The translations under genes were made by a program, and so were the position numbers. The notes beneath the pieces are model-generated. The model did no database searches. It had not been told where the DNA came from and worked only from the letters and a program-made list of their open reading frames with translations. A stretch of 64,000 nucleotides of DNA from Pseudomonas fluorescens (lineage in GTDB: Bacteria > Pseudomonadota > Gammaproteobacteria > Pseudomonadales > Pseudomonadaceae): contig NZ_OZ024668.1 in NCBI RefSeq assembly GCF_902497775.2, positions 2,193,826 through 2,257,825 on the forward strand. The letters run 5' to 3'. This document shows, piece after piece, positions 1-64,000 of this stretch (position 1 is its first letter; the number at the start of each line of letters is the position of its first letter).

Positions 1-1
1 G

Positions 2-49
2 GACGCGGCACAACTGGAGGCGAGCCTGCGCGCCGCCCTGGGCGCTTGA
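2..49 (+). CDS. 3' end of upstream gene, probably cobW
   Basis: The window opens inside a reading frame that ends at TGA 47-49, four bases before the cobN start. Only 15 residues are visible (DAAQLEASLRAALGA), too few to identify by sequence. In pseudomonads the gene directly upstream of cobN is normally cobW, a GTPase of the cobalamin pathway, so cobW is inferred from gene order alone. Confidence 0.45.
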   Translation, partial: DAAQLEASLRAALGA

Positions 50-52
50 CCC

Positions 53-3000
53 ATGCACCTGCTGCGGACCCAGCCCGGTGGTTTTGTACCGGACGACAGC
101 ATTGCCGACCTCGGCCAGACCCCGGCCGAGCTGGTAATCCTCTGCAGCGGTGACTCGCACCTGGCGCTGCTGGCCGAAACCACCCAGCAGCTGCCCGAGG
201 ATTTCCCCAGCCTGCGTCTGGCCAACCCGATGCAGGTACAGAACCATGCCTCGGTCGACCTCTATGTCGACCAGGTATTGCGCCATGCCAAGGTTATCCT
301 GGTGTCGCTGCACGGCGGCGTCGGTTACTGGCGCTATGGTGTAGAGCAACTGCTGGAACTGGCCGCCCGTGGCGTGCAACTGATCCTCGTGCCGGGCGAC
401 GACCGTCCGGACCCGGAACTGACCAGCTTGAGCACGGTGCCGGCCGACCAGGCCGAGCGGCTCTGGCACTTTCTACGCCAGGGCGGCAAGGCCAATGCCC
501 TGAACCTGTTCAACTGCCTGGCCAGCCAGTACCTGAATCGCGACTACTCCTGGAGCGAACCGCAGCAACTGCCGCGCACGTCGGTGTATCACCCGCGCAA
601 GGCGGCTGCGGCGCTGGAGGATTGGTTCGGCCAGTGGCAGGTCGAGCAGCCGGTGGTGCCGATCCTGTTCTACCGCTCGCACCTGCAGGCGGCCAACACC
701 GCCTTTATCGATACCTTCTGCGAACGTATGCAACTGGCCGGGCTCAACCCCTTGCCGATTGCCGTGGCCAGCCTCAAGGAGGCCGCTTGCCTGCAACAGG
801 TCGAAAACTGGCTGGAGCAGGTTGACGCCGCACTGATCATCAACACCACAGGCTTTGCCCAGTCCAGCCCCGAACAGCCGCACTTGCGCCCGTTCCGCCG
901 CGACATCCCGGTGTTGCAGGCGATCTGCGCCCAGGACAACGAACCAGCCTGGCAGGCCAGCGAGCAGGGCCTGGGTGCCCGCGACCTGGCCATGCACATC
1001 GCCTTGCCGGAGCTGGACGGGCGCATCATTACCCGGCCGATCAGCTTCAAGGACCTGGCCTGGCGCAGCGAGCGCAGCCAGTCCGATGTGGTCTGCTATC
1101 GGGCCCAGCCCGAGCGCATGGACTTTGTCGCTGAGCTGGCGCGGCGCTGGTGCGCCCTTGGGCAAATACCCAATGGGCAAAAGCGCGTGGCGCTGATTCT
1201 GGCCAACTATCCGACCCGCGATGGCCGCATTGGCAATGGCGTGGGCCTCGACACCCCGGCCGCGGCGCTGAACATCCTGCGGGCTTTGCAGGCCCAGGGT
1301 TATCCTCTGGCACCCTTGCCCGACAGCGGCACGGCGCTGATCCAGGCTTTGCTCGGTGGTGTCAGCAACGACCTGGACAGCCTCGACCTGCGCCCGTGCA
1401 TGCAGAGCATGGCCCTGGAGGATTACCTGGCGGCGTTTGCCGCCTTGCCCGAGGCCAACCAGGTCGCCGTGCGCGAACGCTGGGGCGAGCCGAGCCAGGA
1501 CCCGATGTTCCGTGGCGGGCGCATGATGATCGCCGGCCTGCGCTACGGCCTGACGTTCGTCGGTATCCAGCCGGCCCGTGGCTACCAGCTGGACCAGAGC
1601 GCGGTCTACCACGACCCCGACCTGGTGCCGCCGCACGCTTACCTGGCGTTCTACTTCTGGCTGCGTCACGGCTTTGCCGCCGATGCGCTGATCCATGTCG
1701 GCAAGCACGGCAACCTCGAATGGCTGCCGGGCAAGGGCGTCGGCTTGTCCGCGAACTGCTGGCCGGACGCCTTGCTCGGCCCGCTGCCGAACATCTACCC
1801 GTTTATCGTCAACGACCCGGGCGAGGGCGCCCAGGCCAAGCGCCGCACCCAGGCGGTGATCATCGACCACCTGATGCCACCGCTGACCCGCGCCGAAACC
1901 TACGGGCCGTTGCGTCACCTGGAGTTGCTGGCCGACGAGTACTACGAGGCGCAGCTGCTCGATCCGCGTCGGGCCCGGGAGCTGCAGCGCGACATCCTGG
2001 CGCTGGTACGCGACAACCATATCGACCGCGAACTGCAGATCGAAGGTGCACTGGACGATGCGGCAGTGTGGCTGCCGCGCCTGGATACCTACCTGTGCGA
2101 CCTCAAGGAGTCGCAGATCCGCGATGGTTTGCACGTGTTCGGCGAGTCGCCTGCCGGGCGCCTGCGCATCGACACCCTGCTGGCTCTGTTGCGGGTCGAG
2201 CGCGGCGATGGGCGCGGGGCCAACGGCAGTTTGTTGCGCGCCCTGGCCAAGGCGCTGGAGTTGGGCTTCGATCCGCTCGATTGCGACCTTGGCCAAGCCT
2301 GGCAGGGCCCTCGGCCTGCGCAGTTGGCTACATTGGACGATGCATGGCGTACGGCCGGCGATACCCGCGAGCGCCTGGAACTGTATGCCGGTCAGCTGAT
2401 CGAGCAGACACTCGTCGGCGCTGTGCAGCTTGCCGGCGGCCCTGAATGGGCGCAAGTGCAGGCCATTCTCGAGGCGCTGCAGCAGCAGGTCGCACCGCAG
2501 TTGGACGGCTGCGGTCCGGCAGAAATGCACGGCCTGCTCGCCGCCCTCGATGGCCGATTCGTCCCCGCCGGCCCCAGTGGCGCACCAAGCCGCGGACGGC
2601 TGGATGTGCTGCCGACCGGGCGCAACTTCTATACCGTCGATGTGCGCAACTTGCCGACCACCACTGCCTGGCGCATCGGCTTTGCCTCGGCCAACCTGAT
2701 CCTTGAGCGGCACCTGCAGGACCACGGTGATCACTTGCGCCAATTGGGCCTGTCGGTGTGGGGCACGGCGACCATGCGCACTGGTGGCGATGACATCGCC
2801 CAGGCCATGGCCCTGCTCGGTGTACGGCCGGTGTGGGCCAGCGGCAGCCAGCGGGTCGACGACTTCGAAATCCTGCCCTTGAGCCTGCTCGACCGGCCGC
2901 GGGTGGATGTCACTTTGCGGGTCTCGGGGTTCTTCCGCGACGCCTTCGGCAACCTGATCAAGCTGTTCGATGCTGCGGTGCAAGCAGTGGCGGCGCTGGA

Positions 3001-3811
3001 TGAGCCGGACGACCTCAACCCTCTGGCGGCCAAGGTACGCAACGAGCGCGCAGAACTGCTGGCCCAGGGCCTGGATGCCGAACAGGCGGGCCGTCAGGCC
3101 GGCTGGCGGGTGTTCGGGGCCAAGCCGGGCGCCTATGGTGCTGGGGTGCAGAATGCTATCGATGGGCGCCTGTGGAATGACCGTCAGGACCTGGCCGAGG
3201 TTTACTTGAACCACGGTGGCTATGCCTATGGCACTGGCGATGACGGCACGCCGGCGCGCGCTCACTTTGCCCGGCGCCTGAGCCAGGTGCAGGCGGTGCT
3301 GCAGAACCAGGACAACCATGAGCACGACCTGCTCGATTCCAACGACTACTACCAGTTCCAGGGCGGTATGCTCGCCGCTGTGGAAAGCCTGGGCGGCAAC
3401 AGCGTTGCCAGCTACCACGGCGATCATAGCCAGCCCGACCGGCCGCGCATCCGCACCCTTAAAGAGGAGCTGAACCGGGTGATCCGCGCCCGGGCGCTGA
3501 ACCCCAAGTGGATCGATGGGGTCAAGCGTCATGGCTATAAAGGTGCCTTCGAGCTGGCCGCCACCGTCGACAACCTGTTCGCCTTCGATGCCACCACGCA
3601 CCTGATCGACGACCACCATTATCAGTCGCTGGCCGATGCCTATGTGCTCGACGGCGCGACCCGCGACTTTATCCGTCAGCACAATCGCGAAGCCTTGCGC
3701 GATATCACCGAACGCCTGCTCGAAGCCCAGCAACGCGGGCTGTGGCAAGACCCCGGTGACTACCGTGAAGCCCTGGAAGAACAACTGCTGGACGGCGAAG
3801 AAGAGAATTGA
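53..3811 (+). CDS. cobN: Cobaltochelatase large subunit CobN
   Basis: A 1252-residue protein, the usual length of CobN, the large subunit of the ATP-dependent chelatase that inserts cobalt into hydrogenobyrinate a,c-diamide in the aerobic B12 pathway. The CobN/BchH family core is visible around residues 500-620 (HVGKHGNLEWLPGKG, then NDPGEGAQAKRR), and the C-terminal part has the conserved YYQFQGGM and HGYKGAFE segments near residues 1100-1165. ATG 53 follows the upstream stop by three bases, so the genes are co-transcribed. The next gene begins one base after the TGA, consistent with an operon that supplies the AAA+ and VWA partners. A very long open frame on the opposite strand is a GC-rich codon shadow. 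Confidence 0.96.
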   Translation: MHLLRTQPGGFVPDDSIADLGQTPAELVILCSGDSHLALLAETTQQLPEDFPSLRLANPMQVQNHASVDLYVDQVLRHAKVILVSLHGGVGYWRYGVEQLLELAARGVQLILVPGDDRPDPELTSLSTVPADQAERLWHFLRQGGKANALNLFNCLASQYLNRDYSWSEPQQLPRTSVYHPRKAAAALEDWFGQWQVEQPVVPILFYRSHLQAANTAFIDTFCERMQLAGLNPLPIAVASLKEAACLQQVENWLEQVDAALIINTTGFAQSSPEQPHLRPFRRDIPVLQAICAQDNEPAWQASEQGLGARDLAMHIALPELDGRIITRPISFKDLAWRSERSQSDVVCYRAQPERMDFVAELARRWCALGQIPNGQKRVALILANYPTRDGRIGNGVGLDTPAAALNILRALQAQGYPLAPLPDSGTALIQALLGGVSNDLDSLDLRPCMQSMALEDYLAAFAALPEANQVAVRERWGEPSQDPMFRGGRMMIAGLRYGLTFVGIQPARGYQLDQSAVYHDPDLVPPHAYLAFYFWLRHGFAADALIHVGKHGNLEWLPGKGVGLSANCWPDALLGPLPNIYPFIVNDPGEGAQAKRRTQAVIIDHLMPPLTRAETYGPLRHLELLADEYYEAQLLDPRRARELQRDILALVRDNHIDRELQIEGALDDAAVWLPRLDTYLCDLKESQIRDGLHVFGESPAGRLRIDTLLALLRVERGDGRGANGSLLRALAKALELGFDPLDCDLGQAWQGPRPAQLATLDDAWRTAGDTRERLELYAGQLIEQTLVGAVQLAGGPEWAQVQAILEALQQQVAPQLDGCGPAEMHGLLAALDGRFVPAGPSGAPSRGRLDVLPTGRNFYTVDVRNLPTTTAWRIGFASANLILERHLQDHGDHLRQLGLSVWGTATMRTGGDDIAQAMALLGVRPVWASGSQRVDDFEILPLSLLDRPRVDVTLRVSGFFRDAFGNLIKLFDAAVQAVAALDEPDDLNPLAAKVRNERAELLAQGLDAEQAGRQAGWRVFGAKPGAYGAGVQNAIDGRLWNDRQDLAEVYLNHGGYAYGTGDDGTPARAHFARRLSQVQAVLQNQDNHEHDLLDSNDYYQFQGGMLAAVESLGGNSVASYHGDHSQPDRPRIRTLKEELNRVIRARALNPKWIDGVKRHGYKGAFELAATVDNLFAFDATTHLIDDHHYQSLADAYVLDGATRDFIRQHNREALRDITERLLEAQQRGLWQDPGDYREALEEQLLDGEEEN

Positions 3812-3812
3812 G

Positions 3813-4814
3813 ATGAGCGAACCTGCACACTTCCCCCTGGCCGCCGTGGTCGGCGCCGATGAGCTGAAACTGGCGCTGTGCCTGACGGCCATTGACCCTA
3901 AGATCGGCGGCGTGCTGATCGAAGGTCCGCGCGGCATGGCCAAGAGCACCCTGGCCCGCGGCCTGGCCGATTTGCTCGGTGAGGGGCCATTCGTGACCTT
4001 GCCGCTGGGCGCCAGTGAAGAACGCCTGGTCGGTACCCTCGACCTGGATGCGGCGCTGGGCCAGGGCAAGGCGCAGTTTTCGCCCGGGGTGCTGGCCAAG
4101 GCCGATGGCGGCGTGCTGTATGTGGATGAAGTCAATCTTTTGGCGGATCATCTGGTCGACCTGTTGCTGGACGTGGCCGCCAGTGGCACCAACCGGGTCG
4201 AGCGTGACGGTATCTCCCACCGCCACAGCGCCCGTTTCGTGCTGATTGGCACCATGAACCCGGAGGAGGGCGAGTTGCGCCCGCAGCTGCTCGATCGCTT
4301 TGGCTTGAACGTGGTGCTCGAAGGCCAGCCGTTGCCACAAGCCCGTGGCCAGATCATTCGCCGGCGCCTGGATTTCGACAGCGATCCCGAAGCGTTCTGC
4401 GCGCAATGGGCACCGGCCCAGGCTGCTCTGCGTGAACGCTGCCATGGCGCCCGTGAACGCCTGCAACAGATTGCCCTGGATGATCAGGCCCTCGCGCAGA
4501 TTACCGAGCGCTGCTTTGCTGCAGGTGTCGATGGCCTGCGCGCCGACCTGGTCTGGCTGCGCGCCGCCCGGGCCCATGCGGCCTGGCGCGGCGCGCTGGC
4601 GATCGAGGCCGAGGATATCGATGCCGTGGCCGAGTTCGCCTTGCGCCATCGGCGCCGCGAAGCCCCGGCGCCACAGCCGCAAGCGCCTGATACCGGCGCA
4701 GCGGCGCAGCCATCGTCCGGCCAGCAAGGCCAGGGCCAATGGGGCGAAATGGCGCCACAAGCCACCCCGAGCGGTGCCCGTCGTGAGGTACCGAACTGGG
4801 CAAAAAAGCCCTGA
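3813..4814 (+). CDS. chlD: AAA+ ATPase subunit of cobalt/magnesium chelatase (ChlI-like)
   Basis: The 333-residue product is the AAA+ part of a class I chelatase. It has a Walker A (GPRGMAKST, residues 33-41), a Walker B region (GGVLYVDEVNLL), a sensor-1-like GTMNPEEGELRPQLLDRFG segment, and a Pro/Gln/Ala-rich tail. ATG 3813 is chosen because it lies one base after the cobN TGA and starts the family-typical SEPAHFPLAAVVGA; the frame is open further upstream only as a cobN shadow. The product ends GCA AAA AAG CCC TGA, and this end carries a -1 frameshift signal (4802-4842) that can extend translation into the VWA frame. It would act with CobN in ATP-dependent metal insertion. Confidence 0.9.
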   Translation: MSEPAHFPLAAVVGADELKLALCLTAIDPKIGGVLIEGPRGMAKSTLARGLADLLGEGPFVTLPLGASEERLVGTLDLDAALGQGKAQFSPGVLAKADGGVLYVDEVNLLADHLVDLLLDVAASGTNRVERDGISHRHSARFVLIGTMNPEEGELRPQLLDRFGLNVVLEGQPLPQARGQIIRRRLDFDSDPEAFCAQWAPAQAALRERCHGARERLQQIALDDQALAQITERCFAAGVDGLRADLVWLRAARAHAAWRGALAIEAEDIDAVAEFALRHRRREAPAPQPQAPDTGAAAQPSSGQQGQGQWGEMAPQATPSGARREVPNWAKKP

Positions 4815-4842
4815 GCATCCGTCGGCCCACCAGCGCGGATGC
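4802..4842 (+). promoter_or_regulatory. Programmed -1 ribosomal frameshift signal
   Basis: The sequence shows the heptamer A AAA AAG at 4802-4808, in phase with the AAA+ frame (GCA AAA AAG). A 6-nt spacer containing the zero-frame stop (TGA 4812-4814) follows, then a perfect 7-bp stem, GCATCCG 4815-4821 pairing with CGGATGC 4836-4842, with a 14-nt loop. A Shine-Dalgarno-like GAGG sits at 4785-4788, 13 nt upstream. A slip of -1 leads directly into the VWA frame. The layout matches dnaX-type frameshifting and the published use of frameshifting in bacterial chlD genes to make two chelatase subunits. Confidence 0.82.
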
Positions 4843-5479
4843 CAAACCCCGACCTGGAGCACTTGCCACAGGCCCGCGTGGCCGGGGTAAACAGGCTGCA
4901 TCCGGTGCGGTGGCCTGGCCTGCGACCTTGCTCAAGGGGCGCCCGCGTCAGCGCAATGACCTGTGCTGGCAACAACGCACGGCCAGTGCCCATGAACTGT
5001 GGCTGGTGATTGTCGATGCGTCGGCGTCCACCCGCCGGCATCAGGCCCTGAGCCGGGCCAAGGGCATGCTTGCCGGGTTTTTCGATCAGGCTTATCGCAA
5101 CCGCGCGCGCTTGACCCTGCTCACCGCCAGCGGCAATGCGCCGCGTTGGCAGCGTCACGGGCTCAAGGCGTCGGTCAGCTTGCAGCCATGGCTGGAGGCA
5201 TTGGGGGCGGGGGGCGGTACGCCATTGCTGGCGGCACTGGAGCAGGCTCGGGACTGGCTGCAGGCGCGCCAGCGACGCTATCCGACCGAACTGCAGCGTT
5301 GCCTGATTGTGACTGATGGTCGGCTCAAGGCCTGGGAAGCACTGCAGCCGTTACCTTGCCAGGCGCTGTTGGTGGATATCGAAAGTTCGCCAATCAAGCT
5401 GGGCAGGGCGCAGTTACTTGCGCAACAACTGCACGCCGATTATCAGCATCTGGAGACACTGGCGATACTCGGCAAGTAA
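4808..5479 (+). CDS. chlD: VWA (CobT/ChlD C-terminal) part, reached by -1 frameshift
   Basis: In the -1 frame the sequence is open from the slippery site to TAA 5479. It encodes a basic linker (RRPTSADAKPRPGALATGPRGRGK) and a von Willebrand A domain with the MIDAS motif DASAS (in VIVDASAST) and a later TDGR. The basic stretch before GTG 4910 resembles the linker that precedes VWA in ChlD/BchD, so translation probably enters by frameshift as one protein of about 555 residues. Independent starts are possible but weak: CTG 4811 overlaps the upstream stop, and GTG 4910 lacks a well-placed ribosome binding site. The VWA part would bridge the AAA+ ring and CobN. Confidence 0.8.
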   Translation, partial: ALSIRRPTSADAKPRPGALATGPRGRGKQAASGAVAWPATLLKGRPRQRNDLCWQQRTASAHELWLVIVDASASTRRHQALSRAKGMLAGFFDQAYRNRARLTLLTASGNAPRWQRHGLKASVSLQPWLEALGAGGGTPLLAALEQARDWLQARQRRYPTELQRCLIVTDGRLKAWEALQPLPCQALLVDIESSPIKLGRAQLLAQQLHADYQHLETLAILGK

Positions 5480-5589
5480 CTTTGGAATATTAAATTTACT
5501 GCGGCGACGTGTCGCAGTTTGCCCGCCAGGTAAAAGTAAAGTTGCCAAAGGCGCACACTCGGCGGCGCCTCTGGCAGGCAATTACCGGC

Positions 5590-5856
5590 TTACTTTGGCA
5601 TCGACCAAGGCTGCAGGGCATAACCTTTTTCGCTCAACTCGGCGCGTACTTCTTCAATCAAATGAGCCAGTTGCGCTGGGTCCGAGTAGGTGCTGCTTGG
5701 CACTTGCTTGGCGCCAATGCGGGTGCTGGTACGGTCGATGACTGCAAGGCTCAACTCGCCGGTGCCGTTGGGTACATCCCAGGCAACACACTGGAAAGGT
5801 TCGAAGGCGTGGTCGGCAATCAGCAGTGCTTCGTTGACACGCAGCGGGGCGTTCAT
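5590..5856 (-). CDS. Small conserved hypothetical protein
   Basis: An 88-residue cytosolic protein without signal peptide or membrane segment. ATG 5856 (MNAPLRVNEALL) is preferred over the upstream ATG at 5946 because the upstream stretch has no domain-like character and an AGAGAG motif precedes ATG 5856 at normal spacing. Codon use is host-like. I recognise the pattern as a small protein common in pseudomonads but know no function. It converges on the chelatase gene and diverges from the sigma54 activator. Confidence 0.6.
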   Translation of the reverse strand: MNAPLRVNEALLIADHAFEPFQCVAWDVPNGTGELSLAVIDRTSTRIGAKQVPSSTYSDPAQLAHLIEEVRAELSEKGYALQPWSMPK

Positions 5857-6177
5857 GGGTTCGGTCTCTCTGTGGGCCCAAACATGGAATAAACCTGCGC
5901 GCTTGTTTGCGCAGCAATGAGTTACTTGTACTGATGCACGCAGCACCGGGGTGAGTCACATCGCTATTGAAAATTATTTAACCGTCCTGACACAACGCGA
6001 CCAAGTGTCGCCGCTTCAGACGTTGAAAAGGCAGAAAAATTCCCAACCCTTAGGCAACTAACGATAGTTTGCAGACAGACGGTAGTGGGCGATTGACACT
6101 TCGTTGCTACTGTTAAAACGGGCCTGCCAACACACTGTTTCTACTTAAAATTCCAATTATTGGCGCCAAGGAATGTC
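5857..6177. promoter_or_regulatory. Divergent intergenic region upstream of the sigma54 activator
   Basis: These 321 bases hold no convincing gene. The middle is AT-richer than its surroundings (5960-6160). A TTGACA at 6093-6098 could be a -35 element for the activator, but no good -10 stands at ideal distance. I saw no -24/-12 element here. Confidence 0.35.
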
Positions 6178-7503
6178 ATGCTAGAGCCTGCATCCAACCG
6201 CCGCCTGCTGATCGTCGATCCCTGCGATGACTGTCATCGTTTGCTGCCAGGCTTGCGCAGTGTTGGCTGGGACGTGCATAGCTGTACCTTGACCTCGGCC
6301 CTTGAGCATCCCTGCGACGTCGGTCTGCTGCGCTTGCAGGCCTCGCACCTGCAGCACCCGGATGCGGTCAAGGACCTGATCAGCCGCAGTAATACCGAAT
6401 GGATTGCCGTGCTCAGCCCTGAAGAGCTGCGCACGCAAAATGTCGGCGATTTCGTCTGTGAGTGGTTTTTTGACTTTCATACGTTGCCGTTTGACGTCTC
6501 GCGGGTGCAGGTCACCCTCGGCCGCGCCTTTGGCATGGCGCGCCTGCGTGGCAAGGGCAATGTGCATGTCGACGAGCCCGAGCATGAGTTGCTGGGCGAT
6601 AGCCGACCGATCCGCGAACTGCGCAGGCTGTTGAGCAAGCTGGCGCCCACCGAGTCGCCGGTGCTGATCCGCGGTGAAAGCGGCACGGGCAAGGAGCTGG
6701 TCGCGCGGACCTTGCACCGCCAGTCCCAGCGCCGCGACAAGCCCTTCGTGCCGATCAACTGTGGTGCCATCCCCGAACACCTGATCCAGTCCGAGTTGTT
6801 CGGCCATGAGAAAGGCGCCTTTACTGGCGCACATCAACGCAAGATCGGCCGTATCGAAGCGGCCAACGGTGGCACCCTGTTTCTCGACGAAATCGGCGAC
6901 CTGCCACTGGAGCTGCAAGCTAACCTACTGCGGTTTTTGCAGGAAAAGCATATCGAGCGGGTCGGCGGCAGCCAGCCGATTGCCGTGGATGTGCGGGTAT
7001 TGGCGGCAACCCACGTGGACCTGGAAAAAGCCATTGATAGCGGCCGCTTTCGCGAAGACCTGTACTACCGCCTCAATGTGTTGCAGGTCGTGACCGCGCC
7101 GCTGCGCGACCGGCATGGCGACCTGTCGATGCTGGCCAGCCATTTTTCGCACTTCTACAGCCTGGAAACCGGCCGCCGGCCACGTTCGTTCAGCGAGGAA
7201 GCCCTGGCGGCCATGGGCAAGCATGACTGGCCGGGCAATGTGCGTGAACTGGCCAACCGGGTGAGGCGGGGCCTGGTACTGGCCGAAGGCCGGCAGATCG
7301 AGGCGCAGGACCTGGGGTTGCACAGCCAGCAGAATCTCGAACCGAGCATGGGCACCCTGGAAGACTACAAACATCGGGCCGAGCGCCAGGCCTTGTACGA
7401 TGTGCTCAATCGCCACAGCGATAACCTGAGCATTGCCGCCAAGGTGCTCGGGGTTTCCCGGCCGACCTTCTACCGGCTGCTGCACAAGCACCAGATCCGC
7501 TAA
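6178..7503 (+). CDS. Sigma54-dependent transcriptional activator (VpsR/FleQ-like bEBP)
   Basis: A 441-residue enhancer-binding protein. Residues 1-130 form a divergent receiver-like/VpsR-type domain without a clear phospho-acceptor pattern. The central AAA+ domain has Walker A GESGTGKE, the sigma54-contact loop GAFTGA and Walker B GGTLFLDEIGDLP. The C-terminus is a Fis-type HTH (SIAAKVLGVSRPTFYRLL). ATG 6178 is chosen over TTG 6160 because AAGGA lies five bases upstream. It converges on the fap operon and shares a terminator with it; a -24/-12 element upstream of fapA makes the amyloid operon a plausible target, which is inference. Some VpsR-like proteins bind c-di-GMP, which cannot be judged here. 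Confidence 0.88.
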   Translation: MLEPASNRRLLIVDPCDDCHRLLPGLRSVGWDVHSCTLTSALEHPCDVGLLRLQASHLQHPDAVKDLISRSNTEWIAVLSPEELRTQNVGDFVCEWFFDFHTLPFDVSRVQVTLGRAFGMARLRGKGNVHVDEPEHELLGDSRPIRELRRLLSKLAPTESPVLIRGESGTGKELVARTLHRQSQRRDKPFVPINCGAIPEHLIQSELFGHEKGAFTGAHQRKIGRIEAANGGTLFLDEIGDLPLELQANLLRFLQEKHIERVGGSQPIAVDVRVLAATHVDLEKAIDSGRFREDLYYRLNVLQVVTAPLRDRHGDLSMLASHFSHFYSLETGRRPRSFSEEALAAMGKHDWPGNVRELANRVRRGLVLAEGRQIEAQDLGLHSQQNLEPSMGTLEDYKHRAERQALYDVLNRHSDNLSIAAKVLGVSRPTFYRLLHKHQIR

Positions 7504-7520
7504 GCCTGGCAGATACCACA

Positions 7521-7542
7521 AGCCCGCCGAAGCGGGCTTTTT
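7521..7542. terminator. Bidirectional terminator between activator and fapF
   Basis: Hairpin AGCCCGC-cgaa-GCGGGCT at 7521-7538 followed by T's on the plus strand. It lies between the convergent activator and fapF, so it may end both transcripts, although the minus-strand T-tract is weak. Confidence 0.8.
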
Positions 7543-7544
7543 GC

Positions 7545-8825
7545 TTAGAAGTAGTAAGGGAATTTCAGGCTGAAGGAGAAGTCCGGCGAGTCGTCGGTCA
7601 GGCCAATGGAGAGGTTGGGGACGATGGTCAGGTTATCGGTGGCTGCCAGGGTCATGCCGATGTTGAAGTTTGCCGAGTTGTAGTCGCTGCTGGGAACCGA
7701 CTGCCAGTCGCCGCCATCAGGCTTGATCTTGCTTTTGCTGGCAAATTGGTCGGAGAACGAAAACGACATACTCATCTTCTCGTTCAAGGCAAAGGCAATA
7801 CCGGCGCCGATCTGCCAGGAGTCGCCGAGTTTCACGTCACCCGGGACCTTGGTGTTGATGGTGGGGCTGATGTCGCTGAACGAGTCCTGCATGTTGTAGG
7901 TATAGGACAGGCTGCCGAACAGCACGGCAGGGTCGAAGGTCTTGACCAGCGAGATACCCGGTGTGATGGCCCAGACCCCGTTGCCGGTCGGCAGGCTTTC
8001 AGGTACCGACAGATTGTCGTTGGTGGGGTCGTTGACCAGTTTGATGCCATAGGGCTCCTCACCGGTGGGGGCCTTGATCCGCAAGGTGGCGACTGCGTCG
8101 GGCCAGTTTTCCGATTCGTCCAGGAACTTGTAGGCTATGCCGACGTTGACATCGCCGATTGTGGGATCGCGTCTGACGGTAGCGTCGGATGACACCGGGC
8201 CGGCGCCACCCGCGCCGCCAGAGGAATACGTGGATTGGCGGTAGACCACCGGGACGTTGATGTCGAACTGCCAACGTTGATCCAGGTTGTAGCGGGCAGT
8301 CAGGTCCAGGGTCCAGTTATCCGCCTTGATGCGGTCGAGGTTGATGTTACCGAGGAAAATCGAGTCCAGGGCCAGGAAACCGTTGAGCACCAACGCGCGG
8401 GTATCGTAATGGGTGTAGGTCAGGCCGGTTTCGACGCTGAACTTGCCGCCACCGAAGAATCCGCTGGCCTCGTCATACAGGTTGGAAACGCTTTGCGCGG
8501 GCTCCGAATCTTCCTTGAGTGACTGGCCGTATGAGCTGCCTGTGGTTCCCGGCGCGCCTGCGGCCACCGTCTGGCCACCCTTGACCGTCTCTGCCGGGGA
8601 TTTGGTCAGGCGTTTGGGAGCAGGTGTCGCAGGTGTTTCTTCGACTTGGCGAACGCGTTGTTCGAGGACCATCAGCGCTTGCTGCTGTACTTCGTAACGC
8701 TGTTTCAACTCCATGAGTTCTTGTTTTAATGCTTCTACCTGAGGGTCGGCGGCTGCGTAAAGCATTGTGGCCGGAGTCAGGCTACTCAAACAAACGATAG
8801 CTCTGAACGTTAACGATCGATGCAT
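7545..8825 (-). CDS. fapF: FapF, outer-membrane exporter of functional amyloid
   Basis: A 426-residue protein with a signal peptide, a short coiled coil at residues 28-55 ([20 protein letters not shown]), a flexible Ser/Pro/Gly region, and a C-terminal beta-barrel with alternating strands ending in the aromatic terminus KFPYYF, typical of outer-membrane barrels. FapF is known to form the trimeric channel that secretes FapA, FapB and FapC. ATG 8825 ([11 protein letters not shown]) is chosen because the signal peptide starts there; the upstream extension has no signal character. It is the last gene of the fap operon. Confidence 0.95.
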
Positions 8826-8871
8826 GGGCTGGCCGTCCCTTCTGACTACATATGATGAGACTGAGCGTAGA

Positions 8872-9618
8872 TCAGAATCCGAGAGTGCGAAGACCTTTGA
8901 GCTGATCCAGATTGCCGTTGACCGACCCTGTGGTCGCTGCGTTGTCACGTAGCACGACATTGAGGGACGTGAGGTTGCTGACCCGGTTGCCGCCGCCGAG
9001 CAAGGTGGTGTTCTGCATCAGCCCACCCTGGGCCAAGCGTTGTGCGGTGCTGCCCTGGTTGTTGTTGGCGACGATATTCATTTGCACGCCAGTACCGCTC
9101 GAGGAAACGCTCAGCGAGCCCGCGCCGTTGGCGCCGACCAGGGTCGAGCCTGCGGCCAGTGCCTGGCCCTGCTGCTGCGTTGCTGGCGCCTGGTTAGCCT
9201 TGGTGACGTTGATATCAACGTTGTTGTAGGCCGTATTGTTGTCCCCGGCAGCCCGCACGACTTGCGTGACGCCCTCGGTGCTGTTGAGGCCGCTGCCGCC
9301 CGTGATGGTACCGGTACCGGCGCTTTGCGAGCGTGCCGAGCCATAACCTTTTTCGTCGATCATCGACACATAGAACTGCGGTTTGATCGTCGATTGTTGA
9401 ATGTGCATCGACGACGTTGCGCCGATCACTTCACCGTTGGCATTTTGCCAGGTGCTGGTCATGACAATGCCGAAACTGATGATTCGCCCCGGCATGACAT
9501 AGCGGCCTCGCAAGTTCGCCAGTTCCTGATCCTTCAGTTCAATGGGCTTGAGCGTCTGTGCCTGGGTCGGCAGGCTGGCGGCCAGGCAAACGGCCGCTAG
9601 CCAGATTGGGGTCTTCAT
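8872..9618 (-). CDS. fapE: FapE, extracellular amyloid-associated protein
   Basis: A 248-residue protein with a clear signal peptide (cleavage after PTQA, about residue 20). It has the [19 protein letters not shown] segment near residues 31-50 and an Asn/Gln/Gly/Ser-rich C-terminal half. FapE is a minor component found with Fap fibrils. It sits between fapD (33-nt gap) and fapF (46-nt gap) in the usual operon order. Confidence 0.94.
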
Positions 9619-9651
9619 TGGATGCTCCCGGAGCCTCGTGCTCCCTTGTCA

Positions 9652-10332
9652 TTAGAAGAAGTCGCTTTGGATGAATCCGAAATCCATCAGCTCGGCGTCT
9701 TGCACCGGGGTGAAGTTGTTGATGCGGTTCTTGGCGGTCAGCGGCAGAGGTGGGTCGAGCAGGGCATTGGTCTTGTCGTAACCCTGGCCGATGACGGCGA
9801 AGATGATGCCGTTCCAGCCTTTGACAAAGTCGTCGACCTTGAAGCGCTTATGGCCAAGCACCGGGTCACCGATGTATACCCAGCCGTTGGCGACTTTTTG
9901 CATGACCACGAAATGCTTGTAGCCACGGATGTCCATCAGCACCACCACCGGAATGCGGATGGTGTGCAAGGTCTCGACGGCCACCCGGTAGCCACGGGCA
10001 CGCATGCCCAGGCTTTCCACGTAACGCTTCATATCGAGCATGGAGAAGCCCTGGGTACGGACCAGGTCCTGATCGGCGTGGGCCAGCATGCCTTCGATAA
10101 TCTGTTCTTCATCCACGTCCAGCCAATAGGCCTGGCGCAATATGGTCGCCAGGGCCGCGGCGCCGCAACTGAAGTCGGTTTTCTGTTGTACCAGGTCGGC
10201 GAATTTGCGCTCGCGTACGCTCTGGATGGGCTTGAATATCACCGCACCACCCGGCAACACGGAAAGTGGCATTTGTGCAGCTTCACTCAGACTGGCCAGG
10301 CAAAGAAAAAACGCCAAGACGATAATGCGCAT
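9652..10332 (-). CDS. fapD: FapD, C39-family cysteine peptidase of the fap system
   Basis: A 226-residue protein with a signal peptide ending near SEAAQ. The C39 peptidase core is present: catalytic Cys in QKTDFSCGAAALATIL (about residues 50-65), then His in GYKHFVVMQKV and Asp in YIGDPVLG. FapD is thought to process or assist Fap secretion in the periplasm. ATG 10332 (MRIIVLAFFL) is the start giving a proper signal peptide; the frame extends further upstream only through the terminator region. A strong hairpin separates it from fapC, so fapDEF may be expressed at a lower level than fapABC. Confidence 0.94.
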   Translation of the reverse strand: MRIIVLAFFLCLASLSEAAQMPLSVLPGGAVIFKPIQSVRERKFADLVQQKTDFSCGAAALATILRQAYWLDVDEEQIIEGMLAHADQDLVRTQGFSMLDMKRYVESLGMRARGYRVAVETLHTIRIPVVVLMDIRGYKHFVVMQKVANGWVYIGDPVLGHKRFKVDDFVKGWNGIIFAVIGQGYDKTNALLDPPLPLTAKNRINNFTPVQDAELMDFGFIQSDFF

Positions 10333-10356
10333 GTTCGACACCCCCCTGCTGGTAGT

Positions 10357-10381
10357 GAAAAAAGGCCCCCCGAAGGGGGCC
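10357..10381 (-). terminator. Attenuator/terminator between fapC and fapD
   Basis: On the minus strand GGCCCCC-TTCG-GGGGGCC (10381 to 10364) is followed by a run of T's to about 10357. The 7-bp GC stem with a UUCG tetraloop is a strong intrinsic terminator. It lies inside the operon and probably lowers fapDEF relative to fapC. Confidence 0.88.
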
Positions 10382-10396
10382 TCCAGGCCACGGCAA

Positions 10397-11950
10397 TTAC
10401 ATCGAGGTGTTGGAGATGGCCAGCGAGTTGCTTTGTTGGTTGCCCACACCAGCAGCTACGTTGACGCCCAGGTTGCCACTGCCACCATTAACCGAACCGT
10501 TCAGGGTTGCAGTGTTGGTCACAGGGTTTGCCCAGCCAATTGGAGTCAGCACTTGGAAGGAAACACTGTTGCTCAGCTCAAACGAGTCGGCTTCGCTGTA
10601 GCTTTTCGAGATAGAGCTCGAAGACTCAGAAGCTTTTTCGTAGGCTTTCTCGAACGAGGAGGACGACGATTTATCGTACGAAGAGTCACGCGACTTATCG
10701 TAAGAAGAGTCACGGGATTTATCGTAGGAAGAGTCACGGGATTTATCGTAAGAAGAATCACGCGATTTGTCGTACGCATAGTCGCGCGATCTATCCCACG
10801 ACGCGTCGCGCGATCTGTCGAACGAAGAGTCGAACGAAGTTTCGCGCGATGCATCGATCGATGCATTAAGCGTTACATCAAGCGATGCACTGGCTTCTTG
10901 GCTGCGGGTGCGTTCGCGACGGCCATCATCCGTGGTAACGGACCGGGCAGCCTCGGCGGCGGCGTTCAGCGCGACGTCCAGCGAAGCACTGCTGGTTGCG
11001 CTGGTATCGCGGCTGTTGGAACCACTGGCATTCGAGCTGTTGGAACCACTGGCACTCGAGCTGCCCGAACCGCTGGCACTCGAGCTGTTGGAGCCGCTGG
11101 CACTCGAGCTGTTGGAACCGCTGGCGGTCATGCTGTTGGAACCGCTGGCACTCCAGCTCTTCGAACCGCTGGCCTCAGAGCTGCGCGAACCGCTGGCACT
11201 GGAGCTCGACGAAGCGCTCTTATCAACACTGGCGTCGAAGGTGCCCTCGCGAGAAGACGAACCGCTGATGGTTTTGGTAAAGGTCAGCGTATCCAGACGG
11301 GTTTCCCGATCGGCGTAGTTGTTGACCGTCAGGCCAGGGCCGTTTTGATTGGCAGAGGCGGTGGCTCTTGCGTTACCGAGTGGCGCATTGGTATTGGCAA
11401 TGGCCATGGTGTTTTTCTGTTGGTTAAGGTCGCCACCAGCAATGTTGATACCCACGTTGCCGTTGGCACCACTGGCTGATCCGCTCATGACCGCAGAGTT
11501 TTGCGTCGACCAGTTGTTGACCTTGTTGTTGTTGCTGTATTGCGTGACGCGGGCGGTAGCTTCGGCAGTGCCGAAGACAAAGGTGTTGTCGACGCTCGAT
11601 TCGGATTGAGCGTTGGCGATGGCCGCGGCGTTGTCTTGTTGGTTGCCGTTACCGGCCGCCACGTTGACACCGACGTTGCCGCTCGCGCCTTCGGCGGACT
11701 CAGTCATCTCGGCTGAGTTCTCGGTCCCTTCGTTGTGGATGCGGTTGCCGGTGCTGCGCTGGCTATCATAGGCATTGGCAGTCGCATAGACAGGGATCTT
11801 GGTTGGAGGAGGGGTGTGCTGGCCGTTGTTATGATGACCATTATTATGGTGATCATTGCCACGCCGATCGTTCTGCCCAGCTTGTACAGCAACAGCCATG
11901 ACCGCAGCAATTGCGAAAACCAGAGGCTTTAGTGCCATCGAGGGTTTCAT
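10397..11950 (-). CDS. fapC: FapC, major functional amyloid subunit with expanded linker
   Basis: A 517-residue secreted protein, much longer than the roughly 340 residues I recall for well-studied FapC. Signal peptide residues 1-24; a His/Asn-rich segment follows (33-45). Three imperfect amyloid repeats share a GN-G-N-AAG-NQQ-N-AI pattern: R1 about 77-114, R2 about 150-187, R3 about 480-517. Linker L1 is about 35 residues. Linker L2 is about 292 residues and holds eight Ser/Ala/Gly/Asn-type 8-mers (about 251-313) and a charged DKSRDSSY 8-mer array (about 391-431). The protein ends SNTSM with no cysteine. It is preceded by GGAG before ATG 11950 and followed by a strong terminator. Confidence 0.96.
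   Translation of the reverse strand: MKPSMALKPLVFAIAAVMAVAVQAGQNDRRGNDHHNNGHHNNGQHTPPPTKIPVYATANAYDSQRSTGNRIHNEGTENSAEMTESAEGASGNVGVNVAAGNGNQQDNAAAIANAQSESSVDNTFVFGTAEATARVTQYSNNNKVNNWSTQNSAVMSGSASGANGNVGINIAGGDLNQQKNTMAIANTNAPLGNARATASANQNGPGLTVNNYADRETRLDTLTFTKTISGSSSREGTFDASVDKSASSSSSASGSRSSEASGSKSWSASGSNSMTASGSNSSSASGSNSSSASGSGSSSASGSNSSNASGSNSRDTSATSSASLDVALNAAAEAARSVTTDDGRRERTRSQEASASLDVTLNASIDASRETSFDSSFDRSRDASWDRSRDYAYDKSRDSSYDKSRDSSYDKSRDSSYDKSRDSSYDKSSSSSFEKAYEKASESSSSISKSYSEADSFELSNSVSFQVLTPIGWANPVTNTATLNGSVNGGSGNLGVNVAAGVGNQQSNSLAISNTSM
10658..10780 (-). repeat. 24-bp tandem repeats in fapC encoding DKSRDSSY
   Basis: About five near-identical 24-bp units encode the 8-mer DKSRDSSY (residues about 391-431). 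Units differ mostly at silent positions such as tcgtacgaa/tcgtaagaa. They are in frame and so can change in number without breaking the gene. Confidence 0.85.
11012..11200 (-). repeat. 24-bp tandem repeats in fapC encoding SNSSSASG-type 8-mers
   Basis: About eight imperfect 24-bp units (plus-strand core ctggcactcgagctgttgga) encode variants of S-N-S-S-S-A-S-G in the long linker. In-frame repetition suggests slipped-strand or recombinational length change of the linker. Confidence 0.85.
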
Positions 11951-12002
11951 GGTGATTCTCCGTACTTTATTTTAGGTTAAGTGTTGTTCCTACCTGTTTG
12001 GG

Positions 12003-12575
12003 TCAGTCCGCGACCCGTATGCTCAGGGTGTTGGCCGTTCGATTTCCCACCCCGGCACTCTGATTCAACTGAATCACCCCACGGCTACCGGTGAAAGCCT
12101 GGTCACTTGTAGTGACCTGGCGATAGCCAGGTGCAGAGTCGGTTGGATCGGAGTTGTTGAGCAGCGCCACGTTCTGTTGCAGGAGGACGCTGTCGTCGAT
12201 ACTTTGCGGCTGAGCGCCGATGCTGATGCGCAGTGCGTTGGCTTGCTGGTTACTGGCGCCCGCGCTCTGGTTGACCCCCAGCGCACCGTTGCCGTGGCTG
12301 AAGGCATCGCCCTGGATGCCGGACTGGGCATCCATCGCCGGGTCGACATGGGTGCGCAAGCGTTGACGAATCTGTGTGGTTGCGCTGGCGCCATGTCCAA
12401 CCGCGATGGCCCGGGCGTTAGCCTGCTGCTGTTGATCGCCGGCAGCCTGGTTGACCGTGAGGTTGCCCTGGTATTGCTTGCCGGAGCTGTCGATGTTGGC
12501 GTTATTGATCACTGGGGGTTGGGCGAAGGCCGGTGCACTGCAAAACGTGGCCAGAATCAGCAGCGTGTGCCTCAT
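12003..12575 (-). CDS. fapB: FapB, amyloid nucleator
   Basis: A 190-residue secreted protein with a signal peptide (cleavage after AFAQ, residue 19). It has three FapC-like repeats: NLTVNQAAGDQQQQANARAI, ALGVNQSAGASNQQANALRI and VIQLNQSAGVGNRTANTLSI. FapB is regarded as the nucleator and minor subunit of Fap fibrils, analogous to CsgB in curli. It starts two bases before the fapA stop and precedes fapC by 52 nt. Confidence 0.95.
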   Translation of the reverse strand: MRHTLLILATFCSAPAFAQPPVINNANIDSSGKQYQGNLTVNQAAGDQQQQANARAIAVGHGASATTQIRQRLRTHVDPAMDAQSGIQGDAFSHGNGALGVNQSAGASNQQANALRISIGAQPQSIDDSVLLQQNVALLNNSDPTDSAPGYRQVTTSDQAFTGSRGVIQLNQSAGVGNRTANTLSIRVAD

Positions 12576-12576
12576 C

Positions 12577-13014
12577 TCACTGGCCTCCGGTCAAGATCTG
12601 CAGGGGGGCAAGGCCTTTCTGGATGTTTGAGTTGACCATGTTGGAGATGCCATTGCCCGAGCCCCCGGAACGTCCGCCGGCCAGGTTGGGCAGTTGGGTC
12701 TGATTGCCCAAGTTGCCGCCCAGGTTGTTGGTCTGTTGCGTGATCAGGGGGGTAATGCCTGCACCGCTGCTGATGCTGGCAAAGTCACCATCGCTCAACT
12801 CGTTGGTTTGTTTGATGACATGTGCGGACGGGTTGGTATTGACGGTGACCGGGTAGGGGTCGGGAACCAGGGGGGGGCGCATTGCGTTGCGCGGTTGTAC
12901 ATCGCGGGTGATGACGATGATCCCGTTTTCGGCCTGAACCGGCAGGCTGACGCTCGGTGCCAGTACCCAGCCGAGCAACAGGAGGCGATACATGCCTTTA
13001 TCAATCTTTCCCAC
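12577..13014 (-). CDS. fapA: FapA, first gene of the functional amyloid operon
   Basis: A 145-residue protein with an N-terminal hydrophobic signal (RLLLLGWVLAPSVSLPVQA) and a Gly/Asn-rich C-terminus. FapA influences which subunit dominates the fibril. GTG 13014 is chosen because AGGA lies nine bases upstream; ATG 12993 (MYRLLLLGW) is the alternative and would give a more compact signal peptide. It is the first gene after a candidate sigma54 promoter (13066-13083). Confidence 0.9.
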   Translation of the reverse strand: MGKIDKGMYRLLLLGWVLAPSVSLPVQAENGIIVITRDVQPRNAMRPPLVPDPYPVTVNTNPSAHVIKQTNELSDGDFASISSGAGITPLITQQTNNLGGNLGNQTQLPNLAGGRSGGSGNGISNMVNSNIQKGLAPLQILTGGQ

Positions 13015-13339
13015 GATGGCAATTCCTTCTTCGGTGCGCAGGCTTGTTCAGCGTTGCGAGGAAGAGAGCAGAAGGTGTGCCGGTTTTTATTTGTTATGGA
13101 AAAACAACGGTTTGAGTTTTTTGACCGCAATTGTGAAAAATTCGTGTAACGCCGTAGAGACACAGCCGTCGTTCAAACCTGGATCCAGTGGGCCGCCCCG
13201 CGCTCATCAACGGGCCTGGCGCTCGCCTGTTTCAGGGGTTTAACACTTTTGCGAACACGCGCCGGGCCTGCTTTAGATCGCGGGTTTGCGCCGTGAGCAG
13301 TGTTTCAGGAATGGACATCTGGCCGCATTGGGCGGCCAT
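13015..13339 (-). promoter_or_regulatory. fap operon control region with candidate sigma54 promoter
   Basis: No gene is seen in these 325 bases. Read on the minus strand, CCGGCACACCTTCTGCTC (13083-13066) fits the -24/-12 consensus, with GG at 13081-13080 and GC at 13069-13068 separated by exactly ten bases. It predicts a start near 13056 and a leader of about 42 nt. A further element, TTGAGTTTTTTGAC at 13112-13125, matches about 10 of 14 positions of the FleQ box I remember. A hairpin TGGCCGC-attgg-GCGGCCA (13320-13338) follows the kinase gene, without a T-run. Confidence 0.65.
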
Positions 13340-13864
13340 TCACGCCTTGAGCAAGCGCGCTACCGCTGCAAATGCGGCGCACCTGCGCTGCTCCCAGTCA
13401 CCTTGCACTACCTGATAGGGCTGCCGGTGCTGTGCCAGCCAGTCACGGGTGGCCTGGAAAAACGCCTGGCGCTCAGACAACTGCGGCTGGCAGCGTTGCC
13501 CATCGTCGTGCCAGGCAACGGACTCGGGGCTGAGCAGCAAATGCAGGTCGTAATGACGGGCCAGCAGGGCCTCTTGCAGCCACGCTGGGCAGTCGCCGAA
13601 CAGCGTACGGCTCCAGAGCATGTTGCTCAGCAGATGGGTGTCGAGAATCAGCAGCTGTGGTTGCCGGGCGCGGGCTGCGTCCTCCCAGGCCAATTGCCCG
13701 CGGGCAATGGTCGGGATGTCGGCGTAGCAGGTGTCGCGCGCCTGTTCGTCAATGAAGTGACGGACGTATTCGCCCACCTGTTCGCCACCGAAGTGCGCCT
13801 GGATTTCGTGGCTGAGCCAGCTCTTGCCGCTGGATTCAGGGCCTGTGAGGACGACTACCTTCAT
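13340..13864 (-). CDS. NadR-like nucleotide kinase (ribosylnicotinamide kinase family)
   Basis: A 174-residue P-loop protein: MKVVVLTGPESSGKSWLS carries Walker A (GPESSGKS). The layout matches the C-terminal ribosylnicotinamide-kinase domain of NadR, with LILDTHLLSNMLW as the probable Walker B region. ATG 13864 overlaps the pnuC stop as ATGA (13861-13864), so the two genes are translationally coupled. With PnuC importing nicotinamide riboside, this kinase would trap it as NMN for NAD salvage. No adenylyltransferase or HTH domain is present. Confidence 0.85.
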   Translation of the reverse strand: MKVVVLTGPESSGKSWLSHEIQAHFGGEQVGEYVRHFIDEQARDTCYADIPTIARGQLAWEDAARARQPQLLILDTHLLSNMLWSRTLFGDCPAWLQEALLARHYDLHLLLSPESVAWHDDGQRCQPQLSERQAFFQATRDWLAQHRQPYQVVQGDWEQRRCAAFAAVARLLKA

Positions 13865-14427
13865 GCGTACGCCAACGCTGGATCGCGTCGCCAATCGCGC
13901 CAGCCTTGCACTGCGATCAGGGTGAACAGGGCGTAGAGCGCGGCCGTCAGGTACATGGCCTTGTACAGGAACAGGCCAACGAATATCACATCAAGGACAA
14001 CCCACAGCGGCCAGCACTGCAGACGCTTTTGCGCCATCCACAATTGCGCCACCAGGCTGAAACCGGTCAGCGCGGCGTCCAGCCAAGGGTGGGCGGCGTC
14101 GGTCCAGGTGGCCATGGCTGCGCCCAAAGCCAGGCTGCCGAGCAAGCCTATGCCCAGGCCAAACGCAACCGATTGCGGCGTCAACAGGCTGACCTGGCGC
14201 GCCTCGCGCATGCTGTCCGGGCGGGTCCATTGCCACCAGCCATAGAGCTGCAGCACGGCATAGACCAATTGCAAGAGCATGTCCGAATACAGCTTCACGT
14301 CATAGAAAACCCAGGTGTAGAGCAGCACCATCACCAGGCCGATGGGCCAGCACCAGGGGTTTTGCTTGGTCGTGAGCCACACGGCGATAACGCCGAGCAC
14401 GGCGGCGAACAGTTCGAGGCCGGACAT
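13861..14427 (-). CDS. pnuC: PnuC-family nicotinamide riboside transporter
   Basis: A 188-residue, very hydrophobic membrane protein with about six to seven helices and the PnuC signatures NPWCWPIGLVMVLLYTWVFYD and LQLYGWWQW. It imports nicotinamide riboside; phosphorylation by the coupled NadR-like kinase keeps it inside. ATG 14427 (MSGLELFAAVLGV) starts just before the first helix; an in-frame upstream extension is hydrophilic and has no support. The intergenic region 14428-14650 shows no riboswitch that I recognise. Confidence 0.93.
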   Translation of the reverse strand: MSGLELFAAVLGVIAVWLTTKQNPWCWPIGLVMVLLYTWVFYDVKLYSDMLLQLVYAVLQLYGWWQWTRPDSMREARQVSLLTPQSVAFGLGIGLLGSLALGAAMATWTDAAHPWLDAALTGFSLVAQLWMAQKRLQCWPLWVVLDVIFVGLFLYKAMYLTAALYALFTLIAVQGWRDWRRDPALAYA

Positions 14428-14650
14428 CGGCGTTCCTTGGTAAGTTTGCGCAAAGGCGCGATTGTACCTGTTGGCACCCGTTCTGCCATCCGTCGGTGCC
14501 GCGCTCATTTTAAACTAGTATTTTTATCAGTTTCGGCAGGATGCCGTGCATGGCAGATTGGTGCTGGCAGCAGCCCGGCTCAGCTGAAGCTTCTTCAGAC
14601 AGTTACACGCCCATTCGCTGTGCGCTTGGCTAATCAGGGAGATGCACGCC

Positions 14651-15889
14651 ATGCAAAGACGTTTGAACCAGGTCATGCCACTACTCGGGTTTGCGCTGCT
14701 TGCGCAAGCAATGTCGGCCCATGCCGAGTCGTGTGCCGAGACGCTTAAACAGGTCGAGTCGCTGTACAACAAGACAGTCTCCAGTTGCGGGGAAGATCCG
14801 GCATCGGACTGTTCGGGATTGTTGGTCAGGGGCACCCACCGCGCCGACCCTGCCAAAGGGCAAAAATGGGATGTGTGGAACCCCAGCCCCAAGGCCAAAG
14901 AGTTGGGCACCTTTGCCGCTTCGTGGATGCGTGCAGACGGTATCAGCTATGAGGACCCGGGCATGAGTACGCAGAACGGCTACCTCATTACGCCGGTTGA
15001 CCTGGTGCGTAAACCCGAGACGCCGGTACACGTCTACTGCGCCTTTCCCAATGACGCCTGGACTGACTTTCGCGATGACCGAGGCTGCGGCAACAACAAT
15101 AATACCGGCCAGACCGAAGCCGTATGCCAGGCGATGAAACCACCGATCGACAGTGCCAATGCCTGGGTCGCGCATTTCACCAAGTTCAATAACGACCGCA
15201 AGCAGGATCAGTTGCAGTGTGGCTTCAACATGCGCAACCCGATGAGCAGCAAGGAGCGGGTGCAGGCGTTTGAGAACTTCATGGGCGCCCGTCGGGTCAT
15301 CAATACCCGCGAGTTTCAGACCCAGACGGAGTTTCGCCTGGGCAACCCGAAAGATGACGAACTGCCGATTCTGGCTTTTTTCTACAGTGATCAGCGCGGC
15401 TTGAAAGATGCCCAGCTCAACCAGCAGGACTATCTCAACAAGACCGGCAAGCAGCGCAACATCATCAAGATCGATTTTCCGAAAACCCCAAATGGCAAGG
15501 CGACTTTCTCGTGCGCCGCTGCGCCGTTACCGCCCACCAAGCTGTTCTGTGACAAGTACATCCAGTCCAGCACCTGGGTCAAACGTCCTGATCCGGTGCT
15601 TGGGCCAGATACCTGGTCGCTGCAGGTGGTGCCCACTGACTGTGGTCGCAAGATTACAGATGACGAAACCGACAGAATGTTTGCCGAGCTGTACAACAAA
15701 CATAAAAACGACGATCAGTGGCGCCAATACAGCATCAATGGCGGCTCAATCCGCCGGCAATTGGTTTGCCATCTGGCAGCAGTCTTCGATGGCCGGCCTG
15801 TGCGCAACAAGCCCGAATGGAACCTGGAACCAGCGCGTCCCTATGTTGATCAGCAAAAAGCGGTGGCCATGCAGTGCAACCCCTACTGA
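14651..15889 (+). CDS. Exported protein of unknown function (possible halovibrin-like family)
   Basis: A 412-residue protein with a signal peptide ending at MSAHA/ES and many cysteines, consistent with disulfides outside the cytoplasm. An N-terminal pattern (Cys near a coiled start, then CSGLLVRGT and WNPSPK, then YCAFPNDAWTDFRDDRGCG) recalls a widespread secreted family that I believe includes halovibrins, but I am not sure. ATG 14651 is preferred over ATG 14642 because AGGGAG at 14636-14641 is nine bases upstream. A strong terminator follows at 15937-15974. A decayed relative of its C-terminus lies inverted at 16004-16138. Confidence 0.72.
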   Translation: MQRRLNQVMPLLGFALLAQAMSAHAESCAETLKQVESLYNKTVSSCGEDPASDCSGLLVRGTHRADPAKGQKWDVWNPSPKAKELGTFAASWMRADGISYEDPGMSTQNGYLITPVDLVRKPETPVHVYCAFPNDAWTDFRDDRGCGNNNNTGQTEAVCQAMKPPIDSANAWVAHFTKFNNDRKQDQLQCGFNMRNPMSSKERVQAFENFMGARRVINTREFQTQTEFRLGNPKDDELPILAFFYSDQRGLKDAQLNQQDYLNKTGKQRNIIKIDFPKTPNGKATFSCAAAPLPPTKLFCDKYIQSSTWVKRPDPVLGPDTWSLQVVPTDCGRKITDDETDRMFAELYNKHKNDDQWRQYSINGGSIRRQLVCHLAAVFDGRPVRNKPEWNLEPARPYVDQQKAVAMQCNPY

Positions 15890-15936
15890 GCCAGGCTTAT
15901 TGATGTAAGCCCAGTGTTGCCCGCTTGAAAATTGCG

Positions 15937-15974
15937 GCCTGCCGACCCTCTCAGGAGGATCGACAGGCTTTTTT
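15937..15974 (+). terminator. Terminator after the exported-protein gene
   Basis: Hairpin from GCCTG (15937) to CAGGC (15968), with a mostly paired stem through CCGACCCTC and GAGGATCGA, followed by six T's. Confidence 0.8.
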
Positions 15975-16003
15975 GCAGACGCAGTCGCTCAATCAAGGGT
16001 TGC

Positions 16004-16138
16004 CTAGACCGGATTGCACCCTTGCGTCCGGGTTTGCTCCTTGCCGACCGCGGGGCGATAGGGTTCAAGGTTCCACTCCGGCTTGGCCCGGTAGTTGTTC
16101 TGCAGGCAATGAACCTCTTTGGCGACCCAGGCTTTACC
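16004..16138 (-). pseudogene. C-terminal remnant related to the neighbouring exported protein
   Basis: On the minus strand the frame ending at TAG 16006-16004 reads VHCLQNNYRAKPEWNLEP, then YRP, and ends GCNPV. The intact gene at 14651-15889 ends with NKPEWNLEPARPYVDQ, then QCNPY. The shared KPEWNLEP, RP and CNP residues with conserved spacing show homology. An in-frame stop at 16139-16141 and the lack of any upstream match mean only about the last 40 residues survive. The fragment is inverted relative to the intact gene. Confidence 0.72.
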
Positions 16139-16189
16139 TTAGATGCAATTTCGCCAGGGGGCCTGCTGACAGAAAGAGCAGATGCGTGG

Positions 16190-17824
16190 CTACACCCGGA
16201 ACTGGCGCAGCAACTGCTCAAGCTGGGTACTGAGCTGGTTGAGTGCCTTGCCGGAGTTACTCGAATGTTGGGCCGCCAAGGCGGTTTGCTGCGACAGGTC
16301 AGCGGTTTCGGTGACGTTGCGGTTGATCTCCTCGACCACATGGGACTGTTGCAGGGTAGCGCTGGCGATCGAGGCGTTGAGCGCCGTCAGGTTGTGCAGC
16401 GCCTGGCTGATGGCATCCAGGCTGACCCCGGCTTCGCTGGCCTGTTCGACGGTCTGGCGGGAGGCCTCGCTGCTGGCGTCGATGGCCTTGACCGCCGCTT
16501 CCGACTGGCCTTGCAGGTGCTCGATCATGCTCTGGATTTCAGCGGTAGACTGCTGGGTGCGCTGGGCCAGCAGGCGCACCTCGTCGGCCACCACGGCAAA
16601 GCCGCGGCCCTGTTCACCGGCACGGGCCGCTTCGATTGCGGCGTTGAGGGCCAGCAGGTTGGTCTGTTCGGCAATCGAGCGGATCACCTCCAGCACGCTG
16701 CCGATGCGCGTACTTTGGCCGGCCAGGGCGCGGATCACCTGTACGGCTTCGTCAATGGTTGCCGACAGCTGGTCGATGCGCTGCAGGCTGCCATGGATGC
16801 TTTGCTGGCCTTGCTCGGCACGCAACTGCGCGTCGTGCATTTCGCTGGACGCCTGTTCGGCATTCTTGGCCACGTCCTGCACTGCGTAGGTCACTTCGTT
16901 GATTGCCGTGGCAACCTGCTCCATTTGTTGCGATTGCTGTTCGCTGCGCTGCTGAGCCTGGCCAGCATTGTTGCCGACGTCGCTGGCCGATTGCGCCAAA
17001 TCATGCACCGCGCCCTGCAACTGGCTGACCACGCCCTGCAATTTGCCGGTAAAACTGTTGAAGTGGGTGCCCAACTGGGTGACTTCATCGCTGCCGTGGG
17101 TATCCAGGCGCCGGGTCAGGTCGCTCTCGCCACTGGCGATGGTGGCCATGGCATCGACCGCTTCCTGCAGCGGCCGGGCGATGCTGCGGGCGATCAGCAC
17201 CACCAGCAGGGTCATGACCAGGGCGATGCCCAGGCCGAGGATCGAGGCGTCGCGCAACTGGCGCAGGAACTCGTCCTGCATGTCATCGATATACACGCCC
17301 GAACCGATCACCCAGCCCCAGGGCTTGAACAGCTGTACGTAGGAGGTCTTTTTCACCGGCTCGCTGGCGCCGGGCTTGGGCCAGCGGTAGTCGATGCTGC
17401 CGGCGCCCTTGGCCTTGGCCAGGGCGGCCATTTCGTTGAACAGGGCAAAGCCGTCCGGGTCGCGGATCGCCGAAAGGTCCTGGCCGTCGAGCTTGGGGTT
17501 GGTCGGATGCATGATCATCTTCGGCCCCAGGTCGTTGATCCAGAAATAGTCGTTCTGGTCGTACCGCAGGCCGCGCACCGCGCTCAGGGCCTGTTGCTGG
17601 GCCGCATCACGGCTGAGGGTGCCGGCCGCTTCCAGCCCCTGGTAATAGGCCAGGATGCCGGCTGCGGTTTCGACCACGTGACGGGTTTTTTCGGCCTTGG
17701 CCTGATACAGGTCGCCGTGGATCTGGCGCAGCATCAGCAAGCCGAGGGTTACCAGCATCACCACTGCTACCACCAGGATCAGCCACAAGCGCCGGCTGAT
17801 CGACATACTGCGAAGAGTCTTCAT
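16190..17824 (-). CDS. Methyl-accepting chemotaxis protein with a periplasmic Cache domain
   Basis: A 544-residue receptor: first membrane helix about residues 11-32, a periplasmic single-Cache-type sensor about 38-185 ([42 protein letters not shown]), second helix about 193-213, HAMP to about 265, and the cytoplasmic coiled-coil signalling region whose hairpin tip reads [20 protein letters not shown]. Such Cache MCPs usually sense small organic acids, but the ligand cannot be told here. ATG 17824 ([14 protein letters not shown]) gives a short positively charged N-terminus; in-frame extension upstream lacks character. Confidence 0.95.
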
Positions 17825-18125
17825 GGAATGCTTACCCCAAGTTCTTTTTATTGTCGCCGACATCCAAGCATGCTTTGCCCCCCGCGACCTACTCGACCAA
17901 GGACTAAGTGCTTGATTGATTAAGGTCTGTTGCATCGTCCCAGCAGCGTTTATCCGAGAGGTCTGATAGGATTTCGGCCTCGACGGGATAAACCTGAAGG
18001 CCGCGTGAACTTTTCTGCTGGCTTTGCGACCAACTGTCGCTGTAAAACGGCCAGGCGCTGAACAGCCATTGGCAACTAAAAGACTATAAAGGGGCATGCC
18101 GCAGGCATTGCCCCACGGGGGAAGC
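17825..18125 (+). promoter_or_regulatory. Divergent region with a hairpin in the uppP leader
   Basis: These 301 bases between the chemoreceptor and uppP hold no gene. GGGGCATGCC (18091-18100) pairs with GGCATTGCCCC (18104-18114) with one bulge and a GCA loop. The stem ends six bases before the GGGGG ribosome binding site of uppP and could affect its translation. Confidence 0.4.
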
Positions 18126-18956
18126 ATGGATCTTTGGACCGGCCTGCAGGCTGTCATTCTAGGTATTGTCGAAGGCTTGACGGAGTTCTTGCCAATTTCC
18201 AGTACCGGCCACCAGATCGTTGTGGCAGACCTGATCAACTTCGGTGGTGAGCGGGCCATGGCCTTCAACATCATCATCCAGTTGGGTGCGATCCTGGCGG
18301 TGGTCTGGGAATTTCGCCGCAAGATCTTCGACGTGGTGGTGGGGCTGCCGCGTCAGCGTGAAGCCCAGCGCTTCACCGTCAACCTGCTGATTGCCTTCAT
18401 GCCGGCGGTGGTACTGGGGGTGCTGTTTGCCGACCTGATCCACGAATACCTGTTCAACCCCATCACCGTGGCTGCCGCCCTGGTGGTCGGTGGTGTGATC
18501 ATGCTCTGGGCCGAACGCCGCCAACACGTGATCCGCGTTGACCAGGTCGACGACATGCGCTGGAGCGACGCGCTGAAGATCGGCTGCGCCCAGTGCCTGG
18601 CGATGATCCCGGGGACCTCGCGCTCCGGCTCGACCATCATTGGCGGCCTGCTGTTCGGCCTTTCGCGTAAAGCGGCCACCGAATTCTCGTTCTTCCTGGC
18701 CATGCCGACCATGGTCGGTGCGGCGGTGTATTCGGGCTACAAGTACCGCGAGCTGTTCCAGCCTGACGACTTCCCGGTGTTCGCCATCGGCTTCGTGGTC
18801 TCGTTCATCTTCGCCATGATTGCGGTACGCGGTTTGCTCAAGTTCATCGCCAATCACAGCTATGCGGCCTTTGCCTGGTACCGCATCGTGTTCGGCCTGA
18901 TCATCCTCGGCACCTGGCTGTTCGGCTGGGTCGACTGGACCACGGCGCACGGTTGA
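18126..18956 (+). CDS. uppP: Undecaprenyl-diphosphatase UppP (BacA)
   Basis: A 276-residue integral membrane phosphatase that recycles undecaprenyl pyrophosphate to the lipid carrier used for peptidoglycan and O-antigen synthesis; overexpression gives bacitracin resistance. Family motifs are clear: [14 protein letters not shown] at residues 17-30 and [10 protein letters not shown] near 160-170. About eight membrane helices are visible. ATG 18126 is preceded by a strong purine-rich site; an in-frame ATG at 18096 lies inside the leader hairpin. The next gene starts one base after its TGA. Confidence 0.96.
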
Positions 18957-18957
18957 G

Positions 18958-19404
18958 ATGAGCCGTAGTCAGAACCCACAGCGCCGCGCAGGCCCCGCCA
19001 GCGGCGCTATCCAGAACCCCTGGAGCAAACTGCTGGTGTTCGCCGGCCTGTGCCTGTTGCCCGTGGGCGGCGCTTTGCAGATGCTGCTGAGCGGGCAGTC
19101 GTGGCTGCCGGCGCTGGCCTACCCGCTGGCCAGCCTGGTGAGCTTCGGGCTGTACTGGCGTGACAAGCAACAGGCGCGCAACCAGGGCTGGCGTACGCCG
19201 GAGAAGGTCCTGCACGCCAGTGAACTGTGTGGCGGCTGGCCGGGTGCCTTGCTGGCCCAGCAGCTGTTCCGGCACAAGACCCGCAAGCTGTCGTTCCAGC
19301 TGAGCTTCTGGGCCATCGTCGGCGTGCATCAACTGTTCTGGATCGACCACCTGCTGCTCGGCGGCCGTTGGCTCGGCGCCGCTCTGGCGCCAGTGCTCAG
19401 ATAA
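18958..19404 (+). CDS. DUF1294 small membrane protein
   Basis: A 148-residue protein with a basic N-terminus and two to four hydrophobic segments, carrying the DUF1294 pattern (SFGLYWRDKQQA, then LHASELCGGWPGALLAQQ, then HKTRKLSFQLSFW). Function is unknown. It begins at TGAGATG directly after uppP, so the two are co-transcribed. Its 3' end overlaps the convergent MmcQ/YjbR gene by eight bases. Confidence 0.85.
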   Translation: MSRSQNPQRRAGPASGAIQNPWSKLLVFAGLCLLPVGGALQMLLSGQSWLPALAYPLASLVSFGLYWRDKQQARNQGWRTPEKVLHASELCGGWPGALLAQQLFRHKTRKLSFQLSFWAIVGVHQLFWIDHLLLGGRWLGAALAPVLR

Positions 19405-19756
19405 GCAAGCCCGGCTGCAGGCGCTTGGGCAAGCGCCTGACCACCAGTTGATGGGAGCGTTGCAGCAGCTCGGTCAGTTCGGCGCGGCCCATGGGGTAGG
19501 GCGGCGCCATGCTGATCCAGTGCGCGCGCGCCAGGTACGGCGCCGGGCGCACGCCGGGGCGGTCGACATAGCCGAGAAACAGTTCGCTATCGACCTTGAA
19601 CGACAAACCGGCACCGGCCAGGTCTAGTACCGCGAACATCTTGTTGCCGGCCACCGAGAACACCCGTATCCCACCCCACTTGTAGTCTTCCCGCGCACCC
19701 GGCAGGCTCAGGCAGAAGCCTGCAACCTGGGCTTCGCTGATTTTCCCTTCAGACAT
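19397..19756 (-). CDS. MmcQ/YjbR family DNA-binding-like protein
   Basis: A 119-residue protein of the MmcQ/YjbR fold (CyaY-like): LPGAREDYKWGG at the N-terminus, then VFSVAGNKMFAVLD, then PYLARAHWISM. Members resemble small DNA-binding proteins, but the role is undefined. ATG 19756 overlaps the 3' end of the LysR gene by eight bases, so it is probably translated from the same transcript. Confidence 0.85.
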   Translation of the reverse strand: MSEGKISEAQVAGFCLSLPGAREDYKWGGIRVFSVAGNKMFAVLDLAGAGLSFKVDSELFLGYVDRPGVRPAPYLARAHWISMAPPYPMGRAELTELLQRSHQLVVRRLPKRLQPGLLI

Positions 19757-20657
19757 AACGCTCTCCACATTGGGCAAATTCCGCCACCAGATGATCGATC
19801 CACACTCGCACCGCTGGCAGCAGCCCGCGCCGATGGGGGTAGACCGCCTGCAGATAACCGCCGGGCAGCGACCAGTCTGGCAGCAGACGCACCAGCTCGC
19901 CACGCTCAAGTTCTGCCTCGCAGTGCATGATCGGCAGGGCGGTGAAGCCCAGGCCCGCGACGGCAGCGGCCTTGCGCACGACAAAGTCGTCAATGGCCAG
20001 GCGCGCCTCCAGGGCCAGTTCGTGTTTGTGGCCCTGGGCATCGAGCAGGCGCAGATGCACCAGGCGGTCGGCATCCACCGCGCCGAGTACCGGCAGGCCG
20101 GCCAGGTCTTGCGGGTGATTGAGTGCTTGGGTGGCAGCAAATTGCGGTGAGGCCACCAGGAACATCTGTGCCTGGCGCAGTCGGCGGGTGACCAGCGCCG
20201 GGTCTTCATCGCCCAGGTCGCGCACACGCAGAGCGACATCGACGCCTTCGGTGATCAGGTCGACGCGGCGGTTGAGCAGGATCATGTCCAGTTGCACCTG
20301 CGGGTACTGCTGCAGAAAGCGGCTGATCACATCAGGCAAGAACTCATGGGCCAGGCCTACCGGGCACGACACCCGCAAACGCCCGCGGGGTTCGCTGGTC
20401 ATGCTGGCCACCGCTTCGTCGGCCATCTCGGCCTCCAGCAGCATGGCCTGGCAGTGACGCAGGTAGCGTTCGCCCACGGCCGTCAGTTTCAGCTGGCGCG
20501 TGGTGCGTTGCAGCAGGCGCGTGCCCAGGCGTTCTTCAAGCTCGGCAATGCGCCGCGACAGGCGTGATTTGGGAATCCCGAGCAAACGCCCGGCAGCGGC
20601 AAAACCGCCGGCTTCAACCACCCGGGTAAAGTAGAACAGATCGTTGAGGTCTTGCAT
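19749..20657 (-). CDS. LysR-family transcriptional regulator
   Basis: A 302-residue regulator: winged HTH at residues 1-62 (FAAAGRLLGIPKSRLSRRIAELEERLG) and a substrate-binding domain after about residue 90. ATG 20657 (MQDLNDLFYF) is the family-typical start; ATG 20669 four codons upstream is also possible. It diverges from azoR with a 128-bp spacer, the usual arrangement for a LysR regulator and its target, so control of azoR is inferred. Confidence 0.92.
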   Translation of the reverse strand: MQDLNDLFYFTRVVEAGGFAAAGRLLGIPKSRLSRRIAELEERLGTRLLQRTTRQLKLTAVGERYLRHCQAMLLEAEMADEAVASMTSEPRGRLRVSCPVGLAHEFLPDVISRFLQQYPQVQLDMILLNRRVDLITEGVDVALRVRDLGDEDPALVTRRLRQAQMFLVASPQFAATQALNHPQDLAGLPVLGAVDADRLVHLRLLDAQGHKHELALEARLAIDDFVVRKAAAVAGLGFTALPIMHCEAELERGELVRLLPDWSLPGGYLQAVYPHRRGLLPAVRVWIDHLVAEFAQCGERYV

Positions 20658-20785
20658 GCGAATCACCATTGTCCTGCCAGTAGGACAAACTAACGCATTT
20701 TTGCTGACTTATCAGCTATTCGCTACCCAAGTAGGATTCTCCCCATCGTGATCGCCCACTCGCGGTCTTCATTCAGGAGAGTCCC

Positions 20786-21397
20786 ATGAAACTGTTGCAT
20801 ATCGATTCGAGCATCCTGGGCGACAATTCCGCCTCCCGTCAGTTGAGCCGCAGCGTGGTTGAAGCCTGGAAAGCCGCCGACCCGTCGCTGCAAGTGACCT
20901 ACCGTGACCTGGCCGGCGACGCCATCAGCCACTTCTCGGCTGCGACCCTGGTGGCCGCCGGCACCCCGGAAGAACTGCGCGATGCCGCACAACAGCACGA
21001 AGCCACGCTCAGCGCCGATACCCTGCAGGAGTTCCTCGACGCCGATGCCGTGGTGCTGGCCGCGCCGATGTACAACTTCACCGTACCGACCCAGCTCAAG
21101 GCCTGGATTGACCGCGTCGCGGTGGCCGGCAAGACCTTCCGCTACACCGAAGCCGGCCCTGAAGGCCTGTGTGGCGACAAGAAGGTGATCCTGGTTTCGA
21201 CCGCTGGTGGCCTGCATGCTGGCCAGCCTACTGGCGTCGGCCACGAAGATTTTCTCAAGGTGTTCCTCGGCTTCATCGGCATCACCGACCTGGAAATTGT
21301 TCGCGCCCATGGCCTGGCTTACGGCGATGAGCACCGGGTCAAGGCTCTGAACGCTGCGCAAGTGCAGATCAGCACCGACCTGTTCGCTGCTGCCTGA
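20786..21397 (+). CDS. azoR: FMN-dependent NADH:quinone oxidoreductase/azoreductase AzoR
   Basis: A 203-residue flavodoxin-fold enzyme matching AzoR in length and motifs: [19 protein letters not shown] (FMN phosphate loop), [19 protein letters not shown] (flavin contact and dimer helix) and VSTAGG. It reduces quinones and azo compounds with NADH in the cytosol. AGGAG precedes ATG 20786 at good distance. It stands alone, divergent from a LysR gene, with its own terminator. Confidence 0.94.
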
Positions 21398-21414
21398 ATC
21401 TCGGTGTACTCAGC

Positions 21415-21443
21415 AAACCGACTGCCTGCAGTCGGTTTTTTCA
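21415..21443 (+). terminator. Terminator after azoR
   Basis: AAACCGACTGC-ct-GCAGTCGGTTT (21415-21438) followed by T's: an 11-bp stem with a very tight loop, placed 18 bases after the azoR stop. Confidence 0.88.
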
Positions 21444-21528
21444 TTGAGGTTTCATCTGCGCCAAGCTGCCCCGTTCTATGCTGCGCACTATCAGCATTAA
21501 GCGATAGCGTTGCTTTAGGTGCAAAACG

Positions 21529-22560
21529 ATGCGGCGACTTGGCGCGTTACTCCTGCTTGTCCTGCTTGGCAGCCCGCTGACGGTGCAGGCCGAGCCGGCT
21601 GCGCACTGGAGTGTCGGCGTGCACCGGCTGAACTTCGCCGACCCGCTGGATGCACAACCGGTGCAGGCCCTGGCGTTCTATCCCTCCAGCGCCCCCGAGC
21701 GCAGCAGCCGCATTGACGGTTATCGGGTCCAGGCCTGGGAAGGCGCGCCGATGGTCATGGGCCGTTATCCGCTATTGATGCTGTCCCACGGCAACACCGG
21801 CACGCCCCTGGCCTTGCATGACCTGGCCACGGCCTTGGCCCGTCGTGGCTTTATCGTCGTTGCTGTGACCCACCCAGGCGACAATGCCCATGACCATAGC
21901 CGCCTGGGGACTTTGAGTAACCTGTATGGGCGGCCCTTGCAGATCAGTGCGGCGATCACTGCCAGCTTTGATGATGGCTTTCTCGCGCCGTACATCAATG
22001 GCCCGCAGGTGGGCGTGATCGGCTATTCGGCCGGTGGCGAGACCGCCTTGATCCTCTCAGGCGCAAAACCGGACCTTGCGCGCTTGCAGCGTTATTGCCA
22101 GGAGCATCCGCTGGATGCCGATGCCTGCAAGACCAAGGGGGTGCTGATCGCCGACCGCGCTGACCTGCGTGCCGCGCCCGATCCGCGAGTCAAGGCGCTG
22201 TTGCTGATGGCGCCGTTGAGCCTGATGTTCGGCCGTCACGCCCTGGCCGAGGTCAAGGTTGCGGCGTTGATTTACAGCGGCGACAAGGACCAGTTGCTGG
22301 CCATCGACAAGAACGCCCAGGCGCTGGCGCGCAAGCTGCCGGTCACCCCCAACTACACGTTGCTGGCCGGCGCCGGGCATTTCGTCTTCATGGCGCCGTG
22401 CGACGATGAACAGCGGCAGAGGATGGCCGCCTTGTGCAACGACCCGGACGGCGTCGATCGTGAGGATATTCACCTGTCGCTGCAGGCCGAGGCCGCACGG
22501 TTTTTCACCCATACCCTGGGCGACCGCCACCAGGGCGGGCTGCATATGGCCGATCAGTAA
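21529..22560 (+). CDS. Exported alpha/beta hydrolase (dienelactone-hydrolase-like)
   Basis: A 343-residue protein with a signal peptide (LLLLVLLGSPLTVQA/E). The alpha/beta hydrolase fold shows an oxyanion-side LLMLSHGNTG, the nucleophile elbow GYSAGG (Ser near residue 167) and a C-terminal GAGHFVFM histidine. It resembles the predicted dienelactone hydrolase/lipoprotein-signal-peptide class found in many proteobacteria; the substrate is unknown. Its stop overlaps that of the convergent MFS gene by seven bases. Confidence 0.86.
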   Translation: MRRLGALLLLVLLGSPLTVQAEPAAHWSVGVHRLNFADPLDAQPVQALAFYPSSAPERSSRIDGYRVQAWEGAPMVMGRYPLLMLSHGNTGTPLALHDLATALARRGFIVVAVTHPGDNAHDHSRLGTLSNLYGRPLQISAAITASFDDGFLAPYINGPQVGVIGYSAGGETALILSGAKPDLARLQRYCQEHPLDADACKTKGVLIADRADLRAAPDPRVKALLLMAPLSLMFGRHALAEVKVAALIYSGDKDQLLAIDKNAQALARKLPVTPNYTLLAGAGHFVFMAPCDDEQRQRMAALCNDPDGVDREDIHLSLQAEAARFFTHTLGDRHQGGLHMADQ

Positions 22561-23744
22561 ACGCTGGCGCGTCGCGACAGCAGCAAGGTCAAGCCAACCC
22601 CCAGCAGCGCGAGCAAGGCCGCCACGCAGAAAATCCAGGCATAGCCCAGGTGCAGGGCCACCGCGCCCATCAACGGCCCGGCAATCGCCAGGGCCAGGTC
22701 GAAGAACACCGCATAGGCGCCCAGGCCCGCACCGCGGCTGGAGCTGGGCACCTGTTTGATTGCCTCCACCCCGAGCGCCGGATACACCAGCGACAGGCCG
22801 AAACCGGCAAACCCTGCGCCAATCAAGGCCAGCACCGGGCTGGGCGCCAGCCACAGCAAGGCCAGGCCCAGGGCTTCGGTGGCCATGCAGGCCATGGCTA
22901 CCGGATAACCGCCAAAGCGGTTGACCGCGTTGACGAACAGCAACCGGGACAGGATGAAACACACGCCAAAAGCGCTGAGGCACCAGGCCGCGCCGCTCCA
23001 GCCCTGTTCCAAGTAGAACAAGGTGACGAAGGTGGTCAAGGTGCCGTAGCCGATCGACGCCAGCGTCAAGCTGACCCCGCACGGTGCGACCCGGCCGAAT
23101 GCGGCCCAGAACGGCAGGCGTTCGCCGCGCACCACCGGCGTCGACGGCTTATTGCGAATCACCAGCAACGCCAGCCCCGCCAGCGCACTCAAGGCCAGGC
23201 CCAGGGTAGCGAAATTGACCTGGTCGACCAGCATCACCCCCAGCGGCGCGCCGATGGCAATGGCGCCGTAGGAGGCAATGCCGTTCCAGGAAATCACCCG
23301 CGCGGTCTGCTCGGCGCCCACCGCACCGATACCCCAGCTCAAGGTGCCCACGCCGATCAGCCCCTGGGCGATGCCCAGCAGCACGCGACCGCCCAACAGC
23401 GCCAGCAGGCTCAGCAGCGGCACATTTATAGTCAACGCCGAAGCAAAGGTCAGCACGCCACTGGCGGCGATGCCGATCAGCCCGTAGATGATTGCCCGCT
23501 TGGTGCCCAGGCTGTCGGCCGCGCGCCCGGCAAGAGGGCGGCTGAGCAGGGTGGCCAGGTATTGCAGGCCGATGGTGATGCCGGCAATGACGGCACTAAA
23601 GCCCAGTTGATCATGCACATAGCTGGGCAGCACCGCGATCGGCAGGCCGATGCAGAGGAAGGCGATAAAGGTATAAAAGACAATCGAGAGAATGTGCCGG
23701 GTGATTGACCCAGTGTCGACGGGAGCGGGTTGTTGCGCGGACAT
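22554..23744 (-). CDS. MFS transporter of the YhhS/YfcJ group
   Basis: A 396-residue protein with about twelve membrane helices and the MFS loop GRAADSLGTKRAI after helix 2. The N-terminus (IGLPIAVLPSYVHDQLGFSAVIAGITIGLQYLATLLSRP) closely follows what I remember of E. coli YhhS. It is a drug/metabolite exporter-type permease of unknown substrate. ATG 23744 is preceded by a purine-rich stretch. It is monocistronic and convergent with the hydrolase gene. Confidence 0.9.
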   Translation of the reverse strand: MSAQQPAPVDTGSITRHILSIVFYTFIAFLCIGLPIAVLPSYVHDQLGFSAVIAGITIGLQYLATLLSRPLAGRAADSLGTKRAIIYGLIGIAASGVLTFASALTINVPLLSLLALLGGRVLLGIAQGLIGVGTLSWGIGAVGAEQTARVISWNGIASYGAIAIGAPLGVMLVDQVNFATLGLALSALAGLALLVIRNKPSTPVVRGERLPFWAAFGRVAPCGVSLTLASIGYGTLTTFVTLFYLEQGWSGAAWCLSAFGVCFILSRLLFVNAVNRFGGYPVAMACMATEALGLALLWLAPSPVLALIGAGFAGFGLSLVYPALGVEAIKQVPSSSRGAGLGAYAVFFDLALAIAGPLMGAVALHLGYAWIFCVAALLALLGVGLTLLLSRRASVY

Positions 23745-23832
23745 GAGCTCGTTCGCTGGCGGGCGGTGGGAGAGGGCCCATGATCGCCGGGTGCGAAGAG
23801 AAAAGGAAGCAGGCTAACGGATTTTTCAGCAT

Positions 23833-23878
23833 CGCTGGCAAGCCCGCTCCTGTTGTAGGAGCGGGCTTGCCCCGCGAT
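23833..23878. repeat. REP element pair (P. putida type)
   Basis: GCAAGCCCGCTCCT (23838-23851) and AGGAGCGGGCTTGC (23857-23870) are perfect inverted arms separated by gttgt. The second half with its ccccgcga tail is the common Pseudomonas REP sequence. It lies between the MFS and ABC-F genes, in extragenic DNA as usual. Confidence 0.9.
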
Positions 23879-23888
23879 CAGCGATAGA

Positions 23889-25475
23889 TCAGATCACCAC
23901 ACCCTGGCTACGCAGGTAGTCATCGTAGGTACCGCTGAAGTCCACCACACCGCTCGGGCTCAGCTCGATGATGCGGGTGGCCAGCGACGACACAAATTCA
24001 CGGTCGTGGCTGACGAACAGCAGCGTGCCCGGGTAGTTCTCCAGCGCCAGGTTGAGCGCCTCGATCGATTCCATGTCCAGGTGGTTGGTCGGTTCGTCCA
24101 TCACCAGTACGTTGGGCTTTTGCAGGATCAGCTTGCCAAACAGCATGCGGCCTTGCTCACCACCGGAGATCACCTTGACCGACTTGAGGATCTCGTCGTT
24201 GGAGAACAGCATGCGCCCCAGGGTGCCACGGATCACTTGCTCGCCCTGGGTCCACTGGCCCATCCAGTCGAACAGGCTCAGGTCTTCTTCGAAGTCGTGG
24301 GCGTGGTCCTGGGCGTAGTAGCCAAGCTCGGCGCTTTCGGTCCATTTCACCGCACCGGCATCCGGGGTCAGCTCACCGACCAGGGTGCGCAGCAGGGTGG
24401 TCTTGCCGATACCGTTGGGGCCGATGATCGCTACGCGCTCGCCAGCTTCGACGGTGAAGCTGAAGTTCTCGAACAGGGTCTTGCCGTCGAAGCCCTTGGA
24501 CATCTTCTCGATGGTCACGGCCTGGCGGTGCAGCTTTTTGGTCTGCTCGAAGCGGATGAACGGGCTGACCCGGCTCGATGGCTTGACCTCGGCCAGCTGG
24601 ATCTTGTCGATCTGCTTGGCGCGCGAAGTGGCCTGCTTGGCTTTCGAGGCGTTGGCCGAGAAGCGGCTGACGAAGGTCTGCAGCTCGGCGATCTGGGCTT
24701 TCTTCTTGGCGTTGTCCGACAGCAGTTGCTCGCGCGATTGGGTCGCGGCGGTCATGTACTCGTCGTAGTTGCCCGGGAACAGGCGCAGCTCACCGTAGTC
24801 CAGGTCGGCCATGTGGGTGCAGACGCTGTTGAGGAAGTGGCGGTCGTGGGAAATGATGATCATGGTGCTGTTACGCGCCGTGAGAATGTTTTCCAGCCAG
24901 CGGATGGTGTTGATGTCCAGGTGGTTGGTTGGCTCGTCGAGCAGCAACACTTCCGGGTCCGAGAACAGCGCCTGGGCCAGCAGAACGCGCAGTTTCCAGC
25001 CTGGCGCGACTTCGGTCATCGGGCCGAAATGCTGTTCCAGCGGGATACCCAGGCCCAGCAGCAGCTCACCGGCGCGGGATTCGGCGGTGTAGCCGTCCAT
25101 TTCGGCGAACTCGGTTTCCAGCTCGGCAACCGCCATGCCGTCTTCTTCGGTCATTTCCGGCAGCGAGTAGATGCGATCGCGCTCGGCCTTGACCTTCCAC
25201 AGCTCTTCGTGGCCCATGATCACGGTGTCGATCACGGTGAATTCTTCGTAGGCGAACTGATCCTGGCGCAGTTTACCCAGGCGTACGTTCGGCTCGAGCA
25301 TGACCTGGCCGGCGGACGGCTCCAGATCGTTGCCGAGGATTTTCATGAAGGTCGACTTGCCGCAGCCGTTGGCGCCGATCAGGCCGTAGCGGTTGCCGTT
25401 GTTGAACTTGACCGAGACGTTCTCGAACAAGGGCTTGGCGCCGAACTGCATGGTGATGTTAGCGGTAGAAATCAA
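23889..25475 (-). CDS. ABC-F family ATPase (YbiT-like)
   Basis: A 528-residue soluble twin-ATPase protein: Walker [10 protein letters not shown] near residue 36 and GPNGIGKTT near 356, Walker [12 protein letters not shown] and [11 protein letters not shown], and an interdomain linker rich in Lys/Ala (residues about 240-310). It follows E. coli YbiT almost residue for residue. ABC-F proteins act on the ribosome. The start is TTG 25475 ([14 protein letters not shown]), the family-typical beginning, with AGGATAAG upstream; the longer frame to 25535 is unsupported. The prophage begins about 70 bp upstream of this start. Confidence 0.94.
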
Positions 25476-25526
25476 GTGCTTATCCTGCGGGGGTTCCAGA
25501 GGTGTGTTTAGGTGCCGTCGCCTGAA

Positions 25527-25547
25527 TTGGGCCAATTTTGGGCCAAT
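25527..25547. other. Candidate attachment or integrase arm site
   Basis: The 9-bp sequence TGGGCCAAT occurs twice in direct repeat (25528-25536 and 25539-25547), and each copy is part of a near-palindromic ATTGGGCCAAT. It sits between the integrase stop and the ABC-F leader, where the host/prophage junction must be. The other end of the prophage is outside the window, so the core cannot be confirmed. Confidence 0.4.
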
Positions 25548-26722
25548 CAGACTCTAGCCGGCAGCTTCTCCAGCTCCCTCCAATCCGAGGAGGAGCTGAT
25601 CCATTTTGCGTAAGTAGAGAGCAACATCTCGACGCTATGGCCGAGCTGGTTCGCGATGAACGCGGGGTTCATCCCAGCCATTAGGCACATGGTTGCGTAG
25701 GTGTGGCGTGTGTCGTACTGCCGACGTTCACGGATGCCCAGCGCCTTGAGCGCGAGCTTGAAGTGCTTGATTGTAACACTTGGCTCTCTGATCCACATCC
25801 CGCCTTTACCTGGCTGGAACACAAATGGGCTGGTGGGAGTCGCGGACTTCGAGGCGATTCGGCGCAGATCGGCCAGGCGCCGGGCCTGGCGCAAGGCGTG
25901 GAGTGCGCGTTCATTGAGCAGGATCACCCGGTGGTGCTTGGTCTTGGTCCTGTCTTCCGGCTGGCCATCGACGATAATGCGCCGAATGTTCGCGGTTCTT
26001 GCCTCCAGGTCGATGTCATCCCATTGCAGGGCCATAGCCTCACCCGGCCGCAGCCCGGTGAAGAAAGCGAACTCGAAGAAGGGCGCATAGATCTGCGAGT
26101 ACTTGTGCAGCGTCCTGTATAGGTGGGCAATAATCCGTTCGGCCTCATCCCTGGTGTAGGGGTCAACCACCTTCTTCACTGCTTTGGGCTTGTCGAGCGA
26201 TGAGGTCGGGTTTTTCGCGATCAGCCCGTCCAGCACCGCTGTCTTGAACACGCTGGCGAGCTTGATGATTGCATTGCGCTTCACGCCGGTAGAGGACCAT
26301 TCTATGCTGGCAATGATCCCGCGCAGCATGGTCGGGGTGATCATGTCGATCCGGCGCAGGCCTAGGTACGGCATCCAATAGAGGTTGAAGCTGCTCTTAT
26401 AGTTGTTGCGTGTGCCGCCAACGATGTGCCGGCTGTCCAGCCAGAGCTGAGCGTACTCACCAAAGCTCGGTATCGTGGCTTGCGCCGAGAGCGCGAGGTC
26501 CGACCCAGGGAACAGGTCGGCGTACTTCTCGTCATCCAGCAGGCCGTGTTTGATGAGGTTGACTACTTGATCACGTAGACGGCTGGCCGCCTTGATCCCT
26601 TGCGCTGTCGGGGGATGGGCAAGTGTTTCCCCGCGGCGCTCACCGTTCCAAGTGAAACGGATCCGGAGCGCGTCCCCTCTGATTTCAACTCCAGGGGGCA
26701 AACCCACAGGCTTTCGAGCCAT
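25547..26722 (-). CDS. int: Phage integrase (tyrosine recombinase)
   Basis: A 391-residue site-specific recombinase: a SAM-like core-binding domain about residues 85-175 and a C-terminal catalytic domain with Arg in [11 protein letters not shown], His-x-x-Arg in DTRHTYAT, His in QLGHSVEML and the nucleophile Tyr in STYAKW. GGAG precedes ATG 26722. It is the outermost prophage gene, at the boundary with the host ABC-F gene. Its 5' end is overlapped by the small HTH protein gene, an arrangement like int/xis of other phages. Confidence 0.95.
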
Positions 26723-26937
26723 TCCTCATATCTCCATCTGCTGTAAATGATGCTGCGGCCGTTTCGGTTCCAGATGCCTTCAGGGATCTTTCCCCGCTGG
26801 CGCCTGGTCTGGAGCGCCCGCAGCGTGATCCCCAGCAATTCGGCCATCTTCTCTTCTGTAACCTTGTCCATTCCCTGGGCAACGGCCTGTTCCTGTTCGG
26901 CGAGTTCATCACCGGGCTTTTTCCTAATGGTTTGCAT
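26563..26937 (-). CDS. Small HTH protein, probable excisionase-like
   Basis: A 124-residue protein with a MerR/excisionase-type HTH at about residues 25-75 (TEEKMAELLGITLRALQTRRQRG, then a wing ending in [13 protein letters not shown]). GGAG lies six bases before ATG 26937. The C-terminal third overlaps the integrase start by 160 bases in another frame, unusually long, so the true stop is certain but its C-terminal part looks unstructured. Its position next to int suggests it directs excision; no function is proven. Confidence 0.72.
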   Translation of the reverse strand: MQTIRKKPGDELAEQEQAVAQGMDKVTEEKMAELLGITLRALQTRRQRGKIPEGIWNRNGRSIIYSRWRYEEWLESLWVCPLELKSEGTRSGSVSLGTVSAAGKHLPIPRQRKGSRRPAVYVIK

Positions 26938-26979
26938 GATTGTCTCCACGCCGCGCATGGCGGCAGAGGTGGGGAGGGG

Positions 26980-27141
26980 TTAGCTCGGCAGCTTGTCGTC
27001 GAGCCGGTAATAGCTGGTGCATCGGCAGCGTGGGCACACCATCGTACTGGCTCCTTCGAGCCACTTACTTGCCACGGAGATGCGCTCGCTCTCCTTGTGC
27101 TGGTTCCGGCATCGGCAGCACTTCACGTTGACATCGGACAT
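26980..27141 (-). CDS. 53-residue zinc-ribbon protein (Com-like)
   Basis: Encoded between TAA 26982-26980 and ATG 27141, with AGG seven bases upstream of the start. The sequence MSDVNVKCCRCRNQ, then VCPRCRCTSYYRLDD has two CxxC pairs forming a zinc ribbon. Size and pattern recall the phage Mu Com translational regulator family, but identity is weak. Confidence 0.6.
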   Translation of the reverse strand: MSDVNVKCCRCRNQHKESERISVASKWLEGASTMVCPRCRCTSYYRLDDKLPS

Positions 27142-27193
27142 AGCTCATCCTCGCCCACCTACCGGCAGGCTTGAGTTGTTGTAGGGGGAGGGG

Positions 27194-27427
27194 TTACTGA
27201 ATCTTGCCGGTGAGGCGTTCGCGCCAGGTCAGGCGCCGGGGAAGGTGTTCGCGGTCGTCGATTTCGACCACTACATAAGCGCAGCGGTCGAAGGGGGCAT
27301 CCCGCTGCTGGTTGAGCCAGCAGGCTTCCTTCTGGGCTTCATCGTGGCTGGTCGCTGATAGCTGGTGCACGTTGAAGCCTTTGCTGTGGACGTGCCAGCC
27401 GTGAATCACGGCAATGAACCGGCTCAT
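27194..27427 (-). CDS. Phage hypothetical protein (77 aa)
   Basis: Small acidic-basic mixed protein beginning MSRFIAVIHGWHVHSKGF and ending in a basic RRLTWRERLTGKIQ. No domain is recognised. Its start codon overlaps the stop of a 21-codon frame upstream (ATGA at 27424-27427), which supports translation in a chain of coupled genes. Confidence 0.6.
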   Translation of the reverse strand: MSRFIAVIHGWHVHSKGFNVHQLSATSHDEAQKEACWLNQQRDAPFDRCAYVVVEIDDREHLPRRLTWRERLTGKIQ

Positions 27428-27489
27428 GGCCTCGGCCCCTTCCAGATCATCCAGGCCATGTAGAGCGGGGCGGCGATGGGTAGGATCAT
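27424..27489 (-). CDS. Possible 21-residue membrane peptide
   Basis: MILPIAAPLYMAWMIWKGPRP: a single hydrophobic helix with a basic end. Both ends overlap neighbours as ATGA (27486-27489 with the ASCH gene stop, 27424-27427 with the next start). The double coupling favours real translation, but the length alone gives little support. Confidence 0.4.
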   Translation of the reverse strand: MILPIAAPLYMAWMIWKGPRP

Positions 27490-27860
27490 GGCATCAGCTC
27501 CTTCGGCACGTCGAAGAACCCCAGCCGGCCCTTTAGCGGGATGAAGGGGAGAGGCTTGGGGTCGTGCAGCGCGAATGCCTTGTCTCCCGTGTACCAAGGT
27601 GATTTGCTGTGATCGACTGAATCCACAAGCTCAACTGAGCCGATGATTCCACCGCGCATCATGTCGTCACGATCGGGCATTGGCAGGCCGCGCTCCGAAC
27701 AGAACAGCAGAGCCTGGGTGAACTCGTTGCTGGTCATGCCCTTAGACGCATGTACCAGAAACCGCCCGCGCAGCTTCGTGTGCCAGGTTCGGTTCTCGAT
27801 GTCCTTACCACCGTGGATGATCAGCCAGGCCCATGGCTGCTTAATTGAAAGTGCTTTCAC
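27486..27860 (-). CDS. ASCH-domain protein
   Basis: A 124-residue protein with the ASCH/PUA-like fold: the start MKALSIKQPWAWLIIHGGKDIENR and the later HASKG and GSVELVD segments are typical. ASCH domains are thought to bind RNA or modified nucleotides and are frequent in phages. The gene overlaps the preceding lipoprotein gene by four bases (27857-27860) in the minus-strand early cluster. Confidence 0.8.
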   Translation of the reverse strand: MKALSIKQPWAWLIIHGGKDIENRTWHTKLRGRFLVHASKGMTSNEFTQALLFCSERGLPMPDRDDMMRGGIIGSVELVDSVDHSKSPWYTGDKAFALHDPKPLPFIPLKGRLGFFDVPKELMP

Positions 27861-28207
27861 AGCTCATACCTCTCATCAATCCAGCGCCCAGGCGCCAGTG
27901 CGGGTGTAGGTTCGGGTTGGGTTTCGTGCCGGGAGAGCTGGCGCTCGGTGCGGTGAGCGCCCCCAGGCACCCCCTTTTGAGGGTCGCAGCCCTTGCCGCA
28001 GTCCTCGCTCCAGGCCGTAGTGCCCGAGCAGTTCGTGAAGTACTTGTTGCTTCCGCTGTCGAGAAAGCGGTAGACGGTGCAGCCGTCGACAGTGAAAAGC
28101 TTGTCGACCTTGTATGTACCGGCGACGACGGTGGCGGCGGGCTTGTCAGGCTCCCGGCAGCCGGCCAGGGTGGCCAGCAGCAGGAGGCAGAGGGCGAGGC
28201 GGGTCAT
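27857..28207 (-). CDS. DUF4884-type phage lipoprotein
   Basis: A 116-residue predicted lipoprotein: signal peptide with lipobox LATLAGC (Cys 17), then YKVDKLFTVDGCTVYRFLDSG and YFTNC, the pattern I associate with DUF4884. The tail is Pro/Glu-rich. It overlaps both neighbours by four bases. A surface lipoprotein in the early region could be expressed in the lysogen, but function is unknown. Confidence 0.7.
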   Translation of the reverse strand: MTRLALCLLLLATLAGCREPDKPAATVVAGTYKVDKLFTVDGCTVYRFLDSGSNKYFTNCSGTTAWSEDCGKGCDPQKGVPGGAHRTERQLSRHETQPEPTPALAPGRWIDERYEL

Positions 28208-28527
28208 GGCTGCACCTCGCGCAGCTGCTTGTAATAGTCACCTGCCGGCCCGGCATAGCGCAGGGCGTCCGTCACGTTCATCCAGCCAAGGGTTTTGGCG
28301 AGCGTCCATACCTCGTCGTAGAGTTCGGCCTTGCGCTTCTCCATGTCCATCTGGTGCGCCTCATGGTGCGCAGCCAGCGCCTTGATGCAGCGCTTGCAGG
28401 TCACCATGCCTTCCTTTGTGGTGAAGTCGCCTTCGATCAGACTGGTGCCGCAGAAAACGTACTCGTCTCCGTCATCTTGTGGCGCACCTGATCCGCCGAA
28501 GGTGAAGTGTGTTTTCCGCCTGTTCAT
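28204..28527 (-). CDS. Phage hypothetical protein (107 aa) with a cysteine pair motif
   Basis: N-terminal Gly/Asp-rich part, then EYVFCGTSLIEGDFTTKEGMVTCKRC, a possible zinc-binding C...CxxC arrangement, followed by a helical C-terminus. Overlaps neighbours by four bases at each end, so it belongs to the coupled minus-strand operon. No family recognised. Confidence 0.65.
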   Translation of the reverse strand: MNRRKTHFTFGGSGAPQDDGDEYVFCGTSLIEGDFTTKEGMVTCKRCIKALAAHHEAHQMDMEKRKAELYDEVWTLAKTLGWMNVTDALRYAGPAGDYYKQLREVQP

Positions 28528-28850
28528 GACGCCACCTCACGCCGCGCCCACCAGCACACAGGGCCGTCATCGGTGTCGTGGATCGCCAGGCAGAACCAGT
28601 CACCACCACTGGGCCGTTCAGGCTCCCAGTAGCTGCAATCCGGGTCATGACTTTCGAAGTACCGGTTAGCGATCGCCTCGTCAGCATATTCCAGGCTGAC
28701 CATGCAGACCTGCAGGCCCTGCTCGGCAATCCAGGCCTTGCACTTGTCGCCATCACCCTCGTCGAAGTCGGGAAGGTCCGGATGCTGGAACATCCCATTT
28801 TCGTCGCGCACGACCGGCGCCGGCTGGATCAGCTTGATTTCTTCAGGCAT
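28524..28850 (-). CDS. Phage hypothetical protein (108 aa)
   Basis: Acidic protein starting MPEEIKLIQPAPVVRDENG and rich in Trp/Cys near the end (DPDCSYWEPER, FCLAIHDTDDGPVCWW). ATG 28850 is chosen because AAGGA lies seven bases upstream; the frame is open to 28940 without a better site. Overlaps the next gene by four bases. Confidence 0.65.
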   Translation of the reverse strand: MPEEIKLIQPAPVVRDENGMFQHPDLPDFDEGDGDKCKAWIAEQGLQVCMVSLEYADEAIANRYFESHDPDCSYWEPERPSGGDWFCLAIHDTDDGPVCWWARREVAS

Positions 28851-28936
28851 GACGATTCCTTGGCCGCCATATCGCGGCTGTTCAATAGAGGGGAGAGGGG
28901 TTAAAGCTGGGGTGGAGTACAAATGTACTCCCTTGG

Positions 28937-29911
28937 TCAAGCTTGAGCCTTTGCCACGAGCACGCCCTTGTGGGTGCTGCTACCGTCGATGGCCATCGAG
29001 GTCACGAAGTAGTGGTTCTTCTTCCGGTTGTAGATGATCTCTTCGCGCGGCGTACCTGGGTTGATGATCAGCCGGGCCTGCGCGCAGATGAAACCGCCGG
29101 CTACCGTGAAGCTGAGCCAGTCGCCTTCCTGGATCTGGCCTGGCGCTGTGATCGGCTGCCATGGGCCGCGCTCAACCGGCGCGCTCGGCTCTGCGCTGGC
29201 GGATAGGATTTCGGTAATCCGATCCAGGGTGGCTTGCCCGAAGAAATTTCGCGCGTCAGCATCGCCTATCGCTTCACGAAGCAGCACATCCAGCTCGGCC
29301 AATTTGGCGCGGAGCTTTTCAATCTCGCAATTCGCTTCAATAACTTGGGCGCGCAGGGTGTCGCATTCAGCCATCCAGTGATCGCGCTGCTTTTCGGTTT
29401 GCTGGTTCAGTGCTTCCAGCGACTTTACGTGGCCATTGTGCAGCCGCTCAACCTCGCCAACATCGGCGTGGGTATACAGTTTCCTTGCTTCACGAATAAT
29501 CCCGCGCGGATTGGGCCCGGGATTTTCGATAGTCTTTCTGTAATCCTCCTCCGTGCAGTCAACCCAATGCCTCCATTGCGATCCCTCATTAACCGTCTTG
29601 CACCGCCGCTGATACGCCACCGGCTCGCCCCGGCTTTGCACTGGGGGGTGGCGGTAGACGGGAGTCAGCTCGATGCCTTCCGCCCTGAGGTCGTGCGCAT
29701 GATCTGGGCAGGCGGTGTATTCCTTCCCATCTTCGTAGGTCCAACCCACCGGCTCGCCCTGGTGCTGGGCGGCTGGCTGGGCGAGAAGGGCGCTCAACTT
29801 TTCAGCCAAGCTCCACCCCATAGACCTTGCACCTTTTACCATCTCGACAACATCGGCACGCGGCACGCTGACCATCTGTTCGGTGTTGCTGGATCGGTTT
29901 TCTGTGGGCAT
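28937..29911 (-). CDS. Phage hypothetical protein with coiled coil (324 aa)
   Basis: The N-terminal part resembles variable ead/Ea22-like early phage proteins (EPVGWTYEDGKEY, EPVAYQRRCK tyrosine/tryptophan segments repeated). A coiled coil is likely at about residues 160-215 (VERLHNGHVKSLEALNQQTEKQ onwards). The C-terminal domain (GDWLSFTVAGGFICAQARLI) is separate. Such proteins are mosaic in temperate phages; function unknown. Confidence 0.68.
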   Translation of the reverse strand: MPTENRSSNTEQMVSVPRADVVEMVKGARSMGWSLAEKLSALLAQPAAQHQGEPVGWTYEDGKEYTACPDHAHDLRAEGIELTPVYRHPPVQSRGEPVAYQRRCKTVNEGSQWRHWVDCTEEDYRKTIENPGPNPRGIIREARKLYTHADVGEVERLHNGHVKSLEALNQQTEKQRDHWMAECDTLRAQVIEANCEIEKLRAKLAELDVLLREAIGDADARNFFGQATLDRITEILSASAEPSAPVERGPWQPITAPGQIQEGDWLSFTVAGGFICAQARLIINPGTPREEIIYNRKKNHYFVTSMAIDGSSTHKGVLVAKAQA

Positions 29912-29963
29912 GGGGATACCTCTGCAAAGCTATGCTCTGCTGATGGTTGATGGGAGAGGGAAA

Positions 29964-30350
29964 ATGGATCTTCAGCGACAAGCAACATTCCGAAAGCAGG
30001 CATGGCTCGACTACACCGGGGTGACAGCTTTGCTGCTGATCGCTGTAGCGGTGCCTGTCCTGTCTTTCCTCGAGGCTGCCCGTCCAATCGGTGAGCCACT
30101 GGGCGTTTGGTTCCAGCGCAGCGGCGCCATCACAACCGTGTTCTCAATGTTCGCCGCAGCCCTTATCAAGGTTCTCGTGGCCAGGCTGCATGTCCCGGGT
30201 ACTTGGGGTGACGATGATGGATGCGCAGTCCTGGATCAGTTCAAGGCGCGTCTGGATGTGGCCAATAAAACGTCCTTCGTGCTCATTGTTGTCGGCACGA
30301 TTGTGTGGGGGTATGGGGACGTGATCATCAACAACCTGCTGGCGATGTGA
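29964..30350 (+). CDS. Phage membrane protein on the opposite strand (128 aa)
   Basis: Three hydrophobic segments (about residues 17-35, 52-72 and 103-125) in a 128-residue protein. ATG 29964 follows GAGGG; earlier in-frame ATGs (29883, 29943) lack a good site. It is the only forward gene between the integrase and the methylase, flanked closely on both sides by minus-strand genes. This is the arrangement of a moron; exclusion of superinfecting phage is one possible role, not shown by sequence. Confidence 0.62.
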   Translation: MDLQRQATFRKQAWLDYTGVTALLLIAVAVPVLSFLEAARPIGEPLGVWFQRSGAITTVFSMFAAALIKVLVARLHVPGTWGDDDGCAVLDQFKARLDVANKTSFVLIVVGTIVWGYGDVIINNLLAM

Positions 30351-30355
30351 AGGGC

Positions 30356-31279
30356 TCAGGCGGCTTTCATCAGGGCTTCGATCACTCGCTGTCCAGCCAG
30401 CGGCGGCACGGCGTTGCCGGCCATGTGCATGGTCAGCCGATGGTTATCCGGGCGCAGGGTGTCGGCCGGGAAAGACATTGCGGCCAGGGCCTCGTCGGCG
30501 CTGAGCATTCGCATCTGGTCGCCATCGACCAAGGCCCAGCGGTCCAGGGTGGTGATGGTGCCGATCGGCCGGTTGATGTCGCGCCCGGTGGTGCCAGAGC
30601 CTTTGCCGTAGTAAGGCATGATGAATCGCTCACCGAAGCGGGCCCGGCCATTGCGAACCCGGTCGAGCGTGGCCTGGGCCCTGCCTGGCTTCTCGATCTG
30701 CGACCAGCGTCCGGCGTCGAAGTCGAGGAAGCTGGCGGCTGGTACATGCTGGTGCCGGTGCAGCTCGAGCATCAGCGGTGCTTTGCTGCGGGTCAGGACC
30801 AGGAACAGCCGCACGCGGTGCTGCGGCACGCCAAGGTCGGCACAGTCCACGACATGCGGTGCGACCTGGTAGCCCAGCGCCTGCACCGCAGCGAGCCAAG
30901 CCGGGTAGAGAGCCCAGTCCATAAACTCTTGAACGTTCTCGATCAGTCCTGCCTCGGGCTGGTGGAACTCCAGTGCTGACACGACGGCCCAGGCTGTCGA
31001 GCGGGATGAGTCGTGCTGCGGATTGCCGGACTTCTTGCCCCGAGCCTTCGAGTGCCCCTGGCAGCATGGGGAGGCCAGCAGCAAGTCGTGTGCTGGCACT
31101 TGCTCCCATCGGGCCTGGTGCAGGTCCTGGCAAACGTGCTCAGCATGAGGGTGATTGGCGGCGTGCCACTTCACGGCCTCAGGCCAATGATTGGCAGCCC
31201 AAACCACTTTAACACCCGCTTTCCGCGCGCCAGTACTCCATCCGCCGAAACCGGAGAACAGGTCGATTGCTTTTGTCAT
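30356..31279 (-). CDS. C5 cytosine DNA methyltransferase
   Basis: A 307-residue Dcm-type methylase: SAM motif I AIDLFSGFGGWSTGA, catalytic motif IV ASPCCQGHS (two adjacent Cys in place of the usual single PCQ), motif VI ENVQEF, motif VIII QHRVRLF, a target-recognition region about 190-235, motif IX RPIGTITT and motif X AGNAVPP. All catalytic parts seem intact. No restriction endonuclease gene is adjacent, so it probably protects or marks phage DNA. Confidence 0.93.
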   Translation of the reverse strand: MTKAIDLFSGFGGWSTGARKAGVKVVWAANHWPEAVKWHAANHPHAEHVCQDLHQARWEQVPAHDLLLASPCCQGHSKARGKKSGNPQHDSSRSTAWAVVSALEFHQPEAGLIENVQEFMDWALYPAWLAAVQALGYQVAPHVVDCADLGVPQHRVRLFLVLTRSKAPLMLELHRHQHVPAASFLDFDAGRWSQIEKPGRAQATLDRVRNGRARFGERFIMPYYGKGSGTTGRDINRPIGTITTLDRWALVDGDQMRMLSADEALAAMSFPADTLRPDNHRLTMHMAGNAVPPLAGQRVIEALMKAA

Positions 31280-31294
31280 TGATGATTCCTTGGG

Positions 31295-31588
31295 TCAGGC
31301 GACTTTGGCGATGTCGTGGGCGTAGTCGGTCCACCCGATTCTTGGCATTTTGGTTTTGGGGTTGATCACCGGTTTGCCTTTGGCATCGGTGATCTCGCAC
31401 TTGGCCCTGATACGCAGATCGCGGCACTTGCCGGTCTTCCTCGCAAGCTCCATGAACTGCTGCGCGTACTGCGGTGCGTCGAACATCTGGCTCAGCTGCT
31501 TCACCTTCTCGCCGGCCATGATCTTGGCCGCCTGCTGCTCGACGGCCAGATTCCACTCAGCCTGGGTCAGCTCCAGGGGGGCAGCCAC
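31295..31588 (-). CDS. Phage hypothetical protein (97 aa)
   Basis: Helical protein (LTQAEWNLAVEQQAAKIMAGEKVKQ) with a basic C-terminal half (CRDLRIRAKCEITDAKGKPV). No family recognised. It lies 15 bases upstream of the methylase gene on the same strand and its start is overlapped by the 40-residue frame. Confidence 0.6.
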   Translation of the reverse strand: MAAPLELTQAEWNLAVEQQAAKIMAGEKVKQLSQMFDAPQYAQQFMELARKTGKCRDLRIRAKCEITDAKGKPVINPKTKMPRIGWTDYAHDIAKVA

Positions 31589-31679
31589 CTTTACCGCTTG
31601 GCTTGGTGGTCTTGACGGTCTTCCTGGCCTTAGCCAGCGCTACGTCGGCGGTCATGCCGAAGACTGCGAATGTGCTCAT
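31557..31679 (-). CDS. Small phage protein (40 aa)
   Basis: MSTFAVFGMTADVALAKARKT and a Lys/Gly/Pro-rich end. The ribosome binding site GGAG stands seven bases before ATG 31679 inside a leader (plus-strand catggttatctccaggca) that recurs before the gene at 32638. Overlaps the next gene by 32 bases. Function unknown. Confidence 0.5.
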   Translation of the reverse strand: MSTFAVFGMTADVALAKARKTVKTTKPSGKGGCPPGADPG

Positions 31680-31776
31680 GGTTATCTCCAGGCAGCCACC
31701 GGCCTTGCCGGGGTGGCGTGATTCGTTGAAGTGGGGAGGCGCTATGCTGAGTAGATACCTGCGTGAGGGCTCTCAG

Positions 31777-31974
31777 ATGGCCAAGTGCAAAAAGTGTGAT
31801 GCAGAGCTTCGGTTTGATCTGGACGACACGAAGGATCAGATCGAGGTGATTTGCCCGAAATGCGGCGCCCGGCATGCAATCCGCTGGGTAGCTTCATCGC
31901 CACTAATCCCTGGGGCGCAGTTCGAGGTTCAGTTGATTGACGGCAGAGGTGGCAACGATCACGGCAACGGCTGA
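31777..31974 (+). CDS. Zinc-ribbon protein (65 aa)
   Basis: MAKCKKCDAELRF, then VICPKCGARHAIRW: two CxxC knuckles form a zinc ribbon. ATG 31777 has GAGGG seven bases upstream; ATG 31744 would add 11 residues and also has a GGAGG. It diverges from the 40-residue gene and is followed by a copy of the recurrent hairpin. Com-like regulators have this size, but the role is unknown. Confidence 0.6.
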   Translation: MAKCKKCDAELRFDLDDTKDQIEVICPKCGARHAIRWVASSPLIPGAQFEVQLIDGRGGNDHGNG

Positions 31975-31976
31975 GT

Positions 31977-31992
31977 CGCTGGCGGGCAGCGC
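31977..31992. repeat. Recurrent hairpin, copy 1
   Basis: CGCTG-gcggg-CAGCG, three bases after the stop of the zinc-ribbon gene and just before the 3' end of the convergent gene at 32000. One of five copies in 31.9-35.0 kb. Confidence 0.7.
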
Positions 31993-31999
31993 GGGAGGG

Positions 32000-32638
32000 T
32001 CAGGCGGCCGACTGTTCGGCTATGAAGTGGTCCCAGGCGGCTTTATCCCCCTGTGCTACATACCACTTCAGATCGGTGTCATCCTCGGCTTCGCTTACCG
32101 AGCCTCCGTATTGCGCGCCGGGGAACATGAATTTCGCCCTGTTGCCGCACCACGGGTATCCGCCGGTGAATTCGGTGAAAGTGACGCCAGGGCGGACAGC
32201 TACGACCCGCTCCTTGAATGCTTCAAACTTGGCATTGCGAGCGGTGACTTCGGCTTCGTGCCCTGCCTTGCAACCCGCAGAGCAGTAGACGACGCGGCCG
32301 TCGAATACCAAGTCCAGCGGGATGTCGGAATCTGTCTCTTCGTCCCAATAACTAGCATCGCTGTCGCATCTGATGCCGCAGTGGTTGCAGTCGAACCACC
32401 AGCCTGCATCGATGTAGGCCTTAGCCGGAATGAACCGCTGATCGGCGTACTGGTCGGCCCACTGAGCACGGCGGCATGACACCGCCCCGATGTCCGTGCC
32501 TATCTCATCCGCGCCCTGGCGCCGGGCCGCCGCGTTCGACGTGGCGAATTGGATCGTGGATTCTTCGGGATCGTCGGTTTCCACGGAGTAGGCCAGCACC
32601 TTGCGGGGCGCAGGTTCTGCGTTTGGATTTTTGCTCAT
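32000..32638 (-). CDS. Phage hypothetical protein (212 aa) with zinc-finger-like cysteines
   Basis: A mixed-charge protein with WWFDCNHCGIRC and VVYCSAGCKAGHE, together a likely treble-clef/zinc-finger region about residues 80-130. The C-terminus (GGYPWCGNRAKFMFPGAQYG, DLKWYVAQGDKAAWDHF) is distinct. It is transcribed from the divergent spacer at 32639-32764 and has the GGAGATAACC leader shared with the 31679 gene. Function unknown. Confidence 0.68.
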   Translation of the reverse strand: MSKNPNAEPAPRKVLAYSVETDDPEESTIQFATSNAAARRQGADEIGTDIGAVSCRRAQWADQYADQRFIPAKAYIDAGWWFDCNHCGIRCDSDASYWDEETDSDIPLDLVFDGRVVYCSAGCKAGHEAEVTARNAKFEAFKERVVAVRPGVTFTEFTGGYPWCGNRAKFMFPGAQYGGSVSEAEDDTDLKWYVAQGDKAAWDHFIAEQSAA

Positions 32639-32764
32639 GGTTATCTCCAGGCAGGCGCCGCCCTCGCCAGGGTGGCGTATTCAAAAAAGAGAGTGGGGCC
32701 GCTAGTCAGCAGCCACCGACTAGTGTTTTATGTGCTGGCAATCTAATGCCCAGGAGAAAAGCAG

Positions 32765-33034
32765 ATGACGGATACCATAGATCACAAGTCAGGCCGAACG
32801 ATCGACGCCGACGTTGTAGCGGCAGGCGCCGGTACCGCCACGCTGATAACTCTGGCGATTCAGAACAAAGAAGCAATTGCAGCAGCGGGCTCTGCCGTGA
32901 TTGGAGTGGCTGTTGCCAACCCGAAGATCACAGCGTCTGTCGCTGCGGCCGCGACCGTGGGCTATGGAATTTACCGACTCACTCAGCCCGGTACCAAAAT
33001 CGAGTTTGGCAAGTTCAAGTACGAGCGGAAGTAA
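32765..33034 (+). CDS. Phage hypothetical protein (89 aa), Ala/Gly-rich
   Basis: Low-complexity Ala/Val/Gly-rich middle (about residues 17-70) that may form one or two membrane helices, with a basic end FGKFKYERK. AGGAG lies upstream of ATG 32765. Followed 23 bases later by a hairpin copy. No family recognised. Confidence 0.55.
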   Translation: MTDTIDHKSGRTIDADVVAAGAGTATLITLAIQNKEAIAAAGSAVIGVAVANPKITASVAAAATVGYGIYRLTQPGTKIEFGKFKYERK

Positions 33035-33057
33035 TTGAGGAGTTTAACTGACCTGTG

Positions 33058-33074
33058 GCGCTGGCGGGCAGCGC
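33058..33074. repeat. Recurrent hairpin, copy 2
   Basis: GCGCTG-gcggg-CAGCGC, a perfect 6-bp stem after the 89-residue gene and before a TATAAA-like element at 33107-33112 and the lipoprotein gene. Confidence 0.75.
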
Positions 33075-33140
33075 TGAGTGGTCTTTGCGACGCGGGCCGA
33101 GGTTTGCTATAAATCCCGGCCACTTCAACGGAATGAGCTC

Positions 33141-33365
33141 ATGTCTCTGAAATCCCTCCTCTTTATTTCCCTCGTAGCAGCCTCTGCAGCCATTTCGGCT
33201 GGCTGCAAAGAAGACGCCGTCGACACCGCCGCCTACGAGCCGACTACCGAACACTGCCAGCCTGACTACCTGAAAACGCTGCCAGACAACAAGGCTCGCG
33301 AAGACCTGGTTGAGAAGTGCATGACCGGTGGCTCGTACAAGAAGTCAGAGCCGAAGACCTGGTAA
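33141..33365 (+). CDS. Small lipoprotein (possible entry-exclusion/TrbK-like)
   Basis: 74 residues with a lipoprotein signal (SLVAASAAISAGC, lipobox SAGC). The mature part has EHCQPDYLKTLP and a terminal EKCMTGGSYKKSEPKTW, which resembles TrbK-type entry-exclusion lipoproteins by eye. If right, it could block entry of related DNA in the lysogen; this is a weak inference. The region before it carries a hairpin copy and a TATAAA-like -10, so it may have its own promoter. Confidence 0.55.
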   Translation: MSLKSLLFISLVAASAAISAGCKEDAVDTAAYEPTTEHCQPDYLKTLPDNKAREDLVEKCMTGGSYKKSEPKTW

Positions 33366-33423
33366 CCCATGCGCTTGGTCATTCAACGCCGCCTATCAGG
33401 GCGGCGTTTTCGTTTGCGGGGAA

Positions 33424-33442
33424 GGCGCTGGCGGGCAGCGCC
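33424..33442. repeat. Recurrent hairpin, copy 3
   Basis: GGCGCTG-gcggg-CAGCGCC, the most complete copy with a 7-bp stem, between the lipoprotein gene and the next forward gene. Confidence 0.75.
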
Positions 33443-33490
33443 GAAATGGGTTATTGCTTCCCTATAGGTCAATCCACTAAGGAGCGTGAG

Positions 33491-33787
33491 ATGAAGCGAC
33501 TACTGATAGGTGCTTTGCTGGCGGTGTCGGGCGCGGCCCAAGCTGGTATTCCGCTGGTGAACGCCACATGCCCAGGAAACATCGAGGTGCACGCCGACAA
33601 GGGTGGCCCGATCTACATCAATGGCAAGGAAGGCAAGCTGAAGAAGTTCAACGAGAACTACTTCGAAGCCAAGGGCAGCGATGTGACCATCTCGCTGTCG
33701 ATCAACCCTGATGGCTCGCCTGATGTCTCATATACCGGGAAAAACCGGGCCAATGGGATTTGCCAGGTGAAAAGCGAAGGCTCCTGA
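33491..33787 (+). CDS. Exported phage-encoded protein (98 aa)
   Basis: Signal peptide (RLLIGALLAVSGAAQA/G) followed by an 80-residue domain with two Cys (NATCPGNIEV and NGICQVKS) that probably pair, and beta-rich sequence. AGGAG precedes ATG 33491. It is a stand-alone forward gene between two hairpin copies, hence moron-like. Function unknown. Confidence 0.65.
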   Translation: MKRLLIGALLAVSGAAQAGIPLVNATCPGNIEVHADKGGPIYINGKEGKLKKFNENYFEAKGSDVTISLSINPDGSPDVSYTGKNRANGICQVKSEGS

Positions 33788-33788
33788 G

Positions 33789-33807
33789 GTGCTGGCGGGC
33801 AGCGCCG
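33789..33807. repeat. Recurrent hairpin, copy 4
   Basis: GTGCTG-gcggg-CAGCGC just after the stop of the exported-protein gene and ahead of the 3' end of the convergent gene (GGTCAGG junction). Confidence 0.7.
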
Positions 33808-33812
33808 GAGGG

Positions 33813-34451
33813 TCAGGGGCAGTTGTTCGCGCCGCAGTTGCGGCAGTCATTCAGGAACCGGCCATCCCAGCTGATGAAGCGTCCGCAACCCTGGCAATTG
33901 AGCATCGGCTCGCGGCGCTTGGCGACCTTGGGCGGCCTGGGCATCTTTATGCCTGCCACGCGTAGGGCAAGCTTGTGGTCGACGTTCTGGCGATGAACCA
34001 GGCGCCGGCGAATCTCCTCGATGTAGGCTGCTGGCCAGAAAACTCGCGTGCCCTGGCCGGCGTGATTGGCATACGTGAACTGGGCGTTTTCCAGATCCAT
34101 GCTGAGAGCCTGCTGCAGGTTCTCGGTCACCTTTCCGCGTTGCTCGCTAACCCAGTAGACATCGTTCCCGTTCCAGTCGCCTGGCACGTGCACGTAGACA
34201 TTGGTGCCGGCTTGGAGCCCAGCGACGCGCCGATCGTCATCCATCAGCTGGCAGTCGACGCCGTAGTGCGCCCTGGCGTCGATGTACTCCTTCGGCCAGG
34301 GGATATCAGTATCGCGGTGGCGGCATGCCTCCTCAAAGGTGAACAGCTCGGCCTGGTCCAGGTTGGTCACGTAGCCGCGGCCCTCCTTCGCCCAGAACAT
34401 CATGCCGTCGCCGACATGGCTGCGGCTGTCCTGCAAGTAGAACTGGCTCAT
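33813..34451 (-). CDS. Phage hypothetical protein (212 aa) with C-terminal zinc finger
   Basis: The C-terminus CQGCGRFISWDGRFLNDC followed by CGANNC is a zinc-finger-like module; the rest has aromatic segments (VYVHVPGDWNGNDVYWVSE). ATG 34451 (MSQFYLQ) is chosen since GGAGAAAGCC stands directly before it; the ATG at 34463 is the first part of that site. Its 5' leader is the duplicated 100-bp spacer. Function unknown. Confidence 0.68.
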   Translation of the reverse strand: MSQFYLQDSRSHVGDGMMFWAKEGRGYVTNLDQAELFTFEEACRHRDTDIPWPKEYIDARAHYGVDCQLMDDDRRVAGLQAGTNVYVHVPGDWNGNDVYWVSEQRGKVTENLQQALSMDLENAQFTYANHAGQGTRVFWPAAYIEEIRRRLVHRQNVDHKLALRVAGIKMPRPPKVAKRREPMLNCQGCGRFISWDGRFLNDCRNCGANNCP

Positions 34452-34546
34452 GGCTTTCTCCATGCATGCGCCGCCCTCCATGGCTGGATGCGGCATGGTG
34501 GCAATTAGGGTTGGGATGGGGTATTACGGGGGACCGGCATGGGGCT
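34448..34546. repeat. Duplicated divergent spacer, copy 1
   Basis: About 99 bases nearly identical to 35412-35510 (roughly seven differences, by eye). It includes the start and ribosome binding site of the minus gene and runs to just before the forward gene, so both divergent control regions were duplicated. Confidence 0.85.
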
Positions 34547-34565
34547 GGATCAAAAGGAACTTGAA

Positions 34566-34973
34566 ATGAATCACACAGCCAACGGGCCGTTTGAAATCAC
34601 ACTCAATCCGGAGCTCTTAAGCAGCACCGCTAAAGGAACTGGCCTTGGCCGAATGTCTCTAGACAAGCGATTTCATGGTGAGCTTGAAGCCACCAGTCAA
34701 GGTGAGATGCTGTCCTTCCGCAGCAGTGTTCAAGGTTCTGCCGGCTACGTTGCTATGGAAACTGTGCATGGAACCTTGCACGGTCGCAGCGGTAGCTTCG
34801 TACTTCAACACAGTTCGACTATGAATCGTGGGACACCCGTTCAGTCCATCACCGTCGTACCTGATTCCGGTACTGACGAGCTTTCCGGGCTAACTGGTAG
34901 CATGGTCATCACGATCACCGATGGGCAGCACTCATACAAATTTGACTACGCGTTACCGGATCATCAAATCTGA
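34566..34973 (+). CDS. DUF3224 family protein
   Basis: A 135-residue beta-rich protein with the DUF3224 features: GTGLGRMSLDKRFHGEL, MLSFRSSVQGSAGYVAME, GRSGSFVLQHSST and TGSMVIT. This family resembles allene-oxide-cyclase-like barrels and is usually chromosomal; function unknown. AAGGA lies upstream of ATG 34566 (ATG 34539 is an alternative). Lower GC than nearby capsid genes and a duplicated promoter region mark it as acquired cargo. Confidence 0.78.
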   Translation: MNHTANGPFEITLNPELLSSTAKGTGLGRMSLDKRFHGELEATSQGEMLSFRSSVQGSAGYVAMETVHGTLHGRSGSFVLQHSSTMNRGTPVQSITVVPDSGTDELSGLTGSMVITITDGQHSYKFDYALPDHQI

Positions 34974-34979
34974 TTTTCG

Positions 34980-34997
34980 TTGGCTGGCTGGCAGCGC
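34980..34997. repeat. Recurrent hairpin, copy 5 (degenerate)
   Basis: TTGGCTG-gctgg-CAGCGCA: the right half and the following AAGGTCAGGC match the other copies, the left arm has diverged. Follows the DUF3224 gene. Confidence 0.5.
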
Positions 34998-35004
34998 AGA
35001 AAGG

Positions 35005-35415
35005 TCAGGCAGTGCGGACTTTGAAGGTCAGCATTGCCGCGGCGTCTTCGAAGCACTCGTCTAGCTCTTGGTAGGCCCGATACTTGGCCTGGCTGCGAGT
35101 GGCCGCCCATACGCGCCGAACGTAATGGCGCGCGTCGCCAAGCATGTACTTCACGTCATCCCAGTCGTACATGCCGTTGGTGAGCACTTCCCACTGCTTG
35201 AGCGGCAGCTTCTCGGACATTTCGCCGTACTGCATTTCCCAGGTTGGGTGGTAGTTGCGGATACGCTTCTTCGGGTCGCTGTCGAGGATGACGCCGATGT
35301 AATGGCAGCGGTCGGCGATGATCACGCCGGGCTCGCCGTTCGCGATTACACGGCGCCCGATCTCGGCTGGTACGTCGTAGTGGCGGCGAACGTAGTCGCA
35401 GTTGTAGTTGCTCAT
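35005..35415 (-). CDS. Phage hypothetical protein (136 aa)
   Basis: Begins MSNYNCDYVRRHYDVPAEIGRR. The segment GEPGVIIADRCHYIGVILDSDPKKRIRNYHP suggests a small beta-rich (SH3-like) domain, followed by a helical C-terminus. ATG 35415 has the same GGAGAAAGCC leader as the 34451 gene because the spacer is duplicated, although the proteins themselves are unrelated. Function unknown. Confidence 0.68.
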   Translation of the reverse strand: MSNYNCDYVRRHYDVPAEIGRRVIANGEPGVIIADRCHYIGVILDSDPKKRIRNYHPTWEMQYGEMSEKLPLKQWEVLTNGMYDWDDVKYMLGDARHYVRRVWAATRSQAKYRAYQELDECFEDAAAMLTFKVRTA

Positions 35416-35510
35416 GGCTTTCTCCATGCATGCGCCGCCCTCCGTGGCCGGATGCGGCATGGTGGCAATTTGGTTTGGGATGGGGTATTACGAGGGATCG
35501 GCATGGGGCC
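35412..35510. repeat. Duplicated divergent spacer, copy 2
   Basis: Second copy of the roughly 99-bp spacer (see 34448-34546), between the 35005-35415 minus gene and the 35527 forward gene. Confidence 0.85.
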
Positions 35511-35526
35511 GCTTAGCGGGGTAACA

Positions 35527-35892
35527 ATGGAAATCCATCGTCAAGGCGCCAATCACAAAGAGGGCTGGACTCTATTAGGTCAAAAAAAGCCATCTTCACC
35601 AGCACTAAGCCTTTCAGTGCCAATTCAATCACCCGGAACCTCTATCACTGGTCCTGGCCCCGTAGTGCTCATACAGCATCGACGGTGTAGGCACCGGCCT
35701 TCGAGCGGCGAGTATGACTATCGCATTGAAATGGAGCTGGACGAGCTGGCGGCCCTGATAGATATGCTTGCGAGTAAGGGTCTTGAACAATTTGGTGATT
35801 CGCTTTCCCAGGCGCTTTCAGGTTCGGTCCGCTCTTTGAACCGTCTAACCGCCGCAGCTTCGGGTATTTCGGTGAAGGACGAGAAGCCTTAA
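35527..35892 (+). CDS. Hypothetical protein (121 aa), possible moron
   Basis: MEIHRQGANHKEGWTLLGQ, a Ser/Pro-rich middle, then a helical end (MELDELAALIDMLASKG). The frame is open far upstream to 35068, but that part is antisense to the 35005-35415 gene. ATG 35527 follows the duplicated spacer in the same position as the DUF3224 gene; the ribosome binding site is weak. No family recognised. Confidence 0.5.
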   Translation: MEIHRQGANHKEGWTLLGQKKPSSPALSLSVPIQSPGTSITGPGPVVLIQHRRCRHRPSSGEYDYRIEMELDELAALIDMLASKGLEQFGDSLSQALSGSVRSLNRLTAAASGISVKDEKP

Positions 35893-35974
35893 GGGTGATC
35901 ATGCGCCAACAAGCCGCTGGGAGGGCGATTGATCCATTGCTGGCGCCGGCCGTGCCGGACGCGGTTCATGCGCT

Positions 35975-36502
35975 TCAAGGTCTGTCGCTCCAGCGCGGAA
36001 AGTCGATTCCGTTTTCCTCGGCCAGGCGCACCAGGTAGTGGTTGCTGATACCGAGCTTCTTGGCGACGAAGTTCCGGCTCAGGCCAATGCCGCTGTTCGC
36101 CCTGATCAGCTCGACCAGCTTGGCTTTCTCTTCGGCCTTGGCCTGGCGGGCAACTTCGCGGCGCTGGCGCTCTTTGTCGCAGCTCTGGAAGAAGATCCCG
36201 GCTTCCTTGGCCAGACGGTGCAGCTCCGTGCGACTGATGCCGAGGGAGCGATAGGCTTCGTCGAGGGTCATGGTCTTCGCCGCCTCCCGAGCGCGCTCCA
36301 CCCGTTGGCGCTTCTGCGTGGCGGCAGCCCGGGCTGTTGAGTCTCCTTCGGCGTTATGGCTGCCGTGGTGTGGACGGCGAGGGCGGTATTCGAAGGCGGG
36401 CAATTCGGTTGGCTGCCCACCACCTGCAAAGAACTGGTCAATGCTGGCGCTGAGCTGATCCAGCACCTGCTGGCGGTGATTGGGGATAGGGTCGCCGATC
36501 AT
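35975..36502 (-). CDS. HTH-containing phage regulator (175 aa)
   Basis: Two HTH-like segments: LDEAYRSLGISRTELHRLAKEAG about 78-100 and RNFVAKKLGISNHYLVRLAEENG about 143-165, joined by a basic coiled helix. It lies last in the minus-strand operon read from the repressor-controlled promoter, overlaps the preceding gene by four bases, and may be a regulator of early genes. Family not recognised. Confidence 0.7.
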   Translation of the reverse strand: MIGDPIPNHRQQVLDQLSASIDQFFAGGGQPTELPAFEYRPRRPHHGSHNAEGDSTARAAATQKRQRVERAREAAKTMTLDEAYRSLGISRTELHRLAKEAGIFFQSCDKERQRREVARQAKAEEKAKLVELIRANSGIGLSRNFVAKKLGISNHYLVRLAEENGIDFPRWSDRP

Positions 36503-36768
36503 TGCCTCCCGACCAGCTTGCGTGTCGCAGCTGCCTCCAGAGCCTGAGCGAAGTTCACTGCTGCCCGATAGCTGAAGCAGAAACCCTTGGTCTTACCGGT
36601 GGCCAGTTCCACGATGTGGTAGGCCTTGGCCTTTGTGACGACCTGGTAGCGGATGCTCTGCACCGGAGCCGGGCGCCCGATCTTTGCGAAGAACTCAGCA
36701 GTGGAGAGGGTGGTGCGGGCGCGCAGGTCGGCAAGGCCGCTTACACGCTCTTGCATGGCAGATTGCAT
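36499..36768 (-). CDS. Phage hypothetical protein (89 aa)
   Basis: MQSAMQERVSGLADLRARTTLS and a beta-rich middle (VQSIRYQVVTKAKAYHIVE) ending with SYRAAVNFAQALE. AGGA stands eight bases before ATG 36768. It overlaps the next gene by four bases. Pattern common in Pseudomonas phages; function unknown. Confidence 0.65.
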   Translation of the reverse strand: MQSAMQERVSGLADLRARTTLSTAEFFAKIGRPAPVQSIRYQVVTKAKAYHIVELATGKTKGFCFSYRAAVNFAQALEAAATRKLVGRQ

Positions 36769-36788
36769 GGTGTCTTCCTCTGTTGGGA

Positions 36789-37172
36789 TCAAGCGTGCAG
36801 GTCTAAGGATTCGGCCTTGCGGATGATTCGGACCTGGGCAATGCGCCGCTCAGGCACACGGCGGTCGCGGCGCATCGGGTCGGTGTCACCCGTGACAACG
36901 TGCATAGCCATCAACCCAACCAGCAGGATGCACATCGGGCTGATGATCTGGCGCTTCATGGCCTCGGCGACCAAGGCGGTGCGGCGCTGCACGCCCAGCT
37001 TGAACATGGCCGCACTCAACCGCTTTACGACGGTGCCAGGTGCAATGTCGATCAGGCGGGCGATCTCTTTTGCGGTCATACCCTGGGCCACCGCTAGCAG
37101 GCATTCCAATTCACGCGGAGCCAGGCCGCGCCCAAGGAAGCCCTTCCATGAGCCGCTGGTGATCGTTTCCAT
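36789..37172 (-). CDS. LuxR-type HTH protein without sensor domain
   Basis: A 127-residue protein whose N-terminal half is a GerE/LuxR HTH: LAPRELECLLAVAQGMTAKEIARLIDIAPGTVVKRLSAAMFKLGVQRRTALVAEAM. A hydrophobic stretch follows (IISPMCILLVGLMAMHVV, about 76-93) that could anchor it in the membrane, then a basic tail. It has no receiver or autoinducer domain. It follows the ParB-like gene by six bases. Confidence 0.78.
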   Translation of the reverse strand: METITSGSWKGFLGRGLAPRELECLLAVAQGMTAKEIARLIDIAPGTVVKRLSAAMFKLGVQRRTALVAEAMKRQIISPMCILLVGLMAMHVVTGDTDPMRRDRRVPERRIAQVRIIRKAESLDLHA

Positions 37173-37178
37173 GATGAG

Positions 37179-38030
37179 TTACCTGAGCTGAGCGCCGTCC
37201 AGGGCTGCACGCAATTTGATTACCAGGTCGGTGGACAGCGGAATGGTTTCGGCGCGCTCGTCAATTTGCCCGAGCGCTGCAATCAAATTGCTTGAGGCGA
37301 TGTGTACGGCTTCGAGACGGGGCTTCGGAATAGAAGGCCCTTTGATGGTTCCTGCGGTTACCTTCTTCTTGCCGTTGGCTTGGGCTTTCTCAAGCGCCGA
37401 GCTCAACACCTGCCCAGCAGCGTCGCCGTGTTGGCGAACTGCGTGAACTGCAGTGGTTGCCGAGACCTGACCTGCTGCAATCAAGTTCTGCACGTCGGTA
37501 TTCGCATTGCCAACTGTGATGACCTGCTCAACGTGCTGACGCGTCTTGCCGACCTTCTTCGCAATTTGATCGCTGGTCCAGCCGAACGCCCTGAGCCGCT
37601 TGTAGCCTTCAGCCAATTCAAGAGGGGAGAGCTTCTCGTTTTCTTGACTGGAGATAATCCGTGCAACCCGATCGGCATCGCTGCCTTCGAAGGCAATAAC
37701 GGATACCCAGGCTTCGAGAACATCAGGGTTGTCCTTGTTCGGTGTCCTTGGCAAGCGTCCTGCTGCATCGAGCTTTAGGAGCGCTCGGCGACGACGATGA
37801 CCGTCAACAACCCAGACTCCGCCATTAGCCCGCGGGCGCACCTCAAGGGGCGGTATCTGGCCGCCCTCAGCAATGAACTCGGCAAGCAACTCAATACTGG
37901 TTTCGAGGGCCGCACCTTCAGTACGAAGGTTGAAACCGGGTTCTTCATGGAGGTCTTCAAGCTTGACCTTCATCGCATCGGCTCGACGAACCTCGCCGTC
38001 CTTGATCATTTGTTTGAATGACTTTGCCAT
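37179..38030 (-). CDS. ParB/RepB/Spo0J-type DNA-binding protein
   Basis: A 283-residue ParB-family protein: the N-terminal nuclease-like ParB domain with GGVWVVDGHRRRRALL, SSQENEKLSPLELAEGYKRL, then an HTH (WTSDQIAKKVGKTRQHVEQVI about 165-185). No ParA is nearby, so it is more likely a regulator than a partition protein. A 25-bp inverted repeat lies in its leader (38049-38127), a natural candidate for its binding site. Confidence 0.88.
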   Translation of the reverse strand: MAKSFKQMIKDGEVRRADAMKVKLEDLHEEPGFNLRTEGAALETSIELLAEFIAEGGQIPPLEVRPRANGGVWVVDGHRRRRALLKLDAAGRLPRTPNKDNPDVLEAWVSVIAFEGSDADRVARIISSQENEKLSPLELAEGYKRLRAFGWTSDQIAKKVGKTRQHVEQVITVGNANTDVQNLIAAGQVSATTAVHAVRQHGDAAGQVLSSALEKAQANGKKKVTAGTIKGPSIPKPRLEAVHIASSNLIAALGQIDERAETIPLSTDLVIKLRAALDGAQLR

Positions 38031-38048
38031 CGCAATTAATTTCCGTCG

Positions 38049-38127
38049 GGCTGCATTGGTAGAGCTCTTCCTGCACTGTCGCCCTGAACCCTTGAATAGG
38101 ACCAGGAAGAGCTCTACCGATGCAGCC
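38049..38127. repeat. Large palindrome upstream of the ParB-like gene
   Basis: Left arm 38049-38073 and right arm 38103-38127 are 25-bp inverted copies with one mismatch (T at 38057 against G at 38119), separated by 29 bases. The core is GTAGAGCTCTTCCTG and its complement, and each arm itself holds the 8-bp palindrome AGAGCTCT. It lies 19 bases upstream of the ParB-like start. Confidence 0.85.
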
Positions 38128-38188
38128 TGGTGCTAGGGAAGACCAGGTGATCGGGCAGTTTGCGTCAGGCTGACGTGGCGCTGGTTGA

Positions 38189-38506
38189 TCAGATAACCGC
38201 GGTCAGGATCTTGCTACCGTCAGGCTTGGTTGTAGTCATGTGCATGACTGAGCCTGTACTGCCGGGGAGAGAGAAACCGCTGCGGATGGTGTTCGCCGAC
38301 CTGCTGAAGCGTGCATCGAACTTATCGTCGCCATCAGGCAAGTGGGTGGTCACGGTTAGGCTGGTGGCATCCTCGCCGTTGGGGCCGCCGTCTTCATGGC
38401 CAATGGCGAAGCTTGCGATCATGGCGATACCGTTATCCCTCGCGATCTGAATCACCTGCTGCATCAGTGGGCTGACTTGGCTGTCGTAGATTTCTTCTTT
38501 GTTCAT
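38189..38506 (-). CDS. Phage hypothetical protein (105 aa)
   Basis: MNKEEIYDSQVSPLMQQVIQIARDNG with IAMIASFAIGHEDGGPNGED; pattern frequent in Pseudomonas prophages, function unknown. ATG 38506 is coupled to the stop of the upstream gene (TGA inside ATGA, 38503-38506). Confidence 0.65.
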   Translation of the reverse strand: MNKEEIYDSQVSPLMQQVIQIARDNGIAMIASFAIGHEDGGPNGEDATSLTVTTHLPDGDDKFDARFSRSANTIRSGFSLPGSTGSVMHMTTTKPDGSKILTAVI

Positions 38507-38715
38507 GGGAGGTGCTCCGTTTGATTTCCCGTCTGGCCCTGTCGCCAAGGCCAGCCAGTGAAATCTGCCGCGACCCGCTGCTGGCGTCGGTCTTTGGCAA
38601 TCTTCAAATTGTTGTCTCCGACCGCGACCCTGGTCCGCCGGATAACTGTTCTTGGCGCTTTACGCTGCACGCCCGGGTCAGTTGCCAACCCTCTGGACTG
38701 TTGAGGCCTGTCCAT
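38503..38715 (-). CDS. Small basic phage protein (70 aa)
   Basis: Arg/Lys/Gln-rich protein (RKAPRTVIRRTRVAVGDNN, then VAADFTGWPWRQGQTGNQ), first gene after the leftward promoter. ATG 38715 has AAGG upstream; ATG 38751 is also in frame but has no ribosome binding site and would start only about 20 bases from the predicted transcript start. Translational coupling to the next gene supports reality. Confidence 0.5.
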   Translation of the reverse strand: MDRPQQSRGLATDPGVQRKAPRTVIRRTRVAVGDNNLKIAKDRRQQRVAADFTGWPWRQGQTGNQTEHLP

Positions 38716-38755
38716 CGCTGCCTTTGTTGCTGGCCGGTGGTGATCCGGCATGTGT

Positions 38756-38819
38756 ATAACGTGAGTTATGGCTTCGAATGATAACGTGAGTTTTCAATGT
38801 GTCAATAACCTAGGTTATT
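38756..38819. promoter_or_regulatory. Left operator cluster and leftward promoter
   Basis: Three repressor-type sites with consensus ATAAC-N4-GTTAT: ATAACGTGAGTTAT 38756-38769, ATAACGTGAGTTTT 38781-38794 and ATAACCTAGGTTAT 38805-38818, spaced 24-25 bases. On the minus strand a promoter TTGACA (38805-38800), 16-bp spacer, TATCAT (38783-38778) overlaps the sites, so repressor binding would block leftward transcription. Confidence 0.82.
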
Positions 38820-38833
38820 TTTTCTTGCAAAAG

Positions 38834-38857
38834 AAAGCCCGCTCGGAGGCGGGCTTT
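38834..38857 (-). terminator. Terminator after the 83-residue gene
   Basis: AAAGCCC-gctcggaggc-GGGCTTT at 38834-38857, with inner GC/GC pairing. On the minus strand it follows the stop of the 38860-39111 gene and leads into a T-containing stretch. Confidence 0.75.
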
Positions 38858-38859
38858 GC

Positions 38860-39111
38860 TTAGTAGTCGAGGTATTCGCGCCACCCAATGCGGTAGGCGC
38901 CGCTCTCGAGGCGATCAATCCGAATTCCGTCGGTGTTGCCTAATTCATCTAGGAGCCGCTCCCAGTCTTCCTCTAGCTCACCTGGAGCAGGGGTCACGGT
39001 TACGGCTTGGAGCTTTTGCACATGAGGCGAGACAACCAGGCGCCGCACTCGGCGACCGAGAAGTTCGTAGGATGAGGGGGAGATTTGTGTGTCGGGAATG
39101 CCTTGGTTCAT
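38860..39111 (-). CDS. Phage hypothetical protein (83 aa)
   Basis: Starts MNQGIPDTQISPSSYELLGRR and has an acidic helical middle (GELEEDWERLLDELG). AGAGG lies before ATG 39111; the longer frame to 39171 lacks support. It sits between the repressor gene and the left operators, in the position of rex-type genes, and may be expressed in the lysogen. Function unknown. Confidence 0.58.
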   Translation of the reverse strand: MNQGIPDTQISPSSYELLGRRVRRLVVSPHVQKLQAVTVTPAPGELEEDWERLLDELGNTDGIRIDRLESGAYRIGWREYLDY

Positions 39112-39198
39112 GTAGGTACCTCTTTGAAAACTGTATGAATATACAGTATTTGAGGTATGGATCTTCGGCAAGATTGACCAGGCCAGGTGAAATGAAAA

Positions 39199-39219
39199 AG
39201 CCCGGCGCAGGGCCGGGCT
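39199..39219 (-). terminator. Terminator after the repressor gene
   Basis: AGCCCGGC-gcagg-GCCGGGCT at 39199-39219; on the minus strand it is followed by TTTTTCATTT, as expected of an intrinsic terminator for the repressor transcript. Confidence 0.82.
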
Positions 39220-39235
39220 CTTGGATGAAGGGCGG

Positions 39236-39892
39236 TTACAGCTTGCCCATTACTCGAACTGCTACCCCGATAATTCGGCAGTCTTCTCCGCACTCAACCA
39301 TTTTGTATTCCGGGTTTAGCGGCTTTAGGTAGCGCCTGCCGCCATCCTCGACAAGCTTCTTGAAGGTGGCCTCGCCGCTGTTCGCCAGCTTGGCGATCAC
39401 GAGCTTGCCTGACGTCACCTCGGCCTCGGTATCAACGAGGATCATCATTCCTTCCGGTATGCTAGTTCCTGTTGGCGCGGTCATCGAGTCGCCTCGAACC
39501 TCAAGCCAAAACGCCACGCCCTTCGAGTTGTAATCGGAGATCTCATAGCGATCGGAGAATCCGGGTGGAAATGGCTCGACGGCCTCCGCCCAGGCTCCGG
39601 CAGCCACCCAACTGATAACTGGGTATCGGTAGGACATATTCGGTTGAACTGTGGGGGCCACGTTTGATGGCTCTACAGTGGTCGACTTGCCCGAGTCCAG
39701 CCACTCGGCTGAGACATTCAATGCGCGAGCAATTTCCACCAATCTCTTGGAGGTTGCGTTTCGTCCGCTCTCCAGGTGCTGGATCGTCACCTGACTCACG
39801 CCGGCTCTCTCAGCCAGTTGTTGCTGGCTCAGGCCAAGCGCTACACGCCGCGCGTAGATACGGTCTTTCAGTGTTCCGCTGTCTTCATTCAT
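39236..39892 (-). CDS. CI-like phage repressor (HTH plus S24 peptidase)
   Basis: A 218-residue repressor: N-terminal HTH_3 (RVALGLSQQQLAERAGVSQVTIQHLESG about 14-42) and a C-terminal LexA/S24 domain with catalytic Ser in EVRGDSMTAP, catalytic Lys in KLVIAKLANSG, and the predicted Ala-Gly self-cleavage site in SWVAAGAW. Thus it should be inactivated by RecA in an SOS response. ATG 39892 (MNEDSGTLKDRIYAR) is chosen; the upstream extension crosses operators. Divergent from the Cro-like gene. Confidence 0.94.
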   Translation of the reverse strand: MNEDSGTLKDRIYARRVALGLSQQQLAERAGVSQVTIQHLESGRNATSKRLVEIARALNVSAEWLDSGKSTTVEPSNVAPTVQPNMSYRYPVISWVAAGAWAEAVEPFPPGFSDRYEISDYNSKGVAFWLEVRGDSMTAPTGTSIPEGMMILVDTEAEVTSGKLVIAKLANSGEATFKKLVEDGGRRYLKPLNPEYKMVECGEDCRIIGVAVRVMGKL

Positions 39893-39904
39893 AACGCTAA
39901 GGGT

Positions 39905-39967
39905 AAAACACGCGTTATCGCCCTTCAAATAACATGTGTTTGCCTCATTAATAACTTGAGTTATCAT
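39905..39967. promoter_or_regulatory. Right operator cluster and rightward promoter
   Basis: Three sites of the same consensus as on the left: AAAACACGCGTTAT 39905-39918, ATAACATGTGTTTG 39929-39942 and ATAACTTGAGTTAT 39951-39964, spaced 22-24 bases. A forward promoter TTGCCT (39940-39945), 16-bp spacer, TATCAT (39962-39967) overlaps the last two sites. The design mirrors lambda OR/PR. Confidence 0.82.
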
Positions 39968-39997
39968 CGTGTCTACGATCCATTGAGGCAAACACAC

Positions 39998-40231
39998 ATG
40001 CCAGCGAAAGAAAGACCCGTAGAGACGGTGGTCCGTCTGGCCGGAGGCCAGGCAGAGCTAGCCCGTCGCTGCAATACGAGCCAGCCCCGAATCTGGCAAT
40101 GCGTGCATCGCAATAAGCGCGTTCCGGCGGACCTCGTTATCCCATTTGAGAAGGCAGTTGATGGCCAAGTAACGCGCCACCAGCTGCGCCCAGACCTTTA
40201 TCCGGAAGAAGAACCCACCGCCTCCCGGTGA
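39998..40231 (+). CDS. Cro/YdaS-like regulator (77 aa)
   Basis: A small HTH protein, LAGGQAELARRCNTSQPRIWQCVHRNKRVP, followed by VIPFEKAVDGQVTRHQLRPDLYP, the pattern of YdaS/Cro-like phage regulators. ATG 39998 is preceded by GAGG and lies about 23 bases downstream of the rightward promoter start. It is expected to oppose the CI-like repressor at the shared operators. Confidence 0.85.
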   Translation: MPAKERPVETVVRLAGGQAELARRCNTSQPRIWQCVHRNKRVPADLVIPFEKAVDGQVTRHQLRPDLYPEEEPTASR

Positions 40232-40365
40232 CAGCAATTATCGACGACTTGGCAATACGCCAGTAGTGATCTGGTTTAGCTGTTGATTCATCCAGTAGCC
40301 ATATCGCAGACGAAAAAAAGCCGGTGGCTAGACCGGCTTCTTCGACAAACAACGTGAGGTCGAGT

Positions 40366-40470
40366 ATGCACATAGCGATCGATGCAAGCAATACCGGGCC
40401 ATGCGCGTCAGTTTTCGGCAGTGCGCCAAATCTGTCACGTCAGGTGATCCAGTCGAGAGGTGTTGTGTGA
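40366..40470 (+). CDS. Possible 34-residue phage protein
   Basis: MHIAIDASNTGPCASVFGSA and a short basic end. GAGG stands six bases before ATG 40366, and its stop overlaps the GTG start of the next gene (GTGTGA 40465-40470). The coupling argues for translation; no family can be assigned. The stretch 40232-40365 before it holds only a hairpin (agccggtggctagaccggct, 40319-40338). Confidence 0.42.
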   Translation: MHIAIDASNTGPCASVFGSAPNLSRQVIQSRGVV

Positions 40471-41184
40471 GCACCATTTTGATGAGCGCTTGCTGGCCTT
40501 TACAGGGGATGAGCCCTGCTCAGAAGTCCGTGCTGATTTCCCTGGCAGACAACGCGAACGACGACGGCGCGTGCTGGCCTTCGGTAGCCAGGATTGCAGA
40601 ACGGACCTGCCTTTCGGAGCGGGCTGTGCGAAATGCATTGCGCTGGTTGGAAGAGGCGAAAGTCCTGACAGCACACATGCGGGCCGGGCGTTCGACCTGG
40701 TACACCGTCAGTCCTTACAGCTACGACCCCGGCAGCAAATGCCCCCGGCAACAGATGCCGAGGCACCCCGGCAAGAAATGCCCCCACCCCGGCAACAGAT
40801 GCCCCACACCCCGGCATTAAATGCCCCCAGAACCGTAAGGGAACCATCAAGGAACCGTCAGGAGTATCCGCGAGCACCCGCGAAGCCTCGAATCAGGCCC
40901 CGGTCGACCAGATCGTCGAACTGTTCAACGAGCTGTTGCCCGAGTTGCCTCGGGTTGTCCTGGTCAACAAAGACCGCAAGTCGAAGATCCAGGCTCGGTG
41001 GGCTGAGAGCCCTGTCCACCAGGATCTCGATTTCTGGCGCGACTTCTTCGGCATGGTCCAGGCCAGCGATTGGCTGATGGGTCGGGTAGGGGGCCGCGAC
41101 AACAAACCGTTCCGGTGCAACTTCGACTGGCTCGTAGCACCGACCAATTTCGTCAAAGTGGTAGAGGGAAATTACCATGCGTGA
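40467..41184 (+). pseudogene. Phage replication protein with HTH domain, broken by a +1 frameshift
   Basis: GTG 40467 starts a protein with a winged-HTH replication domain (MSPAQKSVLISLADNANDDG, WPSVARIAERTCLSERAVRNALRWLEE) that stops early at TAA 40818-40820. The remaining half (APVDQIVELFNELLPELPR, KIQARWAESP, DFWRDFFGMVQASDWLMG, APTNFVKVVEGNYHA) continues in the next frame to 41184. Removing one C from the CCCC run at 40802-40805 restores a continuous frame and regular repeats CPHPGNR-CPHPGIK. Homologous replication initiator/loader proteins are single genes just before dnaB. It is inactive, or reads through by slippage, or the base is a sequencing error. Confidence 0.78.
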
Positions 41185-42556
41185 TCCGTACAGCATCGAG
41201 GCTGAACACGGCCTCCTGGGCGCGATGATGATTCGCCCTGAGCTGATCGATACCTTGAGCGACGACCTTTCCCCTGAGTCGTTTTACTTCGCTGAGAACG
41301 CCGAAGTGTTTCGCGGGATCATGGCTGTCAGAGCCACCGGCAAGGCCGTGGACTTCCTGACCGTAGGCGAGCAGATCGGTAACCTGCCGAATGGTGACCG
41401 AGCCCTGGCGTACTGCGCTGAGATCGTTGACAACACGCCGAGCGTGGCCAGTGCCAAGACCTACGCGGGCATCGTGCGGGAAAGAGCGATTGAGCGCGCC
41501 CTGTACAGCCTGGGCGAGCAGGCCATGGACATTGCCCAGGGCACTGAGGATGTCCAGGCGAAGATTGCTGCAGTCCAGGCTGCCGCGATGTCGATCGATT
41601 GCGGTGCTGGTGATGACGATATCGTCAAGGCCGGCGATGTCGTGATCGACCAGCTCGACGTGTGGCAGGAACGACACGACCGGTACGCGCGCGGCGAAAC
41701 GCTGATCGGCATCTCTACCGGCTTGAAGGAGCTGGACGACAAGATTGGCGGCCTGCAGCCTGACCACCTCTACATCGTCGCTGGGCGCCCAGGCATGGGC
41801 AAGACGACGCTTGCCATGGGGTTTATCGGCGAGGCCTCGATTCGCCAGAACAAGTCGTCCCTGACCATCAGCCTGGAGATGAACAAGGGCCAGCTCATTG
41901 ATCGCCTGGTCGCATCCGAAGGCCGTATCCCGCTGACCCTGGTCAAGAACGGCACTGCATGCCAGGACCACGGCACTGAACTTGCTGTCGCGACGAAGGC
42001 CATTCAGTTCGCGCCGCTGTACATCGCCGACAAGGCCGGATCTTCGATTGGCCGCATCCGATCCATGGCGCGCCGGCACAAGATGCGGTACGGCCTGGAC
42101 CTGCTGATGATCGACTACCTGCAGTTGGCCGAAGGTGACGGCGGCAACCGCACCGAGGAGGTCAGCAGCATCAGTCGCGGCTGCAAACTGCTGGCGAAAG
42201 AGCTCGGCATTCCGGTGGTGCTGCTCAGCCAGCTCTCGCGCAAATGCGAGGAGCGCCCGAACAAGCGCCCGGTAGCCTCTGACCTGCGGGAGTCAGGCGC
42301 CATCGAGCAGGACGCGGACGTGATCCTGTTCGTCTATCGCGACGAGGTTTACCACGAAAACACCGAGGCCAAAGGCATTGCCGAGATCATCATCGGCAAG
42401 GGCCGCGATATCGAAATGGGTACCGTCCGTACCGCCTTCCTCGGCCAGTACAACCGTTTTGAGAACTTGGCCGCCGGCTGGGCTCCGGCGCCGAAGGCGC
42501 AGCAGGAGAAGGTAACCCCTCTATCTCGCCGCTACGCCAACAAGGACCGGTTCTGA
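41177..42556 (+). CDS. Replicative DNA helicase (DnaB-like)
   Basis: A 459-residue hexameric helicase: DnaB N-terminal domain (SIEAEHGLLGAMMIRPELID) and RecA-like C-terminal ATPase with Walker A GRPGMGKTT about 200-208, Walker B LLMIDYLQLAEG and LSQLSRKCEERPNKRPVASDLRESGAIEQDAD. It starts within the end of the broken replication gene (overlap eight bases). It would load with the phage initiator to copy phage DNA. Confidence 0.95.
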   Translation: MRDPYSIEAEHGLLGAMMIRPELIDTLSDDLSPESFYFAENAEVFRGIMAVRATGKAVDFLTVGEQIGNLPNGDRALAYCAEIVDNTPSVASAKTYAGIVRERAIERALYSLGEQAMDIAQGTEDVQAKIAAVQAAAMSIDCGAGDDDIVKAGDVVIDQLDVWQERHDRYARGETLIGISTGLKELDDKIGGLQPDHLYIVAGRPGMGKTTLAMGFIGEASIRQNKSSLTISLEMNKGQLIDRLVASEGRIPLTLVKNGTACQDHGTELAVATKAIQFAPLYIADKAGSSIGRIRSMARRHKMRYGLDLLMIDYLQLAEGDGGNRTEEVSSISRGCKLLAKELGIPVVLLSQLSRKCEERPNKRPVASDLRESGAIEQDADVILFVYRDEVYHENTEAKGIAEIIIGKGRDIEMGTVRTAFLGQYNRFENLAAGWAPAPKAQQEKVTPLSRRYANKDRF

Positions 42557-42759
42557 TGGCCGACCCCAAGATGCTGACCCCCAACCTCACCGAGTACCAC
42601 TGGGCCCTGTACGCCTGTGGCCATCTGCTCGACCTCACCTCCGAGCCACATCCGCCTGTGGGTCTGTATCGCGACGAACAGTCGGCGACCTTGCATGGCC
42701 TGCAGATGTGGCCCGCCACTTTCACCGTCATCGACCTCAACAAGGACGACCGAGCATGA
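42556..42759 (+). CDS. Small phage protein after dnaB (67 aa)
   Basis: MADPKMLTPNLTEYHWALYACGHLLD with GLYRDEQSATLHGLQMWPATFTVIDL; found in this position in Pseudomonas phages as I remember, function unknown. Start overlaps the dnaB stop (TGATG) and its own stop overlaps the next start (ATGA). Confidence 0.68.
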   Translation: MADPKMLTPNLTEYHWALYACGHLLDLTSEPHPPVGLYRDEQSATLHGLQMWPATFTVIDLNKDDRA

Positions 42760-43055
42760 AGCAGAGCAAGTTGACCAAAGCAGCGCGTGGCCGGGAATGC
42801 CAGGTGCGCATTCCGGGCGTCTGCAACGGCGACCCCAACACTACCGTGCTGGCCCATTACCGCATGGCCGGCACCTGTGGCGTCGGCATGAAACCGAACG
42901 ACCTGCAGGGCGCCCACGCCTGCAGCGCCTGCCACGACGCCTGCGACGGTCGCAGCAAAACGATGTTCAGCCGCGACGAGTTGCGGTTCATGCACCTCGA
43001 AGGCGTGGTGCGGACACTCGACATCTTGGTGAGCGAAGGGAAGGTGGCCGCGTGA
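42756..43055 (+). CDS. DUF1364/YbcO-like nuclease
   Basis: A 99-residue zinc-binding protein: RECQVRIPGVCNGDPNTTVLAHYR, then GAHACSACHDACDGR, matching the DUF1364 family whose E. coli member YbcO is an HNH-like nuclease from the DLP12 prophage. Start and end overlap neighbours by 1-4 bases, in the nin-like recombination region. Confidence 0.85.
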   Translation: MKQSKLTKAARGRECQVRIPGVCNGDPNTTVLAHYRMAGTCGVGMKPNDLQGAHACSACHDACDGRSKTMFSRDELRFMHLEGVVRTLDILVSEGKVAA

Positions 43056-43300
43056 TGACCCCAGCCATGACATTCAGCGGAATCCCGGTCTACGTCAGCG
43101 AGCACCTGCCAAAGACGAAAACCATTCGCTGGAAAACTGAGCGCAAATGGTGCCATTGGAAGAATGCTCCGGCCCTTCGATTCCGCGCGCGCGCCAAGGA
43201 GATCCCCTGCGACACGATGATTATGTTCGGTGGCCGGGTGTTCATGTCCCCCGAAGGCATCGCGAAAATCCAGGCCCAGCTAGGGGAGGGGGATCGGTGA
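43055..43300 (+). CDS. Phage hypothetical protein (81 aa)
   Basis: MTPAMTFSGIPVYVSEHLPKTKTIRWK, a basic middle rich in Lys/Arg/Trp and CDTMIMFGGRVFMSPEG. ATG 43055 overlaps the previous stop (TGATG). Its stop overlaps the GTG start of the nuclease gene. Function unknown. Confidence 0.65.
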   Translation: MTPAMTFSGIPVYVSEHLPKTKTIRWKTERKWCHWKNAPALRFRARAKEIPCDTMIMFGGRVFMSPEGIAKIQAQLGEGDR

Positions 43301-43728
43301 AACAGGCGATCATGAAACCAGTACGGGCCAGGGCGCCGCGCGCGAAGCCCGTTGACCGCGAAGGCCTGGAGCAGGCCTCGCTGATGCGCGAAATAGCGTT
43401 ACGCTACCCGGCCGCCGCCAAGCTGATCTATCACGTCCCGAACGGTGGGCACCGGGTGAAGGCGGTCGCCGCCAAACTCAAGGCCCAAGGTGTGAAGGCC
43501 GGTATCCCTGACTTGGTGCTGCCGATGGCGCGCGGCGGGTACTTCGGGCTATACATCGAATTCAAGGCGAAGCCGCCATACGACGCCGCCGTGTCGCCGA
43601 GCCAGGACGCCTGCATCCAGGCGCTGCTCGAACAGGGCTATCTGGCCATCGTCTGCCGTGGCGCCATCGACGCGATGGAAGCGATCCGCGCCTACCTGCT
43701 GCAGCCGCAGACGAGGGCGGCGGCATGA
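43297..43728 (+). CDS. VRR-NUC domain nuclease
   Basis: A 143-residue protein with a VRR-NUC fold: LIYHVPNGGHRVKAVAAKLKAQGVKAGIPDLVLPMARGGYFGLYIEFKAK, containing the GIPD...EFK catalytic Asp, Glu and Lys. Such phage nucleases are thought to be Holliday-junction-type resolvases. GTG 43297 overlaps the upstream stop; ATG 43312 is an alternative. Confidence 0.88.
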   Translation: MKQAIMKPVRARAPRAKPVDREGLEQASLMREIALRYPAAAKLIYHVPNGGHRVKAVAAKLKAQGVKAGIPDLVLPMARGGYFGLYIEFKAKPPYDAAVSPSQDACIQALLEQGYLAIVCRGAIDAMEAIRAYLLQPQTRAAA

Positions 43729-45026
43729 GCAAGACCCGCGCTGTGAAGTTCACCGACGCCGAGATCCGCCGGCAGGCCGCCGACCCCGCCGTGCATGACC
43801 TGCGCGACCCGCGTCACCCCGGCCTGTACCTGCGATTCGGCCAGGACCGGCAGCGCGGGTCGTGGTACCTGGTGAAGGGCAAGGCCTGGAGCCAGATCGC
43901 CCGTTATCCTGAGCTGGGCGCCGCCGCGGTGCTGGCCGAGCTGCCTGCCCTGCGTCAGCGCCTGCTACGTGATCCAGACGCCGCCGTTGCCTTGGGCGGC
44001 CTGTCCACCGTTGGCCAGTTGCTCGACTGGTACAGCGACCGCATGAGCCGCGACCGCTCGTTATCGGCCAAGCGCAAGACCGGCGCCAAGTCGGCCATTG
44101 CGTGCCACCTGAAACCACGCCTGGCCGATCTGCCGATTCGGGCCGTGTCGGCACCTGAGCTGGACAAGCTGCTGATGTGGCCCGCGCAGGAAGTGCTTTC
44201 GCTGTCCTACGTGCGCCAACTGTTCGGCCTGCTGGTGGTCGCGTTCCGTCAAGCCCATAAGCTGGGGCTGATCGATACCAACCCCATGGCCGCACTGAAG
44301 TTCGTTGACTTCACCAAGGCCCGGATCATGCCCAAGCCGGCCCGGCTGCGCGGCGTGCATCTGGTCGAACTGGTGCCCATGCTGGCCGGCCTGTTCGACA
44401 GCGAACCCGGCGAGGCCATGCTTGCACTGATGATGCTGTGCCACGGCACCCGGGTGGGTGAGACCCGTCTGGCCCGCTGGTCCGATATCTCTATGGCCGA
44501 CAACGAGTGGTTCATTCCGGCCGAGCACACCAAGACCCGCACCGAGCACCGGTTGCCGCTGACCGCCCAGACCAAGGCCATGCTGAGTCGATACCGCACT
44601 GCCCAGACCGCCCAGGGCTACGAGGGCATCTACCTGTTCCCGTCGCGGCGCGGCCGGGCACTGAGCGAGGGCCAAGCCAGTGCCGTGTTCACTCGCCTGG
44701 GTCAGGGTGAGTGGACCAGCCATGACCTGCGCAAGGTCGCCCGCACTGCCTGGACCGACCTGGGCATCGACGGCCACATCGGCGAGATGCTGCTGAACCA
44801 CTCGCTGGGCAAGATCGCCTCGACCTACATCAACACCCAGGCCCGGGAGCAGCGTCTGGCCGCGCTGGAGAAGTGGCACGCCTGGTTAGATGAGCGCGGA
44901 TTCAACGCGGTTCACAACCTGACAGGCGCCCAATATGAAGATTCGCAAAACCCTGTGCAGCCCATGAACGGCGTGGCCTGCAAGGCAATTCCGAAAATTG
45001 TTAATAGCGAGGTTTCAAAAGCATGA
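43725..45026 (+). CDS. Second tyrosine recombinase, inside the replication/nin region
   Basis: A 433-residue tyrosine recombinase with N-terminal arm-binding-like part, core-binding domain about 100-190, and catalytic residues Arg in HGTRVGETRLARW, His-x-x-Arg in TSHDLRKVART, a final His in LLNHSLGKIA and Tyr in STYINTQ. It is coupled to genes on both sides (four-base overlaps), so it is part of the phage operon, not an insertion. It is clearly different from the edge integrase. Possible roles: multimer resolution or a recombination function. Confidence 0.9.
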   Translation: MSKTRAVKFTDAEIRRQAADPAVHDLRDPRHPGLYLRFGQDRQRGSWYLVKGKAWSQIARYPELGAAAVLAELPALRQRLLRDPDAAVALGGLSTVGQLLDWYSDRMSRDRSLSAKRKTGAKSAIACHLKPRLADLPIRAVSAPELDKLLMWPAQEVLSLSYVRQLFGLLVVAFRQAHKLGLIDTNPMAALKFVDFTKARIMPKPARLRGVHLVELVPMLAGLFDSEPGEAMLALMMLCHGTRVGETRLARWSDISMADNEWFIPAEHTKTRTEHRLPLTAQTKAMLSRYRTAQTAQGYEGIYLFPSRRGRALSEGQASAVFTRLGQGEWTSHDLRKVARTAWTDLGIDGHIGEMLLNHSLGKIASTYINTQAREQRLAALEKWHAWLDERGFNAVHNLTGAQYEDSQNPVQPMNGVACKAIPKIVNSEVSKA

Positions 45027-45340
45027 TCAAGAGCCACGGACCGGCCTTTCGCAAGCAGGCGGTGGAGCTGGATCAGTGCCCGGCCTGCCGTGGCAAGGCG
45101 CTGATCAAGGGTGTGTTCCATGACCTGGCCTGCGTGCAGTGCAACGCCTCAGGTTGGGTGGTCGCCGCGACGGGGGAAGCGTTGCCAACGGAAGACCTAG
45201 TCACGCAATTGAGCCTGCGCCTGCAGGCCGCACAGCGACAGATCGAAGAATTGAAACAGCCTCGGGCCACTGGGCCGGAGGCGATTTACCAGGACAACAA
45301 CCGCCGCGGTGCCGGTGGTTCGAACAGAACATTGGATTGA
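45023..45340 (+). CDS. Zinc-ribbon phage protein (105 aa)
   Basis: DQCPACRGKALIKGVFHDLACVQCNASG is a CxxC...CxxC ribbon; the C-terminal half is a short coiled coil (LSLRLQAAQRQIEELKQ). Its start overlaps the recombinase stop by four bases. Function unknown; a common neighbour of late-control genes in Pseudomonas phages. Confidence 0.72.
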   Translation: MIKSHGPAFRKQAVELDQCPACRGKALIKGVFHDLACVQCNASGWVVAATGEALPTEDLVTQLSLRLQAAQRQIEELKQPRATGPEAIYQDNNRRGAGGSNRTLD

Positions 45341-45350
45341 GGGGAAGGAC

Positions 45351-46037
45351 ATGGTCTACGGAAGCGTATCGGGAGCAGTGGTTGCAGCATTGGCTGCGGG
45401 GGAAAAGGGGGCTGCAAAAGGGCAGGCCTGGCAGAAGCTGTACAAGGCGGCTGAAGAGGAGGGTGGCTGCCTGGCCTCGCTGGGTGGCCAGTCGCATGGG
45501 CTGGAGCGTACCCAGGTGGATTACTGGCTGTCGGCGCGCCTACATCACCTGCTGAAAGATCGCCACTGGGATGCCCTTGTGGCGAAGTACAGCACCAGCA
45601 AGGTGAAGAAGGTTCAGGCGATCACGGCGGTGAGGCCGCTCATTGCCAGCCCGGCGCCGCAGCTGTTCATCTATAAGGCAGTGACGGCTTGGGCTATCCC
45701 GAAGCTGAAGGGGGCTCGCCGGAAGGCGCCGCGCTCAGTGTCGGTCGAGGTGCCGCTCGATGCATCACCATGGCGCGGGGAGGCGACGGTGAATGCCGCA
45801 GTCGCTGCAGGCCAGGCTGAAAGGCGGCGGATCGAAGCGCTGGAAGAGGATGTGATCATCCTGGCCGACAGCTTCTATGACATGAACACCTGGGACCTGG
45901 ACGCCACGCCCGAGCCGACGCGCCGTCGCTGGAGAGCTCAGATCAACGAGAAGCTTGATGGCATGGTGGACGATGCCTTGGCTGAAGTGCGTGTGATTCT
46001 GGAGGCTGAAGGGCTACTGATGAAAGACGCAGCGTGA
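45351..46037 (+). CDS. Phage protein in the position of antiterminator Q (228 aa)
   Basis: ATG 45351 follows AAGGAC. The protein is basic in its middle and helical (QAWQKLYKAAEEEGGCLASLGG, LSARLHHLLKDRHWDALVAKYS, VKKVQAITAVRPLI), ending in a long helix. No motif proves function. It is the last gene before a promoter with tandem repeats and an immediate terminator (46045-46150), where Q genes of lambdoid phages lie, so a late regulator is inferred. Confidence 0.6.
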   Translation: MVYGSVSGAVVAALAAGEKGAAKGQAWQKLYKAAEEEGGCLASLGGQSHGLERTQVDYWLSARLHHLLKDRHWDALVAKYSTSKVKKVQAITAVRPLIASPAPQLFIYKAVTAWAIPKLKGARRKAPRSVSVEVPLDASPWRGEATVNAAVAAGQAERRRIEALEEDVIILADSFYDMNTWDLDATPEPTRRRWRAQINEKLDGMVDDALAEVRVILEAEGLLMKDAA

Positions 46038-46044
46038 TTACCTG

Positions 46045-46075
46045 TTGACATCAGTGAGCGACTGAGCGACATTAT
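46045..46075 (+). promoter_or_regulatory. Candidate late promoter with tandem repeat in the spacer
   Basis: TTGACA 46045-46050 and CATTAT 46070-46075, spacer 19 bases. The 8-bp unit TGAGCGAC is repeated head to tail at 46055-46062 and 46063-46070, between the two promoter boxes, as in Q-binding elements of some lambdoid phages. Confidence 0.55.
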
Positions 46076-46121
46076 CCCCATCCTGTCATTCCTGCGCGTT
46101 GATGAGGAGTGATGCTGCAAA

Positions 46122-46150
46122 AGCCCAGCCCTTGAGCTGGGCTTTGTTAT
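46122..46150 (+). terminator. Terminator directly downstream of the candidate late promoter
   Basis: AGCCCAGC-ccttga-GCTGGGCT at 46122-46143 followed by TTGTTATTT. It lies about 40 bases after the predicted start of the late transcript and would stop it unless antiterminated. Confidence 0.8.
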
Positions 46151-46205
46151 TTAGCATCAGTGTAACGTTGGCTCATGCGGCGCAATGCCTTTCGCAAGGA
46201 TGATG

Positions 46206-46406
46206 ATGAACAACAAAACCATCCGGTGGATCACCAACCTGCTGCTGTGCATTGGAACCGGATTTTTGGTGACTGGTGCGACAACCTTGATCCTCGGGAC
46301 GGCATTGGATGCGGATACGGTGCGCGCAGGTGCTACCATGTGCTCTATAAGCTTCTTCGTAGTCGTTGCATCCTATGTGGTCGCTATGCTTGAGGAGGAA
46401 CTGTGA
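46206..46406 (+). CDS. Small membrane protein (66 aa), possible lysis-related
   Basis: MNNKTIRWITNLLLCIGTGFLV, then a second hydrophobic stretch (TMCSISFFVVVASYVVAML) and an acidic end: two membrane helices. AAGGA is five bases before ATG 46206; earlier ATGs (46200, 46203) are too close. Lower GC than the morphogenesis genes. The following gene starts within its stop. Holin-like shape, but a holin of known family follows later. Confidence 0.58.
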   Translation: MNNKTIRWITNLLLCIGTGFLVTGATTLILGTALDADTVRAGATMCSISFFVVVASYVVAMLEEEL

Positions 46407-46801
46407 CTCTACTTATTCTGACCCTCTGGTCCGTAGGGATTGTTCTGCTGATCGCAGTGGCGGTTTACCGTGGGCGAAAGCCGGCAAAGCTGGTTGCCAC
46501 CAATGATCAGGCCAGCGATGCAGCTGAAGCAGCCATCAAAGCGGCTGCTGCTGCAGATATCAATTCGATACTTGATGCGGACAAGGCCGCCGAGCTGTTG
46601 CGCCGTGTGAATGCTGACGTTGAAGAAACGATTTCCAGGGATGATTCCGGAAAGTATATGGTTGTGAGAACGCCAAACCTTCGCTTTAGAGGCTTGCTTA
46701 TTAAGCGCATGGGAGTACTTCGAGAATCGGGAACCACTGAAGATAAGTCTTCGATTGCGCCATTTGGAAGCATCAGGAAGCATGCACCTCATAATCGATA
46801 A
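46403..46801 (+). CDS. Membrane-anchored phage protein (132 aa)
   Basis: GTG 46403 (GTGA overlap with the previous stop). A single N-terminal membrane helix (LLILTLWSVGIVLLIAVAVY) with a long soluble, Ala-rich helical tail and a basic end. No family recognised; the pair with the preceding gene is flanked by two terminators, so it could be an independent module. Lower GC than neighbours. Confidence 0.6.
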   Translation: MTLLILTLWSVGIVLLIAVAVYRGRKPAKLVATNDQASDAAEAAIKAAAAADINSILDADKAAELLRRVNADVEETISRDDSGKYMVVRTPNLRFRGLLIKRMGVLRESGTTEDKSSIAPFGSIRKHAPHNR

Positions 46802-46841
46802 GTGACGCATTGTTCGCACTCAATTCGACTATCCATCCCCT

Positions 46842-46872
46842 AAAGGCTCGCCATTCTGGCGGGCCTTTTTAG
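46842..46872 (+). terminator. Terminator before the holin gene
   Basis: AAAGGCtCGCC-attct-GGCGgGCCTTT at 46842-46868 followed by TTTAG. Confidence 0.8.
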
Positions 46873-46902
46873 TTTCTACTCCCCAGTGCGGGAGGAATCG
46901 AG

Positions 46903-47226
46903 ATGCCAAACATGCCTGAGAAGGACCCCGGCCTGTGGGCCGCAGTGATTGCCTGGGTGATCGCCCACCAGCCACAGCTCTACGCTGCTGGCCTGTCCGT
47001 TGTAATCGCCGCGCTGCGCGTTGTGTACGGCGGCGGAACACGCCGGCAGATGTTCTTGGAGGGCGCCTTGTGCGGACTCATCACCCTGGCCCTGGTGCCA
47101 CTGCTCGAATGGATGGGCCTACCGCAGGGCATGGCCACCTTCGCCGGCGGTGCTGTCGGCTTCATGGGTGTGGAGAAGCTGCGCGGCTACTCCGACCTGT
47201 TCCTGTCTCGCAAAGCGCAAGGGTGA
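46903..47226 (+). CDS. Phage holin (lambda-type family)
   Basis: A 107-residue protein with three membrane helices (AAVIAWVIAHQPQLYAAGLSVVIAALRVVY, then GALCGLITLALVPLLEW, then FAGGAVGFMGV) and a charged C-terminus, typical of the lambda-S-related holin family of Pseudomonas phages. GGAGG stands before ATG 46903. An endolysin gene is not evident in this window; it may lie elsewhere in the prophage. Confidence 0.85.
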   Translation: MPNMPEKDPGLWAAVIAWVIAHQPQLYAAGLSVVIAALRVVYGGGTRRQMFLEGALCGLITLALVPLLEWMGLPQGMATFAGGAVGFMGVEKLRGYSDLFLSRKAQG

Positions 47227-47230
47227 CCCC

Positions 47231-47428
47231 ATGATCACGCTGACTGACGTCAACCGCCGCCAGCACTATCTGGCTCCAACCGCCATTGCCCGCGTGCAGG
47301 AGGCCGGCACCAGCTCGCAGTGGCACGGCATCTGCGCCATCGTCCACACGTTCGACGGCCAGGTGCTGGAGGTGCGTGAGCGAGCTGCCGATATCGCGCA
47401 GCAGCTCAACATGCGTAGGACTGAGTGA
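47231..47428 (+). CDS. Small phage protein (65 aa)
   Basis: MITLTDVNRRQHYLAPTAIARV and VHTFDGQVLEVRERAADIAQQL: a compact beta/alpha pattern often found near lysis genes of Pseudomonas phages. Function unknown. It starts five bases after the holin stop and its own stop overlaps the next ATG (TGATG). Confidence 0.62.
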   Translation: MITLTDVNRRQHYLAPTAIARVQEAGTSSQWHGICAIVHTFDGQVLEVRERAADIAQQLNMRRTE

Positions 47429-47595
47429 TGGCCTGCAGCGGATGCGCCGCCCGGCGCGAATGGATCAACAAATGGACAAAGGTGGCATATGAGCGAGCCA
47501 AGCAAATCATTGTCGGTGGCGACGATCGTACCGGCAGTAAAGAGCCATCCGGACAATCCCCACCCCGTAATGGGGACCAAGGTTCTGCTGAGTGA
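47428..47595 (+). CDS. Small cysteine-bearing phage protein (55 aa)
   Basis: MACSGCAARREWINKWTKVAYERAKQ followed by a Gly/Ser/Pro tail. ATG 47428 overlaps the previous stop. The start resembles small CxxC proteins of Pseudomonas phages that I recall in this spot. It overlaps the next gene by 107 bases in another frame, so one of the two may be extended. Confidence 0.5.
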   Translation: MACSGCAARREWINKWTKVAYERAKQIIVGGDDRTGSKEPSGQSPPRNGDQGSAE

Positions 47596-47782
47596 TGGTA
47601 GCGAGCTGAATGGCGTGACGAGTGTGGAGCTCAAGGCTTCGGTCGAGGACGGTGTGTGGCATGCAGTTATCACTGTCCTGCCGCGCGAGATCCCGACTAT
47701 CTGCGCCAACGCACGGTTCGTTGAGGTGGGTATCTCCGACCTCAAGAGCACTGCCCGCGAGCACGCTCGGGTGGCGCCATGA
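47489..47782 (+). CDS. Phage hypothetical protein (97 aa)
   Basis: MSEPSKSLSVATIVPAVKSHP, then TKVLLSDGSELNGVTSVELKASVEDGVWHAVITVLP: a small beta-rich domain. It overlaps the 55-residue frame by 107 bases. Its stop overlaps the next gene's start by four bases, which favours it as real. Function unknown. Confidence 0.6.
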   Translation: MSEPSKSLSVATIVPAVKSHPDNPHPVMGTKVLLSDGSELNGVTSVELKASVEDGVWHAVITVLPREIPTICANARFVEVGISDLKSTAREHARVAP

Positions 47783-47967
47783 GTATGCGACAGGTGTCGC
47801 TGCTGGGGCGGATGCTGGCCGAACAGGTGAAGCAGACCGAACTGCTGCAGCAGATCGCAAAGAACCAGGTGGTACTGATCCAGGCTCTGGCCGATGAGCA
47901 GGACGTGGATGTTGATGAAATACCGATGACCTACCTGAGCGGCGCGCCCGTTCATGGCGGTCGCTGA
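47779..47967 (+). CDS. Small helical phage protein (62 aa)
   Basis: MSMRQVSLLGRMLAEQVKQTELLQQIAKNQ forms an amphipathic helix; an acidic region follows. Overlaps both neighbours by 1-4 bases. Often found before HNH and terminase genes. Function unknown. Confidence 0.6.
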   Translation: MSMRQVSLLGRMLAEQVKQTELLQQIAKNQVVLIQALADEQDVDVDEIPMTYLSGAPVHGGR

Positions 47968-48305
47968 TGGCCAGGCTCACCTCCCTCAAGCCTCCCATGC
48001 AGGCCCAGCCGTCCCGGCTTGCCTCGGTGAACTCTGACTCGTGGCGATCAACCAAGGGCACGGCCGCGCAACGTGGGTATGGGTACAAGTGGCAGAAGGC
48101 GCGAGTCGGCTGGCTTGAAGCTCACCCGCTGTGCGTGTACTGCCAGCGCGAAGGGCGTGTAACTGAAGGCTCAGTCGTCGACCACATCATCCCGCACAGA
48201 GGCGACATGAAGCTGTTCTGGGATCGGAGCAACTGGCAGACCCTGTGCCGTCCCTGCCATGACGTGGTGAAGGCCGCCGAGGAGGCGTCAGGCCTGATTG
48301 GCTGA
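47967..48305 (+). CDS. HNH endonuclease
   Basis: A 112-residue HNH nuclease: LCVYCQREGRVTEGSVVDHIIPHRGD holds CxxC and the His of the ββα core, then NWQTLCRPCHDVVKA with the final Asn/His and CxxC. In HK97-type phages an HNH protein beside terminase aids cos cleavage and packaging, so that role is inferred from family and location. Confidence 0.92.
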   Translation: MARLTSLKPPMQAQPSRLASVNSDSWRSTKGTAAQRGYGYKWQKARVGWLEAHPLCVYCQREGRVTEGSVVDHIIPHRGDMKLFWDRSNWQTLCRPCHDVVKAAEEASGLIG

Positions 48306-48454
48306 CGCACGTCAGTGGCGTGCCGCATTAGGTTGAGGCACGTCAATTCCCCGATATTAAGGGGGAGGGTGGGTCGAAAGTTCAGAGCTTTTCGCTTCTA
48401 GACCACCCCCTCCCGCACGCGTGAATTTTTTTCCCGTTTCAGAGGTTTTTGTTA
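48306..48454. other. Intergenic region before terminase: candidate cos region
   Basis: 149 bases without a gene. A GC-rich imperfect inverted repeat occurs: GGGGGAGGGTGGGTC 48361-48375 against GACCACCCCCTCCC 48401-48414, with inner CGAAAG/CTTTTCG pairing. Position between the HNH and small terminase genes is where cos lies in related phages. It might also be a terminator. Confidence 0.4.
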
Positions 48455-48928
48455 ATGGCGTTAACAAATAAAAAGCGCCGTTTTGTCGAGTCCAAGGCCG
48501 CTGGTGCCTCGAACCGAGAAGCGGCGGAGGCCGCAGGTTACGCGGCCGGCAGCGCATCGGCAGCCGGGTCGAGACTCGCCAAAGACCCTGACGTTGTCGC
48601 CGCTCTGGAAAAGTTAAAGACCGTCCGAAATGTTAAACCGGAAGCATCGAGCGATGCACCTGAGCCCAGCCCTCTGGATGACGAATCCGGTGACCTGGCT
48701 GAGCTGCCAAACACCGACGACCCTCTCGTTTGGTTGTTGGCGCTGATGAACGAACCCACGGCGAAGATCTTCGACAGACGTAACGCTGCCCAGTCGGCGC
48801 TCCCGTACTTCCACGGGAAGAAATCCGGCATGGGTAAGAAAGAACAGAAGCTCGACGACGCAGCGAAGGTCGGAGCCAGCGGCAGCCGCTTCGGGCTGCG
48901 TGAACGTCACCTGAAGGCAGTCAAATGA
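48455..48928 (+). CDS. terS: Terminase small subunit
   Basis: A 157-residue protein: N-terminal HTH region (KKRRFVESKAAGASNREAAEAAGY, SRLAKDPDVVAALEKLKT) that should bind the packaging site, an acidic linker, and a C-terminal part that contacts the large subunit. ATG 48455 is preceded by AGAGG at nine bases; ATG 48449 is also in frame. Four-base overlap with terL. Confidence 0.88.
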   Translation: MALTNKKRRFVESKAAGASNREAAEAAGYAAGSASAAGSRLAKDPDVVAALEKLKTVRNVKPEASSDAPEPSPLDDESGDLAELPNTDDPLVWLLALMNEPTAKIFDRRNAAQSALPYFHGKKSGMGKKEQKLDDAAKVGASGSRFGLRERHLKAVK

Positions 48929-50625
48929 GAGCGTGGACTACCGCCTGCCCAGACTGGGAAGAAAGGATCGTTCGTGGCCAGGCACTTGTGCCGCTGGAGC
49001 CGATCTTCCCCGAACAGGCGGAAGACGCACTGGACGTGTTTGGGAACCTTCGAATGGTCGATGCCGACGGCAGTCCGTTAATGGGAGAGACCTGCCGTAA
49101 CTGGGTGCTTGATGTAGTGGCTGCACTCTTCGGCGCATACGACGCGGAAGCCGGACGCAGGCTGATCACCAACTATTTCCTGATGGTCAGCAAGAAGAAC
49201 GGCAAGAGCACGATCGCCGCAGGCATCATGCTGACTGCACTGATCCTGAACACGCGGCCCTCGGGCGAGTTCTTGATCCTCGCGCCAACAAAGGAAGCGG
49301 CAGACAACGCATTCAAGCCGATCAGGGACATGATCGACGCCGACGAGGATCTGCAGGCCAGGTTCCACGTGCAGGAATACAGCCGAATCGTCACCGACAA
49401 CCTGAACAAGGCGAACCTGAAGGTCGTCGCAGCTGACTCGGCCACCGTCACCGGCAAGAAAGCCACTGGTGTGTTTATTGACGAACTATGGGAATTCGGT
49501 AAGCAGGCCAAGTCGGCGAAGATGCTGGTTGAGGCCACTGGCGGTCTGGCGTCGCGCCCTGAGGGCTTTGTTTTCTACTGTACAACGCAGTCTGATGAGC
49601 CGCCGGCGGGCGTGTTCAAAGCCAAGCTGGATTACGCGCGCAAAGTTCGAAACGGCGAAATCGAAGATCGACGCTTCCTGCCGGTGATCTACGAGTTCCC
49701 GAAAGAGATGATCGAGCGGAACGAGCATCGCGACCTCGCCAACGCGCATGTGACTAATCCCAACTGGGGGCTTTCAGTCGACCAGCAGGTGATCGAGCAG
49801 AAGTACCAGGAAGCCGAGGCGGAAGGTGAGAGTGCTGTACGGGGTTTCCTAGCAAAACACCTTAACGTCGAGATTGGCCTGGATCTCCGCTCAGACCGTT
49901 GGGCGGGCTCCGATCACTGGGAGGCCGCCGCCGAGAAGGGCATGACGCTTGAGTCCTTACTTGAGCGTTCCGAAGTGGCCACTGTTGGAATCGATGGCGG
50001 GGGGCTTGATGACTTGTTGGGCCTCACGGTGATTGGACGTGAGGCCCTCACGCGTAGATGGCTCCACTGGTCGCATGCCTGGGCACACAAGATTGTGTTC
50101 GAGCGTCGCAAAGACATTGCCAGCGTGCTGGTGGACTTTGAACGAGCCGGGGATCTGACGGTAGTGGATCGACCAGGTGACGATGTTCAACAGGTTGCCG
50201 ACATCATCTGTGACATCCGCGATCGCGGCCTACTGCCCCAGAAGTTGGCCATTGGCGTGGACGCTGCGGGGATCGGTGACATCGTTGGCGAACTGACTAC
50301 GGAGGACCGTGGTATCGTCATGGAACAGATTGTCGCCATCGCTCAGGGCTGGAAGCTCAACGGTGCCATCAAGACGACAGAGCGCAAGGTGGCCGGCGGC
50401 GAGCTGGTTCACTGCGGCTCCGCCTTGATGAACTGGTGTGTTGGTAACGCCCGAGTAGTACCTCAAGGCAACGCAATCACCATCACCAAACAGGCCAGCG
50501 GCTCAGCGAAAATCGATCCGCTTATGTCGACGTTTGACGCCGTGTCGCTGATGGCCCTCAACCCTGAGGGCTGTGGTGGGATGGATAACTTTATGGCCGG
50601 TATTCGGGACCCTTTGATCGCATGA
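48925..50625 (+). CDS. terL: Terminase large subunit
   Basis: A 566-residue HK97-type packaging motor: ATPase with Walker A-like SKKNGKSTIAAG about residues 90-101, Walker B-type VFIDELWEF, and a C-terminal RNase-H-like nuclease whose acidic residues include GIDGGGLDDLLG and GVDAAGIGD. It cuts and translocates phage DNA into the prohead. Overlaps terS and the small membrane gene by four bases. Confidence 0.95.
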   Translation: MRAWTTACPDWEERIVRGQALVPLEPIFPEQAEDALDVFGNLRMVDADGSPLMGETCRNWVLDVVAALFGAYDAEAGRRLITNYFLMVSKKNGKSTIAAGIMLTALILNTRPSGEFLILAPTKEAADNAFKPIRDMIDADEDLQARFHVQEYSRIVTDNLNKANLKVVAADSATVTGKKATGVFIDELWEFGKQAKSAKMLVEATGGLASRPEGFVFYCTTQSDEPPAGVFKAKLDYARKVRNGEIEDRRFLPVIYEFPKEMIERNEHRDLANAHVTNPNWGLSVDQQVIEQKYQEAEAEGESAVRGFLAKHLNVEIGLDLRSDRWAGSDHWEAAAEKGMTLESLLERSEVATVGIDGGGLDDLLGLTVIGREALTRRWLHWSHAWAHKIVFERRKDIASVLVDFERAGDLTVVDRPGDDVQQVADIICDIRDRGLLPQKLAIGVDAAGIGDIVGELTTEDRGIVMEQIVAIAQGWKLNGAIKTTERKVAGGELVHCGSALMNWCVGNARVVPQGNAITITKQASGSAKIDPLMSTFDAVSLMALNPEGCGGMDNFMAGIRDPLIA

Positions 50626-50783
50626 GCGCACTCCATTTTTTCATCATCGCTGCACTGGCAGGTTTCTGCATGGCGTGTGCCGGCGTCTGGATGCTGGCGG
50701 GTCCTGGATGGGCTTTGTTGACCGGAGCGCTGAGCATGTTTTGTATTGCGGCGTTCATTCGTAGAGGGTTGCGCAGTGAGTAG
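50622..50783 (+). CDS. Small membrane protein between terL and portal (53 aa)
   Basis: MSALHFFIIAALAGFCMACAG, then a second hydrophobic stretch WALLTGALSMFCIAAF and the basic end IRRGLRSE: two membrane helices. ATG 50622 overlaps the terL stop (ATGA), and its stop overlaps the GTG start of the portal gene by eight bases, so it is translated in the packaging operon. Function unknown. Confidence 0.65.
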   Translation: MSALHFFIIAALAGFCMACAGVWMLAGPGWALLTGALSMFCIAAFIRRGLRSE

Positions 50784-52086
50784 AACGTTATCTCAAGCGC
50801 TCGGCCAGGCGGCATCGCGGCCATCTGCAAATCTAGGGGGCTGGTTCGGGAAGTCCATTCGTCTTTCCGATGGTGGCTTCTGGAGCAGCTTCCTCGGCGC
50901 CCAATCGAGCAGCGGAAAATCTGTGACGGTCGACAATGCCATGCGTCTGTCCACGGTTTGGGCGTGCGTTCGCATCATTTCGACCTCGGTTGCTGGATTG
51001 CCGCTCAGCATCTATCGGCGCAAGCCAGATGGTAGTCGCGAAGGAGCTCGGGACTTCCCGCTGTATGACGTGGTGCACTCCAGTCCTAACGAGGACATGA
51101 CGGCCTTTCATTTCTGGCAGTCGGTGGTGGCGTCGATGTTGCTGTGGGGGAACGCTTACTGCGAGATCCATCGCTCCGCCGGGCGGGTTATTGCAATCGA
51201 CTTCCTGATGCCCTCCCGCGTCGATCTGGATGTCGATAATGACGGGCGAATCGAATACTACTTCAGGCCCCGCAAAGGCCCTCGTCGGCAGATCCTGCGC
51301 GAGGACATGCTGCACATCCCGGCGTTCACGCTCGATGGCAGAGTCGGCCTGTCCGCCATACGGTACGGCGCGGATGTGTTTGGTGCCGCGATGTCCGCTG
51401 ACGATGCTGCGAACAGCACTTTCAAGAACGGGATGATGCCCACGGTGGCATTCTCGGTAGACAAGACATTACGTCCGGAGCAGCGCACTGAGTTCCGTGA
51501 GTATGTGAAAACTATCTCGGGAGCGCTCAATGCTGGCCGCAGCCCCGTGCTCGAGGCCGGGGTCAAACCGGAAATGATCGGCATCAATCCGATCGATGCC
51601 CAGCTGTTGGAATCGCGGGGGCATAGCATCGAGGAAATCTGCCGGTGGTTTGGGGTGCCGCCCTGGATGGTGATGAAGACCGATAAAGGCAGCAACTGGG
51701 GGACTGGGCTGGAGCAACAGCAGATCGCTTTCCTGACCTACTGCATCATGTCCTACACGGCCCCGATCGAGCAGTGCGTCAACAAGCGCTGCATGACTGC
51801 GGTGGACCGGATCACCTACTACGCGGAATTCTCCCTCGAAGCTTTCCTGCGTGCGGACAGCACTGGTCGTGCCGCTTACCTCAGCACCATGGGGCAAAAC
51901 GGCTTCATGACGCGCAACGAAGGGCGGCGCAAAGAGAACCTACCGAGCATGCCCGGCGGTGATGTGCTTACCGTGCAATCCAACTTGGTTCCGCTGGATC
52001 AGTTGGGCAAACAAGATGATGGGCAAGCCGCTCGGACTGCCCTGAAAAACTGGCTGAACGTGTCAGGCAGCACCGCCCAGGAGTAA
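50776..52086 (+). CDS. Portal protein (HK97 family)
   Basis: A 436-residue portal: TVDNAMRLSTVWACVRIISTSVAGLPLSIYRR near residues 50-85, then WQSVVASMLLWGNAYCEIHR and GVPPWMV, the classic HK97-portal pattern. It forms the dodecameric DNA entry ring. GTG 50776 is chosen from its position at the end of the small membrane gene; no good ATG exists nearby in frame other than 50746, which lies inside that gene. Confidence 0.93.
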   Translation: MSRTLSQALGQAASRPSANLGGWFGKSIRLSDGGFWSSFLGAQSSSGKSVTVDNAMRLSTVWACVRIISTSVAGLPLSIYRRKPDGSREGARDFPLYDVVHSSPNEDMTAFHFWQSVVASMLLWGNAYCEIHRSAGRVIAIDFLMPSRVDLDVDNDGRIEYYFRPRKGPRRQILREDMLHIPAFTLDGRVGLSAIRYGADVFGAAMSADDAANSTFKNGMMPTVAFSVDKTLRPEQRTEFREYVKTISGALNAGRSPVLEAGVKPEMIGINPIDAQLLESRGHSIEEICRWFGVPPWMVMKTDKGSNWGTGLEQQQIAFLTYCIMSYTAPIEQCVNKRCMTAVDRITYYAEFSLEAFLRADSTGRAAYLSTMGQNGFMTRNEGRRKENLPSMPGGDVLTVQSNLVPLDQLGKQDDGQAARTALKNWLNVSGSTAQE

Positions 52087-52089
52087 CCC

Positions 52090-52959
52090 ATGAAATTGAA
52101 AATCCAGTCTCGCGGCCTTCGCAGCGAGATGAGCCCGCGCGCGCTCGATAAATGGAATCCCGCAATTCAGGCGGCTGTCGAGAACACCGCTGAGACCATA
52201 ACCGTGTACGGCGTGATCGGTGAAGACTGGTATGGCGAGGGCGTGACGCTTAAGCGTATCGACGCGGCGCTGCGCGCTATTGGTGAGCGCGACGTTACCG
52301 TCTATATCAACTCACCCGGCGGCGACATGTTTGAAGGCATCGCCATCTACAACCGCCTCAAGCAACACAGCCAGAAGGTCACGACCAAAGTGCTGGGCAT
52401 GGCAGCCAGCGCTGCCTCAGTTATCTACCTGGCAGGCAGCGATCGACAGGTAGCCAGCAGCGCGTTCCTCATGATCCACAACTGCTGGACGTTCCTCGCG
52501 GGTAATCGCCACTACCTGCGCGATGTAGCCGACGACATGCAAGAGTTCGATGCCGCGATGGCCGATCTCTATGCCGAAACCAGTGGGCAGGCCACCGAGG
52601 ACATGGCTGAGCTGATGGACGATGAAACCTACATCCGCGGCAAGCGAGCAGTGGAGCTGGGCTTAGCCACCAGCGTGCTGTCGTCAGCCGAGATCACCGA
52701 GCGCGAAACCGAAGAATCGACCCAATCCAGTGCGCTCAAGGCCATGGATGTGGCGCTGGCCAAAGCTGGCATGCCTCGCTCCGAACGTCGCGAGTTGTTC
52801 GCCAGTTTCAAGTCCGGCATGCCTCGCGCTGCCGGCGGGGATACGTCAAGCGCTATCCCGCCCGATAAGCCGCGCGCTGTCGCTCCAGACCTCACCGCCT
52901 CTCTGAGCGCGGCAACCAACCTCCTCAACGCTTTGAAAGGAACCGACCATGGACTTTGA
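52090..52959 (+). CDS. ClpP-like prohead maturation protease
   Basis: A 289-residue protein with a ClpP fold: YINSPGGDMFEGIAIYNRLK, catalytic Ser in GMAASAAS (about residue 103), and His in MIHNCW. It cleaves the delta/scaffold domain of the capsid protein. The C-terminal 80 residues are a linker/scaffold-like tail. The start is ATG 52090, three bases after the portal stop. Confidence 0.93.
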   Translation: MKLKIQSRGLRSEMSPRALDKWNPAIQAAVENTAETITVYGVIGEDWYGEGVTLKRIDAALRAIGERDVTVYINSPGGDMFEGIAIYNRLKQHSQKVTTKVLGMAASAASVIYLAGSDRQVASSAFLMIHNCWTFLAGNRHYLRDVADDMQEFDAAMADLYAETSGQATEDMAELMDDETYIRGKRAVELGLATSVLSSAEITERETEESTQSSALKAMDVALAKAGMPRSERRELFASFKSGMPRAAGGDTSSAIPPDKPRAVAPDLTASLSAATNLLNALKGTDHGL

Positions 52960-54136
52960 ATCCCAAGTCAAGGAACTCAACGCCAGCCTCAAGGGCATTG
53001 GTGACCAGATTAAAACCCAGGCCGAGGCGGTCGAGAAGCAGATCAAGGCCTCGGGTGAGATGAACACCGAAACCCGCGCCAAGGTGGATGAACTGCTGAC
53101 CAAGCAGGGCGAAATCAGCGCACGCCTGGGCGAGGCGGAGCAGAAGCTCGTCAATGCAAGCCGGGATCGCAACCATCAAGAAGAGCCGCAGAAGTCAGTT
53201 GGCGCTCTTGTGATCGAAAGCGAAGAAATGCAGGCAATGAACTCGTCCTTCCGTGGCTCGCGCCGTGTCTCGGTGCCTCGTGCTGCGATCACCACCGCCA
53301 CTGGCGGTGATCTGGTGGCTCCGCAGCGTTTGCCAGGCGTCCTTGCGCCGCCTCAGCGTCGACTCACGATCCGCGACCTGGTGGCGCCGGGTACCACCGA
53401 ATCGAACTCCATTGAGTACGTTCGCGAAACCGGCTTCACCAACAACGCCAAGCCTGTAGCGGAGAACACCGCCAAGCCGTACTCCGACCTCACGTTCGCT
53501 CTGGCTACCGCGAACGTGCGCACCATCGCTCACCTGTTCAAGGCGAGCCGCCAGATGCTCGATGACGCGAAGGCGTTGCAAAGCTACATCGATGGTCGCG
53601 CGCGTTACGGCCTGACCATGGCGGAAGAAGCCCAGCTGCTCTACGGCAACGGCACAGGGGCCAACCTGCAAGGCTTGATGACCGTTGCCCAGCTGTACGC
53701 TGCTCCATCCGGGGTAGCGGTGGTGGGTGAACAGCGAATCGACAGGTTGCGGTTGGCGCTGCTGCAAGCCGAACTGGCCGAGTTCCCTTCGGACGGCATC
53801 GTGCTGAACCCCATCGACTGGGCAGCGATTGAGCTGACCAAGGATGGCGAGGGGCGCTACATCATCGGTCAGCCGCAGGACGGCACCAACGCACGCCTGT
53901 GGAACCGTCCGGTGGTGTCCACCCAGGCCATGACGCAAAACGACTTCCTCGTTGGCGCGTTCAAGCTCGGCGCGCAGATCTTCGATCGCATGGAGATCGA
54001 AGTGCTGATCTCGACTGAGAACGACAAGGACTTCGAGAACAACATGGCGACGATCCGTGCCGAGGAGCGTTTGGCTTTCGCCATCTACCGTGACGAAGCA
54101 TTCGTCACCGGTCCTCTGGCCACCGTCACGCCCTAA
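52949..54136 (+). CDS. Major capsid protein (HK97 fold)
   Basis: A 395-residue protein: residues 1-75 are a coiled-coil delta domain (ESQVKELNASLKGIGDQIK), and the mature region begins near residue 105. Capsid signatures are LTIRDLVAPGTTESNSIEYVRE and a C-terminal RAEERLAFAIYRDEAFV. AAGGA precedes ATG 52949, and the gene overlaps the protease end by 11 bases. Cleavage by the protease should remove the delta domain. Confidence 0.95.
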   Translation: MDFESQVKELNASLKGIGDQIKTQAEAVEKQIKASGEMNTETRAKVDELLTKQGEISARLGEAEQKLVNASRDRNHQEEPQKSVGALVIESEEMQAMNSSFRGSRRVSVPRAAITTATGGDLVAPQRLPGVLAPPQRRLTIRDLVAPGTTESNSIEYVRETGFTNNAKPVAENTAKPYSDLTFALATANVRTIAHLFKASRQMLDDAKALQSYIDGRARYGLTMAEEAQLLYGNGTGANLQGLMTVAQLYAAPSGVAVVGEQRIDRLRLALLQAELAEFPSDGIVLNPIDWAAIELTKDGEGRYIIGQPQDGTNARLWNRPVVSTQAMTQNDFLVGAFKLGAQIFDRMEIEVLISTENDKDFENNMATIRAEERLAFAIYRDEAFVTGPLATVTP

Positions 54137-54184
54137 TCCTTCCGCTATGCGGCGCCAGTAATGGCGCCCGACTGGAGTACAGCT

Positions 54185-54670
54185 ATGGCACGTACCAAGA
54201 CCACGCCATCTTCCACCGAGTCTGTGAATGAATCAGAGGTAGCCCAAGAGCCAGTGCCGGAACAGTCGCAAGCGGTCATCAATGCCGCCGAAGCAGGCTC
54301 GCCTGCCGGCACGGGAGAGGGAGGGCCGCCGGAAGCCCCTGACGTTGACAATACGTCCAACCTTGTCGACGCAGCCATTGATGCTGAGCCAGGCGCAGGT
54401 AACTCCACCGATGAGACTGCGCTGGCCCAAGCTACCGATGCACGCAGTGCTGATCTACAAGATGCCCAGCCTGGGCCCGATGTTGCCATTGGCGATGCGC
54501 AGCTTTCGGGAAGCCCTAACCCATCGGTCGTTCAAATTTACCCGCTGCGGTCCTACATGGATGAGGGCGAGCTGCGACGCCGCGGTGGCCCGGCTTACAC
54601 AGTTCCGCGCCGGCACGCCGAGGACCTTGTGCAAAGTAAGTTGGCATCATTTGAGCCGCTGGAGGAATAG
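54185..54670 (+). CDS. Phage hypothetical protein (161 aa), acidic
   Basis: Residues 1-110 are low-complexity Ala/Glu/Ser/Pro, probably disordered; the last 50 (PLRSYMDEGELRRRGGPAYTVPRRHAEDLV) look folded, similar to the C-terminal piece of small capsid-adjacent proteins in other phages. It lies between capsid and connector genes. Role unknown, possibly decoration or scaffolding. Confidence 0.62.
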   Translation: MARTKTTPSSTESVNESEVAQEPVPEQSQAVINAAEAGSPAGTGEGGPPEAPDVDNTSNLVDAAIDAEPGAGNSTDETALAQATDARSADLQDAQPGPDVAIGDAQLSGSPNPSVVQIYPLRSYMDEGELRRRGGPAYTVPRRHAEDLVQSKLASFEPLEE

Positions 54671-54673
54671 GTG

Positions 54674-55015
54674 ATGTCGGTTATCAGCATACCAATCGCC
54701 CGTCAGCACCTGCGCGATCCGGATGACGATGACCAGTACCTGGAGCTGCTGCTTGATGCCGCTGAAGATCAGGCGATGCGTTATCTGAATCGTCGCTTCT
54801 ATGCTGATACGGACGCGCTGAATGCGGCAGTGCGCGCGGGCGAGGCTGGTGAATCGCCGATCGTCATCAACGCTTCGGTTATTGCCGCGTGTCTTCTGAT
54901 TCTCGGGCATCTCTACGCGAATCGTGAGGACGAGATTGTCGGCACGGCTACCTCGGTACTTTCGAACGGCTCACGAGCGTTATTGACACCGTATCGCGTG
55001 GGGTGGGGGGTATGA
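54674..55015 (+). CDS. Head-tail connector protein (gp6-like)
   Basis: A 113-residue helical protein: RQHLRDPDDDDQYLELLLDAAEDQAMRYLNR is the classic HK97 gp6/adaptor signature, and the C-terminus ends with LTPYRVGWGV. It sits in the DNA packaging/connector cluster after the capsid gene, coupled to the next gene by a four-base overlap (55012-55015). Confidence 0.88.
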   Translation: MSVISIPIARQHLRDPDDDDQYLELLLDAAEDQAMRYLNRRFYADTDALNAAVRAGEAGESPIVINASVIAACLLILGHLYANREDEIVGTATSVLSNGSRALLTPYRVGWGV

Positions 55016-55350
55016 GGGCAGGACCTTTGCGGCATCGTGTGGAAATCCAACAGAAGGTGTCTGTTCGCGATACTGCCACGGGCGAGTATGGCGAGCCCAC
55101 TTGGCAGACCTTCGCGACAGTGTGGGCAAGCAAAACCGACCTCTCTACTCGCGATGTGCTTGCAGCGAAGGCAGGCCAGTCAGAAGTGACATCACGGTTT
55201 GTCATCCGTTATCGCGCTGGCGTCTTGCCGACGATGCGTATTGTTCATCGCGGCGAGGTTTACAGCATTGAAGGTCCACCGATGGAGGACCCCAAGTCAG
55301 GGCGTGAGTATCTGACCATTCTCGTTTCAAAGGGGGTGAAGGATGGCTGA
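55012..55350 (+). CDS. Head closure protein
   Basis: A 112-residue beta-rich protein of the phage head-tail joining/SPP1 gp16 type: RAGPLRHRVEIQQKV, ETATG-like turn DTATGEYGEPTWQTFATVWA and VIRYRAGV...MRIVHRGEVYSIEG. ATG 55012 overlaps the previous stop. It should close the neck after packaging. Confidence 0.87.
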   Translation: MRAGPLRHRVEIQQKVSVRDTATGEYGEPTWQTFATVWASKTDLSTRDVLAAKAGQSEVTSRFVIRYRAGVLPTMRIVHRGEVYSIEGPPMEDPKSGREYLTILVSKGVKDG

Positions 55351-55816
55351 CGAAATCAGTGCAAGCCTGCAGGGACTGGCCACGGTGACCCAGAAAATGC
55401 TTGGCCTCGCGCCGAAACTGCGCCGCAAGGGGTTACGCAAGGCTGCCCGCCAGGCGATGAACATCGTCCGCGATGATGCGAAGTCCAGGGCCAAGGCCAT
55501 CGACGACCCCGAAACCGCTGAAAAGATCTGGAAGAACATTGTCACCCAGGAATCGGGCAAGCAAAGCCGGCGCGAGGGCGGGGTGGTGATGAAGGTCGGT
55601 ATTCGCGGCGGGGCAGGGGCGAACCAGCACAGCAAGGATGCGAGCGGGAGCCCTGGCGGTGACACCCGCCACTGGCGGTACATCGAGTTCGGCACCCAGT
55701 ACACCCCGCCGGCGCCTTTTATGCGCCCATCCTTCTCGCAGAACCTGGGCGCCGTTACCGATCGATTCGTCAGTGTCTTCGCCCAGGAGATTGACGCTGC
55801 ATTGAGGGAGGCCTGA
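55343..55816 (+). CDS. HK97 gp10-family neck/tail protein
   Basis: A 157-residue protein of the HK97 gp10 type: N-terminal helix (LQGLATVTQKML), RRKGLRKAARQAMNIVRDDAKSR, then HWRYIEFGTQYTPPAPFMRPSF, the conserved C-terminal core. It is thought to form the tail completion/neck structure. Overlaps the previous gene by eight bases and touches the next start. Confidence 0.88.
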   Translation: MADEISASLQGLATVTQKMLGLAPKLRRKGLRKAARQAMNIVRDDAKSRAKAIDDPETAEKIWKNIVTQESGKQSRREGGVVMKVGIRGGAGANQHSKDASGSPGGDTRHWRYIEFGTQYTPPAPFMRPSFSQNLGAVTDRFVSVFAQEIDAALREA

Positions 55817-56184
55817 TGGAACCGCCAATTTTCGCCGTCTGCTCAGCAGATCCCGGTGTCACCGCGCTGTTGGGCGCCGGAGTCGACTGCCGGCTGTTCT
55901 CGTTCGGTGAAGCGGAGGAGGGCACGCTCAAGCCCTACGCGGTTTGGGGGCTGATTACCGGCAGTCCGGAGAACTACCTGGCCGGCCGCCCCGATGCCGA
56001 CGGCTTCACGCTGCAGGTGGACGTTTACGCGGCCACCGGTGGCGCAGTCGCTGCTGTCACCAAGGCCCTGTGCGCCGCCATTGAGCCGCACGCCTACGTT
56101 GTCCGCTGGGGCGCTACAGACCGCGACCCGAAAACGAAAGACCGACACCGAAGTTTCGATGTTGATTGGCATGTAGAGCGCTGA
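55816..56184 (+). CDS. DUF3168 tail completion protein
   Basis: A 122-residue protein: IFAVCSADPGVTALLGAGVDCRLF, then YAVWGLITGSPENYLAG and DGFTLQVDVYA, matching DUF3168/gpU-like tail terminators of siphophages. It overlaps the gp10 stop by one base. A terminator-like hairpin follows. Confidence 0.86.
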   Translation: MEPPIFAVCSADPGVTALLGAGVDCRLFSFGEAEEGTLKPYAVWGLITGSPENYLAGRPDADGFTLQVDVYAATGGAVAAVTKALCAAIEPHAYVVRWGATDRDPKTKDRHRSFDVDWHVER

Positions 56185-56200
56185 TCACCGTCTGCCCTGA

Positions 56201-56225
56201 AGCCCGCCTAGTGCGGGCTTTTCTA
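56201..56225 (+). terminator. Terminator-like hairpin before the tail tube gene
   Basis: AGCCCGC-ctagt-GCGGGCT (56201-56219) followed by TTCTATT. Inside the late operon, so it may tune the high expression of downstream genes or be overridden by antitermination. Confidence 0.7.
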
Positions 56226-56245
56226 TTGATATCTGGAGAAAAGCC

Positions 56246-56746
56246 ATGTCTATGTTCTCTCAAGGCTCGCAGCTCTACGCTCTGCTGCCGCCCGCTAACG
56301 GATCGGGTCCCAGGACCGTGATGGAGGTCGAATGCCTGACCAACTTCAACCCGGGCGGATCGCCCGCGGATCAGATCGACGACACCTGCCTGTCCGACAC
56401 CGACCGTAAATTCAAAAAAGGCCTTCGCTCGCCGGGCCAGGCCACTGCCACCATCCTCGCTGATCCTCGCAACGCCAGTCATGTGCGGATGTTCCAGCTC
56501 TCGCAGGACGACAGCGACGAGGACGTTCTTTGGGCGCTCGGCTGGTCCGATGGCAAGGACATTAAGCCGACCGTGAACACCGAGGGTGATGATTTCGAGC
56601 TGCCAAATACCCGCACTTGGTGCCTGTTCGCCGGTTATGTCGCGGACTTCCCGTTCGACTTCGCAAGCAACGCCTCCGTCAGCACCGCAGCGACCATTCA
56701 GCGCTCCGGCAAGCTCAACTGGATCGTCAAGGGAAGCACCCCATGA
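56246..56746 (+). CDS. Major tail tube protein
   Basis: A 166-residue protein of the siphophage tail-tube type: [38 protein letters not shown] (a conserved phage tail tube motif), [23 protein letters not shown] before ATG 56246 is weak but AGGAGA-like TGGAGAAAAGCC is present. Located before the G/GT genes, as expected. Confidence 0.87.
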
Positions 56747-57126
56747 ACCTGGAACAACTGAAGAAGAAAGGCGGCGTCGTTGCTGATGCCCTGGTCGCGA
56801 AAAAGGTCGAGTGGAAGCATGTCGACGAGACCGGCAAGGAAGTCACCGACAAGTTCACCGTGCATGTTCGCCGCCATGCTTTCGGCGCTATGGAGCTCAT
56901 GCACGCCGGTGGCGAGGCAGAGCGCTTCAAGAACGCCCGCTACCTGTCGGCCAGCATCATGCTTGGTACGGATGGTGGTGAAGAGCTGCCCTTCGAGGAC
57001 GCGGTGAACCTCGACCCAGACCTGGGCATCCTGTTGCTCAAAGCCGTCAACGAAGTGAACAACCCCCCAGCAAAGAAATCACCCCGGCCGAAGAGATCTG
57101 GCACGAGCTCGTCCTTAACGGCATAG
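56743..57126 (+). CDS. Tail assembly chaperone G
   Basis: A 127-residue protein starting [21 protein letters not shown], with [16 protein letters not shown] and an acidic helical C-terminus. In lambda-type phages, gpG is made from this gene and a longer gpGT by a -1 frameshift near its end; here the run CCCCCCA (57063-57069) fits. The products chaperone the tape measure during tail assembly. ATG 56743 overlaps the tail tube stop by four bases. Confidence 0.86.
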
Positions 57127-57365
57127 GCGGCACTTCGATCGCAGAGGCCAAGGCCACACTTTCCTATGCGGAAGTTTTGGCCTGGGTCGCGTATCGGGAC
57201 AAGCATGGATCGCTGAACCCGATGCGCCGGCAAGAACTGGCGGCGGCCATCATCGCGCAGCAGATTAACCGTGGCGCGGGTGGCAAGGCTGAGCTGATCG
57301 ATTTCATGCCGCATGCGGAGCGGCCGGGGGTATCCCTGGAACAAGCGATGAGCGAGTGGTCGTGA
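57063..57365 (+). CDS. Frameshift extension T (gpGT) of the tail chaperone
   Basis: After a -1 slip at C CCC CCA (57063-57069), the frame reads [20 protein letters not shown] and continues through LSYAEVLAWVAYRDKHGSLNPMRRQ to TGA 57365. The fused GT is about 207 residues. The slip codons change from CCC CCA to CCC CCC, both Pro-decoded. No separate start with a ribosome binding site supports this stretch, so the frameshift is the best explanation. Confidence 0.78.
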   Translation, partial: PPSKEITPAEEIWHELVLNGIGGTSIAEAKATLSYAEVLAWVAYRDKHGSLNPMRRQELAAAIIAQQINRGAGGKAELIDFMPHAERPGVSLEQAMSEWS

Positions 57366-57415
57366 AAGCCCTTCCCTCAGATGGTAGATTGCTACAAATC
57401 TATATGGAGGGTTTT

Positions 57416-57778
57416 ATGGGTAATCGTGCATTGAAATTGTCACTCGGCGCGTTAGTGCTATCTGGATTCCACTTAAGCTGTAATGCCGACGAACTTGATA
57501 AAGATGGCTTGATGCAAGTTGTTGAGGCTACCTTCTCTGCTGCAGGGTCTTGTCATAATAGAAGTAGGCTTTTTGGGAAGGTTTTACAGGCAAAAAGTGA
57601 CGGGGCAAGTCTTGCTCAAATAAATACGGCGATTGATGCGGCGCTGCTAGAAGCAAATAAGGACGTTATTGATGCAGCGTATTCCTATGGCGGGCCGCTA
57701 GATGAAGGTGCGGAAAAGTATTTTGATAAGTGCATTTCCGATAGACGATCCGATATGAAAAGAATGATTTTTCGGTGA
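57416..57778 (+). CDS. AT-richer exported protein in the tail operon (moron)
   Basis: A 120-residue protein with a signal peptide (KLSLGALVLSGFHLSCNA/D) and three mature Cys (AAGSCHN and FDKCISD among them). GGAGG five bases before ATG 57416 gives a very strong start. Codon use is AT-richer than the flanking tail genes. It is followed by its own terminator, and an A/T-rich region upstream (57385-57405) could carry a promoter. Between the G/T and tape measure genes such an insertion is typical of a moron. Function unknown. Confidence 0.72.
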   Translation: MGNRALKLSLGALVLSGFHLSCNADELDKDGLMQVVEATFSAAGSCHNRSRLFGKVLQAKSDGASLAQINTAIDAALLEANKDVIDAAYSYGGPLDEGAEKYFDKCISDRRSDMKRMIFR

Positions 57779-57794
57779 TTAGTTAGCTAGTGAG

Positions 57795-57818
57795 AGCCCG
57801 CTGTAGCGGGCTTTTTTT
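57795..57818 (+). terminator. Terminator after the moron
   Basis: AGCCCGC-tgta-GCGGGCT (57795-57812) followed by seven T's, between the moron and the tape measure gene. Confidence 0.88.
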
Positions 57819-57836
57819 ATGCCAGGAGGAAAGTAA

Positions 57837-60800
57837 ATGGCATCGCGCTCCCTTGGCACACTGACTCTCGATTTGATAGCTAGAATTGGCGGCTTTCAAG
57901 AGGGAATGAATAGAGCGTCGAGATCTGTAGCAAGCACCGGGGCGGCCGCTGACGCTGCTGCATCGCGCATAAACGCTCTTCAAGGGCAGTTCCTTTCGCT
58001 GTCCGCAGTCGCTTCGCGTATTGCAGGCCCGCTCGCTGCAGCTTTCAGTGTGACTGCCGTGCACAGCGCAACGGAGGCATATAGTACGCTCACGAACCGA
58101 CTAAAGTTGGTGACAGACAACTCCACCGAGTTGGCAGCTGCGCAGAAAGCGGTTTTCGGCATTGCTCAAGATTCTGCCCAGCCCTTGGCGGCCACTGCCG
58201 AGCTATATCAGCGCATCGCCACCAACCAGGACGCGTTGAAGTTGTCCGGTGAGGGTGTTGCCGGAATCGTCGGGACCATCAGCAAGACGCTGGCTATCTC
58301 CGGGTCATCGGCGGAGAGCGCAAACGCAGCCCTCATCCAGCTCGGCCAAGCATTTGCGTCGGGCGTACTTCGCGGCGAAGAACTTAACTCCGTGATGGAG
58401 CAGGCTCCGGCGCTTTCCCAGGCCATTGCGGCCGGCATGGGGAAAACCGTTGGCGAATTGCGAGCGATGGGTGCTGCTGGCGAGCTCACCGCTCAGGCGG
58501 TGGTCAAGGCCTTGCAAAGCCAGTCGGGCGCGGTTGATGCACTGTTCGCCAAGACCGCAACCACAATTGGGAACAGCTTCACCAAGATCAGCAACTCGCT
58601 CACGCATTTCATTGGCGAACTTGACCAGGCTACCGGGGCAAGTTCCAGGGTCTCAGCGGAGTTTGTTGGCCTCTCGAAAGCGATCGACAATAGCCTTCCG
58701 GCGGTCATGAGCTCGATAACGAAGGAGTCGAATACCCTATCCCAAGTATTGACCACGGGGCTGTTTGTTGCGCTTGGCCGAGTGGCTGGTGGGTACGCCC
58801 AGCAGGCGGGGGCGGCTCTGTATTCGGCCTCTGCAAGTAAAGCAGCCCTTGCTGCTGCAGCGGACACTGCCAAGAAGGATCTATGGGCCGCGCAGGCGAA
58901 GCAAATCGATGCCAAGGCGCTCATGGAGCGTGCCGCGCTGGAAATCAAGGCGGCAGAAGGCAAGGTTGCATCGGATCGGGCGCGTCAAATCTCCGAACTT
59001 GCCAACCTCAAAGCGACACAATCTGCACTGGTTGCTGAGCGACAGCTTGAGCAGCAGCGCCTAGCTGCACAGATCACCGATGTGGGGCGTACAAAGTCCC
59101 TCACCCGGCTGGCAGAACTGCGGCAAGCTGAAGTTGCCATGCTAAAAAGCGTTGAGAAGGCCGAGCGAGCCCTGGCCGCAACCACGACGGCGGCCTCCGC
59201 GCAAATTCGGCAGGCCTATGCGATGCGGACGGCAGCTGTTACTGCCTACGGGGAAACCACCGCGGTTGCGAACGCTCTAGCAGCCACCTCCAGGGCCGCT
59301 GATTCCGCCGCTGCATCGGCCACCGTTGCCGGCCGCGCTTTTGGTGCTCTGGCGAATGCTGGCCGCGGGTTATTGGCTTTGATGGGCGGTCCTGTGGGGT
59401 TGCTGTTTATTTCTGGGGCTGTAGCGCTTTCGTTTGTCGACTTCAGAAGCAGTAGCGATAAAGCGAAAGAGGGGCTTGAGCAACTTCGCGGCCCAATGGA
59501 CGACGTAATCGCGCGCTTCAAGGCGATGACCGAAGAGCAAAGAGCTGGTGCCCTGGTGCGCTGGGGAGAGGCTCAGGCGGAGGCAGTGAAAGCTGCAAAA
59601 GAAGAGCTCGACTCCCTTCAGGCTACTTTGAAAAAGGGCGTGCTTGGCTCGGATTCGCTTTCACTACCTTCTCGCATTGCAGGCTCTAGCAATGCGCAGA
59701 CAATTCAGCGCGCCAAGGATTACAAAGACCTGAGCGATCAACTCCAGGAGGTCGCAAAAAACGGCGGCTCCATGATTCCTGTTCTTGAGAAGGCAGGGAA
59801 AATCCCTGGCGTTTCGCCGACACTCCTCAACGACCTGAAAAAGTCTGCTGAAGGGTGGTCGAACCAGGACCAGGCAGCAAAGGAAGCTACAGCGCGCCTT
59901 GCCCAGCTTAGCGCCGCGCAAGAGAAAAGCTCGGTGGCCACTTCTGCCGCAGCAACCGCTACATCCAGCCTCACCGCAGCCGGCCAGAAGTACCTGCAGA
60001 CGATTCAACAAAAGCTCGTAAAGCTTCAAGACAACAACGATGCGGTCAAGGAGGCCAATCGTTTCATTTCTGAGCACAAGGATCTGTCCGAAGCTGACCG
60101 GATTGCGATCCTGTCCGCGGCACATGCTTCAAAGGCTCAGGATGAGGCTAACAAGGCGGCGACCAAGTCGACCCGAGAGCACGCCTCAGAAATGAAGTCG
60201 CTCAAGAAGACGTTCGCGGACGCTGAGGAAAATTATCAGCGCCAGATCGAGCTGATGAACACCTCGACCGATAAGCGCAAAAATGCAACCGAAGTCGAAA
60301 AGCTGGCCTTCGAGGTTGCGAGCGGCAAGTATGAAAATCTGAATTCGCTGCAGAAAAAATCGCTGGAAGGGTATGCGGCCGAGCTCGACGCCAAGAAGAC
60401 ACTGCTCAAGGCTGACCAGGACGCCAAGCGCTTAGCTGCTTTGGACTTCAACCTCAAGGAAGAAAACCGTACTGCGAAGGATGGCTTCGATCAGGAGCTT
60501 GCAGGTGCGGGTCGGGGCGAGAAGTACCGTGAGCGCTTCCGGGAAATGCTCAGCATCGAGCAGGATTTCAACAAGCAGCGCCGCGAGATGTACAAGGAGT
60601 ACAAAGAGGCAGAGATTGCCGGCGACCCGGACGCTGAAGCGAACTACAAGAAAGAAACCGCTCTATTGAGCGATGCGCTGGCTACTCGGTTGTCCTTGCA
60701 GGTGGACTACTACAGCCGGCTGGACGAGGCCCAATCCAACTGGATGGATGGTGTCAGCGATGCCTGGCAGAACTTCGTTGATTACGCCCAGGACTACTCG

Positions 60801-61517
60801 GTGCAGGCTGCTGATGCAACAGCCTCAGTGCTGGGTAGCGCCAGGAGCGAGCTCAGTTCGTTCATGTCCGACGTAGCTACCGGGTCGAAGGATGCCGGGG
60901 ATGCACTGATGGACATGGTTACCGGGTTCGCCAAGGCAACTGTCGGCGCACTGACGGACATGGCTGCCCAGTGGCTGGTGTACCAGGCCGTGCAGCTGAT
61001 GGTCGGCAAAGCTACACAGTCCTCTGCTGGCTTGGCTCTGGTGGCGCATGCGCAGGCAGCTTCGTTCCAGGCTCAGCTGGCGGCATACGCCTCGACTGCC
61101 GCAATCCCGATGATTGGCCCTGCTGCTGCGCCGGCTGCTGCTGCAACTGCGGCAATGGCTACTGCACCAATGGTGGCCGGAGTTGCATCAACCGCGCTGA
61201 TGGGTATGGCTCACAGCGGCATTGACAGCATCCCGCGTGAGGGCACCTGGCTGCTCGATGGCGGCGAGCGCGTGCTCAACCCCAATCAGAACCGCGACCT
61301 GACCCAGTATCTGCGTAATGCGGGCGATGCGGGCAGGGGTATGAACACCGGGTTACCGCCCATCAAGGTCGATGTAGTTGTCCAGGTTCCGCCCGGAACG
61401 TCGGCGGACGATTCGAAGCGTATCGGTGATTCGGTCGGCGCAGCTCTGGACCAGAAGATCGAGGATGCGCTTTACCGCGCGACCCAGCAGGGCGGGATCC
61501 TGTGGAGGAGAACATGA
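57837..61517 (+). CDS. Tape measure protein
   Basis: A 1226-residue protein, the longest of the phage tail genes. N-terminal tape-measure domain (STLTNRLKLVTDNSTEL, FASGVLRGEELNSVMEQAPALSQAIAAGMGKTVGELR about 150-225), a long Ala/Lys/Glu-rich helical body, hydrophobic helices (about 500-530 and in the 1020-1110 region), and a lambda-type C-terminal domain (HSGIDSIPREGTWLLDGGERVLN). The length should set the tail length. AGGAGG stands 5 bases before ATG 57837. Confidence 0.94.
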   Translation: MASRSLGTLTLDLIARIGGFQEGMNRASRSVASTGAAADAAASRINALQGQFLSLSAVASRIAGPLAAAFSVTAVHSATEAYSTLTNRLKLVTDNSTELAAAQKAVFGIAQDSAQPLAATAELYQRIATNQDALKLSGEGVAGIVGTISKTLAISGSSAESANAALIQLGQAFASGVLRGEELNSVMEQAPALSQAIAAGMGKTVGELRAMGAAGELTAQAVVKALQSQSGAVDALFAKTATTIGNSFTKISNSLTHFIGELDQATGASSRVSAEFVGLSKAIDNSLPAVMSSITKESNTLSQVLTTGLFVALGRVAGGYAQQAGAALYSASASKAALAAAADTAKKDLWAAQAKQIDAKALMERAALEIKAAEGKVASDRARQISELANLKATQSALVAERQLEQQRLAAQITDVGRTKSLTRLAELRQAEVAMLKSVEKAERALAATTTAASAQIRQAYAMRTAAVTAYGETTAVANALAATSRAADSAAASATVAGRAFGALANAGRGLLALMGGPVGLLFISGAVALSFVDFRSSSDKAKEGLEQLRGPMDDVIARFKAMTEEQRAGALVRWGEAQAEAVKAAKEELDSLQATLKKGVLGSDSLSLPSRIAGSSNAQTIQRAKDYKDLSDQLQEVAKNGGSMIPVLEKAGKIPGVSPTLLNDLKKSAEGWSNQDQAAKEATARLAQLSAAQEKSSVATSAAATATSSLTAAGQKYLQTIQQKLVKLQDNNDAVKEANRFISEHKDLSEADRIAILSAAHASKAQDEANKAATKSTREHASEMKSLKKTFADAEENYQRQIELMNTSTDKRKNATEVEKLAFEVASGKYENLNSLQKKSLEGYAAELDAKKTLLKADQDAKRLAALDFNLKEENRTAKDGFDQELAGAGRGEKYRERFREMLSIEQDFNKQRREMYKEYKEAEIAGDPDAEANYKKETALLSDALATRLSLQVDYYSRLDEAQSNWMDGVSDAWQNFVDYAQDYSVQAADATASVLGSARSELSSFMSDVATGSKDAGDALMDMVTGFAKATVGALTDMAAQWLVYQAVQLMVGKATQSSAGLALVAHAQAASFQAQLAAYASTAAIPMIGPAAAPAAAATAAMATAPMVAGVASTALMGMAHSGIDSIPREGTWLLDGGERVLNPNQNRDLTQYLRNAGDAGRGMNTGLPPIKVDVVVQVPPGTSADDSKRIGDSVGAALDQKIEDALYRATQQGGILWRRT

Positions 61518-61861
61518 CCGAGGTATTTAGCTTTTGCACCCGAGTGGGTGCCTCGGGCGAGATCAAGCAGCGTACCTGGGAGAACGACTTCGGTGATGGC
61601 TACACCCAGTCGGGCGGCACGGGTATCAACACCAAGTCCGAAGACTGGGATCACCAGATGACCGGCGGCCTTGAACCAGGCGATGAGTTACGGCAGGTCC
61701 GTGACTTCCTTGATCGCCATGAGGGCTACCGGTCATTCCTCTGGATTCCGCCCGGCGGTACCCAGGGGAGATACAAGGTCAACGGTTACAAACTCGACCC
61801 GAAAGGCGCCGGCCTGTTCACGCTCAGCTTCAAGATGAAGCAGGTATTCACCCCTTACTGA
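61514..61861 (+). CDS. Minor tail protein M-like
   Basis: A 115-residue protein of the lambda gpM class: MTEVFSFCTRVGASGEIKQR, FGDGYTQSGGTGIN, then FLDRHEGYRSFLWIPPGG and FTLSFKMKQVF. ATG 61514 overlaps the tape measure stop. It belongs to the tail tip. Confidence 0.86.
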   Translation: MTEVFSFCTRVGASGEIKQRTWENDFGDGYTQSGGTGINTKSEDWDHQMTGGLEPGDELRQVRDFLDRHEGYRSFLWIPPGGTQGRYKVNGYKLDPKGAGLFTLSFKMKQVFTPY

Positions 61862-61875
61862 TTCAGAGGTTCAAC

Positions 61876-62025
61876 ATGAAAAATGAAGCTGCATCGAAGC
61901 CTGTACCGGTTGATCGTCCGTTTGTATCTATGCCTAGTTTGGAGTACCAGATCAAAAAGACGGAGAGGCCAACGGACGGGGTCTGCCCCGCATGCGGCAG
62001 GGCAGACAAACCACCGTCAGCCTAG
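61876..62025 (+). CDS. Small phage protein (49 aa)
   Basis: MKNEAASKPVPVDRPFVSMP and a C-terminal CPACGRADK knuckle. AGAGG precedes ATG 61876 at good distance. The stop overlaps the 3' end of the convergent small gene. Seen at this spot in Pseudomonas phages as I recall; function unknown. Confidence 0.58.
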   Translation: MKNEAASKPVPVDRPFVSMPSLEYQIKKTERPTDGVCPACGRADKPPSA

Positions 62026-62247
62026 GATTTTGGCAAGATCCCTGATCTTTTGGCTGTTCCCACCAATCCGGCCGGGCGGCTGCATTTTTGATGATTCTGC
62101 AAGTGCATGGGTGATTGCCTCATGAGCTGAGTCATACCCCTGGTTTTCTTGGATGTGCTTCAGAAGTCCGATCACCAGGCATTGCAAAGTAGCAATCTCC
62201 TCGGTGTGGTTGTTGATTGCCTGTACCAACTGCTGCTCATTGTTCAT
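62017..62247 (-). CDS. Small minus-strand protein inside the tail operon (76 aa)
   Basis: MNNEQQLVQAINNHTEEIATLQ and VIGLLKHIQENQGYDSAHEA; a helical, soluble protein. GGA stands about nine bases before ATG 62247. It is transcribed against the late operon, and its 3' end overlaps the 49-residue gene by nine bases. An inserted module or a counter-transcribed regulator is possible. Its reality is uncertain but the start context and the lack of an overlapping gene over most of its length favour it. Confidence 0.55.
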   Translation of the reverse strand: MNNEQQLVQAINNHTEEIATLQCLVIGLLKHIQENQGYDSAHEAITHALAESSKMQPPGRIGGNSQKIRDLAKILG

Positions 62248-62406
62248 TCGTAAATTCCGTTTAAATAGAAAGGCGCGTCACTTAGCAATTTCGCCCCTGG
62301 AGGCTGTATTGCCCGGCCATGGCGAGGCACAACGCTACTACTACAAATTCCAGCCCCGTTACTGGCTTTTCATCCACGCTGGATGTCTGCCCAGTCACTT
62401 TATGAG

Positions 62407-62430
62407 CCCCGCCTATAGCGGGGTTTCTTC
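62407..62430 (+). terminator. Terminator-like hairpin before the minor tail L gene
   Basis: CCCCGC-ctata-GCGGGG (62407-62423) then TTTCTTCTTT. Closes the inserted small-gene module at 61876-62247. Confidence 0.7.
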
Positions 62431-62443
62431 TTTCTGAGGCCCC

Positions 62444-63145
62444 ATGAACTTCAACACCGACATCCAAAAGCTTGAGCCGGGCAACCAGATCCGGCTGTTC
62501 GAGGTGGACGCTACGCGCCTGGGCGGCAACCTGATGCGCTTCCACGGCCATGCCCAGGAAGGCGACATCATCTGGCAGGGCAACCTCTACTCGCCGCAAC
62601 AGCTCGACGCAGAGGGCTTCGACATCCGCGGCGATGGCAGGCCGGCCAGCCCAACGCTACAGCTGGCCAACGAGATCGATGGTGTGCGCGGCGCGGTGAC
62701 CGCGCTGTGCCTGCACCTGAAGGACCTGGCCGGTGCGAAGGTGAAAGTGATCGAGACCTTTCGGCACTTCCTGGACGCCGCCAACTTCCCCGATGGCAAC
62801 CCTGACGCCTCGAACCAGGCCCGGGAAAACCTCTGGTACATCGAGCAGAAGACCGACGAAGACCGCGAGCAGGTGACGTTTCAGCTCTCCAGCCCGCTGG
62901 ACCTGGGCGGCCAGATGCTGCCCAGCCAGCAGATCACCAAGCTCTGCCGCTGGGCCTGCCGTGGGCAGTACCGGCAGGAGGCCTGCGCCTATACCGGGTC
63001 GGCCATGTTCACCAAGAAGGACGAGCCCACCGATAATCCGGCGCTCGATCGTTGCGGCGGCCGCCGGAAAAGCTGCAAGGCCCGGGGCAATACCCGGCGC
63101 TTTGGCGGCTCCATGGGCGCCAGTCTCATTGCCAGTTCGAGGTAA
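62444..63145 (+). CDS. Minor tail protein L-like
   Basis: A 233-residue protein of the lambda gpL class: FNTDIQKLEPGNQIRLFEVDATRLGG at the start, FRHFLDAANFPDGNPDA in the middle. The C-terminal cysteines (LCRWACRGQYRQEACAYTG, DRCGGRRKSCKARG) correspond to the Fe-S cluster ligands described for lambda gpL. It is part of the tail tip complex and precedes gpK by three bases. Confidence 0.9.
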   Translation: MNFNTDIQKLEPGNQIRLFEVDATRLGGNLMRFHGHAQEGDIIWQGNLYSPQQLDAEGFDIRGDGRPASPTLQLANEIDGVRGAVTALCLHLKDLAGAKVKVIETFRHFLDAANFPDGNPDASNQARENLWYIEQKTDEDREQVTFQLSSPLDLGGQMLPSQQITKLCRWACRGQYRQEACAYTGSAMFTKKDEPTDNPALDRCGGRRKSCKARGNTRRFGGSMGASLIASSR

Positions 63146-63148
63146 CCC

Positions 63149-63931
63149 ATGCGCATCAACCAACAGCTGCAGGCCGCGATCCGCGAGCATGCCGAGCGCG
63201 AACACCCGGCCGAGGCCTGCGGCGTACTGATCAAAACCGACCAGGGCCGCGAATACGTGCCGTGCCGGAACCTGGCCAGGACGCCGCGCGACCACTTCAC
63301 CTTGCACCACGAGGATCTGGCCCAGGCCGAGGACCGCGGCGAACTGCTGGCGATCATCCACAGCCACCCGGACGCCGCACCGACGCCTAGCATGGCCGAC
63401 CGTGTCAGTTGCGAGTTGCACGAGGTGCCCTGGGGCATCGTGGGCTGGCCAGGCGGCGATATGGAATGGTTCAAGCCCTCGGGTTACCAGGCTCCGCTGC
63501 TGGGCCGCGAGTTCGCCCATGGCCTGCTCGATTGCTGGGGCGCCTGCCGCGATTGGTACGCCCGTGAGGCTGGCCTGCAGCTGCCGAACTTCGAGCGCCA
63601 GGATCTGTGGTGGGAAGACCCGGACGGGGCAAGCCTCTACGAGGACAATTTTACTAGCGCCGGCTTCTACCAGGTCGACACGCCCAAGCGCGGCGACATG
63701 CTGGTGTTCATGGTCCCGTCCCCGGGCAGGCCGTGCTACCACCCGAACCATGCAGCCATCTACCTGGGCGACGAGCCGGCGCTGGTCAGCGAGGACGCGC
63801 CGACACTGGGCGGCAGCGGCCCATTCATCTACCACCACATGGCCGGCCGCTCTTCCTCCCGCGACATCTACGGTTGGTCGATGGCCAACCGCTGCCGTCT
63901 GGTGCTGCGCCACAAGGACTATCGCCCATGA
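63149..63931 (+). CDS. Tail tip protein K-like (JAMM protease plus NlpC/P60)
   Basis: A 260-residue fusion: N-terminal Mov34/JAMM metalloprotease (EHPAEACGVL, HSHPDAAPTPSMAD matching HxHPx7SxxD) and C-terminal NlpC/P60 peptidase (Cys in HGLLDCWGACRDWY, His in NHAAIYLGD). Lambda gpK has the same composition and acts in tail tip assembly, perhaps also cell wall cutting. The stop overlaps the next start (ATG 63928). Confidence 0.93.
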   Translation: MRINQQLQAAIREHAEREHPAEACGVLIKTDQGREYVPCRNLARTPRDHFTLHHEDLAQAEDRGELLAIIHSHPDAAPTPSMADRVSCELHEVPWGIVGWPGGDMEWFKPSGYQAPLLGREFAHGLLDCWGACRDWYAREAGLQLPNFERQDLWWEDPDGASLYEDNFTSAGFYQVDTPKRGDMLVFMVPSPGRPCYHPNHAAIYLGDEPALVSEDAPTLGGSGPFIYHHMAGRSSSRDIYGWSMANRCRLVLRHKDYRP

Positions 63932-64000
63932 AACGGACCATCAAGCTTTACGGGGTGCTGCGCAAGAACTTCGGCCGTGAGTACATCCTCGATGTGCACA
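63928..64000 (+). CDS. Tail assembly protein I-like (partial)
   Basis: Only the first 24 codons are present (MKRTIKLYGVLRKNFGREYI), with the pattern of lambda gpI-type tail assembly proteins and overlap with the gpK stop. It runs off the right edge; gpJ would follow. Confidence 0.75.
   Translation, partial: MKRTIKLYGVLRKNFGREYILDVH

Follow-up and report, generated by a model that had tools for sequence, protein, structure and literature searches.

The locus studied here belongs to the cobalt chelatase of a pseudomonad, the enzyme inserting cobalt into vitamin B12; its AAA+ and VWA parts come out as two separate ORFs when frames are called mechanically. The window, namely the whole stretch of DNA that was analysed, comprises 64,000 nt of Pseudomonas fluorescens (GCF_902497775.2, NZ_OZ024668.1, 2,193,826-2,257,825, forward strand). 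As shown in Table 1, cobN was located directly 5' of the AAA+ ORF, ending 1 nt before its start codon. The 0-frame codons at the junction were AAC TGG GCA AAA AAG CCC TGA, with the first A of the heptamer at codon position 3, and the VWA frame was exactly -1 relative to the AAA+ frame and open from 15 nt 5' of the heptamer to 5479. The hairpin follows the heptamer after a 6-nt spacer, and an additional U-G pair is possible, giving a stem of 7-8 bp. The original prediction had placed an in-phase A AAA AAG, this spacer and a 7-bp stem at the boundary; all of its coordinates held, its assignment of the VWA part to the -1 frame was exact as far as 5479, and its trans-frame peptide NWAKK-ALSIR had been correctly read.

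Table 1. Features of the chelatase locus (window coordinates)
Feature	Position	Strand	Basis
cobN, large cobaltochelatase subunit	53..3811	+	TIGR02257 cobalto_cobN 1726 bits (cut-off 822); PF02514
0-frame AAA+ ORF, 333 aa, putative short product (small, ChlI/CobS-like subunit)	3813..4814	+	PF07728, PF17863
GAGG, proposed SD-like stimulator, not a conserved element	4785..4788	+	11/54 junctions
Slippery heptamer A_AAA_AAG	4802..4808	+	sequence; conservation in relatives
-1 frame after the putative slip, linker and VWA domain, 223 aa	4808..5479	+	PF13519 VWA_2
0-frame TGA, predicted to terminate the short product	4812..4814	+	sequence
Hairpin GCATCCG (4815-4821) / CGGATGC (4836-4842)	4815..4842	+	perfect 7-bp stem, 14-nt loop; covariation in relatives
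GTG, first separate VWA-frame start codon 3' of the slip site, not conserved	4910..4912	+	sequence

The two ORFs were revealed to be successive parts of one protein family, TIGR02442 (putative cobaltochelatase). The AAA+ part scored 410 bits and aligned best over profile positions 88-340; for the VWA part the score was 63 bits, at positions 458-641. Each fell below the curated whole-protein cut-off (779 bits), as expected for separate halves. The AAA+ part also matched TIGR02030 with 337 bits, below the curated cut-off. The closest solved chains to the AAA+ part (6l8d, 8osf and 1g8p) are named as magnesium-chelatase ChlI or 38 kDa subunit, and that to the VWA part (2x31, E 1.8e-6) as the magnesium-chelatase 60 kDa subunit. 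In the organism's own genome, strong TIGR02442 pieces (345, 65 and 60 bits) were confined to this locus, four other matches reaching 20-28 bits, and CobS was not found at 1e-10; the TIGR02442 and CobS profile searches thus detected no other small chelatase subunit in this genome. The same lid domain occurs in another AAA+ gene of this genome (341 aa), which scored 28 bits to TIGR02442 and which we take to be MoxR-type. A scan with PF07728 gave strong matches to ATPases of other appearance, presumably MoxR/NorQ-type, and was uninformative for small subunits.

We consider it highly probable that this chlD-type gene of the cobalt chelatase is read by a programmed -1 ribosomal frameshift. For some ribosomes translation would end at the TGA at 4812, giving the 333-aa AAA+ small subunit. 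In other ribosomes both tRNALys would re-pair at A_AAA_AAG from AAA/AAG to AAA/AAA with the help of the hairpin that lies 6 nt further 3', and subsequent reading in the -1 frame would yield a 555-aa AAA+-linker-VWA medium subunit (length counted by hand). CobN, encoded directly upstream, would then form the cobalt-inserting complex together with both products. The proposal is based on the sequence layout, its conservation, covariation, domain make-up and the finding of no other small subunit; the occurrence and efficiency of slippage in this organism, like the roles of the subunits, are inferred.

By count the heptamer itself was unremarkable: AAAAAAG occurred nine times on both strands of the window against 4.6 expected, and at least nine times in 6 of 100 shuffles, so that conservation has to decide. 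In a sample of 59 genomes of the genus, the locus was present in 56, and cobN co-occurred with it in the same 56; both were missing from the other three (G014, G041 and G042), which gave weak AAA+ matches only. An in-phase AAAAAAG was found at 54 of the 56 loci. The 0-frame stop codon was TAG at 35 and TGA at 19 of these 54, and at 53 it began 10 nt downstream of the heptamer's first base; L016 had lost the early stop and retained the heptamer. This conservation was maintained despite the fact that CCA, GCA and AAA are minority codons in the same genes (14% of Pro, 8% of Ala and 29% of Lys codons, respectively).

The pattern extended to the wider collection of loci, which combines the genus sample, further relatives and named genomes (sets that overlap in part; 128 distinct junctions). 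The in-phase heptamer was found at 136 of 141 loci, or at 136 of the 138 assessable Pseudomonadaceae-type loci that remain after exclusion of three on truncated contigs. Named records carrying it include P. putida, P. fluorescens, P. viridiflava and P. koreensis. Among 95 further loci the heptamer was present in 82, with the VWA frame at -1 in 81 of them, the exception being L223, on a short contig ending early, which gave +1. The 13 loci without it consisted of three truncated ones, four from Marinomonas, Gordonia, Corynebacterium and Nocardia, and six from Caballeronia, Paraburkholderia and Trinickia, and the last six, read by eye, were split at -1 with a seven-A run. One record titled Pantoea sp. 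Cy-639 (L206) has a junction typical of Pseudomonas and is possibly mislabelled.

These counts also bear on whether the split merely reflects a pseudogene or a sequencing error. Two of the 138 assessable loci, L013 and L056, lack the heptamer and do look decayed or erroneous; L056 lies in an indel-rich assembly in which cobN is also in three pieces. The in-phase heptamer at the other 136, combined with a VWA frame at -1 wherever it was readable among them, save L223, refutes such an explanation for the family and leaves it exceedingly improbable. In L013 (G052) the heptamer was changed, the VWA frame broken and cobN distributed over two frames, indicating decay or assembly error.

Of the 54 junctions, 47 (43 of them distinct) were used to assess the downstream hairpin for compensatory changes. 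These do not include the window's own stem, as the 3' arms of L001 (the window), L002, L003, L006 and L036 were left unaligned by MAFFT; also left out were L044, because it required a gap, and L055, absent from both alignments. Standard pairs occupied 92.7% of the cells, 6 of the 13 pairs were changed on both sides, and structures slid along the alignment as controls were 34-55% paired. On four of five measures none of 500 shuffles scored as high, and on the fifth 3 of 500 did. At columns 18/43 the pair was C-G in 20, U-A in 19 and U-G in 4 junctions. Exchange between C-G and U-A here combines an Ile change that is silent (ATC/ATT) with an Asp/Asn change, and this joining of a silent and a replacement change at one pair points to selection on the RNA. 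Among further relatives, L210, L218 and L222, read by eye, are examples in which the stem was restored with different letters; at the corresponding position L055 had 3 bp and no clear stem. Alignment across pseudomonads, the check that had been suggested for this junction, thus showed the heptamer and stem to be kept while the flanks drift.

Folding energies gave a consistent picture for the family. Relative to mononucleotide shuffles, the mean fold z over the 128 distinct junctions was -4.4, with 111 below -2; 510 control windows averaged -0.4, with 9.6% below -2. The window's own hairpin was modest and at the weak end of the family: its 44-nt fold had a z of -1.9, its 101-nt fold was no better than shuffles (z 0.36), and its energy was -14.9 kcal/mol versus a family mean of -26.3 kcal/mol. 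Rfam gave no match at the gathering threshold within the window.

Slippage could in principle also occur during transcription, the A run giving rise to mRNAs of altered length, and some relatives within the order have runs of 9-10 As, which would suffice for it. The pseudomonad run, however, is usually of six As, and more than seven As is the figure cited for transcriptional slippage in PMC3711429; moreover, the covarying hairpin is a better fit to ribosomal slippage. We therefore regard the transcriptional route as very unlikely.

The upstream GAGG, which the original prediction had counted among the stimulatory elements, is indeed present in the window but was not conserved as a stimulator: it falls in Glu-Val codons and was found upstream of the heptamer at 11 of 54 junctions. 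An SD-like stimulator found no support: compared with synonymous recodings of the junctions, the energy of the anti-SD duplex showed no advantage (mean difference 0.13 kcal/mol, mean rank 0.51). The upstream SD-like element of a dnaX-type signal is therefore lacking as a conserved feature, GAGG itself notwithstanding.

The VWA part might instead be a second gene, translationally coupled and with a start of its own at the GTG at 4910 or elsewhere. In the window, initiation at this GTG would keep the VWA domain intact, and at 32 of 54 junctions a TTG recurred at offset 126 or 132 of the VWA frame. This TTG is located at a Leu codon, so that its recurrence may reflect codon choice; nevertheless, given the 32 junctions, separate starts at some junctions are conceivable. 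Only 18 of 54 junctions had a GTG at this codon or one next to it, and 5 had an ATG within the first 150 nt of the VWA frame, whereas 10 had no ATG, GTG or TTG in that stretch, and no single start codon was common to all 54. A single good separate VWA start kept across homologues, which would have spoken for two genes, was not encountered. Together with the heptamer at 54 of 56 loci and the covarying hairpin, these observations argue against a separate VWA start, and the probability that we assign to two genes is accordingly very small.

The features that characterize the fs-chlD frameshift group were found at this locus as follows: a single chelatase gene whose AAA+ and VWA halves lie in different frames, an in-phase A-rich slippery site at their boundary, cobN together with no separate small subunit detected, and a downstream RNA structure that covaries in relatives although it is modest in the window. 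The programmed frameshift, and with it the predicted production of a short AAA+ and a long AAA+-VWA subunit from one gene, is well supported by the layout, the conservation and the family membership of the halves. In pseudomonads a single gene thus very probably specifies two subunits of the cobalt chelatase.

The organization of the gene was further surveyed across the order, in which 85 of 390 genomes matched at 1e-60. Of these, 68 were outside Pseudomonadaceae and 61 were analysed, the weak matches in G098, G538, G595, G654, G708, G725 and G742 being left out; a class-level search gave 19 of 321 genomes, whose loci (L086-L109) are outside the analysed set. Ten of the 61 loci were split and 51 fused, and all ten split loci had an A6-A10 run starting at most 28 nt from the stop. 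A second full ChlI match was found in none of the 61 genomes, although G684 has an incomplete further piece on a different contig. Genes resembling CobS gave strong matches, still under the curated cut-off, in G113 and G540 (458 and 464 of 559 bits); five other genomes gave weak ones (94-114 bits).

Among the 51 fused genes, 11 contained an in-phase A_AAA_AAN followed within three codons by a stop in the -1 frame. Under synonymous recoding the mean number of such sites was 3.4 and none of 500 recodings reached 11; codon permutation gave a mean of 2.05, with 0 of 2000 as high, and the excess weighted over 23 genera had a P of 0.003. An in-phase heptamer at all was present in 13 fused genes against 8.4 under recoding, a count reached by 11 of 500. 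Since L079, L084 and L085 had prompted the idea in the first place, these P values are post hoc and exploratory, and the test was confined to A_AAA_AAN sites. The remaining 40 fused genes had no in-phase A_AAA_AAN with a near -1 stop.

Several observations accompany these counts. In genus g16, the fused L079, L084 and L085 have the in-phase site and near -1 stop and are without CobS; L074 and L141 are without such a site and have a CobS-like gene. For 33 of the 51 fused genes, such a site and any CobS match, however weak, were both lacking. Genus g332 of the order has two split loci (L152 and L156) and three fused ones (L153-L155), and all five have an A9 run at the junction. The -1 frame of L153-L155 stops 3 nt after this run, and their downstream folds are weak; the run phase differs in L156, and the assemblies are drafts.

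We tentatively suggest, as a possibility that we rate somewhat below even, that two mirror-image layouts exist: slippage would extend the protein in pseudomonads, whereas in part of the order's fused relatives, among those that yielded no separate small subunit, it would truncate the protein to a short, dnaX gamma-like subunit. Against this count the origin of the idea in part of these data, the 40 fused genes without such a site, 33 of which also gave no CobS match, and the weak folds of L153-L155. The A9 run shared by split and fused loci of genus g332 would then mean that the two-product output was kept while the layout flipped. If true, selection would favour the presence of both products, irrespective of the frame that gives the long one. 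No paper on such a layout was found in the one open-licence literature library searched; this extension may be new and is offered as a lead.

A 2020 work by Antonov reportedly also concerns the fs-chlD, or magnesium chelatase, frameshift cluster. The frameshift signal of the window is real and conserved, and is already published for the genus Pseudomonas. It is not new because the 23-gene chelatase cluster described in 2013 includes Pseudomonas (Antonov 2013, PMC3711429) and a Pseudomonas stem was printed in 2016 (PMC5009743); the original prediction had remarked that chlD frameshifting is published for other bacteria, and the literature covers Pseudomonas itself. P. aeruginosa is placed in stage 8 of a 2022 table (Kuznetsov 2022, PMC9227772). 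The fs-chlD cluster as described in these sources (PMC3711429, PMC9227772) likewise has a split AAA+/VWA gene, a -1 shift at an A-rich site and a link to cobalt chelatase, and no essential difference from its description in PMC3711429 was apparent. Three chelatase cassettes shifted 63, 40 and 10% in E. coli (PMC3711429); their A runs (11, 9 and 7 As) are all longer than the A6G of the window.

The junction of P. protegens printed in the 2016 review shares with the window its place, the stem core GGCATCCG...CGGATGCC and the A_AAA_AAR shift site, but its stem is longer than the 7-8 bp found here (PMC5009743). That review also proposes a triplex; the stem of the window is without a long purine tract. 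While the review calls the stem sequence not strongly conserved (PMC5009743), the present analysis indicates conservation of the structure through compensating changes, and thereby adds such evidence for the hairpin where little sequence conservation had been reported. With E. coli dnaX (tau/gamma), the locus shares A_AAA_AAG, a downstream hairpin and two subunits from one gene (PMC3711429). Unlike dnaX, the chelatase gene has no conserved SD-like stimulator, and whereas the shift in dnaX yields the short product, that in the pseudomonad chelatase gene would yield the long one.
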